DNA from: Rubripirellula lacrimiformis
GTDB lineage: Bacteria; Planctomycetota; Planctomycetia; Pirellulales; Pirellulaceae
Length of the DNA stretch: 64,000 nt
Assembly (NCBI RefSeq): GCF_007741535.1
Contig: NZ_CP036525.1
Span: forward strand, 3,720,001 to 3,784,000
Direction: 5' to 3'
In this document: positions 1 through 64,000 of the stretch, piece after piece
Position numbering within the stretch: the stretch's first letter is position 1
How the letters are laid out: each line of letters starts with the position of its first letter
Translations under genes and position numbers: made by a program
The notes under the pieces: model-generated
The model's database searches: none
Told to the model about the DNA's origin: nothing
Seen by the model: only the letters and a program-made list of their open reading frames with translations

Positions 1-2
1 GG

Positions 3-1241
3 TTGGTGACGTTGTTTTTGAATCAGATCATTTTGGGCACCATCGTCGGTCTGTTCGTGGGCTGGGCCGGATCGTTGATCCTGCGATACATCCGCTTGGA
101 TGCGGCCGGTTTGTACCCTGTGATGGCAACCGCGTTGGGTCTGTTTTCGTTCGGATTTGCGGCCCAGTTGGGCGGCAGCGGATTTTTGGCGGTGTACCTC
201 ACTGGCATCGTGATCGGCAACCAACGTCCGGTTTTTCACCGCGGCATCCTGTTGTTTCATGACGTGATCGCTTGGATCTGCCAAATCTTGATGTTCACCG
301 CGTTGGGGATTTTGTCATTCCCAAGTCGGTTGGTCGAAGTCGCTGTGCCGGCGATCCTGATTTCGATCGTGTTGATCTTTGTCGCGCGACCGATCGCGGT
401 TTTTCTATGTGCGGCGCCATTCAAGTTTGCATTTCGCGAATTGACGTTCCTGTCCTGGGTGGGGCTCAAGGGCGCCGTCCCCATTACGCTGGCCACCTTT
501 CCGATGTTGGCCGATTTGGAGGGGGCGTCGGTGATGTTCGATACGGTCTTCTTTGTGGTCTTGGTGTCGGCGTTGGTACAGGGGTGGACTCTGCCGGCTG
601 TTGCTCGATACCTGAAATTGGAAGTTCCAACCAGGTTGCCGCCGCCGGTGACGCTGGAAATTAGTTCGCTAAGAAACGTAGACGGCGACATCGTCGATTA
701 TTTTGTGGACGAAGAATGCCAGGCCGCTGGCTGCATGCTGAAACAACTGGCATTGCCCGACGGTGTCGTGATCGCACTGATCGTCCGCGACGAGCAGATC
801 ATTCCGCCGCAAGGCGGGTCGATGCTGCTAAGCGGTGACCATGCGATCGTGGTGCTGCGTCCCCAGGTACGCGCTTTGGTGGATCGGGTGTTTGCGCATC
901 GCAAGAGTCCGCCGAAAGAACTGCCCGCGGAGTTCGAGTTCCCGCTGCGGGGGTCTATCAAGGTCCATGACTTGGAACAGTTCTATGGAGTCAAGCTGGA
1001 TGCGGAAATGGGCGCGACGCTTGATCAGACTTTGCGAGATCGGATTGCCAAAGAAGACCTGAAGGTTGGTTCGGCAGTCCGCTACGAACAGATCATGTTG
1101 ACCGTCCGCGGTTTGTCGTCCGACGGAACGATCGAATACGTGGGCATGACAATCTTGCCCGTTGCCGCGGCCAAAGTCACCACGGATGCGAACGACAAGT
1201 CGGACGAAGGGCCGGGCAAGTCCGAATCACCCGATTCGTGA
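3..1241 (+). CDS. K+/H+ antiporter, CvrA/NhaP2-like (5'-truncated by window)
   Basis: Monovalent cation:proton antiporter of the CPA1 type in the inner membrane, expected to exchange K+ or Na+ for H+. About 205 residues at the visible N-terminus are hydrophobic helices of the exchanger domain, including a conserved-looking LKGAVPITLATFP stretch. A TrkA-C/RCK-C-like cytosolic domain follows (about residues 215-285), then a CorC/HlyC-type domain (about 300-390) and a charged tail. That order is typical of CvrA (NhaP2). The frame is open to the window edge with no start context, and a full-length family member has roughly 200 more N-terminal residues, so the gene begins upstream. It converges on the DUF1501 gene. 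The ion preference cannot be read from the sequence. Confidence 0.85.
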   Translation: MVTLFLNQIILGTIVGLFVGWAGSLILRYIRLDAAGLYPVMATALGLFSFGFAAQLGGSGFLAVYLTGIVIGNQRPVFHRGILLFHDVIAWICQILMFTALGILSFPSRLVEVAVPAILISIVLIFVARPIAVFLCAAPFKFAFRELTFLSWVGLKGAVPITLATFPMLADLEGASVMFDTVFFVVLVSALVQGWTLPAVARYLKLEVPTRLPPPVTLEISSLRNVDGDIVDYFVDEECQAAGCMLKQLALPDGVVIALIVRDEQIIPPQGGSMLLSGDHAIVVLRPQVRALVDRVFAHRKSPPKELPAEFEFPLRGSIKVHDLEQFYGVKLDAEMGATLDQTLRDRIAKEDLKVGSAVRYEQIMLTVRGLSSDGTIEYVGMTILPVAAAKVTTDANDKSDEGPGKSESPDS

Positions 1242-1276
1242 TCACTGGGGTCCCCGACGGAATCAGTCGCTTGCTG

Positions 1277-2668
1277 CTACGCCAACAGTTCTGGGATGAC
1301 TTGACCACCGAACTGCGATAGCTGTTTGTGGCGTCCGGCGTGGTAGTACGTCAGTTTGTTGTCGTCCAAACCCAACAGGTGCAATAGAGTCACGTGCACA
1401 TCACGGATGTGGTGAACGCATTGGACTGCTTCGGCGCCCACTTCGTCGGTGGCACCGATCGTGTGTCCAGCACGGGTTCCACCGCCAGCGAACCACATCG
1501 TCATCGCCTTGGCATTGTGGTCGCGACCGTATGATTGACCGCCGCCGCGGATTCCGTTGTCGGGAGTCCGTCCGAATTCGCCACACCACACGACAAGCGT
1601 ATCCTTCAGCATGTCGCGCTGTTTCAAGTCTTTTAGCAACGCAGCGATCGGTTGATCCACACTTCGAATCAACGATCCATGGGCTCTCTGGATATAGTCG
1701 TGGCTGTCCCAGTTGCCTGCGTAGGCCTGAACAAAGCGGACGCCTTTTTCCGCTAGTCGCCGGGCGAGTAAACACTTGCGACCGAACGAATCGGTGGGGC
1801 CGTCGCCGATCCCGTACGCGTCGAGCGTGGTCTGTGTTTCGCCTTCGATGTCGATCACCCCCGGCACCTCGGACTGCATCGCATACGCCAGTTCGTAGCT
1901 TTCCATTCGGGCGATCAGATCACTGCGTCCGGGGCGAGTGGAAAGGTGTTGGCGGTTCAGTTCCGCCATCAGATCTAGATTTTCACGCTGCCGTTTGCGA
2001 GAGATGCCCGCCGGTGGATTCAAGTCTAGGATCGGGCTCCCCTCGGGACGAAGCGGTGTGCCCTGGTACTTTGCCGGCAGGAATCCGTTGGCCCAATTGG
2101 CCGCGCCGCCTTGCGGGTAGCTGTTACGCGGCAGAACGACAAACCCGGGCAGATTCTGGTTCGACGATCCGAGGCCGTAGGTCACCCAGGATCCCACCGC
2201 CGGGTCGCCACCGAACTGGTTGCCGGTGTTCAATTGGTAACAAGCGGTTGGATGGTTCACCGATTCGACTTGGGCTCCGCGATAGAAGCAGATCTCGTCC
2301 ACCATTTCTTTCAGGTGCACCCAAGGTGTCGAGATGTCTGCACCGCAGTCGCCCGCCTTGATGAAATCGAACGGGCTTTTGACGAAGTAGCGTTTGCCCG
2401 ACGACATCGCGCTTTCCATTTCGCCGTTTCGCGTGAACGCCGTCAAGTGTTGCCGAGTCAGTTCGGGTTTCGGATCGAACGTATCGATGTGGGACGGCCC
2501 GCCTTCCATCATCAGAAAGATGCAACGTTTCGCCCGCGCGGCGTGATGCTGGATCTGTTGTTCACCCTGCACCATCGACGTCAACGCAACGGATCCCAAT
2601 CCAGCGCCGATCCCGAACAATGCGTCGCGGCGAGTGGGACGGACAAGTCGGTTTTGATTTCTGGTCAT
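1277..2668 (-). CDS. DUF1501 family protein, Tat-exported
   Basis: A 463-residue member of the DUF1501 family, which has a sulfatase/alkaline-phosphatase-like fold and is very abundant in planctomycetes; its activity is unknown. The N-terminus has a Tat-like signal (basic run, then RRDALFGIGAGLGSVAL). Family landmarks include MMEGGPSHIDTFDPKP, VRFVQAYAGNWDSHD, VWCGEFGRTP and GRDHNAKAMTMWFAGGG, with metal-ligand-like Asp and His residues. It starts at an ATG. The DUF1549/DUF1553 cytochrome gene lies just upstream on the same strand, 135 bp away. This pairing is recurrent in planctomycetes, so the two probably form one transcription unit and work together outside the cytoplasm. The family assignment is firm; the function is not known. 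Confidence 0.9.
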   Translation of the reverse strand: MTRNQNRLVRPTRRDALFGIGAGLGSVALTSMVQGEQQIQHHAARAKRCIFLMMEGGPSHIDTFDPKPELTRQHLTAFTRNGEMESAMSSGKRYFVKSPFDFIKAGDCGADISTPWVHLKEMVDEICFYRGAQVESVNHPTACYQLNTGNQFGGDPAVGSWVTYGLGSSNQNLPGFVVLPRNSYPQGGAANWANGFLPAKYQGTPLRPEGSPILDLNPPAGISRKRQRENLDLMAELNRQHLSTRPGRSDLIARMESYELAYAMQSEVPGVIDIEGETQTTLDAYGIGDGPTDSFGRKCLLARRLAEKGVRFVQAYAGNWDSHDYIQRAHGSLIRSVDQPIAALLKDLKQRDMLKDTLVVWCGEFGRTPDNGIRGGGQSYGRDHNAKAMTMWFAGGGTRAGHTIGATDEVGAEAVQCVHHIRDVHVTLLHLLGLDDNKLTYYHAGRHKQLSQFGGQVIPELLA

Positions 2669-2803
2669 AGCGTTGGGTGATCGGTAAGAATGATCGGTGT
2701 ATCAGGCGAGGGCGTCGTCAGGCTTCGGCGGCAGAGCAATCCGGACAATATGCCGGGCGGATGCAATGGCGTGTTCGATGGGCTGCGTCCGCTAGATGCG
2801 GTT

Positions 2804-5524
2804 TCAATCCAAATAGCAATACTCGTTCGTGTTCAGCAGGACTCGCAGCACATGCGCCAGCCCTCGAGTTCGTGCGTCCACATCGGTAGGCCCCAGGTCC
2901 GGCTGGTACTGTTCATAGGCGGGAAGGAATTCGATAAAGCTGTAAGGCTGTCCGGTTTTTTCGGCCATCACGGTTCGTTCGATTTGGCTCGGCGGTGTTG
3001 TCATGGGATAGGTGATCGATTGTTCGTCGCTGGTCGCTTGCTGCCAGTGCTGTGCACAGAGATCCGTTTCTTTGTCGCTTGGATCGCGAGACAGGGCTGA
3101 TTGGAACGCCCTGCGAATGATCGCGTGGTCGTCGGTCGATTCTTCGTCCAACAGGCGTGTCGCAAACGCGATTGCCCGATCCAGCACCTCTTGGGAATTG
3201 ATCAACGTCAAAGCTTGCGGGGCGATGATGGACGTTTCTCGCATCTCGCAAGATTTGTCAGGTCCGGGCTGATTGAAGGCTTCTAAAAAGGGATCGCGGA
3301 TCCCCCGTATTCGTTCCGCGTAAAGTGTTCGTCGGTTGCGCTGCGATGGCAGGGGATCGGGTTCATAAACCGACGCGGTGCCGCCCATGATCTGTCGGGG
3401 TTGGAAGGCGACTTCCAAGTTGATGTCGGGACGGCATGGGATTCCACCCACTATCGGGTTCAATTCACCGCTAATTGCGAGCATCGAATCACGCAGTTCT
3501 TCGGCTGAAAGACGGCGCGGTCGAAACGTCGCATAAAGTTGGCCACTCGGGTCGATCGTTTGAAGCGAATCAGGATCTGGGTGGCGACTGTCGCGGCGGA
3601 AGGCTTCGGAAGTCATGATCAGACGATTCAGCTTCTTGACCGACCAATCGTTGTCGATGAACCATTGTGCCAAATAGTCCAGCAGTTCGGGGTGAGTGGG
3701 CAAGGCACCGGTGCCGCCAAAATTGTTGGGGTTCCCCGCGATCCCCTTCCCAAAGTGCCAAGCCCAAACGCGGTTCACCATCACGCGAGCCGTCAACGGA
3801 TTCGTAGGGTCGGCGATCCAATCGGCCAAAGCGAGTCGTCGATTGCCGCGACCTGCGGTGCGTTCGGTGTCGGGGAATTCGATTGGGCGCATCTGCCCCA
3901 GCGATTCGGCTGCGCTCAATGCCCCCGGTGATACCGCGTCGCCGACCGCATAGACATCGCCACCGCTATGGATGACGTCCTGCTCGACATCCCCTTTTCG
4001 CCATCGATCCGCGGGGACCTCGATACGCGAGCTGACGTTCTTTCGCTGGATGGTCGCGCCTGTATAGACAGCGAACGCGATCGGCTTTGTGCGGTCCAAT
4101 TCGATCCGATGACGATTGATGTTTTTGGACATCCGTGCCGCTGATGCCTCGTCACCGGGATCCAACCCATTGTCGCCAACCTTTGCATCGCTGGTTTCCG
4201 TTTTCTTGTCACGTTTGATCTTGGCGTCCAGCGATTTCGACTGACGCTGATAGGCCGCGATCTTGGCGTTGACCCATTGATCGCTGTGGTCAAACCCCGA
4301 CGTGTTCTCGTCGGGCAAAAAGGGGGCATCACGTTCGGAGAACTGAGTGGTCGAAAAAACCGACATCATGCGGTAATAGTCCCGCGTCGGCAGCGGATCA
4401 AACTTGTGGTCGTGGCATTTGCAACACAGCATCGAATGCGCCAAAAACGCTTGCCCGACCGTGTCGGTGACGTCGTCGAGCCACTGACCACGGGTTTCCT
4501 TGAAGACACTCATACCGGTCTGTTCCCAGGGCCCCATCCGCAGGAATCCGGTCGCGATCAGGTTTTCGACATTTGTTTCGTCCATTTCGTCGCCGGCAAT
4601 CTGCTGACGCACAAACTCGTCGTACGGTTTGTCTTGATTGAACGAACGGACAACGTAGTCGCGGTATCGCCATGCGTTGGGACGGCTGTAGTCGTTGGCG
4701 AAACCGGCCGAATCGGCATAGCGGGCGACATCCAACCAACGCCAACCGAAATGTTCGCCATAGTGGGGCGACGCCATCAATCGCTCGATCGCGTCTTCGA
4801 TCGCTGCGCTGGCATCGCGTTGGTATGCGGCGGTGAACGAGGCCACTTGTTCCGCCGACGGGGGCAGTCCGGTCAATCCGAAATGAAGACGCCGGATCAT
4901 CGTGGTAGCGCCGGCCGTAGAAGCGGCGGGCAGCCCCGCATCGCGCAGTCGCTGGTTGATGAACCAATCGACGGGGTGCTGACCGGCCGGCACGTCATGG
5001 TTTTCAAGGGCGCGGTAGGCCCACAGTTTGGCGGTATCGTAGCGGCGGTTTTGCCAGTCATCGGAAAGCGCCTGCGAGACCAACACCTGCTGGCCATCGG
5101 CATACTGCTGCTGAATCTGTTTGACGCGTTGGTCGCTTGGCCAAACCGCGCCGGCATCGATCCAATCTCGGATCCACCACTGCTGTTGCTCGTTCAACTG
5201 ATCCGCTTCCTTCGGCGGCATCTCGTATCCGGGCTCGGTTCGCGTGGTCGTCAGGTACAGCAGACTGTGCTGGCCGTCGCCGGGGACCGCGACGGATTCT
5301 TCGAACGAATCGCCTCCCGCCAACAGGCCTTCCCGCGATCGTAAATCCAATCCGCCTTGGATATCGTCGGGGTCGGCGCCGTGGCACGCTAAGCATTTCT
5401 GGGCCAACAAAGGCTTGATATGAATCGCAAACAACTTCTCGCCCGCAAGCACATCCACGTCGTCGTTGGCGCGAACCAGCGATGTGGCGAAAGCCAAGAT
5501 CGATAGAAAGAACACTCGTTTCAT
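2804..5524 (-). CDS. DUF1549/DUF1553 protein with planctomycete cytochrome c domain
   Basis: A secreted protein of about 906 residues (PSD1 type). The chosen ATG gives the signal peptide MKRVFFLSILAFATSLVRA; the longer frame would need a TTG start. Near the N-terminus is one c-type haem site, CLACHG, in the planctomycete cytochrome c domain (about residues 25-115). A DUF1549 region follows (HYGEHFGWRWLDVARYADS, about 265-285), then a second cysteine/histidine cluster, CCKCHDHKFDPL, in the middle. The C-terminal half is DUF1553-like (LADWIADPTNPLTARVMVNR, WAWHFGKGI). It is 135 bp upstream of the DUF1501 gene and co-oriented with it. The role is unproven; a redox or polysaccharide-related function at the cell envelope is usually proposed from context. 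Confidence 0.92.
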   Translation of the reverse strand: MKRVFFLSILAFATSLVRANDDVDVLAGEKLFAIHIKPLLAQKCLACHGADPDDIQGGLDLRSREGLLAGGDSFEESVAVPGDGQHSLLYLTTTRTEPGYEMPPKEADQLNEQQQWWIRDWIDAGAVWPSDQRVKQIQQQYADGQQVLVSQALSDDWQNRRYDTAKLWAYRALENHDVPAGQHPVDWFINQRLRDAGLPAASTAGATTMIRRLHFGLTGLPPSAEQVASFTAAYQRDASAAIEDAIERLMASPHYGEHFGWRWLDVARYADSAGFANDYSRPNAWRYRDYVVRSFNQDKPYDEFVRQQIAGDEMDETNVENLIATGFLRMGPWEQTGMSVFKETRGQWLDDVTDTVGQAFLAHSMLCCKCHDHKFDPLPTRDYYRMMSVFSTTQFSERDAPFLPDENTSGFDHSDQWVNAKIAAYQRQSKSLDAKIKRDKKTETSDAKVGDNGLDPGDEASAARMSKNINRHRIELDRTKPIAFAVYTGATIQRKNVSSRIEVPADRWRKGDVEQDVIHSGGDVYAVGDAVSPGALSAAESLGQMRPIEFPDTERTAGRGNRRLALADWIADPTNPLTARVMVNRVWAWHFGKGIAGNPNNFGGTGALPTHPELLDYLAQWFIDNDWSVKKLNRLIMTSEAFRRDSRHPDPDSLQTIDPSGQLYATFRPRRLSAEELRDSMLAISGELNPIVGGIPCRPDINLEVAFQPRQIMGGTASVYEPDPLPSQRNRRTLYAERIRGIRDPFLEAFNQPGPDKSCEMRETSIIAPQALTLINSQEVLDRAIAFATRLLDEESTDDHAIIRRAFQSALSRDPSDKETDLCAQHWQQATSDEQSITYPMTTPPSQIERTVMAEKTGQPYSFIEFLPAYEQYQPDLGPTDVDARTRGLAHVLRVLLNTNEYCYLD

Positions 5525-5875
5525 GGAAGCACTCGTTGCGTTCAACAAACCGTCGGTCGGCCGGCGGTCGGGGAGTCAGTCCCCTTCATGGTATCTGCCC
5601 CGACAGGGTGATGTTGCCGCTAGCTGATCGGCGGAAAGCGGGATGCGATGAAGCGCCGGAATTGGAAACGATTTCACTCGGCAAGTGCTCTGATCCGACG
5701 CGGCGGATCACCGACGGTGACCGCGGACGCTGTGCAGCTGCCATTTTGGGGGCGACAACCTTCCATACGGCTTGTTCTCCCGTCTTTTTGCTGTGGATTT
5801 GTCCATCCGGCAATGTCTATCCTGTCGCCTGCAGCATCACTTTCAACCTCCACTCCGAACTTTCAACTCCTGACC
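5525..5875. other. Intergenic region between divergent genes
   Basis: About 350 bp between the start of the cytochrome gene and the lipase start. It must hold both promoters, but no clear -35/-10 pair, operator or hairpin was recognised. The lipase frame stays open through part of it, so a longer lipase N-terminus (for example an ATG at 5813) cannot be excluded. Confidence 0.4.
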
Positions 5876-7003
5876 ATGCAGATCGCACTAGCCTTCTCCG
5901 GTGGCGGAGTACGAGCGACGGTATTCCACTTGGGCGTGTTGGCCCGTTTAGCCCGTCAAGATCTGCTCGGCAACGTCAAGGTCATCTCCAGCGTATCGGG
6001 CGGCAGTTTGGCGGCGGGGCTGGTTTTCGCGGCGACGGGAAATCGCTGGCCCAGCAGTGCTGAATACCTGCACGACGTGGTGCCGCAGATTCATTCGTTG
6101 CTGACCACTCGGAACGTGCAGTGGGCCTACGCGATCAAGTCGCTGATGTTTCCTTGGCGACTGGTATCAGGCCGAGCTGGTGTGTTGGGCGGCGAGCTGG
6201 AAAGGCAGTGGAACATTACGGGGAATCTGGCTGATTTGCCGGTGTCCCCTCAGTGGATCATCAACGCGACCTGTTACCAGACCGGTAAGAACTGGCGATT
6301 TCAGCGAGACTTGATGGGCGACTACCAAACCAAATACATCACGAATCCCGATTTTCGGTTGTCACACGCGTTGGCCGCATCAGCGGCGGTCCCCGGTCTG
6401 ATCGGGCCGTTGATCGTCAAGTCACGCCGCTATCAGTGGTGCGAATACCGCAACGATGACTGGTGTTCGATCCAACCCAAGTACAAGAGTCTGCACCTGT
6501 GGGATGGCGGCGTGTATGACAACTTGGGGGTCGAATCACTTTTCAAGCCTGGCGATGGATTGCGCGAGGGGACCGATTTTCTGATCGTTTGCGATGCGTC
6601 GCGTCCGCTTGGCAGCGAAGAGCGAAAAATGAAATGGCGTCCTGGCTTCTTGGAGGCGTCACGCCGTTTGGTCGACGTCGCAACCGACCAAGTCCGCAGT
6701 TTGCGAGCACGGATGCTGATGGACTATTTCAAACAGAACCCGGGAACGGGAGCCTACCTGCGTCTCGGGCTGCGTACCAAGCGGGTTTACGCTCGCAGCG
6801 CCGCAGGTGGCGAACCCAACCTGACGGATGATGAAGTCAAGCGTGCCTCGGAAATCGAAACCACGCTTCGGCGACTGACACACAGCGAGTTCAGTCTGTT
6901 GTTCCGCCACGGTTTCGAAGTTGCCGATGCGACGCTTTCAACTCACTGCAACGAAGTCATCGAGCGCCAACCACGCAATCACGTCTGGTTCAAAGCTGCC
7001 TAA
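5876..7003 (+). CDS. Patatin-like phospholipase
   Basis: A lipid acyl hydrolase of the patatin family with a Ser-Asp catalytic dyad, 375 residues. All landmarks are present: the oxyanion loop SGGGVRAT just after the start, the nucleophile elbow SVSGGSLAAGL (about residue 40), and the Asp motif DGGVYDNLG (about residue 210). The start was set at the ATG directly before the first conserved strand (MQIALAFSGGG). Longer in-frame starts exist but add low-complexity sequence, and no convincing Shine-Dalgarno is visible for any of them. There is no clear signal peptide from this start, so it is probably cytoplasmic or membrane-associated. It is transcribed away from the DUF1553 gene and followed by a repeat cluster. 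Confidence 0.85.
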   Translation: MQIALAFSGGGVRATVFHLGVLARLARQDLLGNVKVISSVSGGSLAAGLVFAATGNRWPSSAEYLHDVVPQIHSLLTTRNVQWAYAIKSLMFPWRLVSGRAGVLGGELERQWNITGNLADLPVSPQWIINATCYQTGKNWRFQRDLMGDYQTKYITNPDFRLSHALAASAAVPGLIGPLIVKSRRYQWCEYRNDDWCSIQPKYKSLHLWDGGVYDNLGVESLFKPGDGLREGTDFLIVCDASRPLGSEERKMKWRPGFLEASRRLVDVATDQVRSLRARMLMDYFKQNPGTGAYLRLGLRTKRVYARSAAGGEPNLTDDEVKRASEIETTLRRLTHSEFSLLFRHGFEVADATLSTHCNEVIERQPRNHVWFKAA

Positions 7004-7072
7004 AGGGTCTGCAAAAACGCACCCCTTCTGCTTTCCTATCCTCGCCAACAATCTGAATTCGGTTCTCGTCGT

Positions 7073-7329
7073 CCACCGTTCGTAGTACCGGCTTCAGCCG
7101 GCTGGGTGCTTGGCTGTCTTGCGTCTGATTCCGCCTGCACAGAGCGTCCAAGTTAGCCTCGCAGAGGCGAACGCTTTTTGCCGTGGGGCTTGCCCCACGG
7201 TTAGCGATGGCCGACAAGATCATTGGGGGTTGCCAAGTTCCGGTGGCCCAAGGCCACCGGCATGATGCTTTCGCCTCTCCGAGGCGGTCGAGAGCTGATT
7301 CCGCGTAAAGGCGGTACTACGAACGGTGG
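7073..7329. repeat. Palindromic repeat cluster bounded by an 18-bp inverted repeat
   Basis: The ends are an exact inverted repeat: CCACCGTTCGTAGTACCG at 7073-7090 and its complement at 7312-7329. Inside are several short self-complementary words: GGCTTCAGCC after the left arm, CCGTGGGGCTTGCCCCACGG near 7181-7200, CCGGTGGCCCAAGGCCACCGG near 7240-7260, and CGCCTCTCCGAGGCG near 7272. The same outer arms recur at 59326-59413. Together they look like nested REP-type elements filling the gap between the lipase and the next gene (7004-7446). No gene is visible there. Confidence 0.75.
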
Positions 7330-7446
7330 CCGTGCCGCGTCCCAGTTTGGGTCTAGGGTTCAGGCTATCGCCCAATCGGCTAGCCCGATCATGGAGCTGT
7401 TACGCTACACTCTCGCCCCATTTCGCTCGATGGGCCTGGTGACACT

Positions 7447-8067
7447 CTAGTAGCGATAGCGAGCTTCGAAGCCTTGCTGTTTTAACCAGGCTCTAGTTTG
7501 GTCGGCGCTATCTTGGTTGCCGAAGCGAAGGTTTCGCCACGTGGGGGCTCGGTATCGAATTTCGCTGTGGTGTTGGTGCTTTTGGACCTCGACCTCAACA
7601 CCCAGGCGGCGCAGGTAGTCAACGAATTGTTGCTGCTGTCTCGAGCGGTCACTTTGGATTGATTTCCAATCGGGCATCCGAAATTCGATGACTTCGTTTC
7701 CTCGCGTGAACGCTTCGTCAATCTCGACGTGCGATATTTCAAAACCTAGCGTGGTCAGCCACTGGCCCCATCGCTGACTCTGCCGGGGGCTTTCGCCCTG
7801 GATCGAACACCAATTCGTGCAGCGATAAGAAACGTTGTTCTGGTCCTGCTTGGTCTCGCATCCAAATTTGGCCAGCCTTGCGATTTGCTTTTCCGCTTGG
7901 GCGGCATCGTCGAAGTGTGACGTTTTCCACAAAGGCAATCGGAACGCTAAGTATTCGTTGCCTGAGGCCAGTGCGTTTGGATCATTGCCAGTCACGGGCA
8001 GGCTGATGAAAATCCCCACGGCGGCGACAGCTGCAGCGGCAAAGACGGTTCGTTTCGGAAGCATCAT
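7447..8067 (-). CDS. Secreted protein made of four copies of a ~40-residue module
   Basis: Family not recognised; 206 residues from an ATG-ATG pair, with a signal peptide (PKRTVFAAAAVAAVGIFISLP). The mature part consists of four similar modules. Each starts with an aromatic/Arg strand and a Trp (FRLPLWK, YRCTNWC, FRMPDWK, YRAPTWR), continues through a Gln/Ala-rich helix, and ends with a Leu-x3-Gly-hydrophobic-Glu turn (LAKFGCE, LTTLGFE, LRRLGVE, LKQQGFE). This predicts repeated beta-alpha-beta units. A longer upstream frame is open but has no signal peptide. It stands alone between a repeat cluster and the Gly-rich protein gene. The exported location is inferred; no function is proposed. Confidence 0.75.
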   Translation of the reverse strand: MMLPKRTVFAAAAVAAVGIFISLPVTGNDPNALASGNEYLAFRLPLWKTSHFDDAAQAEKQIARLAKFGCETKQDQNNVSYRCTNWCSIQGESPRQSQRWGQWLTTLGFEISHVEIDEAFTRGNEVIEFRMPDWKSIQSDRSRQQQQFVDYLRRLGVEVEVQKHQHHSEIRYRAPTWRNLRFGNQDSADQTRAWLKQQGFEARYRY

Positions 8068-8323
8068 TTTGCGATTGCGATGAACATTGGTGGACTGGGA
8101 ATCGTTGACTGGCCGCAGCTCATCGACCAGTGCAGTCGTTTCGAGAACGGATCGACCACACTGGGAAGATAGCTTGCGAATGATCGGGGGGAGCGATGAA
8201 AACGGCGTGGATTCCAGATCGCCGCAGGGCTGCCGCACGGTCGCTGCGGTATTGCAGAGAATGTCGCATGGCGTCGACGGATGTTGCCCGGTGATGGTGG
8301 GATGGGGCTTTCCGCGAGCGCAT
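8068..8323. other. Intergenic region
   Basis: About 250 bp upstream of the four-module protein, up to the terminator of the next gene. No gene or RNA was recognised. It should contain the promoter of the 7447-8067 gene. Confidence 0.35.
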
Positions 8324-8362
8324 AAAAAAACCGTCGGCCACGGCAGATCGTGGTCGACGGTT
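8324..8362 (-). terminator. Rho-independent terminator of the Gly-rich protein gene
   Basis: Read on the minus strand, a stem built from AACCGTCG and CGACGGTT with an inner CCACG/CGTGG stem is followed directly by seven T residues. It lies 30 bp after the stop codon of the 8393-9250 gene. Confidence 0.9.
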
Positions 8363-8392
8363 CGCTTGATTGGAGTGGTCAGCGATTGCGGA

Positions 8393-9250
8393 CTAGCTTT
8401 CGTCGGAAGGAACGTATTCGCTTTCGACGTACTCGCTGTCCGATTCACGTTCGCGGGCGATTCGGCCGGCTTCGGAAACCACGACTTGGGCGGTACGAAG
8501 TTCGATGTTCGAGAACCAGCGAACGTTGCCGGTGTACTTGCTTTCCACGCGATTCTTGGCAGCCAGTTCTTGCCAGGACATGTTGTCCATGATGTGCCAA
8601 GCAGCGGCTTGAGCCGTGTTCTGTGTGACTTGTCCATAGCCGAGTGATTCGCAAAGGACTCGGACGCTCGGGTCCGTGGTGAACTCGCTTAGCGGGACCA
8701 TCTTGTAGGCCATGCGTGGGTTGGGATCAGGTTTGCCGTGTTCGAGGCAGACCGTTTGAACGGCAACCTTCATCATCCGTTCAGCTGGGACTCGCATGAA
8801 GCCGCCACCGCCGCCCATGCCGCCGCCACCCATACCGCCACCGCCGCCCATGCCGCCGCCGCCCATGCCACCGCCGCCGGCTTGACCGCCACCGCCACCG
8901 CCGCCGCCCATGCCGCCACCGCCCATTCCGCCGCCGCCCATACCGCCACCGCCCATTCCCATGCCTTGAGCAAGGATTGGCACGCTAGCGAATGCTTCGG
9001 GCAACTTCAGATTCAGCGGCTTGTCCGTCATGTTGCGGATCAGCACGTTGGCTTTGGTCGCGTCCTGAGGGATGATTTTTACATCGATTTGGCCCGCATC
9101 CATGGCGGCGAACAATTCAGCCGTCACGGCATCGACGTCTCCCCTTACTTTTTCGGCCGAAGCCGACATCGGCAAAGCCAACAAGGAAAGGACTGATGCG
9201 GTGGCCGCGATACCGGCGAACCGACGAGACAAGTTGGGCAAAGTGATCAC
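8393..9250 (-). CDS. Secreted Gly/Met-rich low-complexity protein
   Basis: An exported protein of 285 residues, family not recognised. The GTG start at 9250 is chosen because AAAGGAA lies about eight bases upstream and the product begins with a clean signal peptide (SRRFAGIAATASVLSLLALPMSASA). An ATG at 9310 would add 20 charged residues. After a folded segment of about 80 residues comes an almost pure GMGGGG repeat of about 65 residues. A second conserved-looking domain follows (one Cys in VQTVCLEHG and one in VRVLCESLG, WHIMDNMSWQELAAK), with an acidic tail. The Gly/Met tract is a purine/pyrimidine-skewed microsatellite in the DNA and may vary in length. A strong terminator follows. Confidence 0.8.
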   Translation of the reverse strand: MITLPNLSRRFAGIAATASVLSLLALPMSASAEKVRGDVDAVTAELFAAMDAGQIDVKIIPQDATKANVLIRNMTDKPLNLKLPEAFASVPILAQGMGMGGGGMGGGGMGGGGMGGGGGGGGQAGGGGMGGGGMGGGGGMGGGGMGGGGGFMRVPAERMMKVAVQTVCLEHGKPDPNPRMAYKMVPLSEFTTDPSVRVLCESLGYGQVTQNTAQAAAWHIMDNMSWQELAAKNRVESKYTGNVRWFSNIELRTAQVVVSEAGRIARERESDSEYVESEYVPSDES

Positions 9251-9582
9251 GGAGACGTTCCTTTGAGTTGATTTCGCCTCGTCAGCCAAACTGGGAGAAA
9301 AGGGCATCATGGCTGACGCAAATGGTAGGGTTTCGAAAAACGGATGAGGCGACTGCGCGATTGCGGTCTGCTTGTACCGGCGGGATTGGTCGACCCCCCC
9401 CGGGTTAGCCGGAGGCCTCTGGATCAGAGGACGCCTGCCGAAAACACGAAATTTCCGTTCTCGCGTTATCATAGTCCCGCTAGCTGGCCGTACCAAGCAG
9501 AAACCGCTCGCCGGACCGAATCGGTCGCCTTCTGGGCCGGTAGACCCACCGGAATCGGAAAAATCCGCAGAAAACGGCGCCT

Positions 9583-10611
9583 CTATAGCACCAATCCCCA
9601 AACTTGGCCCTCGTCCGTCGCGTCAAAGCAAATTCGTTGCAGCTGCTGGACCAGCGTTTTCTTCTCGGAATCGATGGCCGTTTCGACAGACATGACGTTG
9701 CGTTCGACAAGGCTCTGCATGGTCGCGGCGATCAAATAGCTCTCGGCCGACGACAGTTCCCCGCGAGCCTGGGATTGGCGAAGATCCAGAATTGCGGTCG
9801 ACGGGCAAAGCACTTCGGCCTCGGGATCGCTGAACCAAAACGCCATCTCGGCCAGCACCTGGCCGGATCGATCGACCAGTCGAAACTCTTCGATGTCCAA
9901 GTGCGACAAGCCGGCCGCCAGACGCCGAGTCGTCGGAATGATCGATTGGGACTGCGTCGATGCCGTCCGGCGAAATTGCAATGCTTCGCGGCTGACCGGC
10001 GGTCGATAGCACTGCAGGCTAGCCACCAAACGGGTCAGCGCATGAATCGGCTCGAATCCCATTTGTTTCAGTGTCGTGACCGAGACTTGGTCGTGATTGA
10101 GCACGCCAATTCCGTGTCCAAACGGTTCCAGCCCCGCGTACCCTCCCACGTCGTCGCGAATCAGACCCGCCAGCAACGATCGACAACCCGCCGACCGGAC
10201 GTGATCCATTGCGGCCGCCACCAAAGCCGGAGCGACTTCAGCCGCCTGTGCCGGACGGGCACACAGCGCCGCCAGCGTCGCAAACGACGAATCCTGTGCC
10301 AGCGCTGGATCGCCACCGGCGCCAGCGAGGGCAGGACGGACTTCGCCATTTTCATGATCGATGTCCTCCGCCGCGGTACCGGGAATCACGTGACACCAAC
10401 CCAGCAGTGACTGTTTCCCCTGGCATTCGGGTTGTGTCTCGGCTTCCGCGACCAGCAACCAATGCGGATCGAAAAAGGTTCGCGATACGATCGCCTGCTC
10501 CAACCGCGCTAGATTGACTCGCGGGACCGGCCCCACCGAAGCCCAATGTTCCAACCACACGTCGACCATCGCCGGCAGATCGCTGTTTCGAAAAGAGCGA
10601 ATCTTGATCAC
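9583..10611 (-). CDS. GNAT-like acetyltransferase family protein
   Basis: 342 residues. The N-terminus (IRSFRNSDLPAMVDVWLEHW) matches the first strand and helix of GNAT N-acetyltransferases. A central GWCHVIPG strand and a HVRSAGCRSLLAGL segment could be the acetyl-CoA-binding part, followed by a GFEPIHALTRL motif resembling the family's C-terminal strand. The last 140 residues are not recognised (LSHLDIEEFRLVDRSGQVLAEMAFWF). A cytoplasmic role in acyl transfer is inferred from this fold only. It stands alone, convergent with nothing and followed by the Gly-rich gene on the same strand. The assignment is moderate because the acetyl-CoA loop is not canonical. Confidence 0.65.
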   Translation of the reverse strand: MIKIRSFRNSDLPAMVDVWLEHWASVGPVPRVNLARLEQAIVSRTFFDPHWLLVAEAETQPECQGKQSLLGWCHVIPGTAAEDIDHENGEVRPALAGAGGDPALAQDSSFATLAALCARPAQAAEVAPALVAAAMDHVRSAGCRSLLAGLIRDDVGGYAGLEPFGHGIGVLNHDQVSVTTLKQMGFEPIHALTRLVASLQCYRPPVSREALQFRRTASTQSQSIIPTTRRLAAGLSHLDIEEFRLVDRSGQVLAEMAFWFSDPEAEVLCPSTAILDLRQSQARGELSSAESYLIAATMQSLVERNVMSVETAIDSEKKTLVQQLQRICFDATDEGQVWGLVL

Positions 10612-10960
10612 GGGAGTATCCCAAACGGTGGAAATGTAGACCGATCATGGATGGCGACGCTGATCGCGAACGGCAACGAGAGCCTTTCGAATAAAAATGA
10701 TGCCACATTCCGCGGTCGGACAGAAGCCACCTGAACGCGAAAACCCGATCGCACTGGCAATCCGCTGCGATTCTGGAATCCTGCCAGGCCGGCGGGGGGA
10801 AGAACCGCTGGTCCAGTTTCCTGGATAGCGGTGGCCGCTGTCCGCGGTGGGGTGTCTGCCAACGTCGTTGAATGGAACGTCGTCAGCGCTGAACGGCTTG
10901 GCGATGAATGTGTTGGCGATGAATGTGTTGGCGGCGGTTTTGCGTTCATGCGGTTCAGGC
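10612..10960. other. Intergenic region
   Basis: About 350 bp upstream of the GNAT-like gene. No gene was recognised. A perfect direct duplication of GATGAATGTGTTGGC is seen around 10904-10933. The promoter of the GNAT-like gene should be near the left edge. Confidence 0.4.
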
Positions 10961-11010
10961 AAAAAAAAACGGCGAGGCAACCTCGAAAGGTTGTCTCACC
11001 GTTTGTTTTC
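10961..11010 (-). terminator. Strong hairpin terminator downstream of the decahaem cytochrome locus
   Basis: On the minus strand, AACGGTGAGACAACCT pairs with AGGTTGCCTCGCCGTT and is followed by nine T residues. On the plus strand the same hairpin is followed by TTTGTTTTC, so it may act in both directions. It is the first terminator-like structure after the barrel and cytochrome genes and the small frame at 11126-11278. Confidence 0.85.
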
Positions 11011-11125
11011 AAAAACCACGAGAGAAACTCGTCACCGTGTCCACGCAATCCCACTCGACGTTGACACAGATCCGAACCGCTCAGCTTTGTCAGAGCCTCG
11101 TCGCAACAAGGCTCCTAGCACCGGA

Positions 11126-11278
11126 TCAACCACACTGCTGATCCTTGCCGGTAATGAAAGGGATCGACCGATTTTGCCGCCAGCTCGGATCGTAACTGTC
11201 GAAACGGTCAACCGAGTTGGTTCGCGTGACTCGTGGCGCGGTTAAGTCGACTTTGACGGTTGGTGGTTTTCGGTTCAC
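11126..11278 (-). CDS. Possible small protein downstream of the decahaem cytochrome
   Basis: A 50-residue frame from a GTG (product starts MNRKPPTVKVDLTAP and ends FITGKDQQCG). A further in-frame GTG at 11323 would give 65 residues. Codon choice resembles the neighbouring genes, and the frame lies between the cytochrome stop (240 bp away) and the strong terminator. There is no signal peptide, no recognised family and no clear Shine-Dalgarno. It could be the last gene of the cytochrome unit or a chance frame. The stretch 11279-11518 holds nothing else recognisable except a short AACCGGCCGGTT palindrome near 11463. Confidence 0.3.
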   Translation of the reverse strand: MNRKPPTVKVDLTAPRVTRTNSVDRFDSYDPSWRQNRSIPFITGKDQQCG

Positions 11279-11518
11279 CGAATCGCCGTGACCGTCCGGA
11301 CAGTGCCTAGACCCGCAACCCACGCAGTTTGAACGCGCCAGCCGTCGCTAACCACGCCATCAGGGGGTTGGACCTGGAACGACGACCCAGGCTGCCCAGT
11401 ACTTCAGGAGCCCGTGGACCATGTCGCCGCTGGATGCCGTTTAGGGCGGCGAAACCGGGACTAACCGGCCGGTTTGTTTTTAGGAAACGGGCACGGCAAA
11501 CCGCTGGTCCGTCGCGGC

Positions 11519-14500
11519 TTACCGCTTCAGCGATGCGGGGAACCGAAAGAATCGGTCGTCGAAAATATTGTCGCTGGTGTACCAGGTCGAACCGTCCGGG
11601 CGTCGGTACATCTTTTGGGTCTCGTCTTTCGACAGTGGGCGGGCCCCCACACGACCGAAGACAGCGATCTGATTGCCACTTTCGTCGACTGCGCGATCGC
11701 GGTCCATGCCGCGGCTGATCGCAAGCGCGTGCCCATTCTTGGGCAGCTGATAAGACGCGACCAAGAACGGTATCGGGCGTGGACTGAAACCGTCGTTGCC
11801 CGGCACTTCCGGACTGGTCAGTTGGATCACCCGCAATCCGTTCTTTCCGTCAGCAACGTAGGCGAACTGAGATACGTTGGTGATCCCCAATTGGACGTCG
11901 TGCGCGTCGTTGATGCACCCATCGGCGTCGTACATCTGGTCGACCCGAGCCGCCAATGGGTTCTCGATATCTAGAATCGCTAGACCGTGTTTGCCGGCGG
12001 CAACGTAGGCATAGGTGCGAGCCACGTAGATGCCGTGGGCGTCGTCCAGTTCGACTTCGTGAACGACATGCGGATGCGCCAGGTCGTGGGTGTCGATCAC
12101 CTTCACGCCGTGGTGATCGGTGACAAACCCGTACCGGAATTGGACGGCCACCTGATGCGGGTGGTCCAGTTCGTCGTGTCCGATGACGTGAGTCACCTTG
12201 GGGTTGGTTGGATCGTCTAGATCTACCACCACCAAGCCACTGGCACAGCAAACGTAGGCATAGGTGCCAACGATCGAAACAGATTCCGCACCATTTAGGA
12301 TTCCATCCGGATTGAAGGTCAGTGCCCGTTCCAGAAAATTGTTCAGTGGGTTGCCGTCCAACAGCGTTCCGGCACCGACCAGAATCAGGCCTTCTTCGCG
12401 ATCCGATACGTACAGGTATCCGTACAGCGGGTGAACGGCAGATTCTTCGTTGGTGGGGTCCTGCAGTCGCGTCGGGTCCGGCGCGATGGTGGTTGGTGCG
12501 GCGACTCCCGTAGCGAACTTGGTGCGAACATAAAGTCGTTGGCCAAGCGGCGAAACGGGCGCGGTCGTGATCCGTTCGCTGAAACCTTTGTGATCGATGA
12601 ACGCGATATCAAAGACTCGCAGCCCGCCTTTGCCACAGGCGGCGTACATGTATTCACCGCGGTGCTGCAGATCCAGGATCTCGGGTTTGCGGAATCTCAG
12701 CGACAGGGCTTCGATGATGTCACGGCCGGGATGTTCGTGCGAATGTTCGAGTTCACGATCGTGATGGATGTGCTCTTCGAAGTTTTCGGGATAGGCGATC
12801 TTGTGCAACGAACTGCCGATCACCGCTTGCGGTTCCGTCGTTTCGGTCACGACGACCGCTTCGAATCCATGTTCACCGGCGGCGACGTAACAGTACTTGC
12901 CGATGAAGTTGGTGAAGCCGGTGCCCTGCATCATCAACTGAGCCATGATCGCATTGTTGTCGTTGCGTCCGGACAGGTGACAATCAGTGCACGACTTGGT
13001 TTCGTAAACTCCGGACAATCCGTGGTCCGATTCGTTTTCCCAACCGGCACCGCCGCGAACGGTGTGCGGCACGTTGGTGCTAAACGCGATGCCCGACATG
13101 CCGTCGCCGGAAATCGTCTGTTGCTGGGTGTAGATGGCTTCCCGGTTGGCGTTGTAACTGGTCACGTGGATCGCGCAACTGCTTCGCGCCGGACCGATCC
13201 GGTTTCCGGTCACGTTGCCATCGCGGGCCAGCATGAAGATGTCGTCACGCAGGGTTTGGAAGTTGTAACTGGTTCGGTTTCGTGTCATGTCGCCCGTGTT
13301 GTGCAGTTCGGGTGACTTGATGTTCGCTCGCTGCGGCAGGTGACAACCGAAACAGCTTGGGTTCCAAGAACTGTGGCAGGTGATGCATGACATGTTGTCA
13401 TTGCGGTGGGCGCAATTTGCCAGATCCTGGGGGCTGGTTCCGCCCCATTCCACTTGGCCGGCCTCGTTCAACCGAACCGATTTCGCCGCATGGGAACGTG
13501 GGTTGTATGAATCACTGTTGGGGCGAACCGTATCGGCGGTCTGCACGACTTCCCAATACAGATCCGGTTCGACGGTCGAACGTTGGATCAATCGTGGCTG
13601 TTTCCCAGGCTCTCGCAAGACTTCGAACCGCGGTGTGTTGAAGGTCGTTCGCAGCGCCAACAGGTTGGTCCCACCGGGACGTCCGTCGGCGGCCGGCGGT
13701 GCGGCTGGGCCGCTGGTTGGCAATCGCGGTGCCTGGCCGGCTTGGATTTGCGCTTCGATTTTTTCGACCAACGATTGTTCGGCGGTACCGTGACAGTCGA
13801 TGCATTGGATTTCGATCGCGGCACGGACTTCGCCGTATAGTTTTCCGTTGCCATGGCTGTCCTGGTAATAGTGACAGTCGGTGCAGTGCATGCCCTTTTC
13901 CATGTGGATGTCCATCAGATGGACGGGCGCATCGGGGCGACATTTTCCGTTCTGCTTCTCCGCTGGGCTGGTCGGTGCAACCGATTGCCGAAGGTGCACG
14001 TTTTCGACGTGATCAAGCTGTTCGTTACGCCAATCCAACAGGGTGCCGTCACGATTCTTTTTGAACACCGCTCGGTATACCCAGCCGTGTCCGTGGAAGT
14101 CGGCGAATTGAGTGTGTTCCAGGTGCGGGTTCAGATCTGTGACGTTGGCCAAAAATTCGGGATCCGACCAATGTCCCCTTGCGGCCGCCTCGTTGGGATT
14201 CGATTCGGTCGCGCGAATGTAGTCCTCGGCCGTCAAATGTTTTTGTTCCTCGGGGTACATCAGTTCGCCGTCGGTTTCGTTGTCCCACCACATGTATCCC
14301 AGATAGCTGTTCAGCACGTTCGTTCCGGGGTGGATGTGACACACCATGCATTGGCTGGTGGGCATCCGTAGTTCGAACTTGTGCTGGATCGGGTGCCCGG
14401 GTTGGTCCTTGCGGATCATCGGATCGATGAACTGAACCCATTCGTCTCTTTCCGCCGCTGCGGTGCCACCGTTGCCGTATTTGGCTAGGAACCCGCTGGA

Positions 14501-15835
14501 CGTTTCGCTGCGGTCGTTGGCATACAGAACGTGGCAACTGCTGCATCCGCTGCTGCGATAGTCACCGGGGTGGTCGTTGGTCCCAAGAAAGTTCAGTGTC
14601 GGGTCTAACAGACGTGTTTTGGCCAGACCGATGAACACCGGATCGGTACGATTCTCCGTACCCAAACCGCGGACAGACAATCTTTCGCGTGGGCGGCCGG
14701 GTTCTTCCAAGACTTCGGGGATGCCCACTTCGGCTTTGAAACGGCCACCGCGTTCGAAGATCCGCAGCACGTTTCCGGGCTGGGACACTTGATAGGGGAT
14801 CAGCGGCTGCAGAAACGGCAGCACGCCTTTTTCCCGCGTCTCTTCGACCGTCGGCGGTGGGACCGTTTGCATGATCTGCGGTGCCCCGTTCATCGAATAG
14901 GATTCACCGTACCGAGCGTACTTTTCATCGGTGCCGCCGTTGTTGTACAGGGCTGCGCCCCACAGCATGCATCCGTGTGTCATCATGCTCTTACGCATCT
15001 GCAGCACCTCGTTGGCATGGCACTGACCGCAGGCGATGTGCGCAACCCGCAGGTCACCGGGGTTCATGAACCGGATGAAATCGGGTGATTCATGGTTCAG
15101 CAGTGTGTAGCTGCGGACCGGGTTCGCGCTGTCTTTCCACGCGGCCGGAAACTTGGGCCAAACATGTCCACCTTGGATGTCGAATTTGGATGCGTCGCCG
15201 CCGTGGCAATCGGTGCATCCAATGTTGACGCTGTTGATCGGGTGCATGTGCCCGACGTCGGTGTGGCAGTGGATGCAGCCTTCGCTTTTGATAAACGCAT
15301 CACCGGGCGTCTGCCGCATTTGATCGACGTGCCGAAGGTCTTCGGGAATCGGGTACGACGGGTTGTCGGCGACTCCCAACCGGCGGGCTAAATCCCAAGG
15401 ATCATCGCCGCGGCGGCCCACATCGGGTTCTTTGGCGCCGGCAGGTCCTGGCGCCGCTCCGTCATCGGACACCAGTCGTCCGTGGTAGGTTGGCGGCAGC
15501 GGGATTCGATTGGGGGGAACCACCGCACCGGGCAACAACCCGTTGGGCGTCGGATACGGACCCAGCGGTCCGCCTGTCGCTGTCGGCATGGGGCGATCGC
15601 CCGGTGGGAAGGCGGCCGTTTGTTCAGACGCTGCGTTGTTTGCGCCCGTGCGTGCGGCGACGGCGGTGGCATCCGAATCGGTGCCCGTTGGGGCCGCGTC
15701 GTTGGCATCGCCACCGCCAAATAGAGCTCGCAGTTTTGCGATTCGTTGGACCGGCGATTGAGCGCGGGCGTCGCTGGTGAAGAACAGTGGCAGAACTAGA
15801 AACAGAGCAACGATGGTCAGGACAAATCGTTTCAT
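11519..15835 (-). CDS. Decahaem c-type cytochrome with C-terminal LVIVD-type beta-propeller
   Basis: A secreted electron-transfer protein of 1438 residues. The chosen ATG gives the signal peptide MKRFVLTIVALFLVLPLFF. Ten CXXCH haem sites are visible between about residues 187 and 955: CIHCH, CTDCH, CGQCH, CSSCH, CMVCH, CTDCH, CIDCH, CITCH, CFGCH and CTDCH, with many spare His residues as possible distal ligands. After the last haem, about 400 residues form repeats of the LVIVD type (YAYVAAGKHGLAILDIENP, YAYVCCASGLVVVDLDDP, FAYVADGKNGLRVIQL), predicted to make a beta-propeller. A Pro/Ala-rich linker follows the signal peptide. It begins 32 bp after the beta-barrel gene, so the two are almost certainly co-transcribed. 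Haem attachment is inferred from motifs; partner and acceptor are unknown. Confidence 0.92.
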   Translation of the reverse strand: MKRFVLTIVALFLVLPLFFTSDARAQSPVQRIAKLRALFGGGDANDAAPTGTDSDATAVAARTGANNAASEQTAAFPPGDRPMPTATGGPLGPYPTPNGLLPGAVVPPNRIPLPPTYHGRLVSDDGAAPGPAGAKEPDVGRRGDDPWDLARRLGVADNPSYPIPEDLRHVDQMRQTPGDAFIKSEGCIHCHTDVGHMHPINSVNIGCTDCHGGDASKFDIQGGHVWPKFPAAWKDSANPVRSYTLLNHESPDFIRFMNPGDLRVAHIACGQCHANEVLQMRKSMMTHGCMLWGAALYNNGGTDEKYARYGESYSMNGAPQIMQTVPPPTVEETREKGVLPFLQPLIPYQVSQPGNVLRIFERGGRFKAEVGIPEVLEEPGRPRERLSVRGLGTENRTDPVFIGLAKTRLLDPTLNFLGTNDHPGDYRSSGCSSCHVLYANDRSETSSGFLAKYGNGGTAAAERDEWVQFIDPMIRKDQPGHPIQHKFELRMPTSQCMVCHIHPGTNVLNSYLGYMWWDNETDGELMYPEEQKHLTAEDYIRATESNPNEAAARGHWSDPEFLANVTDLNPHLEHTQFADFHGHGWVYRAVFKKNRDGTLLDWRNEQLDHVENVHLRQSVAPTSPAEKQNGKCRPDAPVHLMDIHMEKGMHCTDCHYYQDSHGNGKLYGEVRAAIEIQCIDCHGTAEQSLVEKIEAQIQAGQAPRLPTSGPAAPPAADGRPGGTNLLALRTTFNTPRFEVLREPGKQPRLIQRSTVEPDLYWEVVQTADTVRPNSDSYNPRSHAAKSVRLNEAGQVEWGGTSPQDLANCAHRNDNMSCITCHSSWNPSCFGCHLPQRANIKSPELHNTGDMTRNRTSYNFQTLRDDIFMLARDGNVTGNRIGPARSSCAIHVTSYNANREAIYTQQQTISGDGMSGIAFSTNVPHTVRGGAGWENESDHGLSGVYETKSCTDCHLSGRNDNNAIMAQLMMQGTGFTNFIGKYCYVAAGEHGFEAVVVTETTEPQAVIGSSLHKIAYPENFEEHIHHDRELEHSHEHPGRDIIEALSLRFRKPEILDLQHRGEYMYAACGKGGLRVFDIAFIDHKGFSERITTAPVSPLGQRLYVRTKFATGVAAPTTIAPDPTRLQDPTNEESAVHPLYGYLYVSDREEGLILVGAGTLLDGNPLNNFLERALTFNPDGILNGAESVSIVGTYAYVCCASGLVVVDLDDPTNPKVTHVIGHDELDHPHQVAVQFRYGFVTDHHGVKVIDTHDLAHPHVVHEVELDDAHGIYVARTYAYVAAGKHGLAILDIENPLAARVDQMYDADGCINDAHDVQLGITNVSQFAYVADGKNGLRVIQLTSPEVPGNDGFSPRPIPFLVASYQLPKNGHALAISRGMDRDRAVDESGNQIAVFGRVGARPLSKDETQKMYRRPDGSTWYTSDNIFDDRFFRFPASLKR

Positions 15836-15867
15836 GAATCCGTTCTTTTGCGGCGGGGCTGGCTTCG

Positions 15868-18141
15868 CTAGTACTCCAACACCAGTTCCAGGAAACCGGC
15901 GACGTGGTTTCGCGTATCGCCTTCGAGCGTGCGGAAGAGATCTTCGAACCCTTCCCCCGAAATCAATGTTGCCAAACCACCCAAAACCAACACGTTGTTG
16001 TTCAACAGCGGACGCCATTCCAGGCCCGTGCTGATGTCCGTTCCGATGAACTTGTCCACATCATTGACAAACAAGTAAGTCTCCAAGACCTCGGTTTCGT
16101 CGAACCACAGCAAATTGAGGTTGTTGATCGTCTTTACTCGGGGGGTAATGTCCGCGTCGAGACCAAGATTGAATAAATGCAGTCCCGGGTTCACGAAATT
16201 CGTTTGTCCCTGGAACTTCGTGTTCCGCATATTGGCCCCCAAAGCCTCGCGATTCGTCAACTCGACGCCAAACAGGCGTACCGCTTGACGCCCCCAAAAG
16301 CTGAACTCTTGACCAGCAAAGTTGGGTTCCGGAAAAATCGCATCAAATCCGGTCGCGGTGTCGTCGTTGGGGTCGGAATCGCCCGAGTTGTAAAAGTACG
16401 AAGTCCGAAACCGCACCCAATCCCGGTCGTAGGAAATCTCCGACGCGAACATGTACGCGCTGATATCCACCTCTTTGCCCGCGATCGGATTCAGGTCGTC
16501 TTTGCCGAACACGTAATAGAACGCGTTGCTGAAGTTGTACCGTTCGCAGTGACCATTGTTGGCGCAACCAAAGTAGTACGACTTGACGTCGTGTGGGATC
16601 GCAACACCGACCGGATCTGGACGCACCAGAAAGTTGTTGCGATCAAATTCTTCCGTCGCTTGGTCGTGGTTGGCGTGGAACGATACGTTCGCGACATTCC
16701 CGGGGTACAAGAAGTCTTGGCGATAGTAGTTGGCGATCCAAGTGTTCTGATGACGGTCGTCATCCAGTCGGTTCAGCAGACTGTTGGTGTCCTTTTCGGT
16801 CTGGTCAAACCAGATCAGGTTGAACTGATCACGATTGCTGTGCCGGGTCCCGAACAGGCGAACGCCGCGGTTGATGTCGTTGAAGATGAAGCCGCGAAAA
16901 TCGCTGACGAACAATTGGCTGCCGGCACGTACGGAAGCAAAGTCGTAGTACGGGCTGATGTCAGCCAGTTTCAACTCAAAGAACCACTCCTGCAGCGCGA
17001 CGTCATTGCGATTGCGGTTCAGCCCGTCACGAACGTCGGGGCTGACGACGCCCAGTTCTTCGGCGCGAAAGTTGTTGGTGTTGAAAACCAAATCGGCTTT
17101 CACACGCCAATCCACCGGCTTGGAGAACGTGTTGCCATGGAACAGGTCAATCGCGATCGCCGTGTTTTGGATCACCGATACCGAGTCGGGATCGCCGAAG
17201 AACTCGGCCTGCCCGGGGTTCCGAGTCGATTCGAATGGAGTCGTGGGGGTCGGCAATTGGCGGGCTTCGATCAGCGTTTCGCTGATGCCGGTAATATTTA
17301 AAAACGTATGTTGTCCGATGATCGGAAAGTCACCCTTCCACACGTTTTGATTGAACGGATCCCACCAAGTTCCTTTGACGCCGGGGTAGTCATCCATCAC
17401 CGGATGCTGTCTCCCGTATCGATCCGAATCCTGTTGCCCCAGACGCCAACGGTCTTCGACGGGGATGAAGTGGCTGCTGGATTGTTGCTCGGTCGGCGCT
17501 ATGCCCGAGGGACCGGTGAATCCGTAGGGGAAGTCACGACGGTGTTTCAGTAGCGGCCATGTGTGGTCTTCGCCAGCCGCGATCGGCGGCATCCGGTCGG
17601 CTGGCTGACCCGCATCTCTTAACACATCGGGACGTACCGTTTCGCCGTCCCAGGTGACGTCGGATGGTCGGATGTCTGACAACAATTCGCCGAACGACTT
17701 TGTCGATGGGCGGTTCTCGGGCGCCGGTGCGGTCGTCGGTGTCTTGTTGGTGACCGGTGTTTCAGCAGGGACCGGGACTGTGTCTTGGATCTGGGCGGGG
17801 GACGACAAATGCATCCGGATGCCCGTGGATTCGCCACCGGTTTGGATCGTGTGCGATGAGTTCCCCGTGGTGGTTGAATGATCGTTGGATGCGGAATTCA
17901 GCGATGGTCCCTGGATCAACCATTCTCGCAGCTCGGAACCGCGATGGGTTTCGGCTTCGGATCTCGGTGATTGGGCAACGACGCTGCGACACGGCGCCAT
18001 GTGCAGCCACATCATCCCCAACGCGGCTGCGACAAGCGGCAGCATCTTTCGTTGAAAGGGATGAAATCGCATGTGAATCGGGCTACCCGAACTGGTCATC
18101 GATGGATGCCTTGTCGGCGACCGCTGTTGCTCGGTCGCCAT
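15868..18141 (-). CDS. Large outer-membrane beta-barrel protein partnered with the cytochrome
   Basis: 757 residues from an ATG with AGTAGG about six bases upstream (a TTG lies just before it). A signal-like hydrophobic stretch (KMLPLVAAALGMMWLHM) is followed by a Pro/Thr-rich linker of about 150 residues. Then come about 550 residues of alternating amphipathic strands rich in Tyr, Phe, Asn and Asp (FEWFFELKLADISPYYDF-like pattern, WVRFRTSYFYNSGDSDPN). The chain ends in FLELVLEY, with the terminal aromatic residue typical of BAM-inserted outer-membrane barrels. The exact family is not recognised; it resembles porins of the DUF1302 or alginate-export size class. It is the first gene of the unit with the decahaem cytochrome, which suggests a barrel that sheathes or anchors a transmembrane haem wire. 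The pairing is inferred from context. Confidence 0.8.
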   Translation of the reverse strand: MATEQQRSPTRHPSMTSSGSPIHMRFHPFQRKMLPLVAAALGMMWLHMAPCRSVVAQSPRSEAETHRGSELREWLIQGPSLNSASNDHSTTTGNSSHTIQTGGESTGIRMHLSSPAQIQDTVPVPAETPVTNKTPTTAPAPENRPSTKSFGELLSDIRPSDVTWDGETVRPDVLRDAGQPADRMPPIAAGEDHTWPLLKHRRDFPYGFTGPSGIAPTEQQSSSHFIPVEDRWRLGQQDSDRYGRQHPVMDDYPGVKGTWWDPFNQNVWKGDFPIIGQHTFLNITGISETLIEARQLPTPTTPFESTRNPGQAEFFGDPDSVSVIQNTAIAIDLFHGNTFSKPVDWRVKADLVFNTNNFRAEELGVVSPDVRDGLNRNRNDVALQEWFFELKLADISPYYDFASVRAGSQLFVSDFRGFIFNDINRGVRLFGTRHSNRDQFNLIWFDQTEKDTNSLLNRLDDDRHQNTWIANYYRQDFLYPGNVANVSFHANHDQATEEFDRNNFLVRPDPVGVAIPHDVKSYYFGCANNGHCERYNFSNAFYYVFGKDDLNPIAGKEVDISAYMFASEISYDRDWVRFRTSYFYNSGDSDPNDDTATGFDAIFPEPNFAGQEFSFWGRQAVRLFGVELTNREALGANMRNTKFQGQTNFVNPGLHLFNLGLDADITPRVKTINNLNLLWFDETEVLETYLFVNDVDKFIGTDISTGLEWRPLLNNNVLVLGGLATLISGEGFEDLFRTLEGDTRNHVAGFLELVLEY

Positions 18142-18609
18142 CAAGACCTACTTGCAGGAATGCCATCTGCGAAGTGCAGTTGGCGTCCTTCCCCCTACTT
18201 AGGATGTCAAGATATATCGACCGGGGGTGCCTTGCGGCTGGCATTGAATATTCCGGTTATTCCAGTTTTGTCGGTTAAGCTGACAGCTTTCCGCGACGCG
18301 GTCGTTAAACGGGGTAAGCGAACTAAGATGGGTGGGCCCCCGCGGTCGGGGTTTGCCTGCACAATCGGAGCTATCCCACAGTGGCACGGACTGCCCGACC
18401 GATAGAAAGGGTAGTCCTGGTGATTTTGATCGCTCCTGTTTCGAATCCGCATGGTTTCATTTTCTGCGGTTCGATTTGGCGAGTTTCGATTCGGGTGGTT
18501 CGCCAGCCTGACCCGATCGGATCCGCTGGTCCGCCGATATTGGCGACGGCGTCGTTAGGCGATGCCGCCGGATGAATCGTTCCTTTTAACAAACTATTCG
18601 AGTCATTCG
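18142..18609. promoter_or_regulatory. Divergent promoter region with a 13-bp palindrome
   Basis: About 470 bp between the divergent barrel and dockerin/HbpS-like genes. AAGCTGACAGCTT at 18277-18289 is a perfect odd palindrome and a candidate operator. A TTGACA occurs on the minus strand near 18206-18211 and GATATATC just upstream of it, but no complete -35/-10 pair with correct spacing could be assigned. Both promoters are inferred to lie here. Confidence 0.35.
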
Positions 18610-21198
18610 ATGTCCATTGGCCGCCGCAACCTAAGCCGAAAACCACGCAACCATCGACGTGGACTTCGCATCGAGTCGCTGGAAAAGCGACAGATGATGG
18701 CCGGTGATCTCGGATCGCTTCACAACGCCGCGATGCCCAGTGACGTCAACGGTGACGGCGATGTCACGCCGATCGACGCCTTGAACGTCATCAACTATCT
18801 GAGCCGCTTGTCGTCGCCGGAGGGTGAGTTCGGCGCGCCCGCATCGGCGGACGACGGGATCAAGATGGTGGACGTTGACAACAGTGGCAACGTGACGGCG
18901 CTGGACGCGTTGCTGGTCGTCAATGACCTGTTGATCGAAGGGGAAGACCCGCCGCTGAAACCGAGCGAGTTGAACGTCAATTCGTTTTTTGATGCCTTTC
19001 CAAAGGCAGCGGAGGTCGACTCGGTCTTCGCGGCCAACTTCAACAATGCCTTTGAAGTGGGTGGTTCTGAAAACGAATTGCAGGCTGCCGACGTCGATAC
19101 ACTGCTGTCGCGTGCATCGGCCGCCACTCGCAGCAACGATGGGATCATCGCCGTGGTGGACCGCAACGGCACGATCTTGGGTGTCCGTGTGGAAGAGGGC
19201 GTCTACGCGTCGCTGCCGAAAGGTTCCAAGGAACTTTCGTTTGCCATCGACGGTGCCGTAGCCAAGGCACGAACGGCGGCGTTCTTTAGCAGCGGTCAAG
19301 CACCGTTGACCAGCCGCACCATCCGTTCGCTGAGCCAATCGACGATGACACAGCGCGAGGTCCAGTCGTCGCCGGTTGCCGAACAAGGGGAATACCAGGG
19401 ACCGGGGTTTGTAGCGCCGATCGGGGTGGGGGGGAAGTTTCCGCCGGAGGTCAATTTCACGCCTCAGGTCGACCTGTTTGCGATCGAACACCAAAGCCGA
19501 GATAGCCAACTGCACGCCGGTACGAACCAGATCAAGGGCGATGCCGACGATTTCACTTTGCGAACTCGTTTCAACGGTGACCCAACCTACATTCCCGAAA
19601 GTGCCGAAGACTTCTTCCAAACTTGGCCAGAATCGTATGGCGTTCAGACCGAAACCGACTTCGCTGCCCAGTCACGCGGTGTGGCCACCTTGCCCGGCGG
19701 CATCCCGCTGTTCAAAACCGTCGTCGACTCCTTCGGAAACGCCGTCACATCGCCAGTCAGCGATTCGATCAATCTGGTCGGCGGCATCGGAGTGTTCTTC
19801 CCCGGTGAAGATGGGTTTGCATCGTACGAACAGGGGTTCGTTCGCGGTATCAACCAAAGCGAAAAGACGCGGACCAATGCGGACAAGGTGTTGGAGGCCG
19901 AGTTTGCGGCCTTCATCGCAGCGGCTGGTCAGCGCATCGTCGTTGGCGATAGCAATTTCAGCCGAGACCTGCGTGAGTTCAATCAAAATCTGCCTGAACT
20001 GGAACGGTTCGTGCTGCCAAACGGACGCATCGATCTGGTCGGCATCACGCTGGAAATCTACGGACCCAATCCAACGCGCGAACATCGCATTCCCGGGATC
20101 GATCGCTTGATCGAGATTGGCCGTGCCAACTTTGGCGGCAACGGATTCGTGTCCGGGGAACTGCAGGTTGTCAGCCCCGGCGGCGACCTTTTGTTGGACG
20201 GTCGACCCGTGCCGGAGGGGTGGCTGATCGCGCCGCATGATTCGCAGGTTGATCTGGGGCTGACGTCCGAGATTGTTGACCAGATTATCAATCAAGGAAT
20301 TCGCGAAGCCGAGATCACTCGCGCGGCAATTCGGTTGGACATCGACAATCAGTTCCGGCCCGGCGCACGCACGGCGATGGTGATGGCGGTCACCGATTCG
20401 ACCGGCGAATTGCTGGGGCTGTATCGGATGCCCGATGCGACCGTGTTTTCCATCGACGTCGCGATCGCGAAAGCTAGAAACGTTGTCTATTACGCCGACG
20501 CGACCGCGGGCGTTCTGCAGGATGCCGACCGCATCGATTTCAATGGCGACGGTGTCTTTGGAACCATCAGCACATCTTTGTCGAACAATGCCGGCGACAC
20601 GCTGCCGGTCGGCACCGCAGTCACCAATCGAACGTTTCGGTTTTTGGCCGAACCGCGTTACCCCACCGGCCAAGAGTTGCCAGCGAATTCGGCCGATGGC
20701 TTGAACAAGGTTGATCCGCTGTGTGAACAGAAACCGGAGATTTGTCGTTTGATCGCGCCGCAAAGCATCTTACGCCTGCCCGGCATCAATCCGATCACGG
20801 CCGAAAACTTAGGCGACGGAATTCCGTTGGACATCAGCGTCTATCGCGATCCCAATTCGCCGGCCGTGTTGGCGTACGATGCGTTCAACATCGGACGCAA
20901 CTTCCGTGACCTTGGGGACGCCGAGGTGAAGATCCACGGGACCGAAATCCTGCAACCGCTGGCCAACCAGAACGGGATCGTGTTCTTTCCGGGCAGCACG
21001 CCGGTGTACCTGGACAACGACGCAGAGAAGTTGGTCGGCGGCTTTGGCGTCAGCGGTGACGGAGTCGATCAAGACGACGTGGTGACATCCGCCGGACAAG
21101 TCGGGTACGCCGCACCGGCTTCCATCCGTGCCGATCAGTTTCCGGTCGCCGGCGTCCGATTGCCATTCCAAAAATTCAATCGTGACCCACGCGGCTAG
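18610..21198 (+). CDS. Secreted dockerin-type protein with HbpS/GlcG-like domains
   Basis: 862 residues. The ATG at 18610 places the planctomycete N-terminal sorting motif (GLRIESLEKRQMMAGD) near residues 22-37, marking export. Two dockerin-type calcium loops follow (DVNGDGDVTPIDALNVINYL and DVDNSGNVTALDALLVVNDL). Then come two segments resembling the haem-binding HbpS/GlcG (DUF336) family: GIIAVVDRNGTILGV with a GGIPLF...LVGGIGVF continuation, and AMVMAVTDSTGELLGLYR followed near the C-terminus by FPGSTPVYLD and LVGGFGVSGDGVDQDD. The second copy carries a third EF-hand-like loop. It diverges from the porin-cytochrome genes. A haem-related or scaffolding role is inferred, not shown. Confidence 0.8.
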   Translation: MSIGRRNLSRKPRNHRRGLRIESLEKRQMMAGDLGSLHNAAMPSDVNGDGDVTPIDALNVINYLSRLSSPEGEFGAPASADDGIKMVDVDNSGNVTALDALLVVNDLLIEGEDPPLKPSELNVNSFFDAFPKAAEVDSVFAANFNNAFEVGGSENELQAADVDTLLSRASAATRSNDGIIAVVDRNGTILGVRVEEGVYASLPKGSKELSFAIDGAVAKARTAAFFSSGQAPLTSRTIRSLSQSTMTQREVQSSPVAEQGEYQGPGFVAPIGVGGKFPPEVNFTPQVDLFAIEHQSRDSQLHAGTNQIKGDADDFTLRTRFNGDPTYIPESAEDFFQTWPESYGVQTETDFAAQSRGVATLPGGIPLFKTVVDSFGNAVTSPVSDSINLVGGIGVFFPGEDGFASYEQGFVRGINQSEKTRTNADKVLEAEFAAFIAAAGQRIVVGDSNFSRDLREFNQNLPELERFVLPNGRIDLVGITLEIYGPNPTREHRIPGIDRLIEIGRANFGGNGFVSGELQVVSPGGDLLLDGRPVPEGWLIAPHDSQVDLGLTSEIVDQIINQGIREAEITRAAIRLDIDNQFRPGARTAMVMAVTDSTGELLGLYRMPDATVFSIDVAIAKARNVVYYADATAGVLQDADRIDFNGDGVFGTISTSLSNNAGDTLPVGTAVTNRTFRFLAEPRYPTGQELPANSADGLNKVDPLCEQKPEICRLIAPQSILRLPGINPITAENLGDGIPLDISVYRDPNSPAVLAYDAFNIGRNFRDLGDAEVKIHGTEILQPLANQNGIVFFPGSTPVYLDNDAEKLVGGFGVSGDGVDQDDVVTSAGQVGYAAPASIRADQFPVAGVRLPFQKFNRDPRG

Positions 21199-21228
21199 GC
21201 AACCGCCATTGACGGGGCGGCGGCATTC

Positions 21229-21346
21229 ACTCGTCCTGCCCATTTGCTCGTCCTGCCCATTTGATAGTCCGGCCCATTTGCTAGTGCGGCCCGATCACTA
21301 GTCCGGTCCGATCACTAGTCCGGCCCGATCACTGGCGTTGCCCATT
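21229..21346. repeat. 17-bp imperfect tandem repeat
   Basis: About seven degenerate copies of a 16-17 bp unit, drifting from CTCGTCCTGCCCATTTG to ACTAGTCCGGCCCGATC, fill the gap between two convergent genes. No coding potential is seen. Confidence 0.8.
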
Positions 21347-21365
21347 GATTGGCCAATTCCAAGCG

Positions 21366-22238
21366 TTAGCCAAGCACGATCACGAGCACTACCGCGGCCG
21401 TCAACAGGACGGCGCCCGCCAAGCGAGTGAACAGGACGCCACGACTCAGGTGCGCTTCGTTGCCTCCGAACCGGTGGGCAACCCACCATGCCAACGTCAC
21501 GCCCCACAATCCACGCAGGGCAAACACGACGTTGACTCGCGCGGCGTCGCCAAAGATGGCCAGTGTCAGGATGATGCAAACTGCTTGCGCGGCGACCAGG
21601 CAAACACCGGGTACCAGAAACTTGGCAATCTTCGGATCCCGCACGCGATCCCACTGGACCCACGGAACCAGTGCCATCGACAACAGTCCGACGCACCAAA
21701 ACAGGATCGGCAGTAGCCGTCCGAATCCCCAGTCGGGGGAAAACGTCTGGACCGACACGTCGAAGGTCGCGTAGGACATCGCGGCGGAAACCGCCAAAGC
21801 GATTGTGATCAAGACACGTTTGGGATCGCCCCGACCGGTCCACTGAATCAATCCGATGCCGGCGGTCGCCATCACCGCGGCGTACCAGACCGAATTGGGA
21901 AGCGGCGTGTGCCCGATCGTGGTGACCAGCATCGCGACCAACAGAACCTTCACGCCGAACACGGGCGTCGCGATCGAAACGTCGCCTCGGCTGATCGCCA
22001 AAAAGGTGAAGGTCAATCCCGACAGGTACAGGATCGCGACCATGACCGGCTGCCACATCCGATTCACGTCGATCGGCTCGCCACCGAACCACCACAGCAC
22101 CGAGAAGACGATGGCTGTTGCCTGATTCGAAAAGAACAAGGTCGTGATTGTGCTTGCGCCCGCATCACCGGCGCGTTTGACCAAGATCAATCCGCAGACG
22201 AAAAGGATACTGGCAAGCAAGGGGAGCAGAAGGTGCAT
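21366..22238 (-). CDS. EamA/DMT-type transporter
   Basis: An integral inner-membrane protein of 290 residues with about ten hydrophobic helices arranged as two five-helix halves, as in the drug/metabolite transporter (EamA) superfamily. The start is set at the ATG beginning MHLLLPLLASILFVCG, which opens the first helix; a longer frame adds a polar leader. Helices 3-4 carry AISRGDVSIATPVFGVKVLLVA, a pattern typical of the EamA repeat. The substrate is unknown. It ends 20 bp from the 17-bp tandem repeats and is followed upstream on the same strand by the NfeD pair, about 90 bp away. Confidence 0.75.
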   Translation of the reverse strand: MHLLLPLLASILFVCGLILVKRAGDAGASTITTLFFSNQATAIVFSVLWWFGGEPIDVNRMWQPVMVAILYLSGLTFTFLAISRGDVSIATPVFGVKVLLVAMLVTTIGHTPLPNSVWYAAVMATAGIGLIQWTGRGDPKRVLITIALAVSAAMSYATFDVSVQTFSPDWGFGRLLPILFWCVGLLSMALVPWVQWDRVRDPKIAKFLVPGVCLVAAQAVCIILTLAIFGDAARVNVVFALRGLWGVTLAWWVAHRFGGNEAHLSRGVLFTRLAGAVLLTAAVVLVIVLG

Positions 22239-22328
22239 CCGATCAGGATACCGGCCTTGGATTTTGCGACTACCGGGCTGGACATTCCCGTTTGGCACGA
22301 TCCCCGTGGTTTCTGATCGCTATCGGAA

Positions 22329-22931
22329 TCAGTCAAAGTCCAGTGATTCCAGCGACTGTTCCAGTGACGGTGGTGACTGGGGAACCACCATCGAGTCACC
22401 GATGGAGTCTGTGGCAGCGGATTGTTGTTCTTCTTCGGTCAGCCGTCGCACCTGAATACGGCCTGCGACGAATCGCGTCACGATCACGCTGTGGCCAGCT
22501 TCGATCGGCATTCCGATGCTGCAAGCGTCCAACTTTTCGCCATCGATCAAAATCATTCCGCTGGGCAGTAAGTCGCTTTTGGCGATTCCCGTTCGTCCCA
22601 CCAATTTGTCCAGCGGAATGCCCGAACGCGTCGTCCGCGCCGTCGGTGGGCTGGCCAATTCCCCGGGGCGGCGATTCAGCATGCGGCGGCCGATGGGCGT
22701 GTGAGGCCAGATGCGAACCAGTCCAAACATCAGGATCGGTGAACTGATCAAAACGATGATCGACATCGTGACGCCGGCTGCCATGCTGTGCGAGAACGCG
22801 ATCACCAACATCGAAATCAGCGCGGCCACCGCGGCGAAGCCCATCAACCCGCCGGTGGGCAGCAGAAACTCGCCTACCAACAGCAGGTAAAACAAAAGCA
22901 GCAGTAACACGGAGTACAACAACGGCATCAC
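22329..22931 (-). CDS. Short NfeD-like membrane protein with OB domain
   Basis: 200 residues. Two or three N-terminal transmembrane helices (LLYSVLLLLLFYLLLVGEFLLP and following) are followed by a soluble C-terminal part with the NfeD OB-fold pattern (LVGRTGIAKSDLLPSGMILIDGEKLDA, then SVIVTRFVAGRIQVRRL). A polar, Ser/Gln-rich tail ends the protein. Its ATG overlaps the stop of the long NfeD gene by four bases (ATGA), so translation is coupled. NfeD proteins are known to act with stomatin/flotillin partners in membrane-domain quality control; no stomatin gene is visible here. Confidence 0.85.
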   Translation of the reverse strand: MMPLLYSVLLLLLFYLLLVGEFLLPTGGLMGFAAVAALISMLVIAFSHSMAAGVTMSIIVLISSPILMFGLVRIWPHTPIGRRMLNRRPGELASPPTARTTRSGIPLDKLVGRTGIAKSDLLPSGMILIDGEKLDACSIGMPIEAGHSVIVTRFVAGRIQVRRLTEEEQQSAATDSIGDSMVVPQSPPSLEQSLESLDFD

Positions 22932-25216
22932 GACTCCACAATCTCGACGACCACTTTGGTTGCTTGCACCGACAATACCCGTACCGGAGCCCCCACTGGG
23001 GCCGAAGTGCCGTCGCTGATCACCGGCACAATCTCATCTCCGAAACGTGCCTTGCCCGCCGGACGAAGCGGCGTGGTGGCGTGCCCGTGTTGGCCAAGCA
23101 AGTAAGAAAAGTCGCCCAGCTTTTCGGCTTCGGAAATGGCCAATTCGTCGGGAGCTTCCATCACCAGCCCGTTCAAAATAGGAACGTGGGGAAGTAGGAA
23201 ACGCATCGCAACGAATCCGCCCGCCATTCCCGCCGCGCCCCCCAGCGCCAACCAGACACCGCGGGAAAACAGGTTCAACTGATAAACGCTTTGCGGGACA
23301 ACAAAAGTCTGGCTCATCAACACGACGCCCAACACCGTCAGCGCCAGACCGCCGATCCCGAACACACCGAATCCGGGTACCACGAACAGTTCAATGGCGA
23401 TGCACGTGAGCCCCAACACCAGCGCGACCAGTTCTAACCACTCCGCGGTGCCCGACAAAAATTTGATCCAAAAGAACAAACCAAAACATACCAGCGCGAT
23501 GAACCCCGGAACGCTTAACCCCGGCGCGTTTGCTTCGGCTGATAACGCCGCAAATCCGACGAACAGCAACAAGAACGACAGAGTCTGGTTCCGCCCCAAA
23601 CGTTCCACCAATCGAACCAATCCGCGATCGGCAACCGGCGGCGGCGTGGCGGCCAGCCCGGCTTTCCGCGATGCCGCTTCCAACGATTCGCTTTCACCAT
23701 CCGCCAAGCCTAGGGACACCGCTTCGGCGGCGGTCAGGCCGTCGGCCAGTTCGACGCGTGGGCCCTGTTGCCACTTGGCACGTTCGGCTTCGGGATCCTC
23801 CACGCCGGACACCAGATCGTCTTCGGTCGCATAACGAATCCGTCCGGTGCGGACATGTTCATATCGATAGACCACCAATTCCGGATCCAGCAACCCGCGG
23901 ATCAACGCCGCCGGACGGTTGGTAGCCGATGCGACCTGTTCAATCAGTTCGTCATAGCGGAGCACAGCATCGGGGCTGATCGTTTCCGCCCCGGGCCCAC
24001 CCAGTCTTGAGTCCGGTTTCATCAACAGCGGTTTGCAGGCGATCGCGATCAAAGCGGAATCTCCGCGAGCCTCGCCACGCACGTATCCAACAACCGACCG
24101 CAGTGGTTGCGGTGGCGTCGCAAACCAACTGGCTAGCGTCGCGCTGTCGTCGAGGTTTCCCCCGATCGAATCGATGCTGATCATCCAGGTGTTGATGTCT
24201 TGTTTGCCAAGCGTCGAATCCAAATTGCTTTGCCAACGACGCGTGCGGCTGGTCGCGATCGATCCGGTGACTTCCAACAGGACACCGACGGCTTCGCCCG
24301 AGGCCTGATTCACGTCGGATGATTCCAACTTGGCCAGATCCAAACGTTCAGCCGCCTGGTCGGCCGATTGCACGACGCTGGCCGCGATCCGTGCATCGCG
24401 AAGCTGTTTCGAACTCAGACGCAGCGGGACACCGGCGGTCGAATAGATGTCTTCGCTGACCAGTTCACCGGATTGCCGCAGCTGCTGTAGTTCGCTGCCT
24501 GCCGCAAAGGATTGTTGACCGCCGGCTTTGGAAACTCGCGCCAGTTCGATGCTTGGATCGACCAGCGATTGAACCACCGCGGCCGGGAACAGACCTCGCT
24601 GGGCAGCGATCTTCTCGTACACGATCGTGATCGTCGTCAAGTCGGCTCGTTCCCCTTGGGAAGCATTGACCAGTTCCGCGCCGGGGCTGACCAATAACAA
24701 GTCGGATGCCAGGATCGGCAGCACGGTGTGACCGGCGACAACGCCATCGACCCACGCGACCACTCGAACTTGTCGCAATTCGGTGCTGGTCAGCGCTCTG
24801 GCCACTCGCAACGCATCTTCGAAAACCGTTTCGTCACTCTCGGCTGCGTCCTCGGTTCCCCCGTCGTCGCCGCGGAAACGCAGCACGACGGTGGTCCGTT
24901 GTCCCGACGCGGTCGAATCCGCGATCGCTTTCAATCGGTCCACCAGCGCAGCGGCGGATTGGCTGGTGATCGGAATCGAAACATCGACCAGTTGTCCAAC
25001 CTTGACCGGGTTGGCGGCCGCGTTGGGCGTCGCGTCCGCGGCCTGGGCCGCTGGGTTCCCGGAATTTGGCGATGAATCGCCCTTGGGTTTGTCGTCGCCG
25101 GCCGTCTGAGCCGATGCCATGGATGCCACCAAGATCATGGCCAGGAAACAACACCCCGCCATCGGCCCGAGGAACCGTCGGCTAAGTGCCCGCTGGCACG
25201 TCAAAAACGTGTACAT
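22928..25216 (-). CDS. Long NfeD protein with ClpP-like serine protease domain
   Basis: 762 residues. The ATG at 25216 is chosen because AGG lies six bases before it and the product opens with a signal peptide ending in FLAMILVASMASA. Two ClpP/crotonase-like segments follow (about residues 60-250 and 310-470), with VVAWVDGVVAGHTVLPILASD and WMISIDSIGGNLDDSATLASWF. Then come four to five transmembrane helices and a C-terminal NfeD OB domain. This is the NfeD-1b layout: membrane-bound protease plus OB tether. A canonical catalytic Ser-Lys pair could not be confirmed by eye. It is the first gene of a two-gene operon with the short NfeD gene. Confidence 0.85.
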   Translation of the reverse strand: MYTFLTCQRALSRRFLGPMAGCCFLAMILVASMASAQTAGDDKPKGDSSPNSGNPAAQAADATPNAAANPVKVGQLVDVSIPITSQSAAALVDRLKAIADSTASGQRTTVVLRFRGDDGGTEDAAESDETVFEDALRVARALTSTELRQVRVVAWVDGVVAGHTVLPILASDLLLVSPGAELVNASQGERADLTTITIVYEKIAAQRGLFPAAVVQSLVDPSIELARVSKAGGQQSFAAGSELQQLRQSGELVSEDIYSTAGVPLRLSSKQLRDARIAASVVQSADQAAERLDLAKLESSDVNQASGEAVGVLLEVTGSIATSRTRRWQSNLDSTLGKQDINTWMISIDSIGGNLDDSATLASWFATPPQPLRSVVGYVRGEARGDSALIAIACKPLLMKPDSRLGGPGAETISPDAVLRYDELIEQVASATNRPAALIRGLLDPELVVYRYEHVRTGRIRYATEDDLVSGVEDPEAERAKWQQGPRVELADGLTAAEAVSLGLADGESESLEAASRKAGLAATPPPVADRGLVRLVERLGRNQTLSFLLLFVGFAALSAEANAPGLSVPGFIALVCFGLFFWIKFLSGTAEWLELVALVLGLTCIAIELFVVPGFGVFGIGGLALTVLGVVLMSQTFVVPQSVYQLNLFSRGVWLALGGAAGMAGGFVAMRFLLPHVPILNGLVMEAPDELAISEAEKLGDFSYLLGQHGHATTPLRPAGKARFGDEIVPVISDGTSAPVGAPVRVLSVQATKVVVEIVES

Positions 25217-25561
25217 GATTTCCCTGCTCATTGCTTGGTTCAGCATATGGGTCAGCACGTTGTCCGATGGGAACACCAATGACTCTCTTTTCGTCGACTT
25301 CATGCGTCCGAACTTTATCTGGGTGGCTAGGCCGTATTGCTTGTCTATGCTCAGTATAGCGCTCGCATCTGAAAACGGCGTTGGCGGCGATCACAATGAC
25401 GCCCCCCGGAAGGGTTCGCCACCGCTGGGGACTGAAAATACGAGGAATTGCCCGTTTTGGCGGTTCATCGTCGCGGATCCAATGGATCCGATCGATGAAG
25501 CATTCGCCTCGGCCAGAAAGTAGAGTAAAACGGTGGCCCCACGATCACCTGCCGAGCGACG
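25217..25561. other. Intergenic region between divergent genes
   Basis: About 345 bp between the NfeD operon and the kinase gene. Both promoters should lie here. No confident -35/-10 pair, hairpin or small gene was recognised. Confidence 0.4.
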
Positions 25562-28500
25562 ATGACTGGCAATGCTTCCACCGATCTGCCTTCCGACGAC
25601 GAATTGCCCTCGTCTGTCGATAGCCAGCGTTTGGACGCACTGCATCAATTGGCCATCGATCTACAGAATTCGGGCGAACCGGACTTCCTGAATGCGGCCC
25701 TGAAGACGGTCCCGGCTCACCAGCGGCCGGACTATCGAACCGCTCTTTGCCTTCGTTTTTCGAAGGACGAACCGACCTATTTTGGATCGATTGAAGACCT
25801 GACGCAAAGTCTGATCGCCACCCAAGACGTGGGGGATAGCAACGACTCGTTGGGATTCGAAGCGACGATCGATCATCCCAAGGGGTTCGCGGCGGGGGCC
25901 AAACTGCCCGATCTGCCGCCCACCAATCGAGCCAATCGTGATGGGGCATCGGGGGCGTCGGACCTGCCATCGCACGTGGGGAAGTTCCTGATCAAAGCCG
26001 AACTGGGGCGCGGTGCATTCGGCGTTGTCTATCTGGGGTTCGACGAAGAACTGCAGCGGAATGTGGCCATCAAAGTCTCTTTGGTCGCGGACAAAAAGAT
26101 TCAGGAAAAATTGCGAATCGAAGCGTCCAAGGTGGCGCAGATCGAAAGCGACGGCATTGTCCCGGTCTATCACATCGGGACCACCCAGGCCGGCGTGTTC
26201 TATATCGTCCAGAAATACATCGAAGGATCGACGCTGCGAGACATCGTTCGGCAGGGGCCATTGTCACCGGCGCGGGCCACGGGGCTGATGCGCGACATCG
26301 CGTTGGGGCTTGAACCGGCGCACCTGCAAGACATCCTGCACCGTGACTTGAAACCCGACAATATTCTGATGGAACAGAGTGGTCGGGCCTGGATCGCAGA
26401 CTTTGGGCTCGCGATTTCCGAGTCGGAACAGAACTCGGGACGACGCGAACTGGCCGGTACCCTGCCCTACATGTCGCCGGAACAGATCAACGGCCGAATC
26501 GATTTCCTGGATCCACGCTCGGATCTGTGGGCGTTGGGCGTGATCTATTACGAACTGTTGACCGGCAAGCTGCCGTTCGCCGGTAAGTCCCGGACGGTTT
26601 TGACCGAACAGATCTGCCAACTGGATCCGCGTCCGCTGCAGCAACGGGCTCCCGGTCACCTGACCGAAGAAATGAATGCGATCTTCGAACGATGCTGTGC
26701 CAAGAAGCCATCGGATCGATACGCAACCGTCCGTGAATTTGCGATCAGTTTGGATATCCTGCTGGCCTCTGGTCTTAGCGACCACAATATCCGCGGCGAA
26801 TCAATGGAGCCGCGGTTTGGCGACAGCACGATTCATTTCGGCACCGCCAGTGGCCGATTCGGATCAAGCCTGCTGCATAGCCGCACGCCGACCACACAAC
26901 AGAATTCGTCCCAAGCCGATACCGTCGGTGCTTCGGCCGCCACTGGATCGGCGGCGACCGGATCGGTTGCCGCTAGTTCGCTTGGCAGCGGATCGATCGC
27001 GGGCGACGGCCACCTGTCCCACCGATCGCAACAATCCAGTCCCACATCGTGGTGGTTTTCTGCGGCGAAGGTTGCTGCGTTGGTCGTCGCTGCGACAGCC
27101 TTGTCGATCGGCTATCAACGAATCACGGCGACGCCAAAGGATGACGGGGGTGTGGCGAACTCGGACGCCCCAGCGGATTCCGGCGCCGGTCAGTCGATTG
27201 TCGGTGGCGGTGACAATGTTGTCGCATCGGCAAACGGTGCAGCGGCCCAATCGGGTTCGTTGCTAGATTCGAGCGTCGGGCCGGTATCGATGGGACCCGC
27301 CATCGTTCCAGGATCGGATGCCGACCATGCCGCACCGGCCCCATCGTTGGCTGCGGACGCTTCGCTGGGCACCGCGCCGGTCGATCCTGAATCGGGCTCG
27401 AAGACATCACCGACACCGTCGCCAACCAAGCCGGCCTACGATGCGGATGGGTCAGCACAAAAACCGTATCTGGTGGACGCCAGCGGCAATGGGTCTCACC
27501 TGACGATCGCTGACGCCATCGCCACCGGTGGACCAGGGGCCATCATTGAATTGATGCCAGGTCTGTATCCCGAATCCATCCGCATCACCAAGTCTTGCAC
27601 CATCCGTGGCGTGCTTCGGTCTTCGCCGGATGCCGATCTGGAATGTGAGATCGAAAATGATGATGCCGCACCGATCACCATCGATTGTCCCACCGGCAAA
27701 GTTTCCATCGAAAACATTTTCATCGACGGCAAAGGACGCAATCGTGATTCGAAGTTCAATGCGGTCGACGTCTTGGGGGGCACGCTTCTAATCGCGGACT
27801 GTGATTTGGAAACTAGCAGCCAGAACTGCGTGAAAGTTCATCGCGATGCCAACTTCGGCGCCCGCGATTGTCACTTCGTCGACGCCAACGAATTTTCCAT
27901 TTCGACCAAGGATCACGGCGTGGTTCAGGTCACCGGGTGTGTGTTCGATTCGTCGGGAGTCCAGTTGGTCGGCGGTACCGGGACCATCTCTGATTGCAAG
28001 TTTTACGGAAAAAGCGGCGTCCACGTGGCTCAAAATACACGCGACGTGCAACTGGTCCGCAGCTCGTTTTCAGGGAATACCCGATCGGCGATCTCTGCGA
28101 CCGGCGGTGGCAAACTAGTGGCTCGCGAATGCGAAATTTCGAACTGCGAAATCGGGGTCCATACCGCTCTCAGCGTCGCGGAGGCAAAACCGACGGGCGC
28201 GGACGCTGGGACCGACCAATCGAAGGCCAAGAACGAGGCTCCGAAGTCCACTGTGGGGGCGGGACCAAAGCAGTCCGATGGGCCGGTCGTCGATCTGTTT
28301 GGCATCACCATCGATGTCGGAGTGATCGGAGTGCTGGCTGATGGCAACTGCCAAATTCGAATGTCTGAAAATTGCACCATCCGCGGGACAACCACCGCCA
28401 TTGGTGTGGGAGCCGGTTCGGTCACCGCAGTCGACACCACCATCGTTGGTAGTCGCGATCAAGCGATTCAAATGACAGCCTCTCAGTCCGTTGTTCGCTT

Positions 28501-28993
28501 GGCTGAAGTCAATCTAATCCGCTCGGGGGACACCGCGGTTCAGGTCTTGGCGGGCAGAGGCGAATTCAAGAACGTCCGAATCGAAGATTGCCGGTACGCG
28601 TTCCAGGTCAGTCGGATCGACACGACGGCCGACATTTCGATCCTGGATGTCGACGTGATCAAGTGCAGCGGTGTCGGGCTGGTGATCGAAGACGCGGCCA
28701 ATGCGAACATCGTAGGTTTCTCGGTCGACGGTGGCGTCTATGGCATCTATGCCAAAGGCGTCGACGCTGCGTCATTGACTTCGCCCGCCGCGGTCAATGT
28801 CCGGCTGACAAGGTCCAAATTCACCGGCCAAAGCGACCATGTTATTCTGGCAACCGGAAACACGCAGATCTCCGTCGACGATCTGACCTGGGAAGCGATC
28901 CAGAAGGTCGGCGGGGCACAGACACTGTCACCGGCAAGCGTGTCGTTCAAAGACGGGCCGGCCAAGCCTTCGATGGTCGGCGAGGGGGGCTGA
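25562..28993 (+). CDS. Membrane Ser/Thr protein kinase with extracytoplasmic beta-helix domain
   Basis: 1143 residues, a Hanks-type kinase receptor. An N-terminal region of about 140 residues is followed by the kinase domain, with the Gly loop GRGAFGVVYLG (150-159), catalytic Lys in VAIK (171), HRDLKPDN (about 260) and DFG (about 280). A Ser/Ala-rich linker leads to one transmembrane helix (AAKVAALVVAATALSIGY, about 500-517). The second half is a parallel beta-helix of many short strands (GNGSHLTIADAIATGG, CTIRGTTTAIGVGAGSVTAVD), similar to pectate-lyase-type repeats. An insert near residue 880 is low complexity. Kinase inside and beta-helix outside suggest sensing of an external polymer or surface. 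It is one of many such kinases expected in planctomycetes; the ligand is unknown. Confidence 0.92.
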   Translation: MTGNASTDLPSDDELPSSVDSQRLDALHQLAIDLQNSGEPDFLNAALKTVPAHQRPDYRTALCLRFSKDEPTYFGSIEDLTQSLIATQDVGDSNDSLGFEATIDHPKGFAAGAKLPDLPPTNRANRDGASGASDLPSHVGKFLIKAELGRGAFGVVYLGFDEELQRNVAIKVSLVADKKIQEKLRIEASKVAQIESDGIVPVYHIGTTQAGVFYIVQKYIEGSTLRDIVRQGPLSPARATGLMRDIALGLEPAHLQDILHRDLKPDNILMEQSGRAWIADFGLAISESEQNSGRRELAGTLPYMSPEQINGRIDFLDPRSDLWALGVIYYELLTGKLPFAGKSRTVLTEQICQLDPRPLQQRAPGHLTEEMNAIFERCCAKKPSDRYATVREFAISLDILLASGLSDHNIRGESMEPRFGDSTIHFGTASGRFGSSLLHSRTPTTQQNSSQADTVGASAATGSAATGSVAASSLGSGSIAGDGHLSHRSQQSSPTSWWFSAAKVAALVVAATALSIGYQRITATPKDDGGVANSDAPADSGAGQSIVGGGDNVVASANGAAAQSGSLLDSSVGPVSMGPAIVPGSDADHAAPAPSLAADASLGTAPVDPESGSKTSPTPSPTKPAYDADGSAQKPYLVDASGNGSHLTIADAIATGGPGAIIELMPGLYPESIRITKSCTIRGVLRSSPDADLECEIENDDAAPITIDCPTGKVSIENIFIDGKGRNRDSKFNAVDVLGGTLLIADCDLETSSQNCVKVHRDANFGARDCHFVDANEFSISTKDHGVVQVTGCVFDSSGVQLVGGTGTISDCKFYGKSGVHVAQNTRDVQLVRSSFSGNTRSAISATGGGKLVARECEISNCEIGVHTALSVAEAKPTGADAGTDQSKAKNEAPKSTVGAGPKQSDGPVVDLFGITIDVGVIGVLADGNCQIRMSENCTIRGTTTAIGVGAGSVTAVDTTIVGSRDQAIQMTASQSVVRLAEVNLIRSGDTAVQVLAGRGEFKNVRIEDCRYAFQVSRIDTTADISILDVDVIKCSGVGLVIEDAANANIVGFSVDGGVYGIYAKGVDAASLTSPAAVNVRLTRSKFTGQSDHVILATGNTQISVDDLTWEAIQKVGGAQTLSPASVSFKDGPAKPSMVGEGG

Positions 28994-29150
28994 TGGAAAG
29001 TCCCGGGGGCCGCGTTCCCGTTGGCTCGCGGGAAACCTCGCCTGGTGGAAAGCTTGGCTAAGAGAAACCTTGTCCGGGGTAGCGACCTTGTTGAAATCGG
29101 CGACAATGGACGGCAGCCAGTGACCGCCCGCCTTAAGCCTTCCGACGTCA

Positions 29151-30278
29151 GTGAATCCAGGGATGATGAAATTGCATAAAGCCGACGCTGAATCATCCGG
29201 CAAGCATACCGCTGCGTGGTCTCATCAATCACCGCAAACCTCGCCGCCGCCCGAGCCTGTAGCGCCGGACCCGGCGCCGCGGCGACCCAGATCGTTGCTG
29301 CGATACTTGATTGCATCGGTTTTCGTTTGCAGCGGAATCCTATTGATCGTCTGGCCCATGCTGGATTCCGGCAACCAATCCGACGCACCCGAATCCGCAG
29401 CCTCGGTGCCGATCCCCGCGCAGTACGATCCTGATCGGGCGATGGGGTATCTGCAGAAACTCTGTGACTTTGGCCCGCGTCCCTCCGGGTCGGAGGCGAT
29501 GAAGTCCCAGCAGGACTATCTGCAGAGCTTCTTTGCCGATCGTGGTGCGACGGTGTCGATGCAGACGTTCGACATTCGGCATCCGGAAACTGGTTCGGAT
29601 GTCACCATGGCCAACGTGATCGCATCCTGGGGGATCGATCGACCCAAACGCTTCCTGTTCTGCGCTCACTACGACACTCGCCCGTTTCCCGATCAAGATC
29701 GCCGCAATCGCCGCGGTGTGTTCATCGGTGCCAACGATGGTGCCAGCGGGACAGCCGCGTTGATGGAACTGTCCCATCAATTCGATCGGCTTCCGGCCGA
29801 CATCGGTGTCGACATCGTGCTGTTTGATGGCGAGGAGTTTGTCTTCCAGCAAGGTCGGGACGACTACTTTCTGGGCTCGACGTTTTTCGCGCAAAAATAC
29901 AAAGCGGCTCCGCCATCCGTCCCCTACCAATCCGGGATCCTGTTGGACATGGTCGGCGATCGTGAGCTGAAAATCTTCTACGAAGCCAATAGCCTCCGCT
30001 ATGCGCGCGACGTTGCCAAAAGCGTTTGGCGGGTCGCTGACCAGCTTGGCGTGGACGCGTTCGTGCCCCGCAGCCGTCATGAGATCCAGGACGATCACTT
30101 GCCGCTGAACCAGATCGCGGGAATCCCGACCATCGATCTGATCGATTTCGATTACCCTCGTCCGGGCATCGGCGCACCGTCCTATTGGCACACCGAACAA
30201 GATATCCCTGCGAACTGCAGCGGCGATTCGCTGGCCGCGGTCACCTGGGTCGTCCACCAATGGCTGATTCAGCAGTAG
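29151..30278 (+). CDS. M28 family peptidase / glutaminyl-peptide cyclotransferase-like
   Basis: 375 residues. A GTG at 29151 is the longest start and an ATG at 29163 is equally possible. An N-terminal anchor (LLRYLIASVFVCSGILLIVWPML) precedes the catalytic domain, so the enzyme should face the periplasm. Zinc-ligand motifs of M28 peptidases and glutaminyl cyclases are visible: FCAHYDTRPF, GANDGASGTAALMEL, VLFDGEEF, LLDMVGDRELK and a late HTEQD. The combination LFDGEEF, DMVGD and FDYPRPG is nearer to glutaminyl cyclases than to aminopeptidases. It lies 157 bp after the kinase gene on the same strand, with no hairpin seen between them, so co-transcription is possible. Confidence 0.85.
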   Translation: MNPGMMKLHKADAESSGKHTAAWSHQSPQTSPPPEPVAPDPAPRRPRSLLRYLIASVFVCSGILLIVWPMLDSGNQSDAPESAASVPIPAQYDPDRAMGYLQKLCDFGPRPSGSEAMKSQQDYLQSFFADRGATVSMQTFDIRHPETGSDVTMANVIASWGIDRPKRFLFCAHYDTRPFPDQDRRNRRGVFIGANDGASGTAALMELSHQFDRLPADIGVDIVLFDGEEFVFQQGRDDYFLGSTFFAQKYKAAPPSVPYQSGILLDMVGDRELKIFYEANSLRYARDVAKSVWRVADQLGVDAFVPRSRHEIQDDHLPLNQIAGIPTIDLIDFDYPRPGIGAPSYWHTEQDIPANCSGDSLAAVTWVVHQWLIQQ

Positions 30279-30450
30279 TCCAGCCTGGCCGCCGCGCGGA
30301 GCAAGCGACAACGACCGAACCCGTCACCGTTCGGATCGGCATCAAGCCGGACCGCGATTCAACTGGCCCGAGAATCCACCGGCCCTGATTCCACCGGCCC
30401 GTCGGAGGAATGAAACCGCGTGACCCGCGGTGATGAATCGCCGCCCTAGG

Positions 30451-30936
30451 TTAGGACAACCTGGTCATCCAAACGACGCCGGCGATCGCCGAACACACGA
30501 TCAACAGTCCCAATCCAATCGCAATCCGGATTTTGGATTTTTTGCTTAGCCCCGGTTTCTTTTTGCGTGATCCGCCTGCTGATCCCTTCCCGCCGGCGGC
30601 CGCATCGGCGCCACCCGCGGCCCCATTTTCCATTTCTAACGGGTCACCAGGAATCGGGCCGGTATAGACCGACTGGGCTCCGCTCGATGGGAATTGGCTG
30701 ACGGCCGCCGTCGTGCTGGCTGTCGGGAAACTGATGCGGCCAAAATCGAAGTTCTCGTCATTCGGGTCGACCACCTTCGCCGCCGCAGCCGGCCGCCCTT
30801 GCGCTGGGGTTTTTCCTGCGGGAGCACCTTTCACGGCGATCACCGTCGCGCATTGAGGACACTTGACCCGACCGCTCGGGGGAGCCGCGGCCAACTTCAA
30901 CGCGGTCGAACACTTCGGACACTTCACGTTCAACAT
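30451..30936 (-). CDS. Zinc-ribbon protein with C-terminal membrane anchor
   Basis: 161 residues. It begins MLNVKCPKCSTALKL and continues VKCPQCATVIAV, two CPxC knuckles of an MJ0042-type zinc ribbon. A disordered Ala/Gly/Pro-rich middle and a basic stretch (RKKKPGLSKKSK) lead to one C-terminal transmembrane helix (IAIGLGLLIVCSAIAGVVW). The expected topology is a cytoplasmic zinc ribbon tethered to the membrane. The function is not recognised. The gap of 172 bp between it and the M28 gene has three loose copies of a CCACCGGCCCTGATT-like word. Confidence 0.75.
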   Translation of the reverse strand: MLNVKCPKCSTALKLAAAPPSGRVKCPQCATVIAVKGAPAGKTPAQGRPAAAAKVVDPNDENFDFGRISFPTASTTAAVSQFPSSGAQSVYTGPIPGDPLEMENGAAGGADAAAGGKGSAGGSRKKKPGLSKKSKIRIAIGLGLLIVCSAIAGVVWMTRLS

Positions 30937-31110
30937 CGTTTTTCAGTACTCTGACGATCGAATGGAATGGTGGTGGATGGCCCGCCCGAAAGGCGAGCTG
31001 CGCCGATCAGAACGGAAACTCATTTGCTCGGCCCCCCAATCCTAGCGAACTGCCGGTGTTTCGTCTTCGATACCAATCCCGTCCCAAGTCGACAATCGAC
31101 GCCGGGCGAT

Positions 31111-31999
31111 GCCCAAACGATCGGGGGCGTCGCGATTTACGCTCGCGCTAGTCGATCCGCGGTGAGGTCGTTTAGCCGTTTGGGCATTGGCCAACGCGTT
31201 TGTGCGGTTAGACGCGCGGCCCGTTGGGCACGCGGTTAAACGATTGGGGTGCGTCGCGATTTGCGCTCGCGCTGGCCGATCCGCGGTGGGGTCGTTTAGC
31301 CGTTCGGGCATTGGCCAACGCGTTTGTGCGGTTAGACGCGCGGCCCGTTGGGCACGCGGTTAAACGATTGGGGGTGCGTCGCGATTTGCGCTCGCGCTAA
31401 TCGATTCGCGGTGGGGTCGTTTAGCCGTTCGGGCATCGCCCAACGCGTTTGTGCGGCTAGACGCGCGGCCCGTTGGGCACGCGGTTAAACGATTGGGGTG
31501 CGTCGCGATTTGCGCTCGCGCTGGCCGATCCGCGGTGGGGTCGTTTAGCCGTTTGGGCATCGCCCAACGCGTTGATGCGGTTAGACGCGCGGCCCGTTGG
31601 GCACGCGGTTAAACGATTGGGGTGCGTCGCGATTTGCGCTCGCGCTGGCCGATCCGCGGTGGGGTCGTTTAGCCGTTCGGGCATCGCCCAACGCGTTGAT
31701 GCGGTTAGACGCGCGGCCCGTTGGGCACGCGGTTAAACGATTGGGGTGCGTCGCGATTTGCGCTCGCGCTGGCCGATCCGCGGTGGGGTCGTTTAGCCGT
31801 TCGGGCATCGCCCAACGCGTTGATGCGGTTAAACGATTGGGGGTGCGTTCTTTCGTTTAGCCGTTTGGGCATCGCCCAACGCGTTAGTGTGGTGAGACGC
31901 GCGGCCCGTTGGGCACGCGGTTAAACGATTGGGGGTGCGTTTTTTTCGTTTCACCGTTTGGGCATTGGCCAACGCGTTTGTGCGGTGAAACGCGCGGCT
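31111..31999 (+). repeat. 124-bp tandem array of hairpin-forming units
   Basis: Six units follow each other with a period of 124 (once 125) bp, measured at the word GCGTCGCGATTT (31127, 31251, 31376, 31500, 31624, 31748). Two shorter units of 97 and 92 bp follow. Each unit has an outer stem CGTTTAGCCG with CGGTTAGACG or CGGTTAAACG, an apical TTGGGC-ATC-GCCCAA stem, and a second hairpin GCCC-GTT-GGGC inside CGCG. The outer stem needs G-U pairs when read as plus-strand RNA. The array starts about 175 bp upstream of the zinc-ribbon gene and stops seven bases from the end of the DUF6807 gene. Frames across it are repetitive and judged non-coding. Confidence 0.9.
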
Positions 32000-32006
32000 A
32001 CACAAC

Positions 32007-33014
32007 TTAGAACGATGCGTCGCTCGAAAAATCGCATAGCTTTTCGACCGCGTTGACGTCCAGGTCGCCGTCATAGGCGGCGAAGCGACATCGGGAAACA
32101 TAGGGTTCCTGTGGCTTCAGCTGAAATTCACCCAACACCATCGGCGCGAAACAAAAGTATGGTTCCGATGGATGCATCCGGACCGGTTGAGGAGAGCGGA
32201 AATTGTCGGGATGGCTGATCGCAACAATACCCGCTAATTTCCCCTCGACTCTTCCGGACATCGATGCCCAAGTCGGTCGAGTGTGGTTTGCGGTGATGGC
32301 GTCCGGATGCGAATCGGTTTGCATCACACGGTTCTCGCCTCGCCATTGGTCGTTGCCGCGAACGCAAAGAGCACCGTAGTGATATTCCAAGATGTCGACC
32401 GGGTGCGGCAGCACGCAGACCTGTGTCGATTGGAGGTCAAAGACGGTCATCGTCGGATGTTCGACGCGAGTGATCTTCCAGGTTTCTTCGATCGCGACGC
32501 TGGGCGGCTGGGTGCCCTGATCGATGTGCTGCAACCGGACCACGATCTCGTCATCCGACGCGGAATCGATCCCGGCGTGCTGCACAAGACCTTCGATCTT
32601 AGCACTATTCCAGAAGTCGATCTTTCGACCAGAAATGCTGGAACTGGTCCATGCGAACATGATCCCATGCTGGTGCAGATGGTCGCTTGGAAAACCGTCG
32701 GTGACCGCTATGCCTGATGGAGTTCGAACGGGATCGATGAAACCGCTGCGGCCGAACCAAGGCGTCTTTGGATTGGGCGACGCTAGAAAGGCGGCGTTGT
32801 AGGTCACCACGTCGCGACCGTCCGTGCGCAGCGACAGCGATGTGGGTGACGTGGCGGTTGCTGGTCCTGCGACCTCGGATTCTGTGGCGGCAGTCTGGTT
32901 TGTGCTCGGGGGCGAACCGGTTGCCGGCGACTGCGCGGCGGCCAACGCGGGCCAGATTCCAGAAGTAGCCAGCGCTAGCCACAGCGACAATATTCCGGGT
33001 GATCTCGAAAACAT
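32007..33014 (-). CDS. Secreted DUF6807 (PmoA-family) protein
   Basis: 335 residues with a signal peptide (MFSRSPGILSLWLALATSGIWPALAAAQ, split by a polar start). The body matches the DUF6807 family, often annotated as methane oxygenase PmoA-like: NAAFLASPNPKTPWFGRSGFIDPVRTP, DHLHQHGIMFAWTSS and CRFAAYDGDLD. Despite the database label there is no membrane-embedded methane monooxygenase architecture here, so a role in methane oxidation should not be inferred. The family is common in planctomycetes beside sugar-processing genes. The stop codon is only seven bases from the 124-bp tandem array, so the transcript would run antisense into it unless terminated. It is divergent from the M24 peptidase gene. 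Confidence 0.85.
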   Translation of the reverse strand: MFSRSPGILSLWLALATSGIWPALAAAQSPATGSPPSTNQTAATESEVAGPATATSPTSLSLRTDGRDVVTYNAAFLASPNPKTPWFGRSGFIDPVRTPSGIAVTDGFPSDHLHQHGIMFAWTSSSISGRKIDFWNSAKIEGLVQHAGIDSASDDEIVVRLQHIDQGTQPPSVAIEETWKITRVEHPTMTVFDLQSTQVCVLPHPVDILEYHYGALCVRGNDQWRGENRVMQTDSHPDAITANHTRPTWASMSGRVEGKLAGIVAISHPDNFRSPQPVRMHPSEPYFCFAPMVLGEFQLKPQEPYVSRCRFAAYDGDLDVNAVEKLCDFSSDASF

Positions 33015-33308
33015 GGCAGTTCTCTTGTTGGCGTTACGGTCAAACGATGTCGGATCAGATTTTAGCGGACCGGTTCATTGCCCGAGGGGGGGCAGGCCCC
33101 GTGGTGGTCGAGCCGACCGGACGCGAAAGACTACCATCCCGGCGTCAGCCGATGCGAAGAATGGTGTATAACTTGGGCCGGTAGGTTGCCCGCTTTCCGT
33201 GTCGCCGCGGGTTGCGAAAACAGCGTTCCGCCCCAGAAAGCTCTGTTGGTCGGCAGGACGCCGTCGTCTACCCCGTTCTCCTCTTTTGATTCTCGCTCAT
33301 TCGTTTCT

Positions 33309-34448
33309 ATGAAAATCCAATCTGCTAAAATCCTCGCCGGATTTCCCGAGAAAAATGCATCACTGATGAAACGTTTGGGGGTGCCGCTTGGCGACCCTGC
33401 GGCCTGGATTGAACTCGATTCCCGCCGGATCGGGTTGGTCCGTGACCTGGAAATGGATCGAGTGCGTTCGGCTGGCCACGTCGACGACGTCACTTGCCCG
33501 CCCGAACATGCACCGCCGCTAGGGCTGAGTGCTGACCGAGAAACGGCGACCGCAGAAGCGGCTGTCCAAATCCTTCGTTCGGCGCGTGTCGAAAAAGTCA
33601 CCGCGGATCGATCGCTCCCCTACATCTTTGCCTGGCATCTTCAGCAAGCCGAGATCGAAGTCGGATACGACGAGGAACTGGGCGTCATCGACCGACGGAC
33701 CAAGACGCGGTCCGAAATTGAGGCCCTGGCAACCGCCCAGTCGCTGACCGAAGAAGTGATGAAGTGGATGTGCACGCTGATCGCTCGCAGTGTTGCCGGT
33801 GACGATGGTGTGCTGATGCACGAAGGCGAAGCGTTGACCAGCCAACGTGTGCGTTCGATGGTTGCGATCGAATTCCTGAAACGCGACTGCACGATGTCGC
33901 ATGGCGCGATCATCGCCACCGCACCGCAGGTCGCCGATTGCCACCACAGCGGTTCAGGCCCACTGAAAACCGGCATCCCGATCATCGTTGATCTGTTCCC
34001 CCGTCATGAACCCACCCGCTACTGGGGCGATTGCACTCGGACTGTGGTGCACGGAACCATCTCGGATGAAGTCAAGGCGATGCATGCGGCGGTCGTTGAG
34101 GCAAAGGCTGCATCGACGGAAGCCCTGCGAGTGGGCAATACCGCCGACGCGGTCCATCAAGCGTCCGAAGCCGTCCTGATTCGGCACGGCTATCCTCTGT
34201 CACGCGGTGCGTTGACCGATGGTCCGAGTATCCAACACGGTACCGGCCACGGTATCGGTTTGGATCTGCATGAACCGATTCTGTTGGACCACGGCGGTGG
34301 CGAGATCCTCGAAGGCGAAGTGTTCACGATCGAACCCGGTCTGTACGGGCGAAATTGCGGCGGCGTACGAATCGAAGATATGCTGCTGGTCACCGGCGGC
34401 GAAGCTAGGAACCTGAACTCGCTGCCCGATTCGCTGACCTGGGACTGA
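33309..34448 (+). CDS. M24 family metallopeptidase (Xaa-Pro aminopeptidase-like)
   Basis: 379 residues. The ATG at 33309 starts MKIQSAKILAGFPEKN; the upstream open frame has no domain content. The C-terminal pita-bread domain shows the M24 metal ligands in order: VDLFPRHEPTRYWGDCTRTVV (two Asp), HGTGHGIGLDLHEP (His), FTIEPGLYG (Glu) and GGVRIEDMLLVT (Glu). The family creatinase-like N-terminal domain spans about 150 residues. It is predicted to be cytoplasmic, with no signal peptide. It is divergent from DUF6807 across about 295 bp. The order and identity of the ligands make the catalytic class secure; the substrate (Xaa-Pro or other) is not. Confidence 0.9.
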   Translation: MKIQSAKILAGFPEKNASLMKRLGVPLGDPAAWIELDSRRIGLVRDLEMDRVRSAGHVDDVTCPPEHAPPLGLSADRETATAEAAVQILRSARVEKVTADRSLPYIFAWHLQQAEIEVGYDEELGVIDRRTKTRSEIEALATAQSLTEEVMKWMCTLIARSVAGDDGVLMHEGEALTSQRVRSMVAIEFLKRDCTMSHGAIIATAPQVADCHHSGSGPLKTGIPIIVDLFPRHEPTRYWGDCTRTVVHGTISDEVKAMHAAVVEAKAASTEALRVGNTADAVHQASEAVLIRHGYPLSRGALTDGPSIQHGTGHGIGLDLHEPILLDHGGGEILEGEVFTIEPGLYGRNCGGVRIEDMLLVTGGEARNLNSLPDSLTWD

Positions 34449-34554
34449 TGTCCTGGGGCATCGGAGCCGTCGGCGGCAAAGCTTGTCAGCCCGGATGCCG
34501 ATCAACTCGAGCGTGGGTCAACCCTAGCGCCGGTTCGACTAGAAATCGGATCGA

Positions 34555-35331
34555 CTAAGAATCGGATCGGGTGTCGACGATGATGTCGGCCAGCGCTTCG
34601 GTCAATGGATCGTCGTCGGCGTCACAGAAACCCCAGTGTTCGCGGCGACGCCAACCTTCGGCGTACTCGAATCGACCGCTCATTTTGCCGACTTCGCGAC
34701 CAACTTGACGACCAGTCTCCAGATAACTATCCATCCCCTGGCTTTCATCCAGCCATTGTTTCTGGCTGACGTGACAGGCTAGCGATTCGATCTTCTGCTC
34801 CATCACCGTCGTGACGTCCACAAACAGATGTGGGATCACCCATTCGCCCGTCGGGATTCGGTTGTGGACGGGCTGGCCGTGATAGACCGTCACCGGATCC
34901 ATGTAGACCGGTGTCGGCGGATCGCTTTCGAAGTTTGGCATCCCGTGGGCGAACGCGGCGCTGACGGCCAACCGACATGCGACCTCGTGGTCTTCCATGT
35001 AATCGATCGGGCTGTGCGTCAGAACGATCGATGGTTTGGCTTGTCGAACCACCGCCGCCACCTTGGCTAGATGTTCGGTGGTGTAAGCGGCTTCCATGTC
35101 GCGGTAAATTGGCGGGTAGAATTTAGCGCCCAGGACGTCGCAAGCGTTCTTGGACTCGACAAGACGTGCTTCCGCACACTCGTCAAGCTTCATGGTGGTC
35201 GATCCACGCGAACCGTCGCAGCAATTCATGTAGTGCAGGTCCCATCCTCGTTTCGCCAGATGCAGCATGGTGCCAGCAAACAGGAATTCGATATCGTCGG
35301 GATGTGCAGCGATGGCGAGGGCAGATGGCAT
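34555..35331 (-). CDS. PIG-L/LmbE family deacetylase
   Basis: 258 residues from the ATG that starts MPSALAIAAHPDDIEF; an ATG at 35406 would add 25 residues. The zinc site AHPDD is at the N-terminus, with HSPIDYMEDHEVACRLA supplying the later His and Asp ligands. These are hallmarks of the GlcNAc-PI de-N-acetylase (LmbE) superfamily, whose members remove acetyl groups from N-acetylglucosamine conjugates. In planctomycetes such proteins often sit near sugar-catabolic genes; here the neighbours are an M24 peptidase and a small unknown protein. Probably cytoplasmic. Upstream and downstream spacers hold only small repeats such as ATCGGATCG near 34545. Confidence 0.88.
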   Translation of the reverse strand: MPSALAIAAHPDDIEFLFAGTMLHLAKRGWDLHYMNCCDGSRGSTTMKLDECAEARLVESKNACDVLGAKFYPPIYRDMEAAYTTEHLAKVAAVVRQAKPSIVLTHSPIDYMEDHEVACRLAVSAAFAHGMPNFESDPPTPVYMDPVTVYHGQPVHNRIPTGEWVIPHLFVDVTTVMEQKIESLACHVSQKQWLDESQGMDSYLETGRQVGREVGKMSGRFEYAEGWRRREHWGFCDADDDPLTEALADIIVDTRSDS

Positions 35332-35518
35332 CTCGGGGACTCGTCGGGCGTGGTGTAGTTCGGATCGATGAACGGAAATTTTACCGGCTAGGGTCACCGT
35401 CTTCATAGGCCATCATGACGCGCACTGCGGAACCCAATCGCGATTCATCGCAGCGAATGCATTTCCATTCCTGTTTCCCCATTCCGTTTCCACCGATATC
35501 CGAAGTCAGCGACCGATC

Positions 35519-35863
35519 ATGATTGCCCGACACCGAGCCCTGGCACTGCTGAGCGAATGTACCGGAGAAACTCTTTGGCCGGTCGCCTACTGTTTGGACC
35601 GAGGGGTGCCGCAAGTCTGGATCGACCAGCTTGCCGATTCATTCGAATCTGGGTTCGATCATGATCGCAATACGATCTATCGATCCGAGTCCGATTTTCA
35701 GCAAGGCCAGGCAACCAACCAATTTCATGGCATTCGAGATGTGGATCTGGCTGTCATGATCGGGCGGCACTTGGGTGTCGACGTCGACCGGCTACAGCAG
35801 ACGGCGTTGGGAAGATCAGCCCTGGTCGATCGCATCCGCGAATCAATCATGGACGGCGAGTGA
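35519..35863 (+). CDS. Small hypothetical protein
   Basis: 114 residues, soluble and acidic, no family recognised. Helical segments predominate (ALALLSECTGETLWPVAYCL, VDLAVMIGRHLGVDV, ALVDRIRESIMDGE). The ATG start is near the divergent PIG-L gene (187 bp away). Codon use resembles the neighbours and the frame is the only uninterrupted one here, which supports a real gene. Confidence 0.6.
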   Translation: MIARHRALALLSECTGETLWPVAYCLDRGVPQVWIDQLADSFESGFDHDRNTIYRSESDFQQGQATNQFHGIRDVDLAVMIGRHLGVDVDRLQQTALGRSALVDRIRESIMDGE

Positions 35864-35973
35864 ACAGCGGATGAACTGCCCGAAGCTCGGAACGGCTAAC
35901 AGTCAGTTTCGAAACTGGACTGAACCAGCAAGCCGTTGACGAGACCCGGTACAGGCCAGCAGCACTGCGGGAC

Positions 35974-36891
35974 CTATTCGTGGTGGGTGTGCTTCTGTGG
36001 ATCGCGGTCGTGGTGGTTCTGGTTGATGTGAACGTGCAGGTGAGAATGATTGGTGAACAGCCATTGCCAACCCGCTTCGGTCACCGCGGAATCGTCCAGG
36101 TACAGCGATTCCAACAGAGGCATCTCTGCGATCGTTTTCAGACCTTCGTCCGTGATCGGTATGCCAATCAGGTGGACGGTCCGTAACGTTTCTAGCTTGG
36201 CGATCTGTCGGGCGGATTCGTTTCCGAGATTCGGCGAACCGATCCGCAACTGACGCAATCGGGGCAGCACGCTCAGTGACTTGATGGCTTCGGTCGAACA
36301 GGTTGACTGCGGCAGATTCAAAAACATCAGCGTTGGACACTTCTGCAGCTCTTTGACGCCATCATCGCTGATGGGTGACTTCCGCAGTCGCAGCTGGCGA
36401 AGGTTGGGCAGCGAGGCAATGGTCGCCATCGATGCGTCGGTGACCGCACCTTGGTCCAGGATCAACGTTTCCAGATGATCCAGTTCGCCAATATGCGCCG
36501 CCATCGCATCGTCGACTTCGAACTCCGTCACGCGAAGGGTCGTTTCACTGGGGTCTGCTTTGATTTCCTTGCACATCATTTCCAACAACACCGGCGGTGC
36601 GATGCTGAGATCCGATCCACCCAATTGGCCACTGAGACGCTTGATCGACCAAATCACCGCATAAACGAGGGAGCAGATCAGGATGGCGATCAGGATCAGT
36701 TGACGGCGGCGTCGAATCCGAGCCGTTCGTTCCGAAGCGATCCCCAAGACGGCCTGCTGGACATCGGCATCCACCACTTCGGCGTCGCCCTTGTCTACGC
36801 TTGCGTCGCCGGTGTCGCCGCTGCCGGTGTCGTCGCCGCTGTTGGGGCGGGCGTCGGGTTCGTCATCAGGGGAAGGCGATTCGGTTGCCAC
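35974..36891 (-). CDS. Leucine-rich-repeat membrane protein with His-rich tail
   Basis: 305 residues. An acidic, Asp/Gly-rich N-terminus (about 55 residues) and an RIRRRRQ stop-transfer-like segment precede one transmembrane helix (LILIAILICSLVYAVIW, about 64-80). The remainder has about six leucine-rich repeats (LETLILDQGAVTDASMATIAS, LRQLRLRKSPISDDGVKELQ and so on), of the cysteine-containing/RNI-like kind frequent in planctomycetes. The C-terminus is strikingly His-rich (HSHLHVHINQNHHDRDPQKHTHHE-like pattern), which could bind metal. The orientation predicts repeats outside. The start is an ATG; an orphan terminator lies 80 bp upstream. Confidence 0.85.
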   Translation of the reverse strand: MATESPSPDDEPDARPNSGDDTGSGDTGDASVDKGDAEVVDADVQQAVLGIASERTARIRRRRQLILIAILICSLVYAVIWSIKRLSGQLGGSDLSIAPPVLLEMMCKEIKADPSETTLRVTEFEVDDAMAAHIGELDHLETLILDQGAVTDASMATIASLPNLRQLRLRKSPISDDGVKELQKCPTLMFLNLPQSTCSTEAIKSLSVLPRLRQLRIGSPNLGNESARQIAKLETLRTVHLIGIPITDEGLKTIAEMPLLESLYLDDSAVTEAGWQWLFTNHSHLHVHINQNHHDRDPQKHTHHE

Positions 36892-36971
36892 TTGATCTCT
36901 CCGGTGGGCACTGGTTCGGGCACCAGTCGGAAAATTCGGGATTGGATTCGGCCCGCCAGAAATCGCAGACC

Positions 36972-37016
36972 AAAATAAAAAGCATCAGGGCGCCGCCGTT
37001 GGCAACGCCCTGATGC
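36972..37016 (-). terminator. Orphan rho-independent terminator
   Basis: On the minus strand, GCATCAGGGCG and CGCCCTGATGC form a perfect 11-bp stem with a 13-base loop, followed by TTTTTATTTT. No annotated gene ends just before it; the nearest co-oriented gene upstream is the methyltransferase, whose stop is 385 bp away. Confidence 0.85.
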
Positions 37017-37206
37017 AACAGTGAAGTTTCAACGTGAAGCTGCTGGTCGAGACGATTGACCCAGAAACCGTCGCAACCAACTTACTCCGCTTCGACCGCA
37101 CAAGTGAGGCCGGTGAACATTTCCCGCAAAGCATTCACCTCGCCGAAACTTCATCGTGGAAGGTCTAGACCGCAGCCCAAGCCAGCAAGCTGTGCACCGC
37201 AGTATG
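36972..37206 (-). ncRNA. Candidate small RNA (or short-peptide mRNA)
   Basis: A transcript is predicted from a promoter-like sequence at 37213-37240 to the terminator at 36972-37016, about 235 nt. No conserved RNA family was recognised. The only notable coding option is an 18-codon frame (from a GTG near 37141, product ending TGLTCAVEAE). All of this is inference from the promoter and terminator. Confidence 0.35.
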
Positions 37207-37212
37207 GGTTGG

Positions 37213-37240
37213 ATTAACAGGCCTTCGGAATTCGCGTCAA
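37213..37240 (-). promoter_or_regulatory. Promoter-like -35/-10 pair
   Basis: On the minus strand, TTGACG (37235-37240), a 16-base spacer and GTTAAT (37213-37218). It resembles a housekeeping-sigma promoter and would start a transcript near 37206 that ends at the orphan terminator. Confidence 0.35.
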
Positions 37241-37401
37241 CCGCGATTCAATCATTCCGCCCCCAAAGTTTTTTCGGACGCTGGATCTGGGGGCCTCGCC
37301 GATGCGGCTTTGGCGGCGTTGGCGACGCCGATCGGGAACAGGCCGACCGCGGCCAATCGCCGCGTTTCTGGGCGTTTGCGGCCCTGGTTGGCATCCGGGT
37401 G

Positions 37402-38145
37402 CTACGCGAATGCGACGGCCGTTTCGGGGACGGATTTTTCATCCAACCCGATAATGTACCGGCACGGCAATCCCCGCCGGACGCGAACCGGTCTGGCTAG
37501 AGCGTGTTCGGACAAACGTTTAAATTCGTCCGCGGTGAAAGCGGCGCGCACTGCCTGCCCAGCGTCATGATGGACGATCCGCGATCGTGAAATCAGATGC
37601 GAAGCTACCGCAGCGAAGACTAAATTGATCCGCGACCGATCCCAGTCACAGATCAGAATGCCCTCGTCGGTGACCGCTTGCATCGCCTGCAACAGCCTTG
37701 TCGCGTGATGGTTGTCCAATCGGTGCATGAACATCGAACAGGTCACCAGGTCAAATCCGGCTGGCAGCGGGCTGGCCAAGCAATCAAGCTGGATCGAATT
37801 CAGTGGGACACCCGCCTGTTCAGCTCGTCGCTGCTGCTGATCAATCGCTGCGGGGCAGATGTCGGTCGCGGTCACTTTCAACGGGATTCCGTCGATCGCC
37901 GCACGTCGGCACCACGCGATCGGCACTTCACCCGCACCGCTGGCGATATCCAGAACACGCAGTACGTTTCGCCCACCGCGATTCTTGCCACGCGCGATCG
38001 CTGCGCGACGCACATATCGGTACATCGCCGATGCGACGCCGGTGTAACGGTTCAGCCGAGAAAATCCGTTGAGGGTCTGATGCTGCAGATCCAGCGGTAA
38101 ATCCAGATGGCTCATCCAATCGGGATGTCGATCGCGCGATAGCAT
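37402..38145 (-). CDS. SAM-dependent class I methyltransferase
   Basis: 247 residues. The Rossmann SAM-binding motif I is VLRVLDIASGAGEVPIAWC (about 63-81), followed by VTATDICPAAI with the acidic residue expected at the end of strand 2, and CSMFMHRLDNH. The substrate is unknown; the arrangement recalls UbiE/small-molecule methyltransferases. There is no signal peptide. The gene begins nine bases after the lgt stop, so it is co-transcribed with lgt. The LRR gene is downstream on the same strand after the sRNA-like region. A longer interruption to 36892 holds the candidate sRNA and nothing else recognised. Confidence 0.85.
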   Translation of the reverse strand: MLSRDRHPDWMSHLDLPLDLQHQTLNGFSRLNRYTGVASAMYRYVRRAAIARGKNRGGRNVLRVLDIASGAGEVPIAWCRRAAIDGIPLKVTATDICPAAIDQQQRRAEQAGVPLNSIQLDCLASPLPAGFDLVTCSMFMHRLDNHHATRLLQAMQAVTDEGILICDWDRSRINLVFAAVASHLISRSRIVHHDAGQAVRAAFTADEFKRLSEHALARPVRVRRGLPCRYIIGLDEKSVPETAVAFA

Positions 38146-38154
38146 GATCAGGAC

Positions 38155-39432
38155 CTAGCGGTTCGGTGAGGTTTCCGAACGTAGGGCTGCGGTTTTCGAT
38201 GAACGGTACAGCCACGCCAGGCCGCCGAGCGAAAGTGAAAACACGACAATGCTGACCCACTGAGAGATAGACAAGTTGGTTCCGAACTGACCCGCTTCGT
38301 CGACGCGTATCAATTCCAATACGAATCGAAGCACAGCATAGGACGCGAAGCCCAGCAACATAATGGTGCCGGTGCGGAAATCGAATCGTGACAACCCGCA
38401 CAACGCCAAACATAACACAAGCGAACTTATGCTGCTGATCACTTGGGCTGCCTGGACCGGCAGCGCCTGATTGGGCAACTGGTCGGCTGACCAACGATGT
38501 CGACGTCCATCGACGGTGACCACCACTCCCGTCGGCACGTCTTCGGCCGGGATATCACGTGGTGCGGACTTCCATTCGCTGCGGTCGTCGTTCAATTCGT
38601 TCAATCGCCCGCCCACGCGGATCCCGGCTTGGTCGGCCAGCGATCCTTCGCGAACACTGGTGATTTCGCGAGTCTCGGCGTCGTACGAAAAACCCAACAA
38701 TTGGCCATCAAACAACTGGTCCTGGTAAACCTTCGCGCCGGGGGGAAACTGCAGTGCCATCGGCCCTTCTTCGCACCGACCGCCATAGCAACATCCGTTC
38801 ATCACACAGCCGATTCGGCCAAAGAAGACCCCAAGGAACATGCACGGCACGATCACGTCGCCAAACTTCAATACCGGCAATTTGTGCCGAATCAAAAAGT
38901 ACGTGACGGCCAGGGACCCGCCGATGAACGACCCATAAACGACCAGCCCACCCTCGGTGAACCTCAACATGTTGCCGACGGTTTCAAAAAACGTGTCGCC
39001 AATGAATTGTCGGTGATACTGGGCCACAAAAAAGGCTCGGGCACCAAAGATGCCGCCAAAGAATGCCCAGGGCGCGATCGAATAGATCATGTCTGGATCG
39101 ATTCCGTAGCGTCTGGCGCGATAGGCGGCCAACCAAATGGCCGACCCGACTCCCAGCAACAGCATCACGCCGTAGCCCCGAATCGCCATGCCGACCGGGT
39201 CGCCGTCCAGGTTGTGCAGCTCGACTCGCGGCAGCACCACCGTCACGGCGATTGCCGCGATTGCCCACAGTAGCCCCTCGGTCGCCAAAATCTTGCCCGG
39301 GGATTGGCCCCGGACCTTGCCGATCACGATTCGAGCGACCAGGCCGATCGCCAACAGGATCAGGAGCCAGCCGAATCCAAAGACTGGTAGCCCAGCGATC
39401 TCATGAGGAATCAGCAAAAGTGTGCGGCGCAT
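38155..39432 (-). CDS. lgt: Prolipoprotein diacylglyceryl transferase with PDZ-like insert
   Basis: 425 residues, a membrane enzyme that transfers diacylglycerol to the lipobox Cys of prolipoproteins. The ATG at 39432 starts at the first helix region (MRRTLLLIPHEIAG). Family landmarks are ARAFFVAQYH, GGLVVYGSFIGG and GRIGCVMNGCCYGG (about 205-218). Between that motif and the last helices, about residues 256-318 form a PDZ-like segment (SVREGSLADQAGIRVGGRLNEL). This makes the protein about 130 residues longer than typical Lgt proteins of about 290. The methyltransferase follows after nine bases. The core assignment is firm; the PDZ call is by motif only. Confidence 0.88.
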   Translation of the reverse strand: MRRTLLLIPHEIAGLPVFGFGWLLILLAIGLVARIVIGKVRGQSPGKILATEGLLWAIAAIAVTVVLPRVELHNLDGDPVGMAIRGYGVMLLLGVGSAIWLAAYRARRYGIDPDMIYSIAPWAFFGGIFGARAFFVAQYHRQFIGDTFFETVGNMLRFTEGGLVVYGSFIGGSLAVTYFLIRHKLPVLKFGDVIVPCMFLGVFFGRIGCVMNGCCYGGRCEEGPMALQFPPGAKVYQDQLFDGQLLGFSYDAETREITSVREGSLADQAGIRVGGRLNELNDDRSEWKSAPRDIPAEDVPTGVVVTVDGRRHRWSADQLPNQALPVQAAQVISSISSLVLCLALCGLSRFDFRTGTIMLLGFASYAVLRFVLELIRVDEAGQFGTNLSISQWVSIVVFSLSLGGLAWLYRSSKTAALRSETSPNR

Positions 39433-39785
39433 GCAATCTATCCGTCTAACAAACGCCGTATCGGCGGGTTCAAAATTTACAAAATTGGTCGACGATTCGC
39501 CTCTTTGGGCCGCACCATCAGGGGCCGCCCATAGCCGGGGATCGTCGGTTGCCATCGCGTCGTCGGTCAGTTTTGCATTGATCTGGACGGATGGTGCACT
39601 CCTTTTCTACGCTGCTTCGGCCGGAAACGTCCAGCCGAGGTGCTCCCTTGCATCAACGCGATGCCGGCACAAACCGGGTTGGTCCCAAGATTACCGTCCG
39701 GCAGAATCGCTGTCAGACAGTAGAACACTGGCCCATCGGTGCCCCAAGCATGCCCCCCATCCGTCCTTTCGGGAGCTTCACTGCC

Positions 39786-40610
39786 ATGTCTTCACGCCTT
39801 CATTTTATCGCGTTCTGTGTCTTGCCAATGGCGTTGGGCATGTTCGGTCCGTCGGTTTGCCCTGTGGTGGCGCAGGTTCCCGGTCAGACTTTTGTCAGTC
39901 AGCCGTCGCCCAGCCGACCTCATCACGGCAAAGTCGCCGGCACCGATTCAAGATTCACGGTGACGGTGAAGACCTTTGTGGGGGCCCAGTCGGATCCCAT
40001 CGCCGAGCACCGCATCGTTTTCGACAACGGCCTGATATACGACTTGCCCCAGATCGATTCCGCAACCGTGACCGTCTATGACCCTGCCCAAGGGCATGTG
40101 ACATTGATGGATCGTCCGCGTCAGGTCCAGTCGACGATCAGTATCGATGATCTGGTGAAGATCACCGCCCAGGCGCGGGCGTCGGCCGACACACCGGACA
40201 AACAAGAACAATTAGGCCTGACCGCGACGGTGCAAAAAAGCAATCGGATGATCGGTTACTCGATTCATTTCGCCGGCGCGACCTACCACATGTCGACCCA
40301 AAAGCCTGCTCACCCGACAATGGCGTCCGAATTCGGGCAATTCTCGGATCTGGCCGCACGCATGAACCTGGTTCGGCAAAGCTGGTTGCCCCCCTTCGCT
40401 CGCATGACGCTTAGTGATCGCATCACCGCGGCAGGCGAAATCCCCTTGGAAACCTCACTGACAATCCAGCGTGGCGATCGTACCGATGAATACCGGACAA
40501 CGATGCTGATCGGTGAGTTGACCGAAGACGATGCGAAATCGATCCAGGAAGTTCGCGGGATGCTGACGCTGTACAAAACAGTGTCGCTAGACGAAGTTCC
40601 CAAGGCATAG
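39786..40610 (+). CDS. Secreted hypothetical protein
   Basis: 274 residues. The ATG at 39786, with GGGAG about 11 bases upstream, gives a signal peptide (MSSRLHFIAFCVLPMALGM). The mature protein has no recognised domain. Mixed beta-rich segments (RFTVTVKTFVGAQSD, IVFDNGLIYDLPQIDSATVTVYDPAQGHVTLMD) and a later GYSIHFAGATYH are visible, and the C-terminal part is helical. The gene is divergent from lgt, separated by about 350 bp. The role is unknown; export is inferred from the signal peptide. Confidence 0.7.
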   Translation: MSSRLHFIAFCVLPMALGMFGPSVCPVVAQVPGQTFVSQPSPSRPHHGKVAGTDSRFTVTVKTFVGAQSDPIAEHRIVFDNGLIYDLPQIDSATVTVYDPAQGHVTLMDRPRQVQSTISIDDLVKITAQARASADTPDKQEQLGLTATVQKSNRMIGYSIHFAGATYHMSTQKPAHPTMASEFGQFSDLAARMNLVRQSWLPPFARMTLSDRITAAGEIPLETSLTIQRGDRTDEYRTTMLIGELTEDDAKSIQEVRGMLTLYKTVSLDEVPKA

Positions 40611-40811
40611 CATTTCCAAGCCATAGCCGCGCTGTGTCCGTCCGCCAACGGTGCAGGCTTGCGACGCATTCGGCATGACCGACCGAATCATGGCCCGGAA
40701 ACCGTCGCTGTAAATCGCGGCCGGTAGGTGCCGTTTGGGATCACGCCGCCCTAGTTTTCAAGCCGCAGAATATTTTCTACTGAAATGGACTGCGACTTGG
40801 CGGTCGTTTGG

Positions 40812-41096
40812 TCACGGCAGAAACAATGCAATGCCGCCGCCGATCATGCCCAAGAAGGGTGCCACGAAGACGATCATCACCAAGGGCCCGAGTCCGGCAT
40901 TCCCGCATGCCGCGGAGCCGGGTGGCAGCGATGCGGCGTACTCCCACGACTGATACAGTCCGTACCCGCCAAACAACAACGGCAGCGCGGCACCGATTGC
41001 CGCCCCCAGCAACAGTCGCCGAAACTCAGAACGCGGTTGCTCTAGCAACGCTCTCGGGTCGGCGTCGGTGGGCGAATATGGGTTCGGGTCAGTCAT
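40812..41096 (-). CDS. Small membrane protein with N-terminal NPYSP motif
   Basis: 94 residues, starting MTDPNPYSPTDADP. Two transmembrane helices follow (LLLGAAIGAALPLLFGGYGLY and LVMIVFVAPFLGMIGGGIALF). The N-terminal NPY(A/S)P motif also begins the membrane proteins at 47288-47737 and 63221-63976. Its ATG lies inside the end of the DUF2185 gene (8-bp overlap), so the two are translated from one message. The function is unknown. Confidence 0.7.
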   Translation of the reverse strand: MTDPNPYSPTDADPRALLEQPRSEFRRLLLGAAIGAALPLLFGGYGLYQSWEYAASLPPGSAACGNAGLGPLVMIVFVAPFLGMIGGGIALFLP

Positions 41097-41442
41097 CGTC
41101 TTCGCCTAAGAAGTCGGGATCGATCGGGCCGAAGGAATCGTCGTCTTGGCGTTCGAACGCGCACGGCGGCGGTGTCGCCAGCAATGGGATGATGTCGTGG
41201 TCATAGTTGGCAATGTCGTTGACGTTGTAGATCATCGTGTTTTCTGGATCGTCAACGTACTCCTGCGTTTCGTCGCCGGAAAAGAACCGCCATCCGCTGT
41301 CGTTGGGGTCATCAGGTTCCTCGCGGTACATGAACCCCACAGACGTGGCATCGACCGTGATCCGGTCCGTGGCAAAGCAATAGCCCATGGACTCCACCAG
41401 TGGAACGATTTGCTTGGCTGTCAGTGCGAATTTCTTTTCCAT
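41089..41442 (-). CDS. DUF2185-like small acidic protein
   Basis: 117 residues, soluble, very acidic at the C-terminus (FLGEDDD). The middle carries the DUF2185-like block GFMYREEPDDPNDSGWRFFSGDETQEY followed by Asn and Asp residues (MIYNVNDIANYD). Related domains occur among immunity proteins, so an immunity role is possible, but no toxin gene is next to it. It overlaps the small membrane protein gene by eight bases. The ATG start is followed by MEKKFALTAKQ. Confidence 0.7.
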   Translation of the reverse strand: MEKKFALTAKQIVPLVESMGYCFATDRITVDATSVGFMYREEPDDPNDSGWRFFSGDETQEYVDDPENTMIYNVNDIANYDHDIIPLLATPPPCAFERQDDDSFGPIDPDFLGEDDD

Positions 41443-41685
41443 AAGAGCGTCGGTGTCGCGATTTCAGTGGTTCAGTGGATTCGGAATGGCGGGCTTCCCA
41501 GCCACCAACTTGCTTCATGATGATGGTTTTTCAGGACCCCGGCAAGCTTCCTTGGAAACGAAGCAAAACGGGGCGCTGGGATGCTACCGCGTCGAGGCGA
41601 GTCTGGGCGTGGGGGGCAGGTGGGAGCGCGCCTAGCGGTTCGAAATCGACACACGATCATCGTCCCGCCGCGTTTTCTGGACGCT

Positions 41686-42579
41686 TCAATCGGTGCCGTC
41701 GGTTCGAAGGAATTGGTCCAGGAAGTGGCCGACCCGGGATTCGTACTCTGCTGGATCCGCCTGGTGAAGATCAACGTGACCTGCCCCGTCGACCAACCAA
41801 AGCTCTTTCGGTTCCTGTGCGTTGTCAAAGATCGCAACCGTTTCAGCAGCGGTCGTGTGCCGGTCATCCGATCCAGACATGACCAATGTTGGGCAACCTG
41901 TCTCTGCGACTTTGTCGATCGGGCGAAGTTTCCAACGTGGGATTCCTAGTCGAGGTTCCAATTGAATCAGCAACAAGGTCGACGGAAGCCATGACAGGGG
42001 GCCCACCACCGCCGCGACGCGGTTGTGGATCGCGGTGTCAATGTCCGGATAGACCGATTCGACCACCACCGCGTCGACTTCCATCGGCGACCCCAGCAGG
42101 GTTGCCGCACCGCCCAGTGAGACGCCGATGATGCCGATCGGTTGGTCGGGGTGCTGCAGACGGGCGAACGTCACCGCCGCGCGGACGTCGTGTTTTTCAA
42201 GCTGACCGATCGTGATCGTCTCGCCTGTGCTTTCGCCGTGCGACTGCAGATCGATCATCACGGTGGCGTATCCCTTTTGATGGAGCCAGCGAGCACGTTG
42301 GATCATTGACAGTCGCGAACCGCGAATCCCGTGCACCAAAACGATCACCCCCTGGCTACCGTCGATGCTGGTGTGCCAACCATGGATCGTGGCGCCCGAT
42401 TCGCTGGGGATCGTAAAGGGTTTCGCTTGCAGATCCGCAGGCGGTGCCCCAATCACGCGGTGGTTCGCTGCTACCAACGCACCTGCGACATACCAAGACA
42501 CTGCAAGGCCAACTGCAGTCACCATCGCAGATGTGATCGCCAAGATCCGGACGATGCGTTTTCGTCGACGAGGTAGCAT
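41686..42579 (-). CDS. Membrane-anchored alpha/beta hydrolase
   Basis: 297 residues. The ATG at 42579 starts MLPRRRKRIVRILA and leads into a transmembrane anchor (ITSAMVTAVGLAVSWYVAGALV). The hydrolase domain shows the HG of the oxyanion region (IVLVHGIRGSRLS), the nucleophile elbow GVSLGGAAT, an Asp in MSGSDDRHT and a late His in GAGHVDLHQ, giving a complete Ser-Asp-His triad. It belongs to the broad family of serine hydrolases with unknown substrates. Periplasmic or membrane-facing is inferred. A longer frame upstream consists of a TSTATT repeat encoded by a 15-bp DNA repeat and is judged non-coding. Confidence 0.82.
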   Translation of the reverse strand: MLPRRRKRIVRILAITSAMVTAVGLAVSWYVAGALVAANHRVIGAPPADLQAKPFTIPSESGATIHGWHTSIDGSQGVIVLVHGIRGSRLSMIQRARWLHQKGYATVMIDLQSHGESTGETITIGQLEKHDVRAAVTFARLQHPDQPIGIIGVSLGGAATLLGSPMEVDAVVVESVYPDIDTAIHNRVAAVVGPLSWLPSTLLLIQLEPRLGIPRWKLRPIDKVAETGCPTLVMSGSDDRHTTAAETVAIFDNAQEPKELWLVDGAGHVDLHQADPAEYESRVGHFLDQFLRTDGTD

Positions 42580-42708
42580 GACTATTGAAACGCTCCAATC
42601 GAACCAACTTCTGGAAGGTCTTCGAAACAAACTTGAAGGAATGTCTTCCTGTGCAATGGCGTCTCCGCCGTCCAGATCCGCCCACGGATGCCTGATCGTG
42701 GGCCGATC

Positions 42709-42783
42709 GTCGCGGTGCCGAATCGTCGCGGTGCTGGTCGTCGCGGTGCTGGTCGTCGCGGTGCTGGTCGTCGCGGTGCTGGT
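42709..42783. repeat. 15-bp tandem repeat
   Basis: Four to five copies of GTCGTCGCGGTGCTG, the first slightly diverged, lie between two hydrolase genes. The repeat makes an open frame with a repeating TSTAT product, which explains why that frame looks longer than the hydrolase it precedes. Confidence 0.85.
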
Positions 42784-42808
42784 CGGCGGCGGCATGCACG
42801 ACGTGCGA

Positions 42809-44188
42809 CTATCGATCACTGCGGATAGTGGCGTTTACCGAGGTGGGCTGGGACTCTAAACCCACGGTGTTGACGGTGACCACGGAATAGTCGTGGTCGT
42901 CATCGTCCGTAGCGGTCTCATCAACGAACTCCATCTTTGCGAGCGGCTGAGCGGGCGTGTCGCTGTACTGCAAGTCCTGAAACAGTTGCCGTCCGTAGCG
43001 ATTTTTGCCGCGACCGGCAACTTCCGCCAAGAACTTGCCATCGCGAAGAATCTTGAATTTCTGAACTCCACTTTCAACGTCCGCTTCGGCACGCCAACGC
43101 AAACGGTTTCCATCCAGTTCGACAGATGATGGTGCCGGAGGCGGTGTCGCATCGACCACATTGGTGTCCTTTCGGAATTGCATCCACAATTGGGCGGTAC
43201 TCTCATCGGGAAGCCATCCGGCTTGCAGTGGATCACCCTTGTATTTCGTGGCGGGCATTGCGGTTGTTCCCGTTGGCTCGGCTAGCCACGCGGACTGAAG
43301 GGAAATTTCTCGCAGGGGCTGTCCTGATCGCAGCGGCAATCGCAGGGCGAGGCATTTGTCCAGCCACGGAATCGCCATGTATCGAGAGTTGCCGCATTCG
43401 TGAGCCGTCAATGGATCAATTGCGATACCGGTAAGGCCTCCACCACCGCGGACCTTCGCAAAGAATGCTTGGTTCGCGGGCCAGACCTTTGCGAAGCGAC
43501 CGTCTGCCACGGTCACGCCTTCTTTGGTGCCGGGGTTGCACATCGTCGGAACGCTCAAGGCCGCCTTCGGTAGTGCATGCGGTTGGATTCCTGGTCGATC
43601 AGAATCCGCGTCCATCAACGGCACGCCCGAACGAAGCCAAGCTGCTGCGATACGCTCGGGTTGCGTCATCAACATCCCGCCGCACCAGTGCCCGCCTCCG
43701 CTGTGTCCCCACAGCGCAAGCGGTACGGATGCAAGTTCGGGATGGCCCGAGAGTTTGCCGAGATCAACCAGCGATCGATCAAACGCATCGCCGGATCCAT
43801 TGCGTGGGTCGCACCACAACTGACAATCCGCGTTCTGCGGTTGTTCGTAGGCGGGAGACAACAACGCGCAGTCATGCTTCTTGGCCAATGCTTGCCAGTG
43901 CAGATCATACGCACCGGTTAGCCCGGAACTGCACGAACCTTCTCCGCAACCATGTTGATGAACCACGATTCCGCGAAGTGTATCTACGCCTGTAGGTATC
44001 CAAACGGTGTAGTTCACTGGAATTGTCAGTTCACCCGGTTCTTCCGATGCCTCGTAACGCACACGATAGTAAGGCGGCTTGGCTTCGGGGACCACGTCGT
44101 AAGGGGGGGCTTGAGCCGATGAGTCAACAACGGCTACCAAAGCAAACAACACGGCCGGGAAAAAGCAGCGACACAGCAAGGATTGCAT
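42809..44188 (-). CDS. Secreted alpha/beta hydrolase (esterase/depolymerase-like)
   Basis: 459 residues. A signal peptide ([18 protein letters not shown]) is followed by an esterase-type hydrolase with the nucleophile elbow [14 protein letters not shown], an [11 protein letters not shown] oxyanion-like loop near residue 80, and a late [13 protein letters not shown]. It resembles poly(3-hydroxybutyrate) depolymerase/feruloyl esterase-like proteins, but the exact family is not fixed. The C-terminal 120 residues look like a fibronectin-III-type beta domain ([23 protein letters not shown] and [13 protein letters not shown]). Cys pairs in GCGEGSC and DCQLWC suggest disulfides. It lies upstream of the membrane-anchored hydrolase on the same strand. 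Confidence 0.8.
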
Positions 44189-44499
44189 GATGACAGTACG
44201 GTCTCAGGAAAAATTGGCGAGTAAAACGGGGCGGATGTCGATGGTCCAAATTGTAGCACAAGCAACTTGCCGCATTGCCCAGGTTGCCCTCTGTTGCGCT
44301 CTCTGGGTTGCATGTCCGCAGAGAATTCCAGTGGCGCCCTCGCTTGAAGCCGCCGCCGCAGCAGCGGTCGTCGTCGGCGAAGAAATCGATGATCGTCTTC
44401 AACCGCTGGGCCAAAACCGTTGAGTTGTCCGGCAAACTCCGGTGCAGATACTGGACTGTATTTTGCGTGAATTTACACTTGTCTCTCTGTCTTGGGCGG
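44189..44499. other. Intergenic region
   Basis: About 310 bp between the secreted hydrolase and the globin gene, both on the minus strand. Short frames exist on both strands, but none has a recognisable domain or good start. The promoter of the secreted hydrolase should lie near 44190-44260. Confidence 0.35.
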
Positions 44500-44910
44500 T
44501 CAGTATTTCCGGATCATATGTTGCACGACATGTCCTAGGATTCTCCGCCACGCCGCCTCGATCTTGTCGTCCCACTGATCGTCAAATTCGCTGGCCGTTG
44601 TGATGATGGATTCAAACCACAGGTCGTATAGCCGGGGTGCGATATTCAGGTGATCGCGATCGTGCGTCTTCGCTCGCATATTCATTTCCGCCAACGAATC
44701 CGCCTCGCCCGTCGTCGCCCCTGCACACAGTTCCAGCGATCGACGCAGCATCTTGTTCTGTTTTTCGAAGTCCGTGAATCGGAACTTGCGACGGATTTCG
44801 TCCGATGTGTTGATGAACCGATCGTAGAACGCAGGAATGAAAGCCTCGTTTGCTAAGCATCGCTCAGTGCTTTTCAGGAACAGTTCTTTTGGGGTCGGTT
44901 CGTCCATCAT
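44500..44910 (-). CDS. Single-domain globin
   Basis: 136 residues. The order of helices fits a globin: an N-terminal LFLKSTERCLANEAFIPAFYDRFINTS, a CD-like FRFTDFEKQNKMLRRSLEL, and the putative haem pocket RAKTHDRDHLNIAPRLYDLWFESII with two His residues four apart (His candidates for the proximal ligand). A final WRRILGHVVQHM closes the fold. Haem and O2 or NO binding is inferred from the family. It is not part of an obvious operon; the next co-oriented gene upstream is a YbjQ-like protein 300 bp away. The call rests on pattern recognition. Confidence 0.75.
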   Translation of the reverse strand: MMDEPTPKELFLKSTERCLANEAFIPAFYDRFINTSDEIRRKFRFTDFEKQNKMLRRSLELCAGATTGEADSLAEMNMRAKTHDRDHLNIAPRLYDLWFESIITTASEFDDQWDDKIEAAWRRILGHVVQHMIRKY

Positions 44911-45213
44911 GAACTGCGTTCTAGCATCGGCGAGGAATAGGGCGGCGGAAGCAAGTGTGGATAGGGATCCGTCATCTTAGCAATGGCTGCCGTGGCGTGG
45001 GCTGATCGCGGTGCGACGGTGCCCATGGCGGCGCGGCACCCTGTTGATCGATTGCTCGATAAGAGCATGCGGGCAGCAGCCGCGATCGCGTCCGGATTGT
45101 AACGTGGTCGCCGTCCTCGGGTCAGGCATCGCTCGATCCATGTTCCAAGTCCCGCGTCCCAAATCCGCCCGACAATGCGGTTCACGCGTTCACGCTTTCC
45201 GGGCGATACCGTG
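44911..45213. other. Intergenic region
   Basis: About 300 bp upstream of the globin gene. No gene or RNA was recognised. It should carry the globin promoter. Confidence 0.35.
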
Positions 45214-45669
45214 CTAGCCGTGATTCTGGGCCGACTTGGGCGCAGCGGTGACGGCCGTGCCGCAGCAGCAAATCATCAGCATCGAATTGCCGACCGTCGA
45301 ATAGTCATAACGCATTCCGACGACTGCGTTTGCGCCCAACGCATTAGCGCGTTCGGCCATCTCTGTCATTGCCGTGTTACGTCCCTGAACCAACAACGCT
45401 TCGTATTGACCAGAGCGTCCGCCGACGACATCCGTGATCGCGGCAAAGAAATCTCGAAGCACGTTCGCACCGTAGATCGTCTCTCCGAAGACCGGACCAA
45501 GATATTCTGAAATGTCGTGTGTTTGAAACGTCGGGGTCGTCGTGATCATCATTCCTGCAGTGGTGACCGCGGCGCCCGCATCGGATTCGGGACGCGGGCT
45601 TTGGCATGTCCAGCAGATGTTGTATCCAAGGTCGGTTTGGTTACCGCAGGATGGGCATGTCCAAGGCAT
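45214..45669 (-). CDS. YbjQ/UPF0145-like protein with N-terminal zinc ribbon
   Basis: 151 residues. It starts MPWTCPSCGNQTDLGYNICWTCQ, a zinc ribbon with two Cys pairs. A UPF0145 (YbjQ) domain follows, seen in THDISEYLGPVFGETIYGANV, NTAMTEMAERANALGANAVVGMRYDYS and a Cys cluster LMICCCGTAV. YbjQ domains form pentameric rings and are sometimes called heavy-metal-binding; the activity is unproven. The fusion with a zinc ribbon is a common domain combination. It is transcribed alone. Confidence 0.85.
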   Translation of the reverse strand: MPWTCPSCGNQTDLGYNICWTCQSPRPESDAGAAVTTAGMMITTTPTFQTHDISEYLGPVFGETIYGANVLRDFFAAITDVVGGRSGQYEALLVQGRNTAMTEMAERANALGANAVVGMRYDYSTVGNSMLMICCCGTAVTAAPKSAQNHG

Positions 45670-45883
45670 ATCGGGTGTCGCTTATGACTGGTGCGTGGGG
45701 TATCGGCGTCGTTTCCGTCAGAACCATCCGCTGGTTGCTGACGCTCGGGCTACCGTGTCGGTTATCGGTCACTGAAAAAGGATACTCCATCTGCAACGCC
45801 GCAACGAATCCAGCGTCGCTCGCGCCACCAGCAACACTGGCCTTAGGTATCTCGCCTGTCAGCGTCGGACGCGGCTACACTCG

Positions 45884-46297
45884 TCACCGATCGTTCTCGT
45901 GAAGGACCAAGAAGTCATGCAACGAGGTGGAGATGAACGATACGCCGCATTCGCATGAGCCAACGATGGCGGGTGATTCCGAATAGTCGTAATTGATCTC
46001 GAGCATGCGGTCTAAACGATGGGTGGATAACGTAAGGATGCCTTTGGCGGTCAAGACTGTGTCGGCAGTGACTTCTATCTCGCCAACGGATTCGCAGATG
46101 AATTGCTTAAAAGCGTCGACAATGATGCCAGTGGCGACGGGAACGTCATTCACCAGAAGCTGAAGATGGGAAGGCGAAAGTCGAATGGTGCGTTTTGCTT
46201 GAGGAGGGATCTTCCACAGCACCGTGACTCTCGAAGCCTCTAGGTGCTCCAGAAGAGTGGCCGCGTCTTCAATTCGAGTCACCTGTGTCTCAGACAT
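45884..46297 (-). CDS. Small hypothetical protein
   Basis: 137 residues from an ATG that starts MSETQVTRIEDAATLLEHLEASR; an upstream start at 46351 would add 18 basic/polar residues. No family recognised. The sequence is beta-rich with repeating hydrophobic strands (VTVLWKIPPQAKRTIRLSPSHLQLLVND, VTADTVLTAKGILTLSTHRL) and one Cys pair (GSCECG). No signal peptide. It sits alone between the YbjQ-like gene and the 94-bp tandem array. Confidence 0.6.
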   Translation of the reverse strand: MSETQVTRIEDAATLLEHLEASRVTVLWKIPPQAKRTIRLSPSHLQLLVNDVPVATGIIVDAFKQFICESVGEIEVTADTVLTAKGILTLSTHRLDRMLEINYDYSESPAIVGSCECGVSFISTSLHDFLVLHENDR

Positions 46298-46629
46298 TTT
46301 AGGTTTCTTCGTTGCTGCAGCCGGTTGAAGTTTCAGTTGGTTTGCGTTCAACGAAACGTGTTAACGGAGCATGATGTATTCGCAAGCAGGGGATCTGACT
46401 TGCAACTTCAAACGCGATTTTCAACCCCCACCGGTTCCGAGGCATCAACTTGTCAGCCATCTGATCCGCGTCCGATCGACGGTCGGCGGACACCGTCTCT
46501 GCAGTCACCCCACCCACTATACCCGCCGCCGTGGCACAACGGGCAATTGCGCTACCACGCAAACAGCAAAGTAGGCCGGATCAAGAAGCGCAGCGACGCC
46601 GATCCGGCACTCAAGTACCCCAAGCACCG
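46298..46629. other. Intergenic region preceding the 94-bp array
   Basis: No gene was recognised. A REP-like palindrome is present at 46571-46609. The stretch contains no clear terminator or promoter. Confidence 0.4.
46571..46609. repeat. REP-like palindrome (GTAGGCCGGATC type)
   Basis: GTAGGCCGGATCAAGAAGCG followed by a short spacer and CGCCGATCCGGCA. The GCCGGATC and GATCCGGC arms are complementary. A close relative lies at 53262-53292. The word resembles enterobacterial REP elements. Confidence 0.7.
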
Positions 46630-47181
46630 CAAACCAATCCGTAGCAACGCAACGCGACAGGCTTTGCGTGTGGCCGAAACTCTTGGCGAGTCTCGCTACG
46701 GGCAATTCGCATCCCGCCAACCGCAAACCGATCCCTAACAACGCAACGCGACGGGCTTCGCGTGCGGCCGAAACTCTTGGCGAGTCTCGCTACGGGCAAT
46801 TCGCATCCCGCCAACCTCAAACCGATCCGTAACAACGCAACGCGACAGGCTTCGCGTGTGGCCGAAACTCTTGGCGAGTCTCGCTACGGGCAATTCGCAT
46901 CCCGCCAACCGCAAACCGATCCCTAACAACGCAACGCGACGGGCTTCGCGTGCGGCCGAAACTCTTGGCGAGTCTCGCTACGGGCAATTCGCATCCCGCC
47001 AACCGCAAACCGATCCCTAACAACGCAACGCGACGGGCTTCGCGTGCGGCCGAAACTCTTGGCGAGTCTCGCTACGGGCAATTCGCATCCCGCCAACCTC
47101 AAACCGATCCCTAACAACGCAACGCGACGGGCTTCGCGTGCGGCCGAAACTCTTGGCGAGTCTCGCTACGGGCAATTCGCA
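46630..47181. repeat. 94-bp tandem array (six copies)
   Basis: The word TCTTGGCGAGTCTCGCTACG recurs at 46681, 46775, 46869, 46963, 47057 and 47151, an exact 94-bp period. Two sub-types differ by a CAGGCTTCGCGTGTGG versus CGGGCTTCGCGTGCGG segment, in the order A, B, A, B, B, B. Each unit contains a GCGAG-T-CTCGC hairpin core. Frames through it (about 64-74 residues each) repeat the same sequence and look non-coding. The single related word at 57633 shows the unit is derived from a dispersed element. Confidence 0.9.
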
Positions 47182-47287
47182 TAGTGACGCGTGGGATGCA
47201 CCGCGTGGGAAGGCATCCGGGATCTCGGCAATCGCCAGGTCGATTGCATTCGGCGTTCCGTGCGTGCCTCTGTGGTTTCCGTTGTCG

Positions 47288-47737
47288 CTAGTGGATGTCC
47301 TGGGGACTCAGGATGGATTGTTGGCGGGCTCGGTTTAGCCGCCGGGCCCAGGCTGCGATTCCAATGCACGGCAAAATGACCAGTGAGTTGATGATGATGA
47401 CTGGCCACGCGTCACCAATGCTCATGACTAGCATCGCAGCGGTGATCATCAGTTGGACCCCTGCCGCGATCATCGCAGAGTCGCGGCACAGTCGTAACGA
47501 GACCGCCGATGTGAGCACCACTGCCAACACCACGGGGATGTTCGCGGCAAACATCATTCCGCCCGTATGGTCGTCGCCTCCTGATCGTAGCAAGATGACC
47601 GTGAACCAGCCGAATGCGATCGCGCAGGCTGCCGCAACGGTCGTCAGCAGCGCCGTTCCGCGCGATCGCGACTTCACACTTGTCGAACACTTCGTGCTAG
47701 GCGGTGCATACGGATTTGTTTCAGGCAGCGTCGTCAC
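47288..47737 (-). CDS. Small multi-pass membrane protein with N-terminal NPYAP motif
   Basis: 149 residues. It starts MTTLPETNPYAPPSTK, then has about four transmembrane helices (LLTTVAAACAIAFGWFTVILL, IPVVLAVVLTSAVSL, IAAGVQLMITAAMLVMSI, VIIINSLVILPCIGIAAW). The NPY(A/S)P start is shared with two other membrane proteins in the window. No homologous family is recognised. It stands alone; the LOG-family gene is divergent. Confidence 0.7.
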   Translation of the reverse strand: MTTLPETNPYAPPSTKCSTSVKSRSRGTALLTTVAAACAIAFGWFTVILLRSGGDDHTGGMMFAANIPVVLAVVLTSAVSLRLCRDSAMIAAGVQLMITAAMLVMSIGDAWPVIIINSLVILPCIGIAAWARRLNRARQQSILSPQDIH

Positions 47738-47923
47738 AAATTCATTCCTTCTCCAGTCGTGGGATAAGCATACTGCCTATCGATCCAAATCCTATTCCAA
47801 GAACTCCAACCGCAGAACCAAAAATTTGCTTCGTCACTGGCGCAAAATTGGTAAATTGATTTGTTGCACGGCGGCTGGTTGGCAAGGACGCATTTTCGAT
47901 TCTACAAACTCGCGGGGCAAGCC

Positions 47924-49096
47924 ATGAAAGAAATCTCCGACATCCCATCGTTCGAAGCCTGGGCGGCGAAGTCACCTGAACGCAAGCCGGCTGCGGTCCA
48001 GGACCTGGATCTCAGCAAGCATTCCAAGTTGATCACCGGCAAGAAATTTCCCGACTCGATCTTCTTGTCTTGTGACATGGACGCCGCAGTCGCCGGGCAC
48101 ATTGTCCAGACCGGCGGGGTCGTGATTCCAAACCTGAAAGGATACGAATTTCAGGTCCATCGCAAATCGCTGTACTCCGTCCAGGAACTCTTTGACGGGT
48201 TTGACATCAACGAACCCAAGGGTTACGAACTGACGTACGATTTCAAAGTCTACAAACAGTACTACTGCCAGGGAAAATCGCCCAAGCTGATCAACACCAG
48301 TCTCGCCCGCCGTCTGCACGACCATTCGATCACCGACGCGTTGGAAGAGGAGCTGGAGGGGCGGAAGGTCGTCGCCGTGATGGGCGGGCACGGGATGGAG
48401 CGAAAGGATCCTTTTTACGCCAAGGTCGCTCGAGTGTCGCGTCTGTTGACGAAGGCAGGATTCCTGATGGTCAGTGGCGGTGGTCCGGGAGCGATGGAGG
48501 CGACGCATCTGGGAGCGTATTTCGCTGCACGCAAAATCGATGAACTGACCGCTGCGATCGAAATGATCAAACAGCGTCCTGCCGATGGAAAACCAGGACA
48601 AGAATACGCCGATCCCGACTGGCTGCATCGTGCGTGGCGAGTGATGGGGACGTTTCCGATTCCGGAAGGGAAAGAGTTTGCGTGCAAAAGCATCGGTGTT
48701 CCGACGTGGCTGTACGGTCACGAACCGCCGACTCCATTCGCGACTCACATCGCCAAATATTTTGCCAACAGTGTTCGGGAAGACGGGCTGTTGGCGGTCG
48801 CGAACCACGGAGTCATTTTTGCACCAGGCAGCGCTGGGACGACCCAGGAAGTGTTCCAAGACGCCGCCCAAAATCACTACGGCAACCAAGGCGTTTTTTC
48901 ACCCATGATCATGTTCGGCGAAGAACATTGGACCAAGACCCGACCGGTTTGGCCGCTGCTGGCCGCGGTCGCCAAGGGGAAAGAGTACGGTGAGTTGATT
49001 GCGTTGACGGATTCCGAAGATGAAATCGTTCGAAGGATCCAAATGTTTGACCCCGTGATCTACGCAAAGAAGGAAAAACCACGGTTCAAGTGCTAG
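47924..49096 (+). CDS. LOG family protein, PpnN-like nucleotide nucleosidase
   Basis: 390 residues; the ATG at 47924 follows the longer frame's open leader. The C-terminal Rossmann domain has the LOG motifs: VAVMGGHGMERKDPFYAKVARVSRLLTK near the start of the domain, VSGGGPGAMEATHLGAY, and APGSAGTTQEVFQD (variant of PGGxGTxxE). E. coli PpnN and cytokinin-activating LOG enzymes split nucleoside monophosphates into base and ribose phosphate. An N-terminal domain of about 130 residues (FQVHRKSLYSVQELFDGFDI) is consistent with PpnN-type length, somewhat shorter here. Cytoplasmic. The PGG-to-PGS change in the motif may alter activity. Confidence 0.85.
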   Translation: MKEISDIPSFEAWAAKSPERKPAAVQDLDLSKHSKLITGKKFPDSIFLSCDMDAAVAGHIVQTGGVVIPNLKGYEFQVHRKSLYSVQELFDGFDINEPKGYELTYDFKVYKQYYCQGKSPKLINTSLARRLHDHSITDALEEELEGRKVVAVMGGHGMERKDPFYAKVARVSRLLTKAGFLMVSGGGPGAMEATHLGAYFAARKIDELTAAIEMIKQRPADGKPGQEYADPDWLHRAWRVMGTFPIPEGKEFACKSIGVPTWLYGHEPPTPFATHIAKYFANSVREDGLLAVANHGVIFAPGSAGTTQEVFQDAAQNHYGNQGVFSPMIMFGEEHWTKTRPVWPLLAAVAKGKEYGELIALTDSEDEIVRRIQMFDPVIYAKKEKPRFKC

Positions 49097-49337
49097 GACT
49101 TCGCCCACTCGATCGCCTTGGTCCCCCAATGGTCAGACGACTCGTTACGATGTGGAACCCGCGCGGAGGTCGAAGTGCGGTTTTCGACAAGCGGAGTCCG
49201 CACCTTTCGGGATGCCGCTTGTGCAACGCCGTTTGAAAACGGCCATCGTGGCCCAGTCAGTGACGGTCGCGGGCACGTCGAGCAGAGCGAATGATGTTTG
49301 CACCACGAGTCTAAGAATCATGAATGTCAGGTCCGAA

Positions 49338-51386
49338 ATGAAACGTTTGCTATTCGTCGGCATCGTCGCTGTGTTTTTGTTAGCGCCAAGCACCACACGC
49401 GGCGAAGTCTCTCGTGTTGAGATTGCCGAGCGCAAGCTTTTTGCAAATGGACATCCGTTCGGGCAGGTTGGGGCCTACGAGTCCATCTCTGGTCGACTGC
49501 ATTTCGAGATCGATCCAATTGCGGAGGAGAACGTCCGGATCTGCGATCTAGAGCTTCCGCCCCGGAATGCAGGCGGGCAGGTCGAGTACTGGCAAGACTT
49601 CTTTCTGTTAAGACCTGTTGATCCCCGCAAGGGCAACGGTTGCTTGCTGTACGATGTCCACAACCGAGGCAGCAAGCTTGCGCTGTGGACTTTCAACGAC
49701 GCTGAAATGTCTGCCACGCCATCAACGATGCAGCACGCGGGTAACGGGTTCCTGATGCGTGAAGGATATTCCGTTCTATGGACTGGCTGGAACGGTGATG
49801 TCGTCGACGATGGAACCGGTCGTCTGCTGGCGGGACTGCCGATCGCAAAAAACAGTGATGGAACCACGATTACGGGACGCAACTACGTTGAATTCATTGT
49901 CGATGAACCGAAGTTCAGTGAAGCGTTCTACTTTAGCCAATGGGGAACCGCCGCCGGATACCCGACGGTTGATTTGCACGATGCGGGCGCAAGACTGACA
50001 CGACGCGAAAGTCGATCCGCTGATGCGATCGTCGTGCCTCGAACCGATTGGGCGTTTGCCGACTACGATGATGGAAAGGTCACTGCGAATCCGACAAGCC
50101 TCTACGTCAAAGCGGGGATGAAGCCGGGGTGGATCTATGAACTGCTGTATACGGCGCGTGATCCTCGAGTATCCGGGTTGGGCCTCGCCGGTATTCGCGA
50201 CGCGGTTTCGTTTTTTCGATACGGCGAAGGTGATCGCTCGGCTGCGACAAATCAACCGCTTTCCGCTGCGTGTGATCGCGCCATCATTTTTGGCATTTCG
50301 CAGTCTGGGCGACTCGCCCATCACTTCATGTACGAAGGCTTCAATCGAGACTCCGACGGTCGCACGATTTTTGACGGTGCTGTGATCCATGTTGCGGGCG
50401 CCGGTAAAGGGTTGTTCAACAGTCGTTTTGGAATGGCAACAGTCTATGGAACCCAGCTGCGGCAAAATCTATCGCCTGCCGATTTCTTCCCGTTCGCTAC
50501 CAGTGTGCAGGAGGATCCAGAGACCGGCGCAACGGGCGACTCATTAGCAAGATTACGAGGCCAAGGCGAACTGCCGAAACTGTTCTTCGTCCAATCCTCC
50601 ACCGAGTATTGGTCCCGAGCGGCTTCGTTGCTGCATACCGATGTCAACGGATCGCGTGATGTCGATCCGGAAGCGAATACTCGCATCTATCTGATCGCAG
50701 GTTCTCAGCACTTGGGGGCGACTGCGACTGACCGTGGGATTTGCCGATACATGCGAAACCCGCTCAAACATCGTGGCCCGGTACTGCGAGCTTTGCTGAC
50801 GTCGATGGACGCTTGGGTCGCCCATGAAATCGAGCCGCCGCCCAGCGAGTATCCCAGAATCGACGACGGCACGCTGGTGAGTGTCGAGGAGTTCCGAACT
50901 CAGTTTCCCAGCATTTCAAACGTGGACACGCCAACCACCTGCTACCAGCCGTTGCGATTGAATCCTGGACCGCGCTGGATGACCGATGGGATCGCCGATA
51001 CAGTTCCTCCGACTGTGGGCAAACCGTATCGCACGCTTGTTCCGGCCGTTGATGCGGATGGCAATGAACGATCTGGAATCCGTTTGCCCGATGTTTCCGT
51101 GCCAACTGCCACATACATGGGCTGGAATCTGCGAGACGAGGCCTTGGGGGCGGTTGGTTCGCTGGCGGACTTAAACGGAGGCTATCTGCCGTTTCCTGCG
51201 GTTTCAGCGAGCGGCGATTCTCGTACACCCCTTACCGAGCGATATCGCAGTCAATCGGAATACCTTTCGAAATACTCCGCAGCCGTCAGCACTCTGTGGC
51301 AGCAAAGTTTCTTGCTAGCCGAAGATGCCATACGGATGTTGGCCGAAGCCCGCGATGCGGATCCCTGGAATCGATCGGCGCCCTAA
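49338..51386 (+). CDS. Large secreted alpha/beta hydrolase domain protein
   Basis: 682 residues. The ATG at 49338, with AGG six bases upstream, gives a signal peptide (MKRLLFVGIVAVFLLAPS). The protein matches the large alpha/beta hydrolase domain family (abhydrolase_10 type), with a beta-rich N-terminal part (ISGRLHFEIDPIAEENVRIC, YDVHNRGSKLALW) and the nucleophile elbow IFGISQSGRLAHHFMYEGF at about residue 320. Late AGSQHLG supplies a candidate His. The substrate is unknown. A second in-frame ATG lies at 49320. It follows the LOG-family gene by about 240 bp, with a possible independent promoter. Confidence 0.8.
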   Translation: MKRLLFVGIVAVFLLAPSTTRGEVSRVEIAERKLFANGHPFGQVGAYESISGRLHFEIDPIAEENVRICDLELPPRNAGGQVEYWQDFFLLRPVDPRKGNGCLLYDVHNRGSKLALWTFNDAEMSATPSTMQHAGNGFLMREGYSVLWTGWNGDVVDDGTGRLLAGLPIAKNSDGTTITGRNYVEFIVDEPKFSEAFYFSQWGTAAGYPTVDLHDAGARLTRRESRSADAIVVPRTDWAFADYDDGKVTANPTSLYVKAGMKPGWIYELLYTARDPRVSGLGLAGIRDAVSFFRYGEGDRSAATNQPLSAACDRAIIFGISQSGRLAHHFMYEGFNRDSDGRTIFDGAVIHVAGAGKGLFNSRFGMATVYGTQLRQNLSPADFFPFATSVQEDPETGATGDSLARLRGQGELPKLFFVQSSTEYWSRAASLLHTDVNGSRDVDPEANTRIYLIAGSQHLGATATDRGICRYMRNPLKHRGPVLRALLTSMDAWVAHEIEPPPSEYPRIDDGTLVSVEEFRTQFPSISNVDTPTTCYQPLRLNPGPRWMTDGIADTVPPTVGKPYRTLVPAVDADGNERSGIRLPDVSVPTATYMGWNLRDEALGAVGSLADLNGGYLPFPAVSASGDSRTPLTERYRSQSEYLSKYSAAVSTLWQQSFLLAEDAIRMLAEARDADPWNRSAP

Positions 51387-51571
51387 GAACTGACGCGTCA
51401 ACTTTCGCCCTGAATAATCGTCGCCGTTGTCGAATCGCGACTTGCATGTCGTTCGGCCTTCGTTTCGCCCGGACCTGCTCTGCACCGCATCGATGACGCT
51501 GCGGTCGTGTTCCGGGTCAGCCACGGTCAACAAGACCAACAGGTGTTGTTTCGAGATCGTCTGGATGCGTT

Positions 51572-52204
51572 TCAGGGATTGGCCTGTTCAAAGGCATCTA
51601 GAAATGTCTGCGGAGCCTGAGCACCAGACAACGAGATCGTATGGTTGATGACGAAGAACGGTACGCCTGTGACGCCAAGGCGCTGCGACATTTCTCTGCC
51701 GGTTGAGATGACGCTCATGCCATCGTCGCTGTCCAGCATGGCGTCGGCAGCTTGCCGGTCCAGGCCTGCTTCCGCAACGACTTCAATCAGTGTTTGCCGC
51801 TTGCCGATGTCTTTCCCGTCAATGAAGTAGGCTCGGAACAGTCCCTCGACGACCGTATCCTGACAACCCTGTTGGTCGGCCAGCCAGATGCATCGGTGGG
51901 CATCGACCGTGTTCGGTGTTCGCTCCGACTTGTCGAAGGCGAAATGGATTCCTTCCGATTCACCCACAGCAATGACTTGGGCATCCAGCTCCATCGATCG
52001 TTCCCAGCTGCCGAATTTTTGGGTGCGATACTCTTTGCGAGAGATGCCTGATTTTGGCATCGTCGGATTCAGTTGGAACGGATGCCAGTGAACCCGCACC
52101 TCGTGCTGGCCATCAACAGCAGCAATCGCCGTTTCGAGCCGCCGCTTGCCGATGTAACACCATGGGCAGATGACATCCGAAACAACATCGACGGTAAGAT
52201 TCAT
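51572..52204 (-). CDS. DsbA family oxidoreductase, FrnE-like
   Basis: 210 residues from the ATG that begins MNLTVDVVSDVICPWCYIGKRRLE. The CPWC active site sits in the first strand-helix turn of a thioredoxin-like fold with a helical insertion. GVTGVPFFVIN carries the cis-Pro, and HPFQLNP and a late AQAPQTFLDAF fit the FrnE/2-hydroxychromene isomerase-like DsbA branch. There is no signal peptide, so it acts in the cytoplasm. It is divergent from the Tat-exported EEP enzyme, whose coding frame begins 119 bp away. Confidence 0.9.
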   Translation of the reverse strand: MNLTVDVVSDVICPWCYIGKRRLETAIAAVDGQHEVRVHWHPFQLNPTMPKSGISRKEYRTQKFGSWERSMELDAQVIAVGESEGIHFAFDKSERTPNTVDAHRCIWLADQQGCQDTVVEGLFRAYFIDGKDIGKRQTLIEVVAEAGLDRQAADAMLDSDDGMSVISTGREMSQRLGVTGVPFFVINHTISLSGAQAPQTFLDAFEQANP

Positions 52205-52322
52205 GTCGGCTCTTTGCTCAGCGATAGAAATCGATCCAGATGAACGTGATCGACGTTGCATCAATTCTATCGCGGCACACAAAGCCGGGATAGAATTGGC
52301 GATCCCAACCTTGGAGAACACG

Positions 52323-53180
52323 ATGACGATTTCACGCCGACAATTCTGCGGAACACTCGGGTCCGGCCTCGCGATGGCAAATGCGAACGTGTTCGCTGCA
52401 GAGCCAGAACCGAGGTCACTTCGAGTCATCGCCTACAACATTTACAAGCTCGCGGGCTGGCCACAGCAACGCCACTTGGCCGGGCAAGCTGTCGCCAAAG
52501 GCCAGATGGCAAGGCGATTGGCGCAGGAGTTGTCGCTGCACGATCCCGACATTATCAACTTCTCGGAGTCCCCCAAGGAGCAGCTGACGAAAGAGGTTGC
52601 GGAAATTTTGGGGATGAATCACGTTCGTTTCCCCAGTGGCGGAAGCTGGCCAGGAACCCTGCTGAGTAAATCCAAAATCATCGATTCCCAGAACGCGCCG
52701 GTGATTGGCGATAGACCGAAGGAGCTATTCACCAGGCATTGGGGGCGAGCAACCGTTGAAATTTCCGGCAACGAACCGCTAATTATCCATTCGGCCCATC
52801 TCTACCCAACCGCCGACCCCACGGTTCGCCTGCGAGAAGTCCGAGCCATGATCGAATCGATGCGAACGGATCTCGATGCCGGACGGTCGATGCTCTTGAT
52901 CGGCGATCTGAATCACGGTCCCGACACCAAAGAATACAAGCTTTGGATCGACGCCGGATGGGTCGACACCTTTGCCAAGGTGGGGCAAGGCGATGGCCTC
53001 ACGATCAAATCCGACATTCCCAAATGGCGAATCGATTACGTCATGGCCGCTGGACCGATTGCCGCCCGAGTTGTCGAATCGAAGCCGTTGTTCGAAGGAG
53101 CGTTTCGGCTGAACATCAACGACCAAGAATCCTTTGCCTTAAGCGATCACCTGCCACAGTTGGCCGTGTTTCAGTACTAG
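52323..53180 (+). CDS. Endonuclease/exonuclease/phosphatase family protein, Tat-exported
   Basis: 285 residues. GGAG lies six bases before the ATG. A Tat-like signal (MTISRRQFCGTLGSGLAMANA) is followed by an EEP fold: RVIAYNIYKLAGWPQQ with the first Asn, SESP, IIHSAHLYPTADPTVRLREVRAM, LLIGDLNHGPDT with the central Asp-Asn pair, and SFALSDHLPQLAVF with the terminal Asp-His. These are the residues of the Mg-dependent phosphodiesterase active site. The substrate could be a nucleic acid, a phospholipid or a sugar phosphate. It faces the outside of the cytoplasm. Next to a DsbA-like gene, divergent. Confidence 0.88.
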   Translation: MTISRRQFCGTLGSGLAMANANVFAAEPEPRSLRVIAYNIYKLAGWPQQRHLAGQAVAKGQMARRLAQELSLHDPDIINFSESPKEQLTKEVAEILGMNHVRFPSGGSWPGTLLSKSKIIDSQNAPVIGDRPKELFTRHWGRATVEISGNEPLIIHSAHLYPTADPTVRLREVRAMIESMRTDLDAGRSMLLIGDLNHGPDTKEYKLWIDAGWVDTFAKVGQGDGLTIKSDIPKWRIDYVMAAGPIAARVVESKPLFEGAFRLNINDQESFALSDHLPQLAVFQY

Positions 53181-53520
53181 TCAAACGCCGCGAGTCACTC
53201 CCCCCTGAAACCCACCCAAGGCAATCAATTCAACATTGGGTTGGAAATTGATTGGCATCAAGTAGGCCGGATCAAGGAACGCCGATCCGGCAACCCATCA
53301 CACCACCTCGCAGAATCGGACAAACGTTGCTCAATCCAATCAACGACAACCCAACCGTCCATCTGTCACACCGCCCCAACGGAACCGCGACCAGCGAACG
53401 ATTTTTTAACTCCTCCATTTTCTAACCCCATACCGCCCGATCTTCCGGCCCATTCAGCTTCGCAAACAAAAGCTCCACCGGTTCAACCCGGTCCCGAAAC
53501 CACATCGGCCTGATGGAACC
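53181..53520. other. Intergenic region with one REP-like palindrome
   Basis: No gene is recognised. The REP-like element at 53262-53292 is the only structure. The rest is unusually A/C-rich on the plus strand. Confidence 0.4.
53262..53292. repeat. REP-like palindrome (GTAGGCCGGATC type)
   Basis: GTAGGCCGGATCAAGGAACG followed by CCGATCCGGCA: the GCCGGATC and GATCCGGC arms pair. Close relative of the element at 46571-46609. Confidence 0.75.
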
Positions 53521-53943
53521 CTAGACCTTGCCCATTGCGGTTCGGATCGTTTTCAAACGCCGAAGCAGCAACACGATATGCCCGCTTTCGAACATCGACG
53601 CCAGATGTCCTTCGCAGAATCGGTCCGCACGAACATGGGTGGTGAATAGCCTTTGGATCGTCAGAGCATCAGCGGTTTCGATTTTGGATGGCGTATCGAT
53701 GAACGTCTTTGCCGTGTCCTGCCACTGAGTCCAGTTGCATTTGGGCGACACCCAATCCTTCAGATAGAGTAAGTCGAAGAACTGCCTGACATCGTCCGAA
53801 AATTGGAACCAGGGATATTGCCCGGGTTTGCCTTTCCACTCGCCAGCAACGAATCCCTCCACTTCGAATCGTTCAAGGAACGGAACAATCGAATCGATTT
53901 GTTCGGGGGTTACAGGGGGCATCTCGAGATTTTCGTCGGTCAT
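53521..53943 (-). CDS. DUF6508-like small soluble protein
   Basis: 140 residues from the ATG starting MTDENLEMPPVTPEQID; an ATG at 53973 would add ten residues. Aromatic-rich pattern PGQYPWFQFSDDVRQFFDLLYLKDWV and a helical C-terminal half (FCEGHLASMFESGHIVLLLRRLKTI) recall the DUF6508 family. Function unknown. It lies next to the IS element on its left side and may be accessory. Confidence 0.6.
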   Translation of the reverse strand: MTDENLEMPPVTPEQIDSIVPFLERFEVEGFVAGEWKGKPGQYPWFQFSDDVRQFFDLLYLKDWVSPKCNWTQWQDTAKTFIDTPSKIETADALTIQRLFTTHVRADRFCEGHLASMFESGHIVLLLRRLKTIRTAMGKV

Positions 53944-54255
53944 GATTTGTATCGTTCTTGGCGCGATGGGCACGGGACGCGTGAATTGGGTCCAGCTGTG
54001 GACGCCTCCGGTCCCTTTTTGAACGTTTTCAGGGCAATTTTCAACCTGCAGTTACGCCCGGTAGTCTTCGTGTTCTCGGCCGATTGCAACAACCTATCGG
54101 ACTAAGTGAATGAAGGTAAGCAATCGGTGTGAATCAACATCAACCAAAATTGTTTCCGAACACGCTTGACTTGCCTCGAAGAGCATGGCTAGCTCAAGCA
54201 CCGGGAAGAGGGCCGCGGAATGTGTCAACGACATTGAGACAACTTTCTAAACGGT

Positions 54256-55413
54256 TCAGTGATTGATGCCAGCGCACTTGGGGGCCAGCCCCCGAACCCC
54301 CGGGATTTTTTCAGGCATCGCTCGGGTGTTCAAAGGTGTTTTCGGTGGTAAGGTTGATTCGTCCGGTGAAACGGAAGACGGCTCTGCGGGGACGCAACCG
54401 TCCAAGGGATAATCGGATCGAGGGTGCGTCAAAGACGTTTCTTCGGAAGCTCCCGGGCAGGTTGGCTCGGGGGCTTCCCTTTTGCGTTCATCGATTGGTT
54501 TGGGAGGGTTGATCCAGACGGCTTTGGGAACACTTGCTGGCTTGGGAATTCCGTGAACGAAACGCTCGGGTGTTTTTTTCCACGCACCATGAAGAGTCTG
54601 CGTGCGAGCGGCAGTAACTTCCTCGGCGCGGCCGAAGTGCAACGATGATGGAGTTAGCAACCCGATGCCGCTGTGATAGTGCTCGTTGTTGTACCAGGTG
54701 AAAAACGTGCGACAGAACTGCAAGCCGTCTTCGTAACAGCCAAAGCGTTTGGGGAACTCAGGTCGATACTTCATCGTTTTGAATTGGCTTTCCGAGAACG
54801 GATTGTCGTTGGAGACGTGCGGTCGGCTGTGTGATTTGGTGACGCCCAGCGAACTGAGTAGCTGCGCGACGCTGTGAGATGTCATCGAAGGTCCCCGGTC
54901 GCTGTGAATGATCAGTTGTTCGGGTGGAATGTTCTGCTTGTCGATCGTGGTTTCAATCAGCTGCTTGGCCAAGTCGGCGCTCTCGCTATCGGCCAGCATC
55001 CAGCCAACGACGCAGCGGCTGTAGATGTCCAGAATCACGTAGAGGTAGTAGTACGTCCATGTTTCGGGGCCCTTGAGTTTGGTGATGTCCCAAGACCAGA
55101 CTTCGTTGGGCGCGGTGGCGAGCAGTTCTGGTTTGCGATACTCGGGATGCTTCAGCTGGTTTCGTCGTTCGCGTGTGCTTTGATTGTCGGCCAAGATGCG
55201 ATACATCGTTCGCACGCTGCACAGGTAGTCGCCCTCGTCGAGCAACTTGGCGTAGACCTGTCGTGGTGCATGATCAGCGAAACGCTCGCTGTTGAGTTGA
55301 TCAAGTACTTCTTGGCGTTCTTGCGGTGATAGAGCTCGAGCGGGCGCCGGCCTCGGCGCGGCTTGTCGATCGGGGTCGCGGCGACGATAGAACGTCGCAC
55401 GCGACACATTCAT
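54256..55413 (-). CDS. IS3 family transposase OrfB (DDE integrase core)
   Basis: 385 residues from the internal ATG, but the true product is probably OrfAB: the same frame is open upstream to about 55511, joining OrfA after a -1 shift (LTAAKQLSETVGVAAACRAMNVSRATFYRR). It has an HTH-21-type region near the N-terminus, then an rve core with catalytic Asp in WSWDITKLKGP, Asp in IIHSDRGPSM and Glu in NPFSESQFKTMKYRPEF. The C-terminus is unusually long, about 100 residues past the core, and rich in Pro, Ser and Lys. No stop interrupts it, so the transposase may still work. Confidence 0.9.
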   Translation of the reverse strand: MNVSRATFYRRRDPDRQAAPRPAPARALSPQERQEVLDQLNSERFADHAPRQVYAKLLDEGDYLCSVRTMYRILADNQSTRERRNQLKHPEYRKPELLATAPNEVWSWDITKLKGPETWTYYYLYVILDIYSRCVVGWMLADSESADLAKQLIETTIDKQNIPPEQLIIHSDRGPSMTSHSVAQLLSSLGVTKSHSRPHVSNDNPFSESQFKTMKYRPEFPKRFGCYEDGLQFCRTFFTWYNNEHYHSGIGLLTPSSLHFGRAEEVTAARTQTLHGAWKKTPERFVHGIPKPASVPKAVWINPPKPIDERKREAPEPTCPGASEETSLTHPRSDYPLDGCVPAEPSSVSPDESTLPPKTPLNTRAMPEKIPGVRGLAPKCAGINH

Positions 55414-55466
55414 CGCACGGCAAGCCGCCGCGACGCCGACTGTTTCACTCAGTTGTTTGGCGGCTG

Positions 55467-55850
55467 TCAGTCGTCCTTCTCGTGTGATCGTATCTGCATC
55501 ATCTCCGAGACTTTTTTTTGGACGTCAATGATCAGCTCGGCGTGGCGGAGCTTCTCCTTGAGCCGCTCGTTCTCACGTTCAAGACGTTTGAGTTGATCGG
55601 CTGGTGAAGTTTTGCCGTTAGACTTTTTCGATGATGACAATGATTCCTCCCGCAATTGACGACGCCATTTTGCCAGGACCGAGGAGTAAATTCCCTCGCG
55701 TCTGAGCAACGCCCCGATTTCTCCGGGCTCGCTACAGCTTTCGGCCTCCAGGGCGATACGGCGTTTGTAGTCGGCGGTGAAGCGGCGACGGGCCGCTTTC
55801 TGTGTCACCTCGGGATCTTTTTCAATTTTTTTGTTGGCGGTATCGGTCAT
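55467..55850 (-). CDS. IS3 family transposase OrfA
   Basis: 127 residues from the ATG at 55850, which has GGAG seven bases upstream. The N-terminus is a HTH of the IS3/IS911 OrfA type (RRRFTADYKRRIALEAESCSEPGEIGALLRREG, SSVLAKWRRQLRE), followed by a leucine-zipper-like helix (LKRLERENERLKEKLRHAELIIDVQKK) used for transposase multimerisation. It binds the inverted repeats and serves as the 5' part of OrfAB through the slippery run near its 3' end. Confidence 0.9.
   Translation of the reverse strand: MTDTANKKIEKDPEVTQKAARRRFTADYKRRIALEAESCSEPGEIGALLRREGIYSSVLAKWRRQLREESLSSSKKSNGKTSPADQLKRLERENERLKEKLRHAELIIDVQKKVSEMMQIRSHEKDD
55511..55520 (-). other. Programmed -1 frameshift site in the IS
   Basis: Eight consecutive A residues on the minus strand (55512-55519) near the end of OrfA, in the codon context CAA AAA AAA G. 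Stepping back one base opens the frame that runs into OrfB without a stop. This is the classic IS3-family arrangement for making OrfAB. Confidence 0.85.
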
Positions 55851-55954
55851 GCGAATGCTCCATGCCCTCAACTCTGATGAAATTCAAAGTTGTCTCACGC
55901 ATGTTGGCACAGAGGGCCGAACGTTTTGGTATTCAGCCTTCCTTTTAAGAAGCT

Positions 55955-56335
55955 CTATCTATCCCGCTCAGCAGCTTGGAGCTTCTTGTGGAGAATCTCC
56001 ACTTCTTTAGCAAGCGTTGGCTCCAGTTCGGCCAAACGCTCCGGTATGTCTTGTGACGCGTGAAGCACCGCCAAGACAATGATCGACGCCTTCTGTAGAT
56101 CACAAACAAGCAGGTGCTTGTTAACGCGGTAGAAGCTGAGGTCGGTGTCAAGCCCCGGTTGAGAGCGAAGAAGCTCTGGCTGCTCTTGGATTCTGATGAG
56201 CCCGGCTTCGAGATCATCGATGTAGCGTGCAGCAACTTCGTTGCCCCAGTTCTCAATTGAGTACTGGTCGATTTCGTTGATCGATGCCAGGGCGGGCAGC
56301 GTGAGAGCTAGTCTTCGCGATTTCTTCGAACTCAC
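55955..56335 (-). CDS. RelE/ParE-family toxin
   Basis: 126 residues. Core ParE pattern: LALTLPALASINEIDQYSIENWGNEVAARYIDDLEAGLIRIQEQPEL, then SFYRVNKHLLVCDLQKASIIVLAVLHASQDIPERL. ParE toxins inhibit gyrase; RelE-like relatives cleave mRNA. The C-terminal 20 residues are a basic, helical extension. The ATG at 56335 overlaps the antitoxin stop by four bases, so the pair is co-translated. The gene lies 44 bp from the IS right end. The target is inferred from the family only. Confidence 0.88.
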   Translation of the reverse strand: MSSKKSRRLALTLPALASINEIDQYSIENWGNEVAARYIDDLEAGLIRIQEQPELLRSQPGLDTDLSFYRVNKHLLVCDLQKASIIVLAVLHASQDIPERLAELEPTLAKEVEILHKKLQAAERDR

Positions 56336-56580
56336 GACTTGGCTTTCTTCATCGCCTTTCGAAGGTCGCCAGTGAACTCCACGGTGCGTCCCTCGATTGC
56401 ATCCCGGTAGCCGGATAGAATGCTATCGCGAGCCTCAGCTGCTTCTTTCTTCAGCTTCACCTGCCGCAATACATCCCGCACAAACTCGCTGGGAGTTGCG
56501 TAGAGGGTGCCGTCGCCACAGTTCTCGTTGATGAAAGCCCGCAGTTCGTCGGTCAGGGATAAATTGAGTGAATTAGCCAC
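56332..56580 (-). CDS. ParD-like antitoxin
   Basis: 82 residues from a GTG start; GAGGA lies eight bases upstream, which fixes the start. A ribbon-helix-helix DNA-binding N-terminus (NSLNLSLTDELRAFINENCGDG, TPSEFVRDVLRQVKLKKEAAEARDSIL) and a disordered C-terminal toxin-binding tail (FTGDLRKAMKKAKS) fit ParD. It is the first gene of the operon and should repress the promoter at 56611-56639 and neutralise the downstream toxin. Confidence 0.88.
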   Translation of the reverse strand: MANSLNLSLTDELRAFINENCGDGTLYATPSEFVRDVLRQVKLKKEAAEARDSILSGYRDAIEGRTVEFTGDLRKAMKKAKS

Positions 56581-56610
56581 TAGATCGATTCCTCGTGAAG
56601 TAATCAGACA

Positions 56611-56639
56611 AGGTTATCATTCGTGACGTTATTTGTCAA
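56611..56639 (-). promoter_or_regulatory. Promoter of the ParDE-like operon
   Basis: On the minus strand, a perfect TTGACA (56634-56639), a 17-base spacer and TAACCT (56611-56616). The transcription start is about 24 bases before the antitoxin GTG. The region is AT-rich, as expected for an autoregulated toxin-antitoxin promoter. Confidence 0.6.
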
Positions 56640-56803
56640 TATTCGACACTTGGGCAGGATGGGGGGAAGAGCTGCGAATTTCCGAAGTGCCTCGGGTTGA
56701 GTCAGCTCCACGGTCGATCTTGCTCCGCCCCACTCAAACATCTGCACGTTGTTGCTGATTCGATGCCGACTGGTCTGGCATCGTGCTTGCGTGAGATTCA
56801 TTC

Positions 56804-57004
56804 ATGCCCGAATCCGCTGAACAATTGATCGCTGCTGCGTTGCAGCTTGCTCCTGCGACGTATCTGCAGGAAACGCGAGGCTTTCGCTTTCAGAAGTTCC
56901 CGTCTGTTTTCGCCTACGTCATTCGCGCCCAACAAGTCTTCGTCGTCGCGTTGGCTCACGCGAAGCGAAAGCCAAGCTACTGGCGTGATCGCTTGGAGCA
57001 ATAA
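56804..57004 (+). pseudogene. Truncated ParE-like toxin remnant
   Basis: A 66-residue frame whose C-terminal half is clearly ParE/RelE-like (FRFQKFPSVFAYVIRAQQVFVVALAHAKRKPSYWRDRL). The N-terminal helices expected in a full toxin (about 95 residues) are missing or replaced by a Leu/Ala-rich segment. An ATG is present, but no antitoxin lies upstream on this strand. It is probably a decayed toxin gene next to an active-looking pair on the other strand; a short functional form is possible. Confidence 0.6.
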
Positions 57005-57193
57005 GCGTTGATTGCCGTCTTGCGGCAAGCAATGTGACTGAACCCGACGGCGCAGTGCATGTTGCCGAAGCGGTCGATGCTCGCCTTGCTCAGTCAATTG
57101 AGCAGCTTGACCATGAAACGGGCTGATTTTACCGCTCGTGTGCAATCCGGTGAAAAGCACTTCCACAGTCGCTGTCAGCTTCTCACAAGGCAT

Positions 57194-57217
57194 AAAAAAA
57201 GCCCGCAAATTGCGAGC
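57194..57217 (-). terminator. tRNA-Arg terminator
   Basis: On the minus strand, GCTCGCAA and TTGCGGGC form a short stem followed by seven T residues, directly after the tRNA 3' end. Confidence 0.8.
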
Positions 57218-57225
57218 ACTTTAAG

Positions 57226-57299
<74 letters not shown>

Positions 57300-57874
57300 A
57301 TGGCGAGTTTGGCTCGCGTGGAGGGAATTTAACAATTTCTAGTTTGGGACGCCAGGGCGTTGGGGGCGGTTCGTGGCCAGGAATTTGAATTTTGGGTTTC
57401 GATGGGCTGTTCGTGACGGTCAACGCGGGTTTTCCGAGGAAATGATGCGTGGATGGTGGTGCGTGATCGAGGGGGGGATGGCGTGTGAGAGGAATTTTAG
57501 GGAATTGAGGGCTGTGGATCGGAGGGCGATGGTTGGATTTTGGATCGGAGTGGTGGGGATTTTTGTGCGCAAGGGTTGGGGGGCGGAAAGGACGAACGGT
57601 CGATTCGGTGCCGCGGTGGGGGATGGATGGGGGGCCGAAAGTCTTGGCGACGTTCGCTACGGGGCATTGTGCGGGGGCGGGTGTTGGGTCGTGGATGGAA
57701 TGGGGTTTGGTTTAGAATGCTGGAGCAGGCTGAGTGGGGGGACGTTTGGGCGTTCTGTGGCGGCTTGGGCATGGCTTGTGTCCCGATTTGTTGCGGATGA
57801 CGCTTGGCCGGACTGGTCGCCCCTTCTCCGCTCCCTCGTTTTCCTTTCCCCACCCCTCCGGTTCGATTCTTTTC
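57300..57874. other. G-rich intergenic region
   Basis: About 575 bp between the tRNA and the PQQ-propeller gene. The plus strand is strongly G-biased, with many G runs of three to six between about 57470 and 57740 (GGGGGG near 57576, GGGGGATGGATGGGGGG near 57620, GGGGGCGGG near 57674). No gene is recognised. One dispersed repeat word lies at 57633-57670. The promoter of the downstream gene is expected here. Confidence 0.5.
57633..57670. repeat. Single dispersed copy of the 94-bp-array word
   Basis: GGCCGAAAGTCTTGGCGACG followed by TTCGCTACGGGGCATTGT is a diverged copy of the core unit of the tandem array at 46630-47181 (GGCCGAAACTCTTGGCGAGT, TCGCTACGGGCAATTC). Confidence 0.65.
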
Positions 57875-59260
57875 ATGGCTCTATCGAAAACCTTTTCTGC
57901 CTGCTGGCTCGGCCGTCCAATCGTTCGGCTTCCGATCGCTGTTTCGGTCTGTCTTTTCGTCATCGGCGTCGCGGCTTCAGGTCGTGCGGCGGCCGATGGC
58001 GTGTGGCCTCAGTTTCGTGGGCCTGCCGGTGACGGCATCGTGGCAGACCAGTCGGTGCCGATGACGTTTGGCGAAGATTCGCACGTCACTTGGAAAACGC
58101 CCGTCCCGGGGCGAGCTTGGTCGTCCCCGGTCATCGCTGACGGTGTGATCTGGTGCACAACGGCGATCGAGCGCGCTGCGACCGACGAAGAGAAGGTCGC
58201 GATGATGCGGGAATCGGGGATCGAGGATCGTAAAATGAAGGAGTTGGCGATTGCCAAGGCGATCGAGTTGAAACTTGTCTCGATCGATCTGGCGTCGGGA
58301 AAGATCCTGGGGACCATCGAGTTGACCAGCATTGAAAAGCCGGATGCGATCCATTCGCTGAACAGCTATGCCTCACCGACGCCCGTCATCAACGGTGACC
58401 ATCTGTATTGTCACTTTGGCACCTACGGAACCTTTTGCGTTAATCGTCATACCAGCGACATCGTTTGGCAGCGTCGATTGCCGCTGGAACACGGTGTGGG
58501 GCCGGGCAGTTCGCCAATCGTCATGGACGATGTGTTGGTGCTGATCCAGGACGGCATGGATCGCCAGTATGTCACGGGCCTGAACACGCAGACCGGCGAA
58601 ACGATCTGGGAAACGGATCGGCCAGAGTTCACGGGCGCTTCGCCGGAATCCAGCAAGTCGTACTGTACGCCGATCGCGATCACCGATCCATTGGGACGCG
58701 AGCAGTTGGTCTGCATGGGGGCCCAGTGGATGGTCGCCTACCAAGCCAAGACGGGCAAAGAGATTTGGCGACTGCGCCATGGCAGGGGGTTTTCGGTCGT
58801 GCCACGACCTGTCTACCACGATGGCGTGGTTTTCTTTTCGACCGGATTCGGAAAGCCCGAACTGTGGGCGGTCCGTGTCGATGGATCGGGAGACGTGACG
58901 GACACGCACGTCCAATGGACCATGAAATCAGGCATCCCCGCCCGACCATCGCCGCTGTTGCACGACGGACTGATCTACGTGATCTCGGACAACGGAGTTG
59001 CCAGTTGTTTCGACGTCGAAAGCGGAGATCCTATCTGGAAGAAGCGAATCGGCGGTGATTACTCGGCGTCGCCCACACTGATCGGCAAGCACCTGTATTT
59101 CGGTTCGCATGACGGCAAGGTGACCGTGATGACGCCAGGGCCGGATGCGGAAGTGGTGGCCGAGAGTGAATTGGATGGCAAGATCATGGCGTCGCCGGCG
59201 GTGGTCGACGGCGCGTTGATCTTGCGGACTGATCAGGCGGTCTATCGCATCGAAAACTAA
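57875..59260 (+). CDS. Secreted PQQ-like beta-propeller protein
   Basis: 461 residues from the ATG at 57875. A signal peptide (LPIAVSVCLFVIGVAASGRAAA, after a short basic start) is followed by a typical planctomycete opening DGVWPQFRGPAGDGI. Propeller blades of the PQQ-repeat type follow: VTWKTPVPGRAWSSPVIADGVIW, TGLNTQTGETIWETDRP, AYQAKTGKEIWRLRHG, CFDVESGDPIWKKRIGGDYSASP. It resembles BamB/PQQ-repeat proteins but is not an alcohol dehydrogenase; no cofactor-binding Cys-Cys is seen. Periplasmic. Downstream lies a repeat-bearing gap, then an oppositely oriented operon. Confidence 0.88.
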   Translation: MALSKTFSACWLGRPIVRLPIAVSVCLFVIGVAASGRAAADGVWPQFRGPAGDGIVADQSVPMTFGEDSHVTWKTPVPGRAWSSPVIADGVIWCTTAIERAATDEEKVAMMRESGIEDRKMKELAIAKAIELKLVSIDLASGKILGTIELTSIEKPDAIHSLNSYASPTPVINGDHLYCHFGTYGTFCVNRHTSDIVWQRRLPLEHGVGPGSSPIVMDDVLVLIQDGMDRQYVTGLNTQTGETIWETDRPEFTGASPESSKSYCTPIAITDPLGREQLVCMGAQWMVAYQAKTGKEIWRLRHGRGFSVVPRPVYHDGVVFFSTGFGKPELWAVRVDGSGDVTDTHVQWTMKSGIPARPSPLLHDGLIYVISDNGVASCFDVESGDPIWKKRIGGDYSASPTLIGKHLYFGSHDGKVTVMTPGPDAEVVAESELDGKIMASPAVVDGALILRTDQAVYRIEN

Positions 59261-59325
59261 CGGCGTTGTTGTTTTCGTTTGGGGCCCAACTCTAGGGGAC
59301 TCAGCACACGCTGGTCGTACGCTCC

Positions 59326-59413
59326 GTGCGTAGTACCGGCTTCAGCCGGCTTTTCTTGTCTGGGTCGGCTCCGATGTTCGGTTCCGAATCCGCCTAAAGG
59401 CGGTACTACGAAC
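59326..59413. repeat. REP pair with GTAGTACCGGCTTCAGCCGGC arm
   Basis: CGTAGTACCGGCTTCAGCC at the left and GGCGGTACTACGAAC at the right, about 50 bp apart, are an inverted pair (CGTAGTACCG with CGGTACTACG). The same arms bound the 7073-7329 cluster. The right arm is preceded by CCGCCTAAAGGCGG, itself a hairpin. Confidence 0.75.
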
Positions 59414-59476
59414 ATTTTCCGAGCGCTGCTTACGCCGTTGGATCTTAAGTGGTAGCTGCAGCAAGTCTGGAAACGG

Positions 59477-59550
59477 TTAACCACGAATGACACGAATAGT
59501 CCAGCGCGGGTGTGTTTCTGATTCGTGTCGTCCGCGTGATTCGTGGTTAA
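59477..59550. repeat. MITE-like inverted repeat (TTAACCACGAAT arms)
   Basis: TTAACCACGAAT at 59477-59488 is exactly complementary to ATTCGTGGTTAA at 59539-59550; a second pair ACACGAAT/ATTCGTGT lies inside. The 74-bp palindromic unit sits downstream of the metallophosphoesterase gene. No coding potential. Confidence 0.75.
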
Positions 59551-59620
59551 GACGTCTTGGTTGCATTCACCTGCACACGTCCATAACGGACCCCAGCACG
59601 CAGGGCCGCTAGTGCCGCGG

Positions 59621-60517
59621 TCACTTCCATTGGTGGGAATCCTGTTTGCGGAATCCGGTCAATTGCAGCGTGCCGTCGGCGGTGATGTCTAGCAACGAGT
59701 AGCCGTTGTTCTGCTCCCCGCTTCCTTCGACCATCGCCACCAGGGTGCAATAATGGATGCCGCCGATTTCGTTCCAATCGTTTTGGTGGCTGTGTCCTTG
59801 GAACACCGCCAAGACGTTTCCGGATTGTTCCAGAATGCGTCGAACCTCGGCGTTGTTTTTGACACCATGATTGTTTTGGACGTCCATCCGTTGATGGGCG
59901 AAGACCACCACGGGGCGATCATTGGCGTCCAGGTCCGACTTCAACCATTCCAGTTCCGACGCTGGGACATTGGCGTCGGTCCACTTCGAATTTTTGCGTC
60001 CGTAGGGTTCACCGTCGCTGCGGAAACAAGAGTCCAGGACGATAAAGTGAACTCCGCCGCGATCGAACGAATAGTACGACCGCTGCTGTTCCACGCTACC
60101 GAGGAACTCTTCCTTCTTCAGAGTGTCGACACAGTGGTTTCCTAAGACGTAATGTCGATCATGACTGATCGCGGAAAACTTTTGGTTGACCGTTTTTAGG
60201 TACCGCAGTTCCACGTCTACCGAATCGGCGGCATCGATCAAATCGCCCAGTTCGACCAGGAAGGTCGGTCGGTCCTGCTGGAACTGTTGGCCGGCTTCGT
60301 CCAGCTTCGTCAGCGTTTCGCGGTAGTGTCGGTTTCCGGCCGGTGATTTGTCCGCGTAGTGCAGGTCGGTGATCAAGCCGACTCGCAATCCCGGGGATGA
60401 TTCCTGTGACAACAGATGGGGGGCGACGCCACAGCCGGCGGTCAGTACCAGTGTACCGCCACGCAGGAAAGCTCGACGGCCGATTTGAATGGATGAATTG
60501 GAAAGGGGCATGTTCAT
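59621..60517 (-). CDS. Tat-exported metallophosphoesterase
   Basis: 298 residues. The start ATG overlaps the stop of the upstream gene by four bases (ATGA); a second ATG six bases on has AGGA in better spacing, so either may be used. A Tat-like signal (IGRRAFLRGGTLVLTAG) is followed by calcineurin-like phosphoesterase motifs in order: GLITDLHYAD, VELGDLIDAAD, YVLGNHCVDT, VFAHQRMDV and FQGHSHQND. These bind two metals. Third gene of the operon with the propeller protein and the sulfatase. A role in sulfated or phosphorylated glycan turnover is plausible but inferred. Confidence 0.92.
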   Translation of the reverse strand: MNMPLSNSSIQIGRRAFLRGGTLVLTAGCGVAPHLLSQESSPGLRVGLITDLHYADKSPAGNRHYRETLTKLDEAGQQFQQDRPTFLVELGDLIDAADSVDVELRYLKTVNQKFSAISHDRHYVLGNHCVDTLKKEEFLGSVEQQRSYYSFDRGGVHFIVLDSCFRSDGEPYGRKNSKWTDANVPASELEWLKSDLDANDRPVVVFAHQRMDVQNNHGVKNNAEVRRILEQSGNVLAVFQGHSHQNDWNEIGGIHYCTLVAMVEGSGEQNNGYSLLDITADGTLQLTGFRKQDSHQWK

Positions 60518-61404
60518 TCCTGGTTGGGGGCGACTTGGATCTGGAATCCGGATTTGGCGTCTGGCAAGGCCGTGCGGCAACCTCCGGTGCATTCATGAGA
60601 TTTGGAAGTCTTGCCGTTCGCGATCAGCAGGCGTCCGTCGGCCAGTCCTTCGATGCCCAGCGATCCGACATTTTCGTATCTTCCGACCATTTGGAAATTG
60701 GCATCCGTGACCAGCAGAATTGCGGGGTTGCCGTAACATCCGAACCACCAGCGGTCGTTTGCGAACGTGGCTGCCTGGATCCCCAGATGGGTATGGCCAC
60801 TTTCGACCACGTGCTTTTTCACGAATTGAAACTTGGGGTCGTACTGGTAGACGTAGTTTTGGTTGACCGCATCGGGCAATCCGCCCACGACATAGAACTG
60901 GCCGTCGCGATATCCGATACCGCCGGCCCCGTGGAAGACTTGTTGGACTTCGTGCTTTTCAAGCTCGGTCAGATCGGCCGCATCGTAGACGTAGACCCAT
61001 GAGTCTGCGTTTCCGGCGGGATCGTTGAATTTGCCAAGGTTCACCGCGACATAGAGTCGGCCGTCATGCATACACAGATCGCCGTGATGGTCGACGACGG
61101 GGATCTTTCGGATCACGTTTCCGTCCATGTCGGTCTTGACCAACGTCGTCGTGAAGCTCCAGTAGATCGCGGTTTCGTCGCTGCAGATCCCTTGCAAGTG
61201 CCGCGGATACGTGCCGCTGCATTGGACGTCGAGCACGCGTCCGCCAAGCTTATCCGCAGCGGACTGGCTTGCGATGGTTGGGACGGAAACTTTCTTGCCG
61301 GTATCGTTATCGCCGGAGGTCGTGGGTGTTTGAGCGTTACACGTTGCCAGCCCTGCGCACGCCAGCAGGATCAAAGTGGATAGTGCAGTCGTTGGATGGT
61401 TCAT
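60514..61404 (-). CDS. Secreted beta-propeller-like protein
   Basis: 296 residues, ATG at 61404 with a signal peptide (ALSTLILLACAGLATCNA). The body has repeats resembling propeller blades: DETAIYWSFTTTLVKTDMDGNVIRK, HDGRLYVAVNLGKF, YRDGQFYVVGGL, DGRLLIANGKTSKS, with Trp/Phe at regular spacing. The exact family is not recognised. Second gene of the operon: it starts 11 bp after the sulfatase stop and overlaps the next gene by four bases. Probably periplasmic. The C-terminal cysteines (CTGGC) may form a disulfide. Confidence 0.8.
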   Translation of the reverse strand: MNHPTTALSTLILLACAGLATCNAQTPTTSGDNDTGKKVSVPTIASQSAADKLGGRVLDVQCSGTYPRHLQGICSDETAIYWSFTTTLVKTDMDGNVIRKIPVVDHHGDLCMHDGRLYVAVNLGKFNDPAGNADSWVYVYDAADLTELEKHEVQQVFHGAGGIGYRDGQFYVVGGLPDAVNQNYVYQYDPKFQFVKKHVVESGHTHLGIQAATFANDRWWFGCYGNPAILLVTDANFQMVGRYENVGSLGIEGLADGRLLIANGKTSKSHECTGGCRTALPDAKSGFQIQVAPNQE

Positions 61405-61415
61405 GATGGTGGGAT

Positions 61416-62897
61416 TTAGGGGTGGGATGATTCCAGAGGTGGGGAGTTTTTGTTCAGCGATCGATATGTTTTCTTGGCATTGCCGAGTTTGGGTTGGTCG
61501 GCATCGACGACGTTCCAAAGGCTAATCCCTTCGGTGACCAGCGGTGCCTCGTGCCTGGGAAGGAACGATCGCAGTCGCTTGATTTCGGATACGTAGGCGG
61601 GATCGTCGGCAAGGTTGGTCCACTCTTCCCCGTCGGAATCGTGGTCGTAGAGTTCTTCGCTGCCATCAAAATAGCGGATGTAGCGCCAGTCTTGGTCCCG
61701 GGCCGAATAATTACCGCGGCCCCAGGTGGTGATCGCTGGTCGATTGATGGAGGCAGATCGGTCGCGGATCAGCGGCACCATGCTGGTTCCATCGACATAG
61801 TCGGGCGGGACGATTCCGGTCATGTCGGTCAGCGTCCGGTACAGATTGATCAACGACACGGGGGCGTCGCAATCGCCGGGCGACATTTCCGACTGTGGCC
61901 GGGGATCGTGGATGATCAGTGGAACGCGAGTCGCCTGTTCCCACAGCGAAAACTTTCGGAAGCTGCGTTTTTCGCCTAGGTGATATCCATGGTCGGACCA
62001 CAGCACGACGATCGTATTGTCGGCATACGGGCTTTCGTCCAATGCGTCCAGCACGCGGCCGACGTTGAAGTCGACCCACGAGATGCATGCTAGGTAGGCG
62101 CGACGGACTCGGTTCCAAGCTTGGTCTTTGCGATAGCGTGCATCGTCGTTCAATTTCGCCATCGCTCGGCCCGCCCATGGGACATCGCTCAGATCATCGG
62201 TCTTGATCCGCGGGGCCGCGACTTCCTCGGGATACAGATCAAAGAACTGTTGGGGGCAAACAAAGGGGAGGTGTGGTTTGACAATCCCAACGGCCAAGAA
62301 AAATGGCTTATCGTGCTGTTGGCCAAGGACGTCGATCCCGTAGGACGCGACCTGGTAATCGGGATGCACTTCGACGGGATCCGTCGTGGGGCAAAACGCC
62401 ATCTTGCGGGAATCGCCTTGTTGGTAGCCGGCGGCAGCGTTGTAGTGCAGTGCGTGCACGCTGCGTTGATGATAATCGGTCCATTCGTCGGGCCGTTGTT
62501 TCGAACTGTGGTGGATCTTCCCGGCTCCGAACGTCTGGTACCCGTTGGACCGAAACAGAGTCGGAAGGCTGGTGAATGGTGCCAGCACTTCTTCGGGAAC
62601 TTTGTCGAGGTCGTAGAACGGGTACAGACCGGAATGGAAGGGTTCGACACCGAACAGCAAGGCGTTGCGGCTGGGCGAACAGGCGGGAGCGGCGCAGTGA
62701 GCGTTGGTGAAATTGACACTCCGACGCGCCAGCGCCGCCATGTTGGGCGTTTTCGCTTGCGGGTGTCCGTCCAGGAATTCGGTCCAGTCGTTCATGTCGT
62801 CAATCGCGATGAACAGAACGTTGGGCCGTTGTTGGGCCTGGGCCGCTGCCGAGCAAAACAGGCTGGCGACGGTCACGATCCAGAGTGCAATTTTCAT
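61416..62897 (-). CDS. Secreted sulfatase, iduronate-2-sulfatase-like
   Basis: 493 residues, ATG at 62897 with a signal peptide (MKIALWIVTVASLFCSAAAQA). Formylglycine site CSPSRNALLFG (Cys about residue 73), preceded by PNVLFIAIDDMND, whose Asp pair binds calcium. Further landmarks: GAGKIHH, FFLAVGIVKPHLPFVCP, VLWSDHGYHLGEKRSFRK. The GKIHH and KPHLPF motifs are characteristic of the iduronate-2-sulfatase group. Cysteine-type (not serine-type) maturation by FGE is expected. First gene of the three-gene operon. Confidence 0.93.
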   Translation of the reverse strand: MKIALWIVTVASLFCSAAAQAQQRPNVLFIAIDDMNDWTEFLDGHPQAKTPNMAALARRSVNFTNAHCAAPACSPSRNALLFGVEPFHSGLYPFYDLDKVPEEVLAPFTSLPTLFRSNGYQTFGAGKIHHSSKQRPDEWTDYHQRSVHALHYNAAAGYQQGDSRKMAFCPTTDPVEVHPDYQVASYGIDVLGQQHDKPFFLAVGIVKPHLPFVCPQQFFDLYPEEVAAPRIKTDDLSDVPWAGRAMAKLNDDARYRKDQAWNRVRRAYLACISWVDFNVGRVLDALDESPYADNTIVVLWSDHGYHLGEKRSFRKFSLWEQATRVPLIIHDPRPQSEMSPGDCDAPVSLINLYRTLTDMTGIVPPDYVDGTSMVPLIRDRSASINRPAITTWGRGNYSARDQDWRYIRYFDGSEELYDHDSDGEEWTNLADDPAYVSEIKRLRSFLPRHEAPLVTEGISLWNVVDADQPKLGNAKKTYRSLNKNSPPLESSHP

Positions 62898-63085
62898 CTT
62901 GTCGCCATTTTTGGGATGATGGTGAGCGGTGCGGAGCATGGGTTGCGGTGGGCTGCCAGGTAGACCGGGGCTCCGAGAAGCTTCCACTAGTTTAACCGAC
63001 ACAGAGTTGGCGATTGGACGTTGTTGCGACCAGCGGATGATCGTGCACCATCGCCGCGACGGCGTGCAGTATGATACGGATCGTG

Positions 63086-63168
63086 CGAGAAAAAAGTGTC
63101 CGGCCCCGTTTGCCGGGAACGGGCCCCTCGGGTGCTTCGCACAAAAGGGGGCGGACTCTTATTTTTCG
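63086..63168. repeat. Imperfect inverted repeat (GTGTCCGGCCCC type)
   Basis: CGAGAAAAAAGTGTCCGGCC at the left and GGCGGACTCTTATTTTTCG at the right are an imperfect inverted pair about 40 bp apart, with an inner CCCGTTTGCCGGGAACGGG hairpin. It lies upstream of the next gene and could affect its transcription. Confidence 0.65.
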
Positions 63169-63220
63169 CTCAGTCCTAAGCATCACGTCGTCCAAGTTTC
63201 TTGGACCTGAAAGGATCAAG

Positions 63221-63976
63221 ATGAGCCAAGCCAATCCTTATGCACCGACCACTTCCATCCCCATCAACGACACGGACATCCGCCGCGTTGCCATCCGTCC
63301 GATCGGCTTATTGAAGCGTAGTTGGCGGATGCTGGGGGACCAATATTGGCTGTTCCTAGGGATCACCTTTGGCGGAATTCTGATTGGATCGGTCGTCCCA
63401 TTCGGTTTGATCCTGGGGCCGATGTTGGTCGGGATCTACCTGTGCTATCTATCACTGGAACGGCGCGAGAAGGTAGAGTTTGGGACGGTGTTCAAGGGAT
63501 TTGATTTCTTCAAAGAGTCGTTCATCGCCACGTTGTGTCTGATTGCGTTGACGATGGTGGTAATGATTCCGTTCATGATCGCGATGGCGGTGTTGATCAT
63601 GCCTACTTTCGCTCAGGCTGCCCAGAACAATCAGCCGCCTTCGTTTCCCGTCGCGATCTTCCTGATGTACCCGCTGATGCTGATGGCCAACATCGTCATC
63701 ACTCTGCCGTTCATCTTTACGTTTCAGTTGATCGCAGACCGGAACTTGTCGGCGATGGAAGCGATCAAGGCGAGCATCCAAGGTGTGAGAAAGAACCTAT
63801 GGGGCATCGTATGGTTCTTTGCACTGCTGATGATCATCTCGTTCGCACTGGCGTGCATGTGCTATGTCCCCGCGATCCTGTTTTTGCCAGTGTCGTTCGG
63901 ATCGTTGTTTCTGCTGTACCGTGACATTTATCCACACCAAGGCGGTGCCGACCCCGCAGCGAATACGTTCGGCTGA
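63221..63976 (+). CDS. Multi-pass membrane protein with N-terminal NPYAP motif
   Basis: 251 residues. AAGGA lies five bases before the ATG. It starts MSQANPYAPTTSIPINDTDIRR and has about five to six hydrophobic helices (LFLGITFGGILIGSVVPFGLIL, FIATLCLIALTMVVMIPFMIAMAV, IFLMYPLMLMANIVITLPFIF, GIVWFFALLMIISFALACM). Family not recognised; the helix pattern recalls small integral-membrane domain proteins. The NPYAP start is shared with 40812-41096 and 47288-47737. No operon partner is visible in the window. Confidence 0.8.
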   Translation: MSQANPYAPTTSIPINDTDIRRVAIRPIGLLKRSWRMLGDQYWLFLGITFGGILIGSVVPFGLILGPMLVGIYLCYLSLERREKVEFGTVFKGFDFFKESFIATLCLIALTMVVMIPFMIAMAVLIMPTFAQAAQNNQPPSFPVAIFLMYPLMLMANIVITLPFIFTFQLIADRNLSAMEAIKASIQGVRKNLWGIVWFFALLMIISFALACMCYVPAILFLPVSFGSLFLLYRDIYPHQGGADPAANTFG

Positions 63977-64000
63977 TTCGTTGTGCTGCGAGTTGACGCA

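Follow-up and report, generated by a model that had tools for sequence, protein, structure and literature searches.

A barrel and LVIVD-decahaem cytochrome pair of planctomycetes as the candidate outer-membrane arm of an electron chain linked to NADH

PCC4 is a predicted porin-cytochrome type (He et al., 2017; PMC5566968). The signature of PCC3 and PCC4 is an inner-membrane protein containing the motif WX3HX13H twice together with SGXXG, and PCC4 subgroup II includes Planctomycetes and carries a PF13247 Fe-S protein gene beside the inner-membrane protein gene (PMC5566968). In Geobacter, the porin-like ExtI and the cytochrome ExtM are encoded in one cluster (ExtHIJKLMNOPQS), and loss of ExtI impairs selenite and tellurite reduction (PMC5877670). 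Here, a locus coding for a barrel and a multihaem cytochrome was analyzed in a 64,000-nucleotide stretch of the Rubripirellula lacrimiformis genome (the window), and the same genes were followed in related genomes and in plasmids.

The locus contains two genes transcribed in the same direction on the minus strand: one codes for an outer-membrane barrel (15868–18072), and the other for a secreted decahaem cytochrome with a C-terminal LVIVD propeller (11519–15835). The barrel stop and the cytochrome ATG are separated by exactly 32 bp (15836–15867, minus strand), the same-strand spacing given in the preliminary description of this DNA. A small frame and a strong downstream terminator had also been said to define the unit. 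The terminator was recovered as an intrinsic one on the minus strand, with a hairpin and a T run (10961–11004; −22.9 kcal/mol, z −5.7). The small frame (11126–11323; 65 aa) is present as an ORF, yet apart from its own copy (L001), tblastn over 106 loci produced nothing better than chance matches (best E 0.2), and for this reason it was not counted as a gene of the unit. The proposed span was moreover too small, since it left out a divergent gene on the plus strand (18562–21198) that accompanies the pair and is part of the unit, as is a remote module described below. This gene codes for an HbpS-like protein (PF03928) that also matches dockerin and Planc_extracel. A protein of about 200 aa adjoins the HbpS-like protein in 36 of 103 loci; no relative of it was found in the window (best E 0.065).

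The cytochrome is a protein of 1438 aa with a signal-peptide-like start (MKRFVLTIVALFLVLPLFF). Its ten CXXCH motifs, every one on the minus strand (12977–15277), span residues 248–1014, about 770 residues, and shuffling its residues over 20,000 rounds yielded at most two CXXCH. The LVIVD family PF08309 matched it with 64 bits, over the cut-off of 20.2, and these results confirmed the proposal of a secreted protein that combines ten CXXCH motifs with a run of LVIVD repeats at its C-terminus. The propeller fold was found in the AlphaFold2 model of a relative (L074) and in propeller matches in Foldseek; its limits here (11639–12895, minus strand) are approximate, transferred by eye from a relative's model. 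In each of the ten haem motifs, conservation of the C, C and H positions is 0.99–1.0 over 95 aligned sequences, and thinning of the alignment at 80% identity kept 64 of 94 sequences plus the window protein. Nine CXXCH and one CX4CH are present in 42 of the 94 relatives, the latter being a CGxxxCH form that aligns with the third motif. Fourteen of the 19 conserved non-motif His are retained in both Sphingomonad cytochromes, enough for ten bis-His haems. Cys948 and His951 are conserved at 1.0 and 0.99 in the same 95 sequences; their consideration as an active site was abandoned because neither is kept in the proteins of Sphingobium and Sphingopyxis. A lipobox-like regular expression matched 9 of 103 cytochromes, mostly implausibly by eye, and was uninformative; with no clear lipid anchor found in this way, the cytochrome may be periplasmic. 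Neither the cytochrome nor the barrel had a significant relative among solved structures.

The ExtM family NF040943 matched the window cytochrome with 50.6 bits, below its cut-off of 800. The host genome also codes for an ExtM-like protein, itself under that cut-off (216 bits), and part of the window haem region aligned with it by hhalign with a probability of 99.7 (E 1.1e-26). Judged by these profile comparisons, the haem domain (12977–15277 from first to last CXXCH, minus strand) is related to ExtM, in the sense of homology only.

The barrel open frame (15868–18144, minus strand; probable ATG at 18072) ends in LEY, and the C-terminal residue is Y, F or W in all 60 aligned barrels. AlphaFold2 modeled the window protein as a barrel with 18 long strands (mean pLDDT 80), and the Foldseek matches listed for this model (50 of 884) are outer-membrane barrels; the barrel-like protein ending in Tyr of the preliminary description was thereby borne out. 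The best fold match among those listed is AlgE (E 1.6e-15; TM 0.53 normalized to the query and 0.69 to the target length), at 12% identity, and MtrB is absent from the same 50 of 884 matches. The window barrel belongs to no Pfam family, and Alginate_exp (PF13372) did not match it at E ≤ 1; three of 45 barrel relatives matched that family weakly (best E 0.0027). MtrB has 26 strands. By a geometric formula, the backbone diameter is 32–35 Å for 18 strands versus 46–50 Å for 26, so no whole cytochrome would be expected to fit within this barrel. An N-terminal segment (17308–17463, minus strand; DPFNQNVWKGDFP region) is more conserved than the barrel proper, though unstructured in the model. The barrel alignment was thinned at 80% identity to 44 of 59 intact-ended barrels plus the window protein. 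A motif resembling this segment is present in Sphingobium.

Among 198 genomes of the host's class, the cytochrome was found in 73, the barrel in 72, and both in 70, leaving three genomes with the cytochrome only and two with the barrel only (Fisher 3.5e-47, a value to be read with the caution that genomes of one class are not independent samples). Since the two proteins co-occur in 70 of 198 genomes, the pair is, on comparative grounds, one conserved system. The cytochrome search matched 93 genomes, of which 20 were excluded for having no more than short propeller-like matches or haem-only ones; some of the 73 counted are fragments at contig ends. The match in one excluded genome (G126) is ExtM-like (E 5.8e-15). 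The adjacency seen in the window recurs: among the 76 loci that extend 2.5 kb or more upstream of the cytochrome, 55 have the barrel at most 1 kb upstream on the same strand, and 18 have no barrel on the locus. These loci were not dereplicated, and several share one genome (for example, L084 and L101). Counted by genome, the two genes lie within 1 kb of each other in only 38 of the 70 having both. The HbpS-like protein accompanies the cytochrome in 69 class genomes, after removal of two weak matches (G051 and G059) out of 75. An inner-membrane protein accompanies it likewise in 69 at E ≤ 1e-9, a threshold chosen after viewing the list; at E ≤ 1e-3, 71 genomes have both, two the cytochrome only, and 22 the membrane protein only. 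Within the host's family, the same four of 24 genomes are positive for the cytochrome, the barrel, the HbpS-like protein and a strong inner-membrane match. Mirror-tree distances of cytochrome and barrel correlate with r 0.78 over 56 loci, which was not used as evidence because shared ancestry alone predicts it. An apparent barrel-cytochrome fusion (L081) was an artefact, the barrel match sitting in another frame than the long frame taken. A link to glutamate dehydrogenase was dropped because gdhA lies beside the system only in L003 and in the Sphingopyxis plasmid L127, and the remaining loci of the ORF set gave no match.

The module that tracks with the pair comprises NuoEF, an Fe-S/cNMP protein, a di-haem-b-type inner-membrane protein, and 10-, 4- and 5-haem cytochromes. 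In the host genome it lies about 330 kb from the pair (L116), and in some relatives most of the gene set is packed in 16–26 kb (L007, L128, and L129 with L130). The 4-, 5- and 10-haem cytochromes stand alongside the inner-membrane protein in L116, L007, L044 and L129. Two WX3HX13H motifs and SGXXG are present in 18 of the 18 planctomycete inner-membrane proteins examined, that of the host included, and in the Sphingobium protein. PF13247 matched the Sphingobium Fe-S protein encoded beside the inner-membrane gene with 43.9 bits (cut-off 26.2); the host Fe-S protein, three genes from the inner-membrane gene, stays under that cut-off with 20.7 bits.

Much of the gene set is also carried by plasmids of Sphingobium, soil bacteria of another phylum, and the pair by a Sphingopyxis plasmid as well. 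Plasmid pMSHV codes for a 4-haem cytochrome, the HbpS-like protein, the barrel, the LVIVD-decahaem protein (PF08309 matched the Sphingobium cytochrome with 57.8 bits), a decahaem cytochrome, the inner-membrane protein and the Fe-S/cNMP protein. In those plasmids of Sphingobium and Sphingopyxis that were read, a "heme-binding protein" equivalent to the HbpS-like protein is encoded directly upstream of the barrel. A plasmid search with the host inner-membrane protein gave no match, and one with its Sphingobium counterpart retrieved 12 plasmids, all of Sphingobium. The Fe-S/cNMP protein matched 484 plasmid records in part, 12 of them over 80% of the query. Among viral contigs, 13 stretches fitted a pattern and none was confirmed.

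We consider it somewhat probable that an NADH-linked electron chain spans the envelope and that the pair forms its outer-membrane arm. On the cytoplasmic side, NuoEF and the Fe-S/cNMP protein would take electrons from NAD(H) or give them to it, and the membrane protein with two b-haem-type motifs, together with a decahaem cytochrome, would pass them into the periplasm. There, the 4-haem, 5-haem and second 4-haem cytochromes may carry them to the LVIVD-decahaem protein, which would dock on the AlgE-like barrel, probably via its conserved N-terminal segment. Electrons would cross the outer membrane at the barrel, leaving toward an acceptor or entering from a donor, with the HbpS-like protein as putative outer partner. 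The data establish the gene set with its conservation, co-occurrence and clustering, and that plasmids of another phylum carry much of it; haem binding, these contacts, the site of the cytochrome, the outer-membrane crossing with its direction, and the acceptor or donor we infer.

Instead, the cytochrome could be a porin-fed periplasmic reductase or oxidase of the kind proposed for the ExtI cluster, a reading that we consider possible but doubtful: the barrel would admit a soluble substrate (an oxyanion, a metal complex, or a humic or phenolic compound), on which the LVIVD-decahaem protein, fed by the NADH-linked chain, would act without any electron crossing the outer membrane. Kinship with ExtM favours such a substrate, given the clustering of ExtM with ExtI and the selenite and tellurite phenotype (PMC5877670), and the narrowness of the barrel and the want of a clear lipid anchor agree with it. 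No open-coordination haem or active-site residue was identified for such an enzyme, however, Cys948 and His951 being lost in the Sphingomonad proteins, and a surface role agrees better with the co-occurring HbpS-like partner, whose signals are of extracellular type. Many hosts are regarded as aerobes, which was counted against the conduit, as were the 18 of 76 loci devoid of a barrel and the absence of significant solved relatives of either protein.

A classical MtrAB-like conduit, with the barrel sheathing the decahaem protein, would account for the adjacency and the haem number; we judge it very improbable, the barrel having 18 strands, an AlgE-like fold, no Pfam family and no MtrB among the 50 of 884 Foldseek matches listed, and the haems being spread over about 770 residues in an un-MtrA-like manner. 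AlgE as best listed fold match and the three weak Alginate_exp relatives might suggest an alginate-type exporter that merely neighbors a cytochrome. This explanation is contradicted by co-occurrence (70 genomes with both versus three and two with one, even where the genes are far apart) and by the finding of this pair on plasmids from a different phylum, and we give it hardly any credence.

The genomes of the host's class come from a group mostly described as aerobic heterotrophs. If the NADH-linked chain to the outer membrane is real, 73 of the 198 sampled class genomes (more than one third) would own a dedicated NADH-to-outer-membrane wire, and the view of how they live when oxygen is scarce, on particles or within biofilms would have to be revised. 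Since much of the set resides on plasmids of culturable Sphingobium, the predicted PCC4-type proposal is directly testable.

Among the open-access journal papers found in literature searches, no title or consulted text described an LVIVD-fused cytochrome beside a barrel. The alpha subunit of hydrazine synthase is another planctomycete protein that contains both a propeller and c-type haem, but its six-bladed propeller is N-terminal and its haem is an active-site one in a different system (PMC12758564); a hydrazine-synthase-like reading was rejected, as the propeller here is at the opposite end and the partners are others. By description, the Verrucomicrobia clusters of a related phylum likewise join a porin and a multihaem cytochrome, with an 8-haem periplasmic cytochrome and porins of at least 20 predicted transmembrane motifs (PMC5615132). 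In Planctomycetota MAGs, again compared by description, porin-cytochrome complex genes were identified from their resemblance to known genes of iron reduction (PMC10732223). AlgE (Alginate_exp, PF13372) shares the barrel fold; it differs in its 12% identity, in its Pfam family and in having no cytochrome partner.

The Geobacter Ext cluster similarly groups a porin-like protein with a large ExtM-family cytochrome, although ExtM is described with 12 haems and no mention of a propeller, versus ten haems and a propeller here, and ExtI is predicted to have 12 strands with weak likeness to phosphate-selective porins (PMC5877670). In gene content (a porin and 4-, 5- and 10-haem cytochromes) and inner-membrane motifs, the set appears to resemble PCC4. 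The planctomycete set has the LVIVD-decahaem protein in addition, which may lie on either side of the outer membrane. No extracellular cytochrome is reported for PCC4; the words "LVIVD" and "propeller" do not occur in the main text of that paper, and the sections of it consulted mention other redox-active proteins without naming HbpS-like proteins or NuoEF (PMC5566968). Mtr/Pcc systems (MtrAB, OmbB-OmaB) share the adjacency of barrel and multihaem genes, in contrast to which the present pair has an 18-stranded AlgE-like barrel instead of a wide one, a diffuse haem domain over about 770 residues instead of a compact MtrA-type cytochrome, a propeller fusion and a linked NADH-side module. The porin-cytochrome assignment of the preliminary description is in part supported, as regards a conserved unit tied to a PCC4-like electron chain, and is unsupported in the Mtr/Pcc sense. 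Only tentatively might the pair represent a new class of trans-outer-membrane conduit, with an 18-stranded AlgE-type barrel, a propeller-fused ExtM-related cytochrome and a haem-binding HbpS-like surface protein as outer relay, wired to NADH and not solely to quinones, widespread in planctomycetes regarded as aerobic heterotrophs, moved between phyla, and carried on plasmids at least in Sphingomonads.

The gene pair lies on the minus strand, barrel first: the barrel gene occupies the frame 15868-18144, with a likely ATG at 18072, and is followed after a gap of 32 bp by the gene (11519-15835) for a secreted protein of 1438 residues carrying ten CXXCH motifs and an LVIVD propeller. This arrangement, proposed in the preliminary description, was borne out, and in 20,000 shuffles of the cytochrome residues CXXCH occurred at most twice. 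The same description closed the unit with a small frame and a strong terminator; the terminator, at about 10961 on the minus strand, was retained, and the 65-aa frame was discarded as part of the unit, no relative outside the own genome having been found in 106 loci. A planctomycete cytochrome protein of the PSCyt1/PSCyt2/PSD1 type is encoded at 2804-5548 of the window.

The structure of the barrel-like protein was predicted from 45 sequences (mean pLDDT 80, pTM 0.78; the five models spanned 65.5 to 80.1). As had been claimed, it is modelled as a barrel, with 18 long strands counted from the printed elements, and porin folds were recovered by Foldseek. The first 15 rows were the AlgE alginate exporter (rmsd 6.6 A at the best E, 1.6e-15), which the barrel model resembles most; below it came chitoporin, MOMP, Occ and further porins, and MtrB was not among the best 50 of 884 matches. 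The first 81 residues were mostly modelled with pLDDT below 50, and residues 33-84 showed higher conservation than the remainder (mean top-residue frequency 0.77 vs 0.70). Of the 59 barrels whose 5' end is intact, 44 had a motif like DPFNQNVWKGDFP and at least two more had variants of it; Sphingobium has a similar motif. This conserved N-terminal segment may be a docking segment. For the cytochrome, a relative (L074) was modelled from 65 sequences (mean pLDDT 74, pTM 0.80), and its C-terminal end was a stretch of strands. By title, nearly all its Foldseek rows were propeller proteins (e.g., BtuG and BamB), and therefore no fold relatives of the haem region were seen among them.

Scanning of genome contigs yielded 158 relatives of the cytochrome. 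Among the 80 listed, all titles were planctomycete or unspecific, and the closest with genus names included members of Rubripirellula, Aporhodopirellula, Neorhodopirellula, Roseiconus and Rhodopirellula. In 95 aligned sequences, the two Cys columns and the His column of each of the ten haem motifs were conserved at 0.99 to 1.0. Ten CXXCH motifs were present in 50 of 94 relatives, nine plus one CX4CH in 42, and one motif fewer in two; 14 of the 19 conserved non-motif histidines were also present in two Sphingomonad proteins. In a profile search of 246 genomes sampled throughout the phylum, 97 gave some match at E<=0.001 and 29 exceeded 650 bits, 27 of these (counted from the table) being outside the class. 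The homologue in genome G103 (C1:6243654-6247945) was matched as two pieces with a TAG inside each, possibly a decayed copy. Some of the listed relatives are lake MAGs labeled Kuenenia. Metagenome genomes labeled Candidatus Kuenenia also carry the cytochrome (L045, L046, L052, L055, L071 and L080); these labels look doubtful.

Conserved adjacency of both homologues, a check named in the preliminary description, was found in relatives: at 76 loci with at least 2.5 kb of upstream sequence, a same-strand barrel lay within 1 kb upstream of the cytochrome in 55, elsewhere in three, and was absent from the locus in 18. Among 198 genomes of the class, own genome included, the cytochrome family occurred in 73, the barrel in 72 and both in 70; three genomes had the cytochrome without the barrel (G050, G087 and G167) and two the reverse (G046 and G095). 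The two genes were within 1 kb in only 38 of these 70, in part because contigs are broken. Shared occurrence of separated genes is stronger evidence than adjacency. The HbpS-like protein, encoded divergently at 18562-21198, was present in 73 class genomes, and 69 of these also had the cytochrome; in 52 of the 69 genomes having both, it was no more than 5 kb from the barrel, also where the cytochrome sits elsewhere (e.g., G042, G062 and G187). Since the species are related, the co-occurrence p-values (3.5e-47 and similar) should not be taken at face value, and the scatter of the set within the own family is a fairer test. Only four of its 24 genomes had the set, all four with cytochrome, barrel, HbpS-like protein and an inner-membrane match (E 1.6e-22 or better), and the remaining 20 gave weak matches at most. 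Searches of the two genomes of the same genus (G114 and G126) revealed no barrel, HbpS-like or inner-membrane protein, and their cytochrome matches were only short propeller-like or ExtM-like ones.

Neighbours in relatives pointed to 4-, 5- and 10-haem cytochromes and a membrane protein: among 103 fetched loci, 4/5-haem proteins lay near the cytochrome at 37, 10-haem proteins at 18 and the membrane protein at 17. At E<=1e-9 the latter was found in 73 class genomes, 69 with the cytochrome. In the own genome, one contig of 8.54 Mb in which the window spans 3,720,001-3,784,000, the relatives of this module lie together at 3.393-3.406 Mb (L116), as genes for a 5-haem protein, a 4-haem protein, the membrane protein, a decahaem protein, a second 4-haem protein and, directly downstream (L116:13836-18238), a NuoE-NuoF fusion and an Fe-S protein of 839 aa that carries a cNMP-binding domain and has NuoG-type matches below the cut-offs. 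The products of these last two genes apparently form the point where NADH feeds into a periplasmic chain of haems. Compact clusters join the parts in relatives. One of 16 kb (L007), whose cytochrome is 79% identical to that of the window, contains 4-haem proteins, decahaem, membrane protein, HbpS-like protein, barrel, LVIVD cytochrome and 5-haem protein, with NuoEF and the Fe-S/cNMP protein absent from that stretch; another of 20 kb (L128) contains NuoEF, truncated at the end of the stretch, together with the Fe-S/cNMP and HbpS-like proteins, the barrel, the membrane protein, the decahaem protein and the LVIVD cytochrome, with the 4- and 5-haem genes absent from it. All these parts, NuoEF, Fe-S/cNMP and 4-/5-haem included, were present in 26 kb of one contig (L129 and L130), and at L044 chain and cytochrome stand in a row without a barrel on the stretch. 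A glutamate dehydrogenase gene adjoins the system at one planctomycete locus (L003:13983-15401), with no further planctomycete locus matched, and on a Sphingopyxis plasmid (L127:9082-10437).

The pair was also found in another phylum, on 13 plasmid records, 12 from Sphingobium and one from Sphingopyxis (two conjugative and 11 non-mobilizable in PLSDB), with about 36% identity over 92-96% of the query for the barrel and 41-44% over 84-85% for the cytochrome. The same 13 records carry the HbpS-like protein, and all 12 Sphingobium plasmids the membrane protein; the plasmid search gave no membrane-protein match on the Sphingopyxis plasmid. In pMSHV of S. herbicidovorans the genes run from 4-haem through HbpS-like and barrel to LVIVD-decahaem, followed on the opposite strand by those for the decahaem protein, the membrane protein and a PF13247-bearing Pyr_redox/cNMP/Fe-S protein; these last three are distant from the own-genome proteins (23-30% identity; the Fe-S protein only in its second half). 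Directly before a plasmid-borne cluster (L126:2458-10611) are genes for a secretion protein of the ShlB/FhaC/HecB type and a hypothetical protein of 2092 aa.

We consider it very probable that the barrel, the LVIVD-decahaem protein, the HbpS-like protein and the NADH-linked module belong to a single system, and likely that electrons are carried by it between NAD(H) and the outer membrane. Whether electrons or a soluble substrate cross that membrane is a close call. The haem region matched ExtM (NF040943) at 50.6 bits, far below the cut-off of 800. A second own-genome protein with 12 CXXCH motifs (L092:7964-10480; C1:1,697,964-1,700,480) matched ExtM at 216 bits, also below it, and aligned with the cytochrome profile in hhalign (probability 99.7, E 1.1e-26, 246 columns); no barrel-like frame was among its listed neighbours, and it bears a C-terminal hydrophobic stretch. 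For cable bacteria, PMC11976967 gives ExtM homologues, and the related ExtKL genes there have no neighbouring porin gene. The nearest relative on which genetic data exist is ExtM of Geobacter, which shares a cluster with the porin-like ExtI in PMC5877670, where loss of ExtI is given as impairing selenite and tellurite reduction; since porin and cytochrome there act on a soluble substrate, passage of such a substrate stays a live, if less favoured, reading. The HbpS-like partner, together with the likeness to PCC4, a predicted porin-cytochrome type, tips the balance towards transfer of electrons themselves. All 18 membrane proteins examined contain WX3HX13H twice plus SGXXG, the signature presented in PMC5566968 for PCC3 and PCC4 inner-membrane proteins and read there as two b haems, and in pMSHV the PF13247 protein adjoins the membrane protein, a trait that the same source gives for PCC4 subgroup II.
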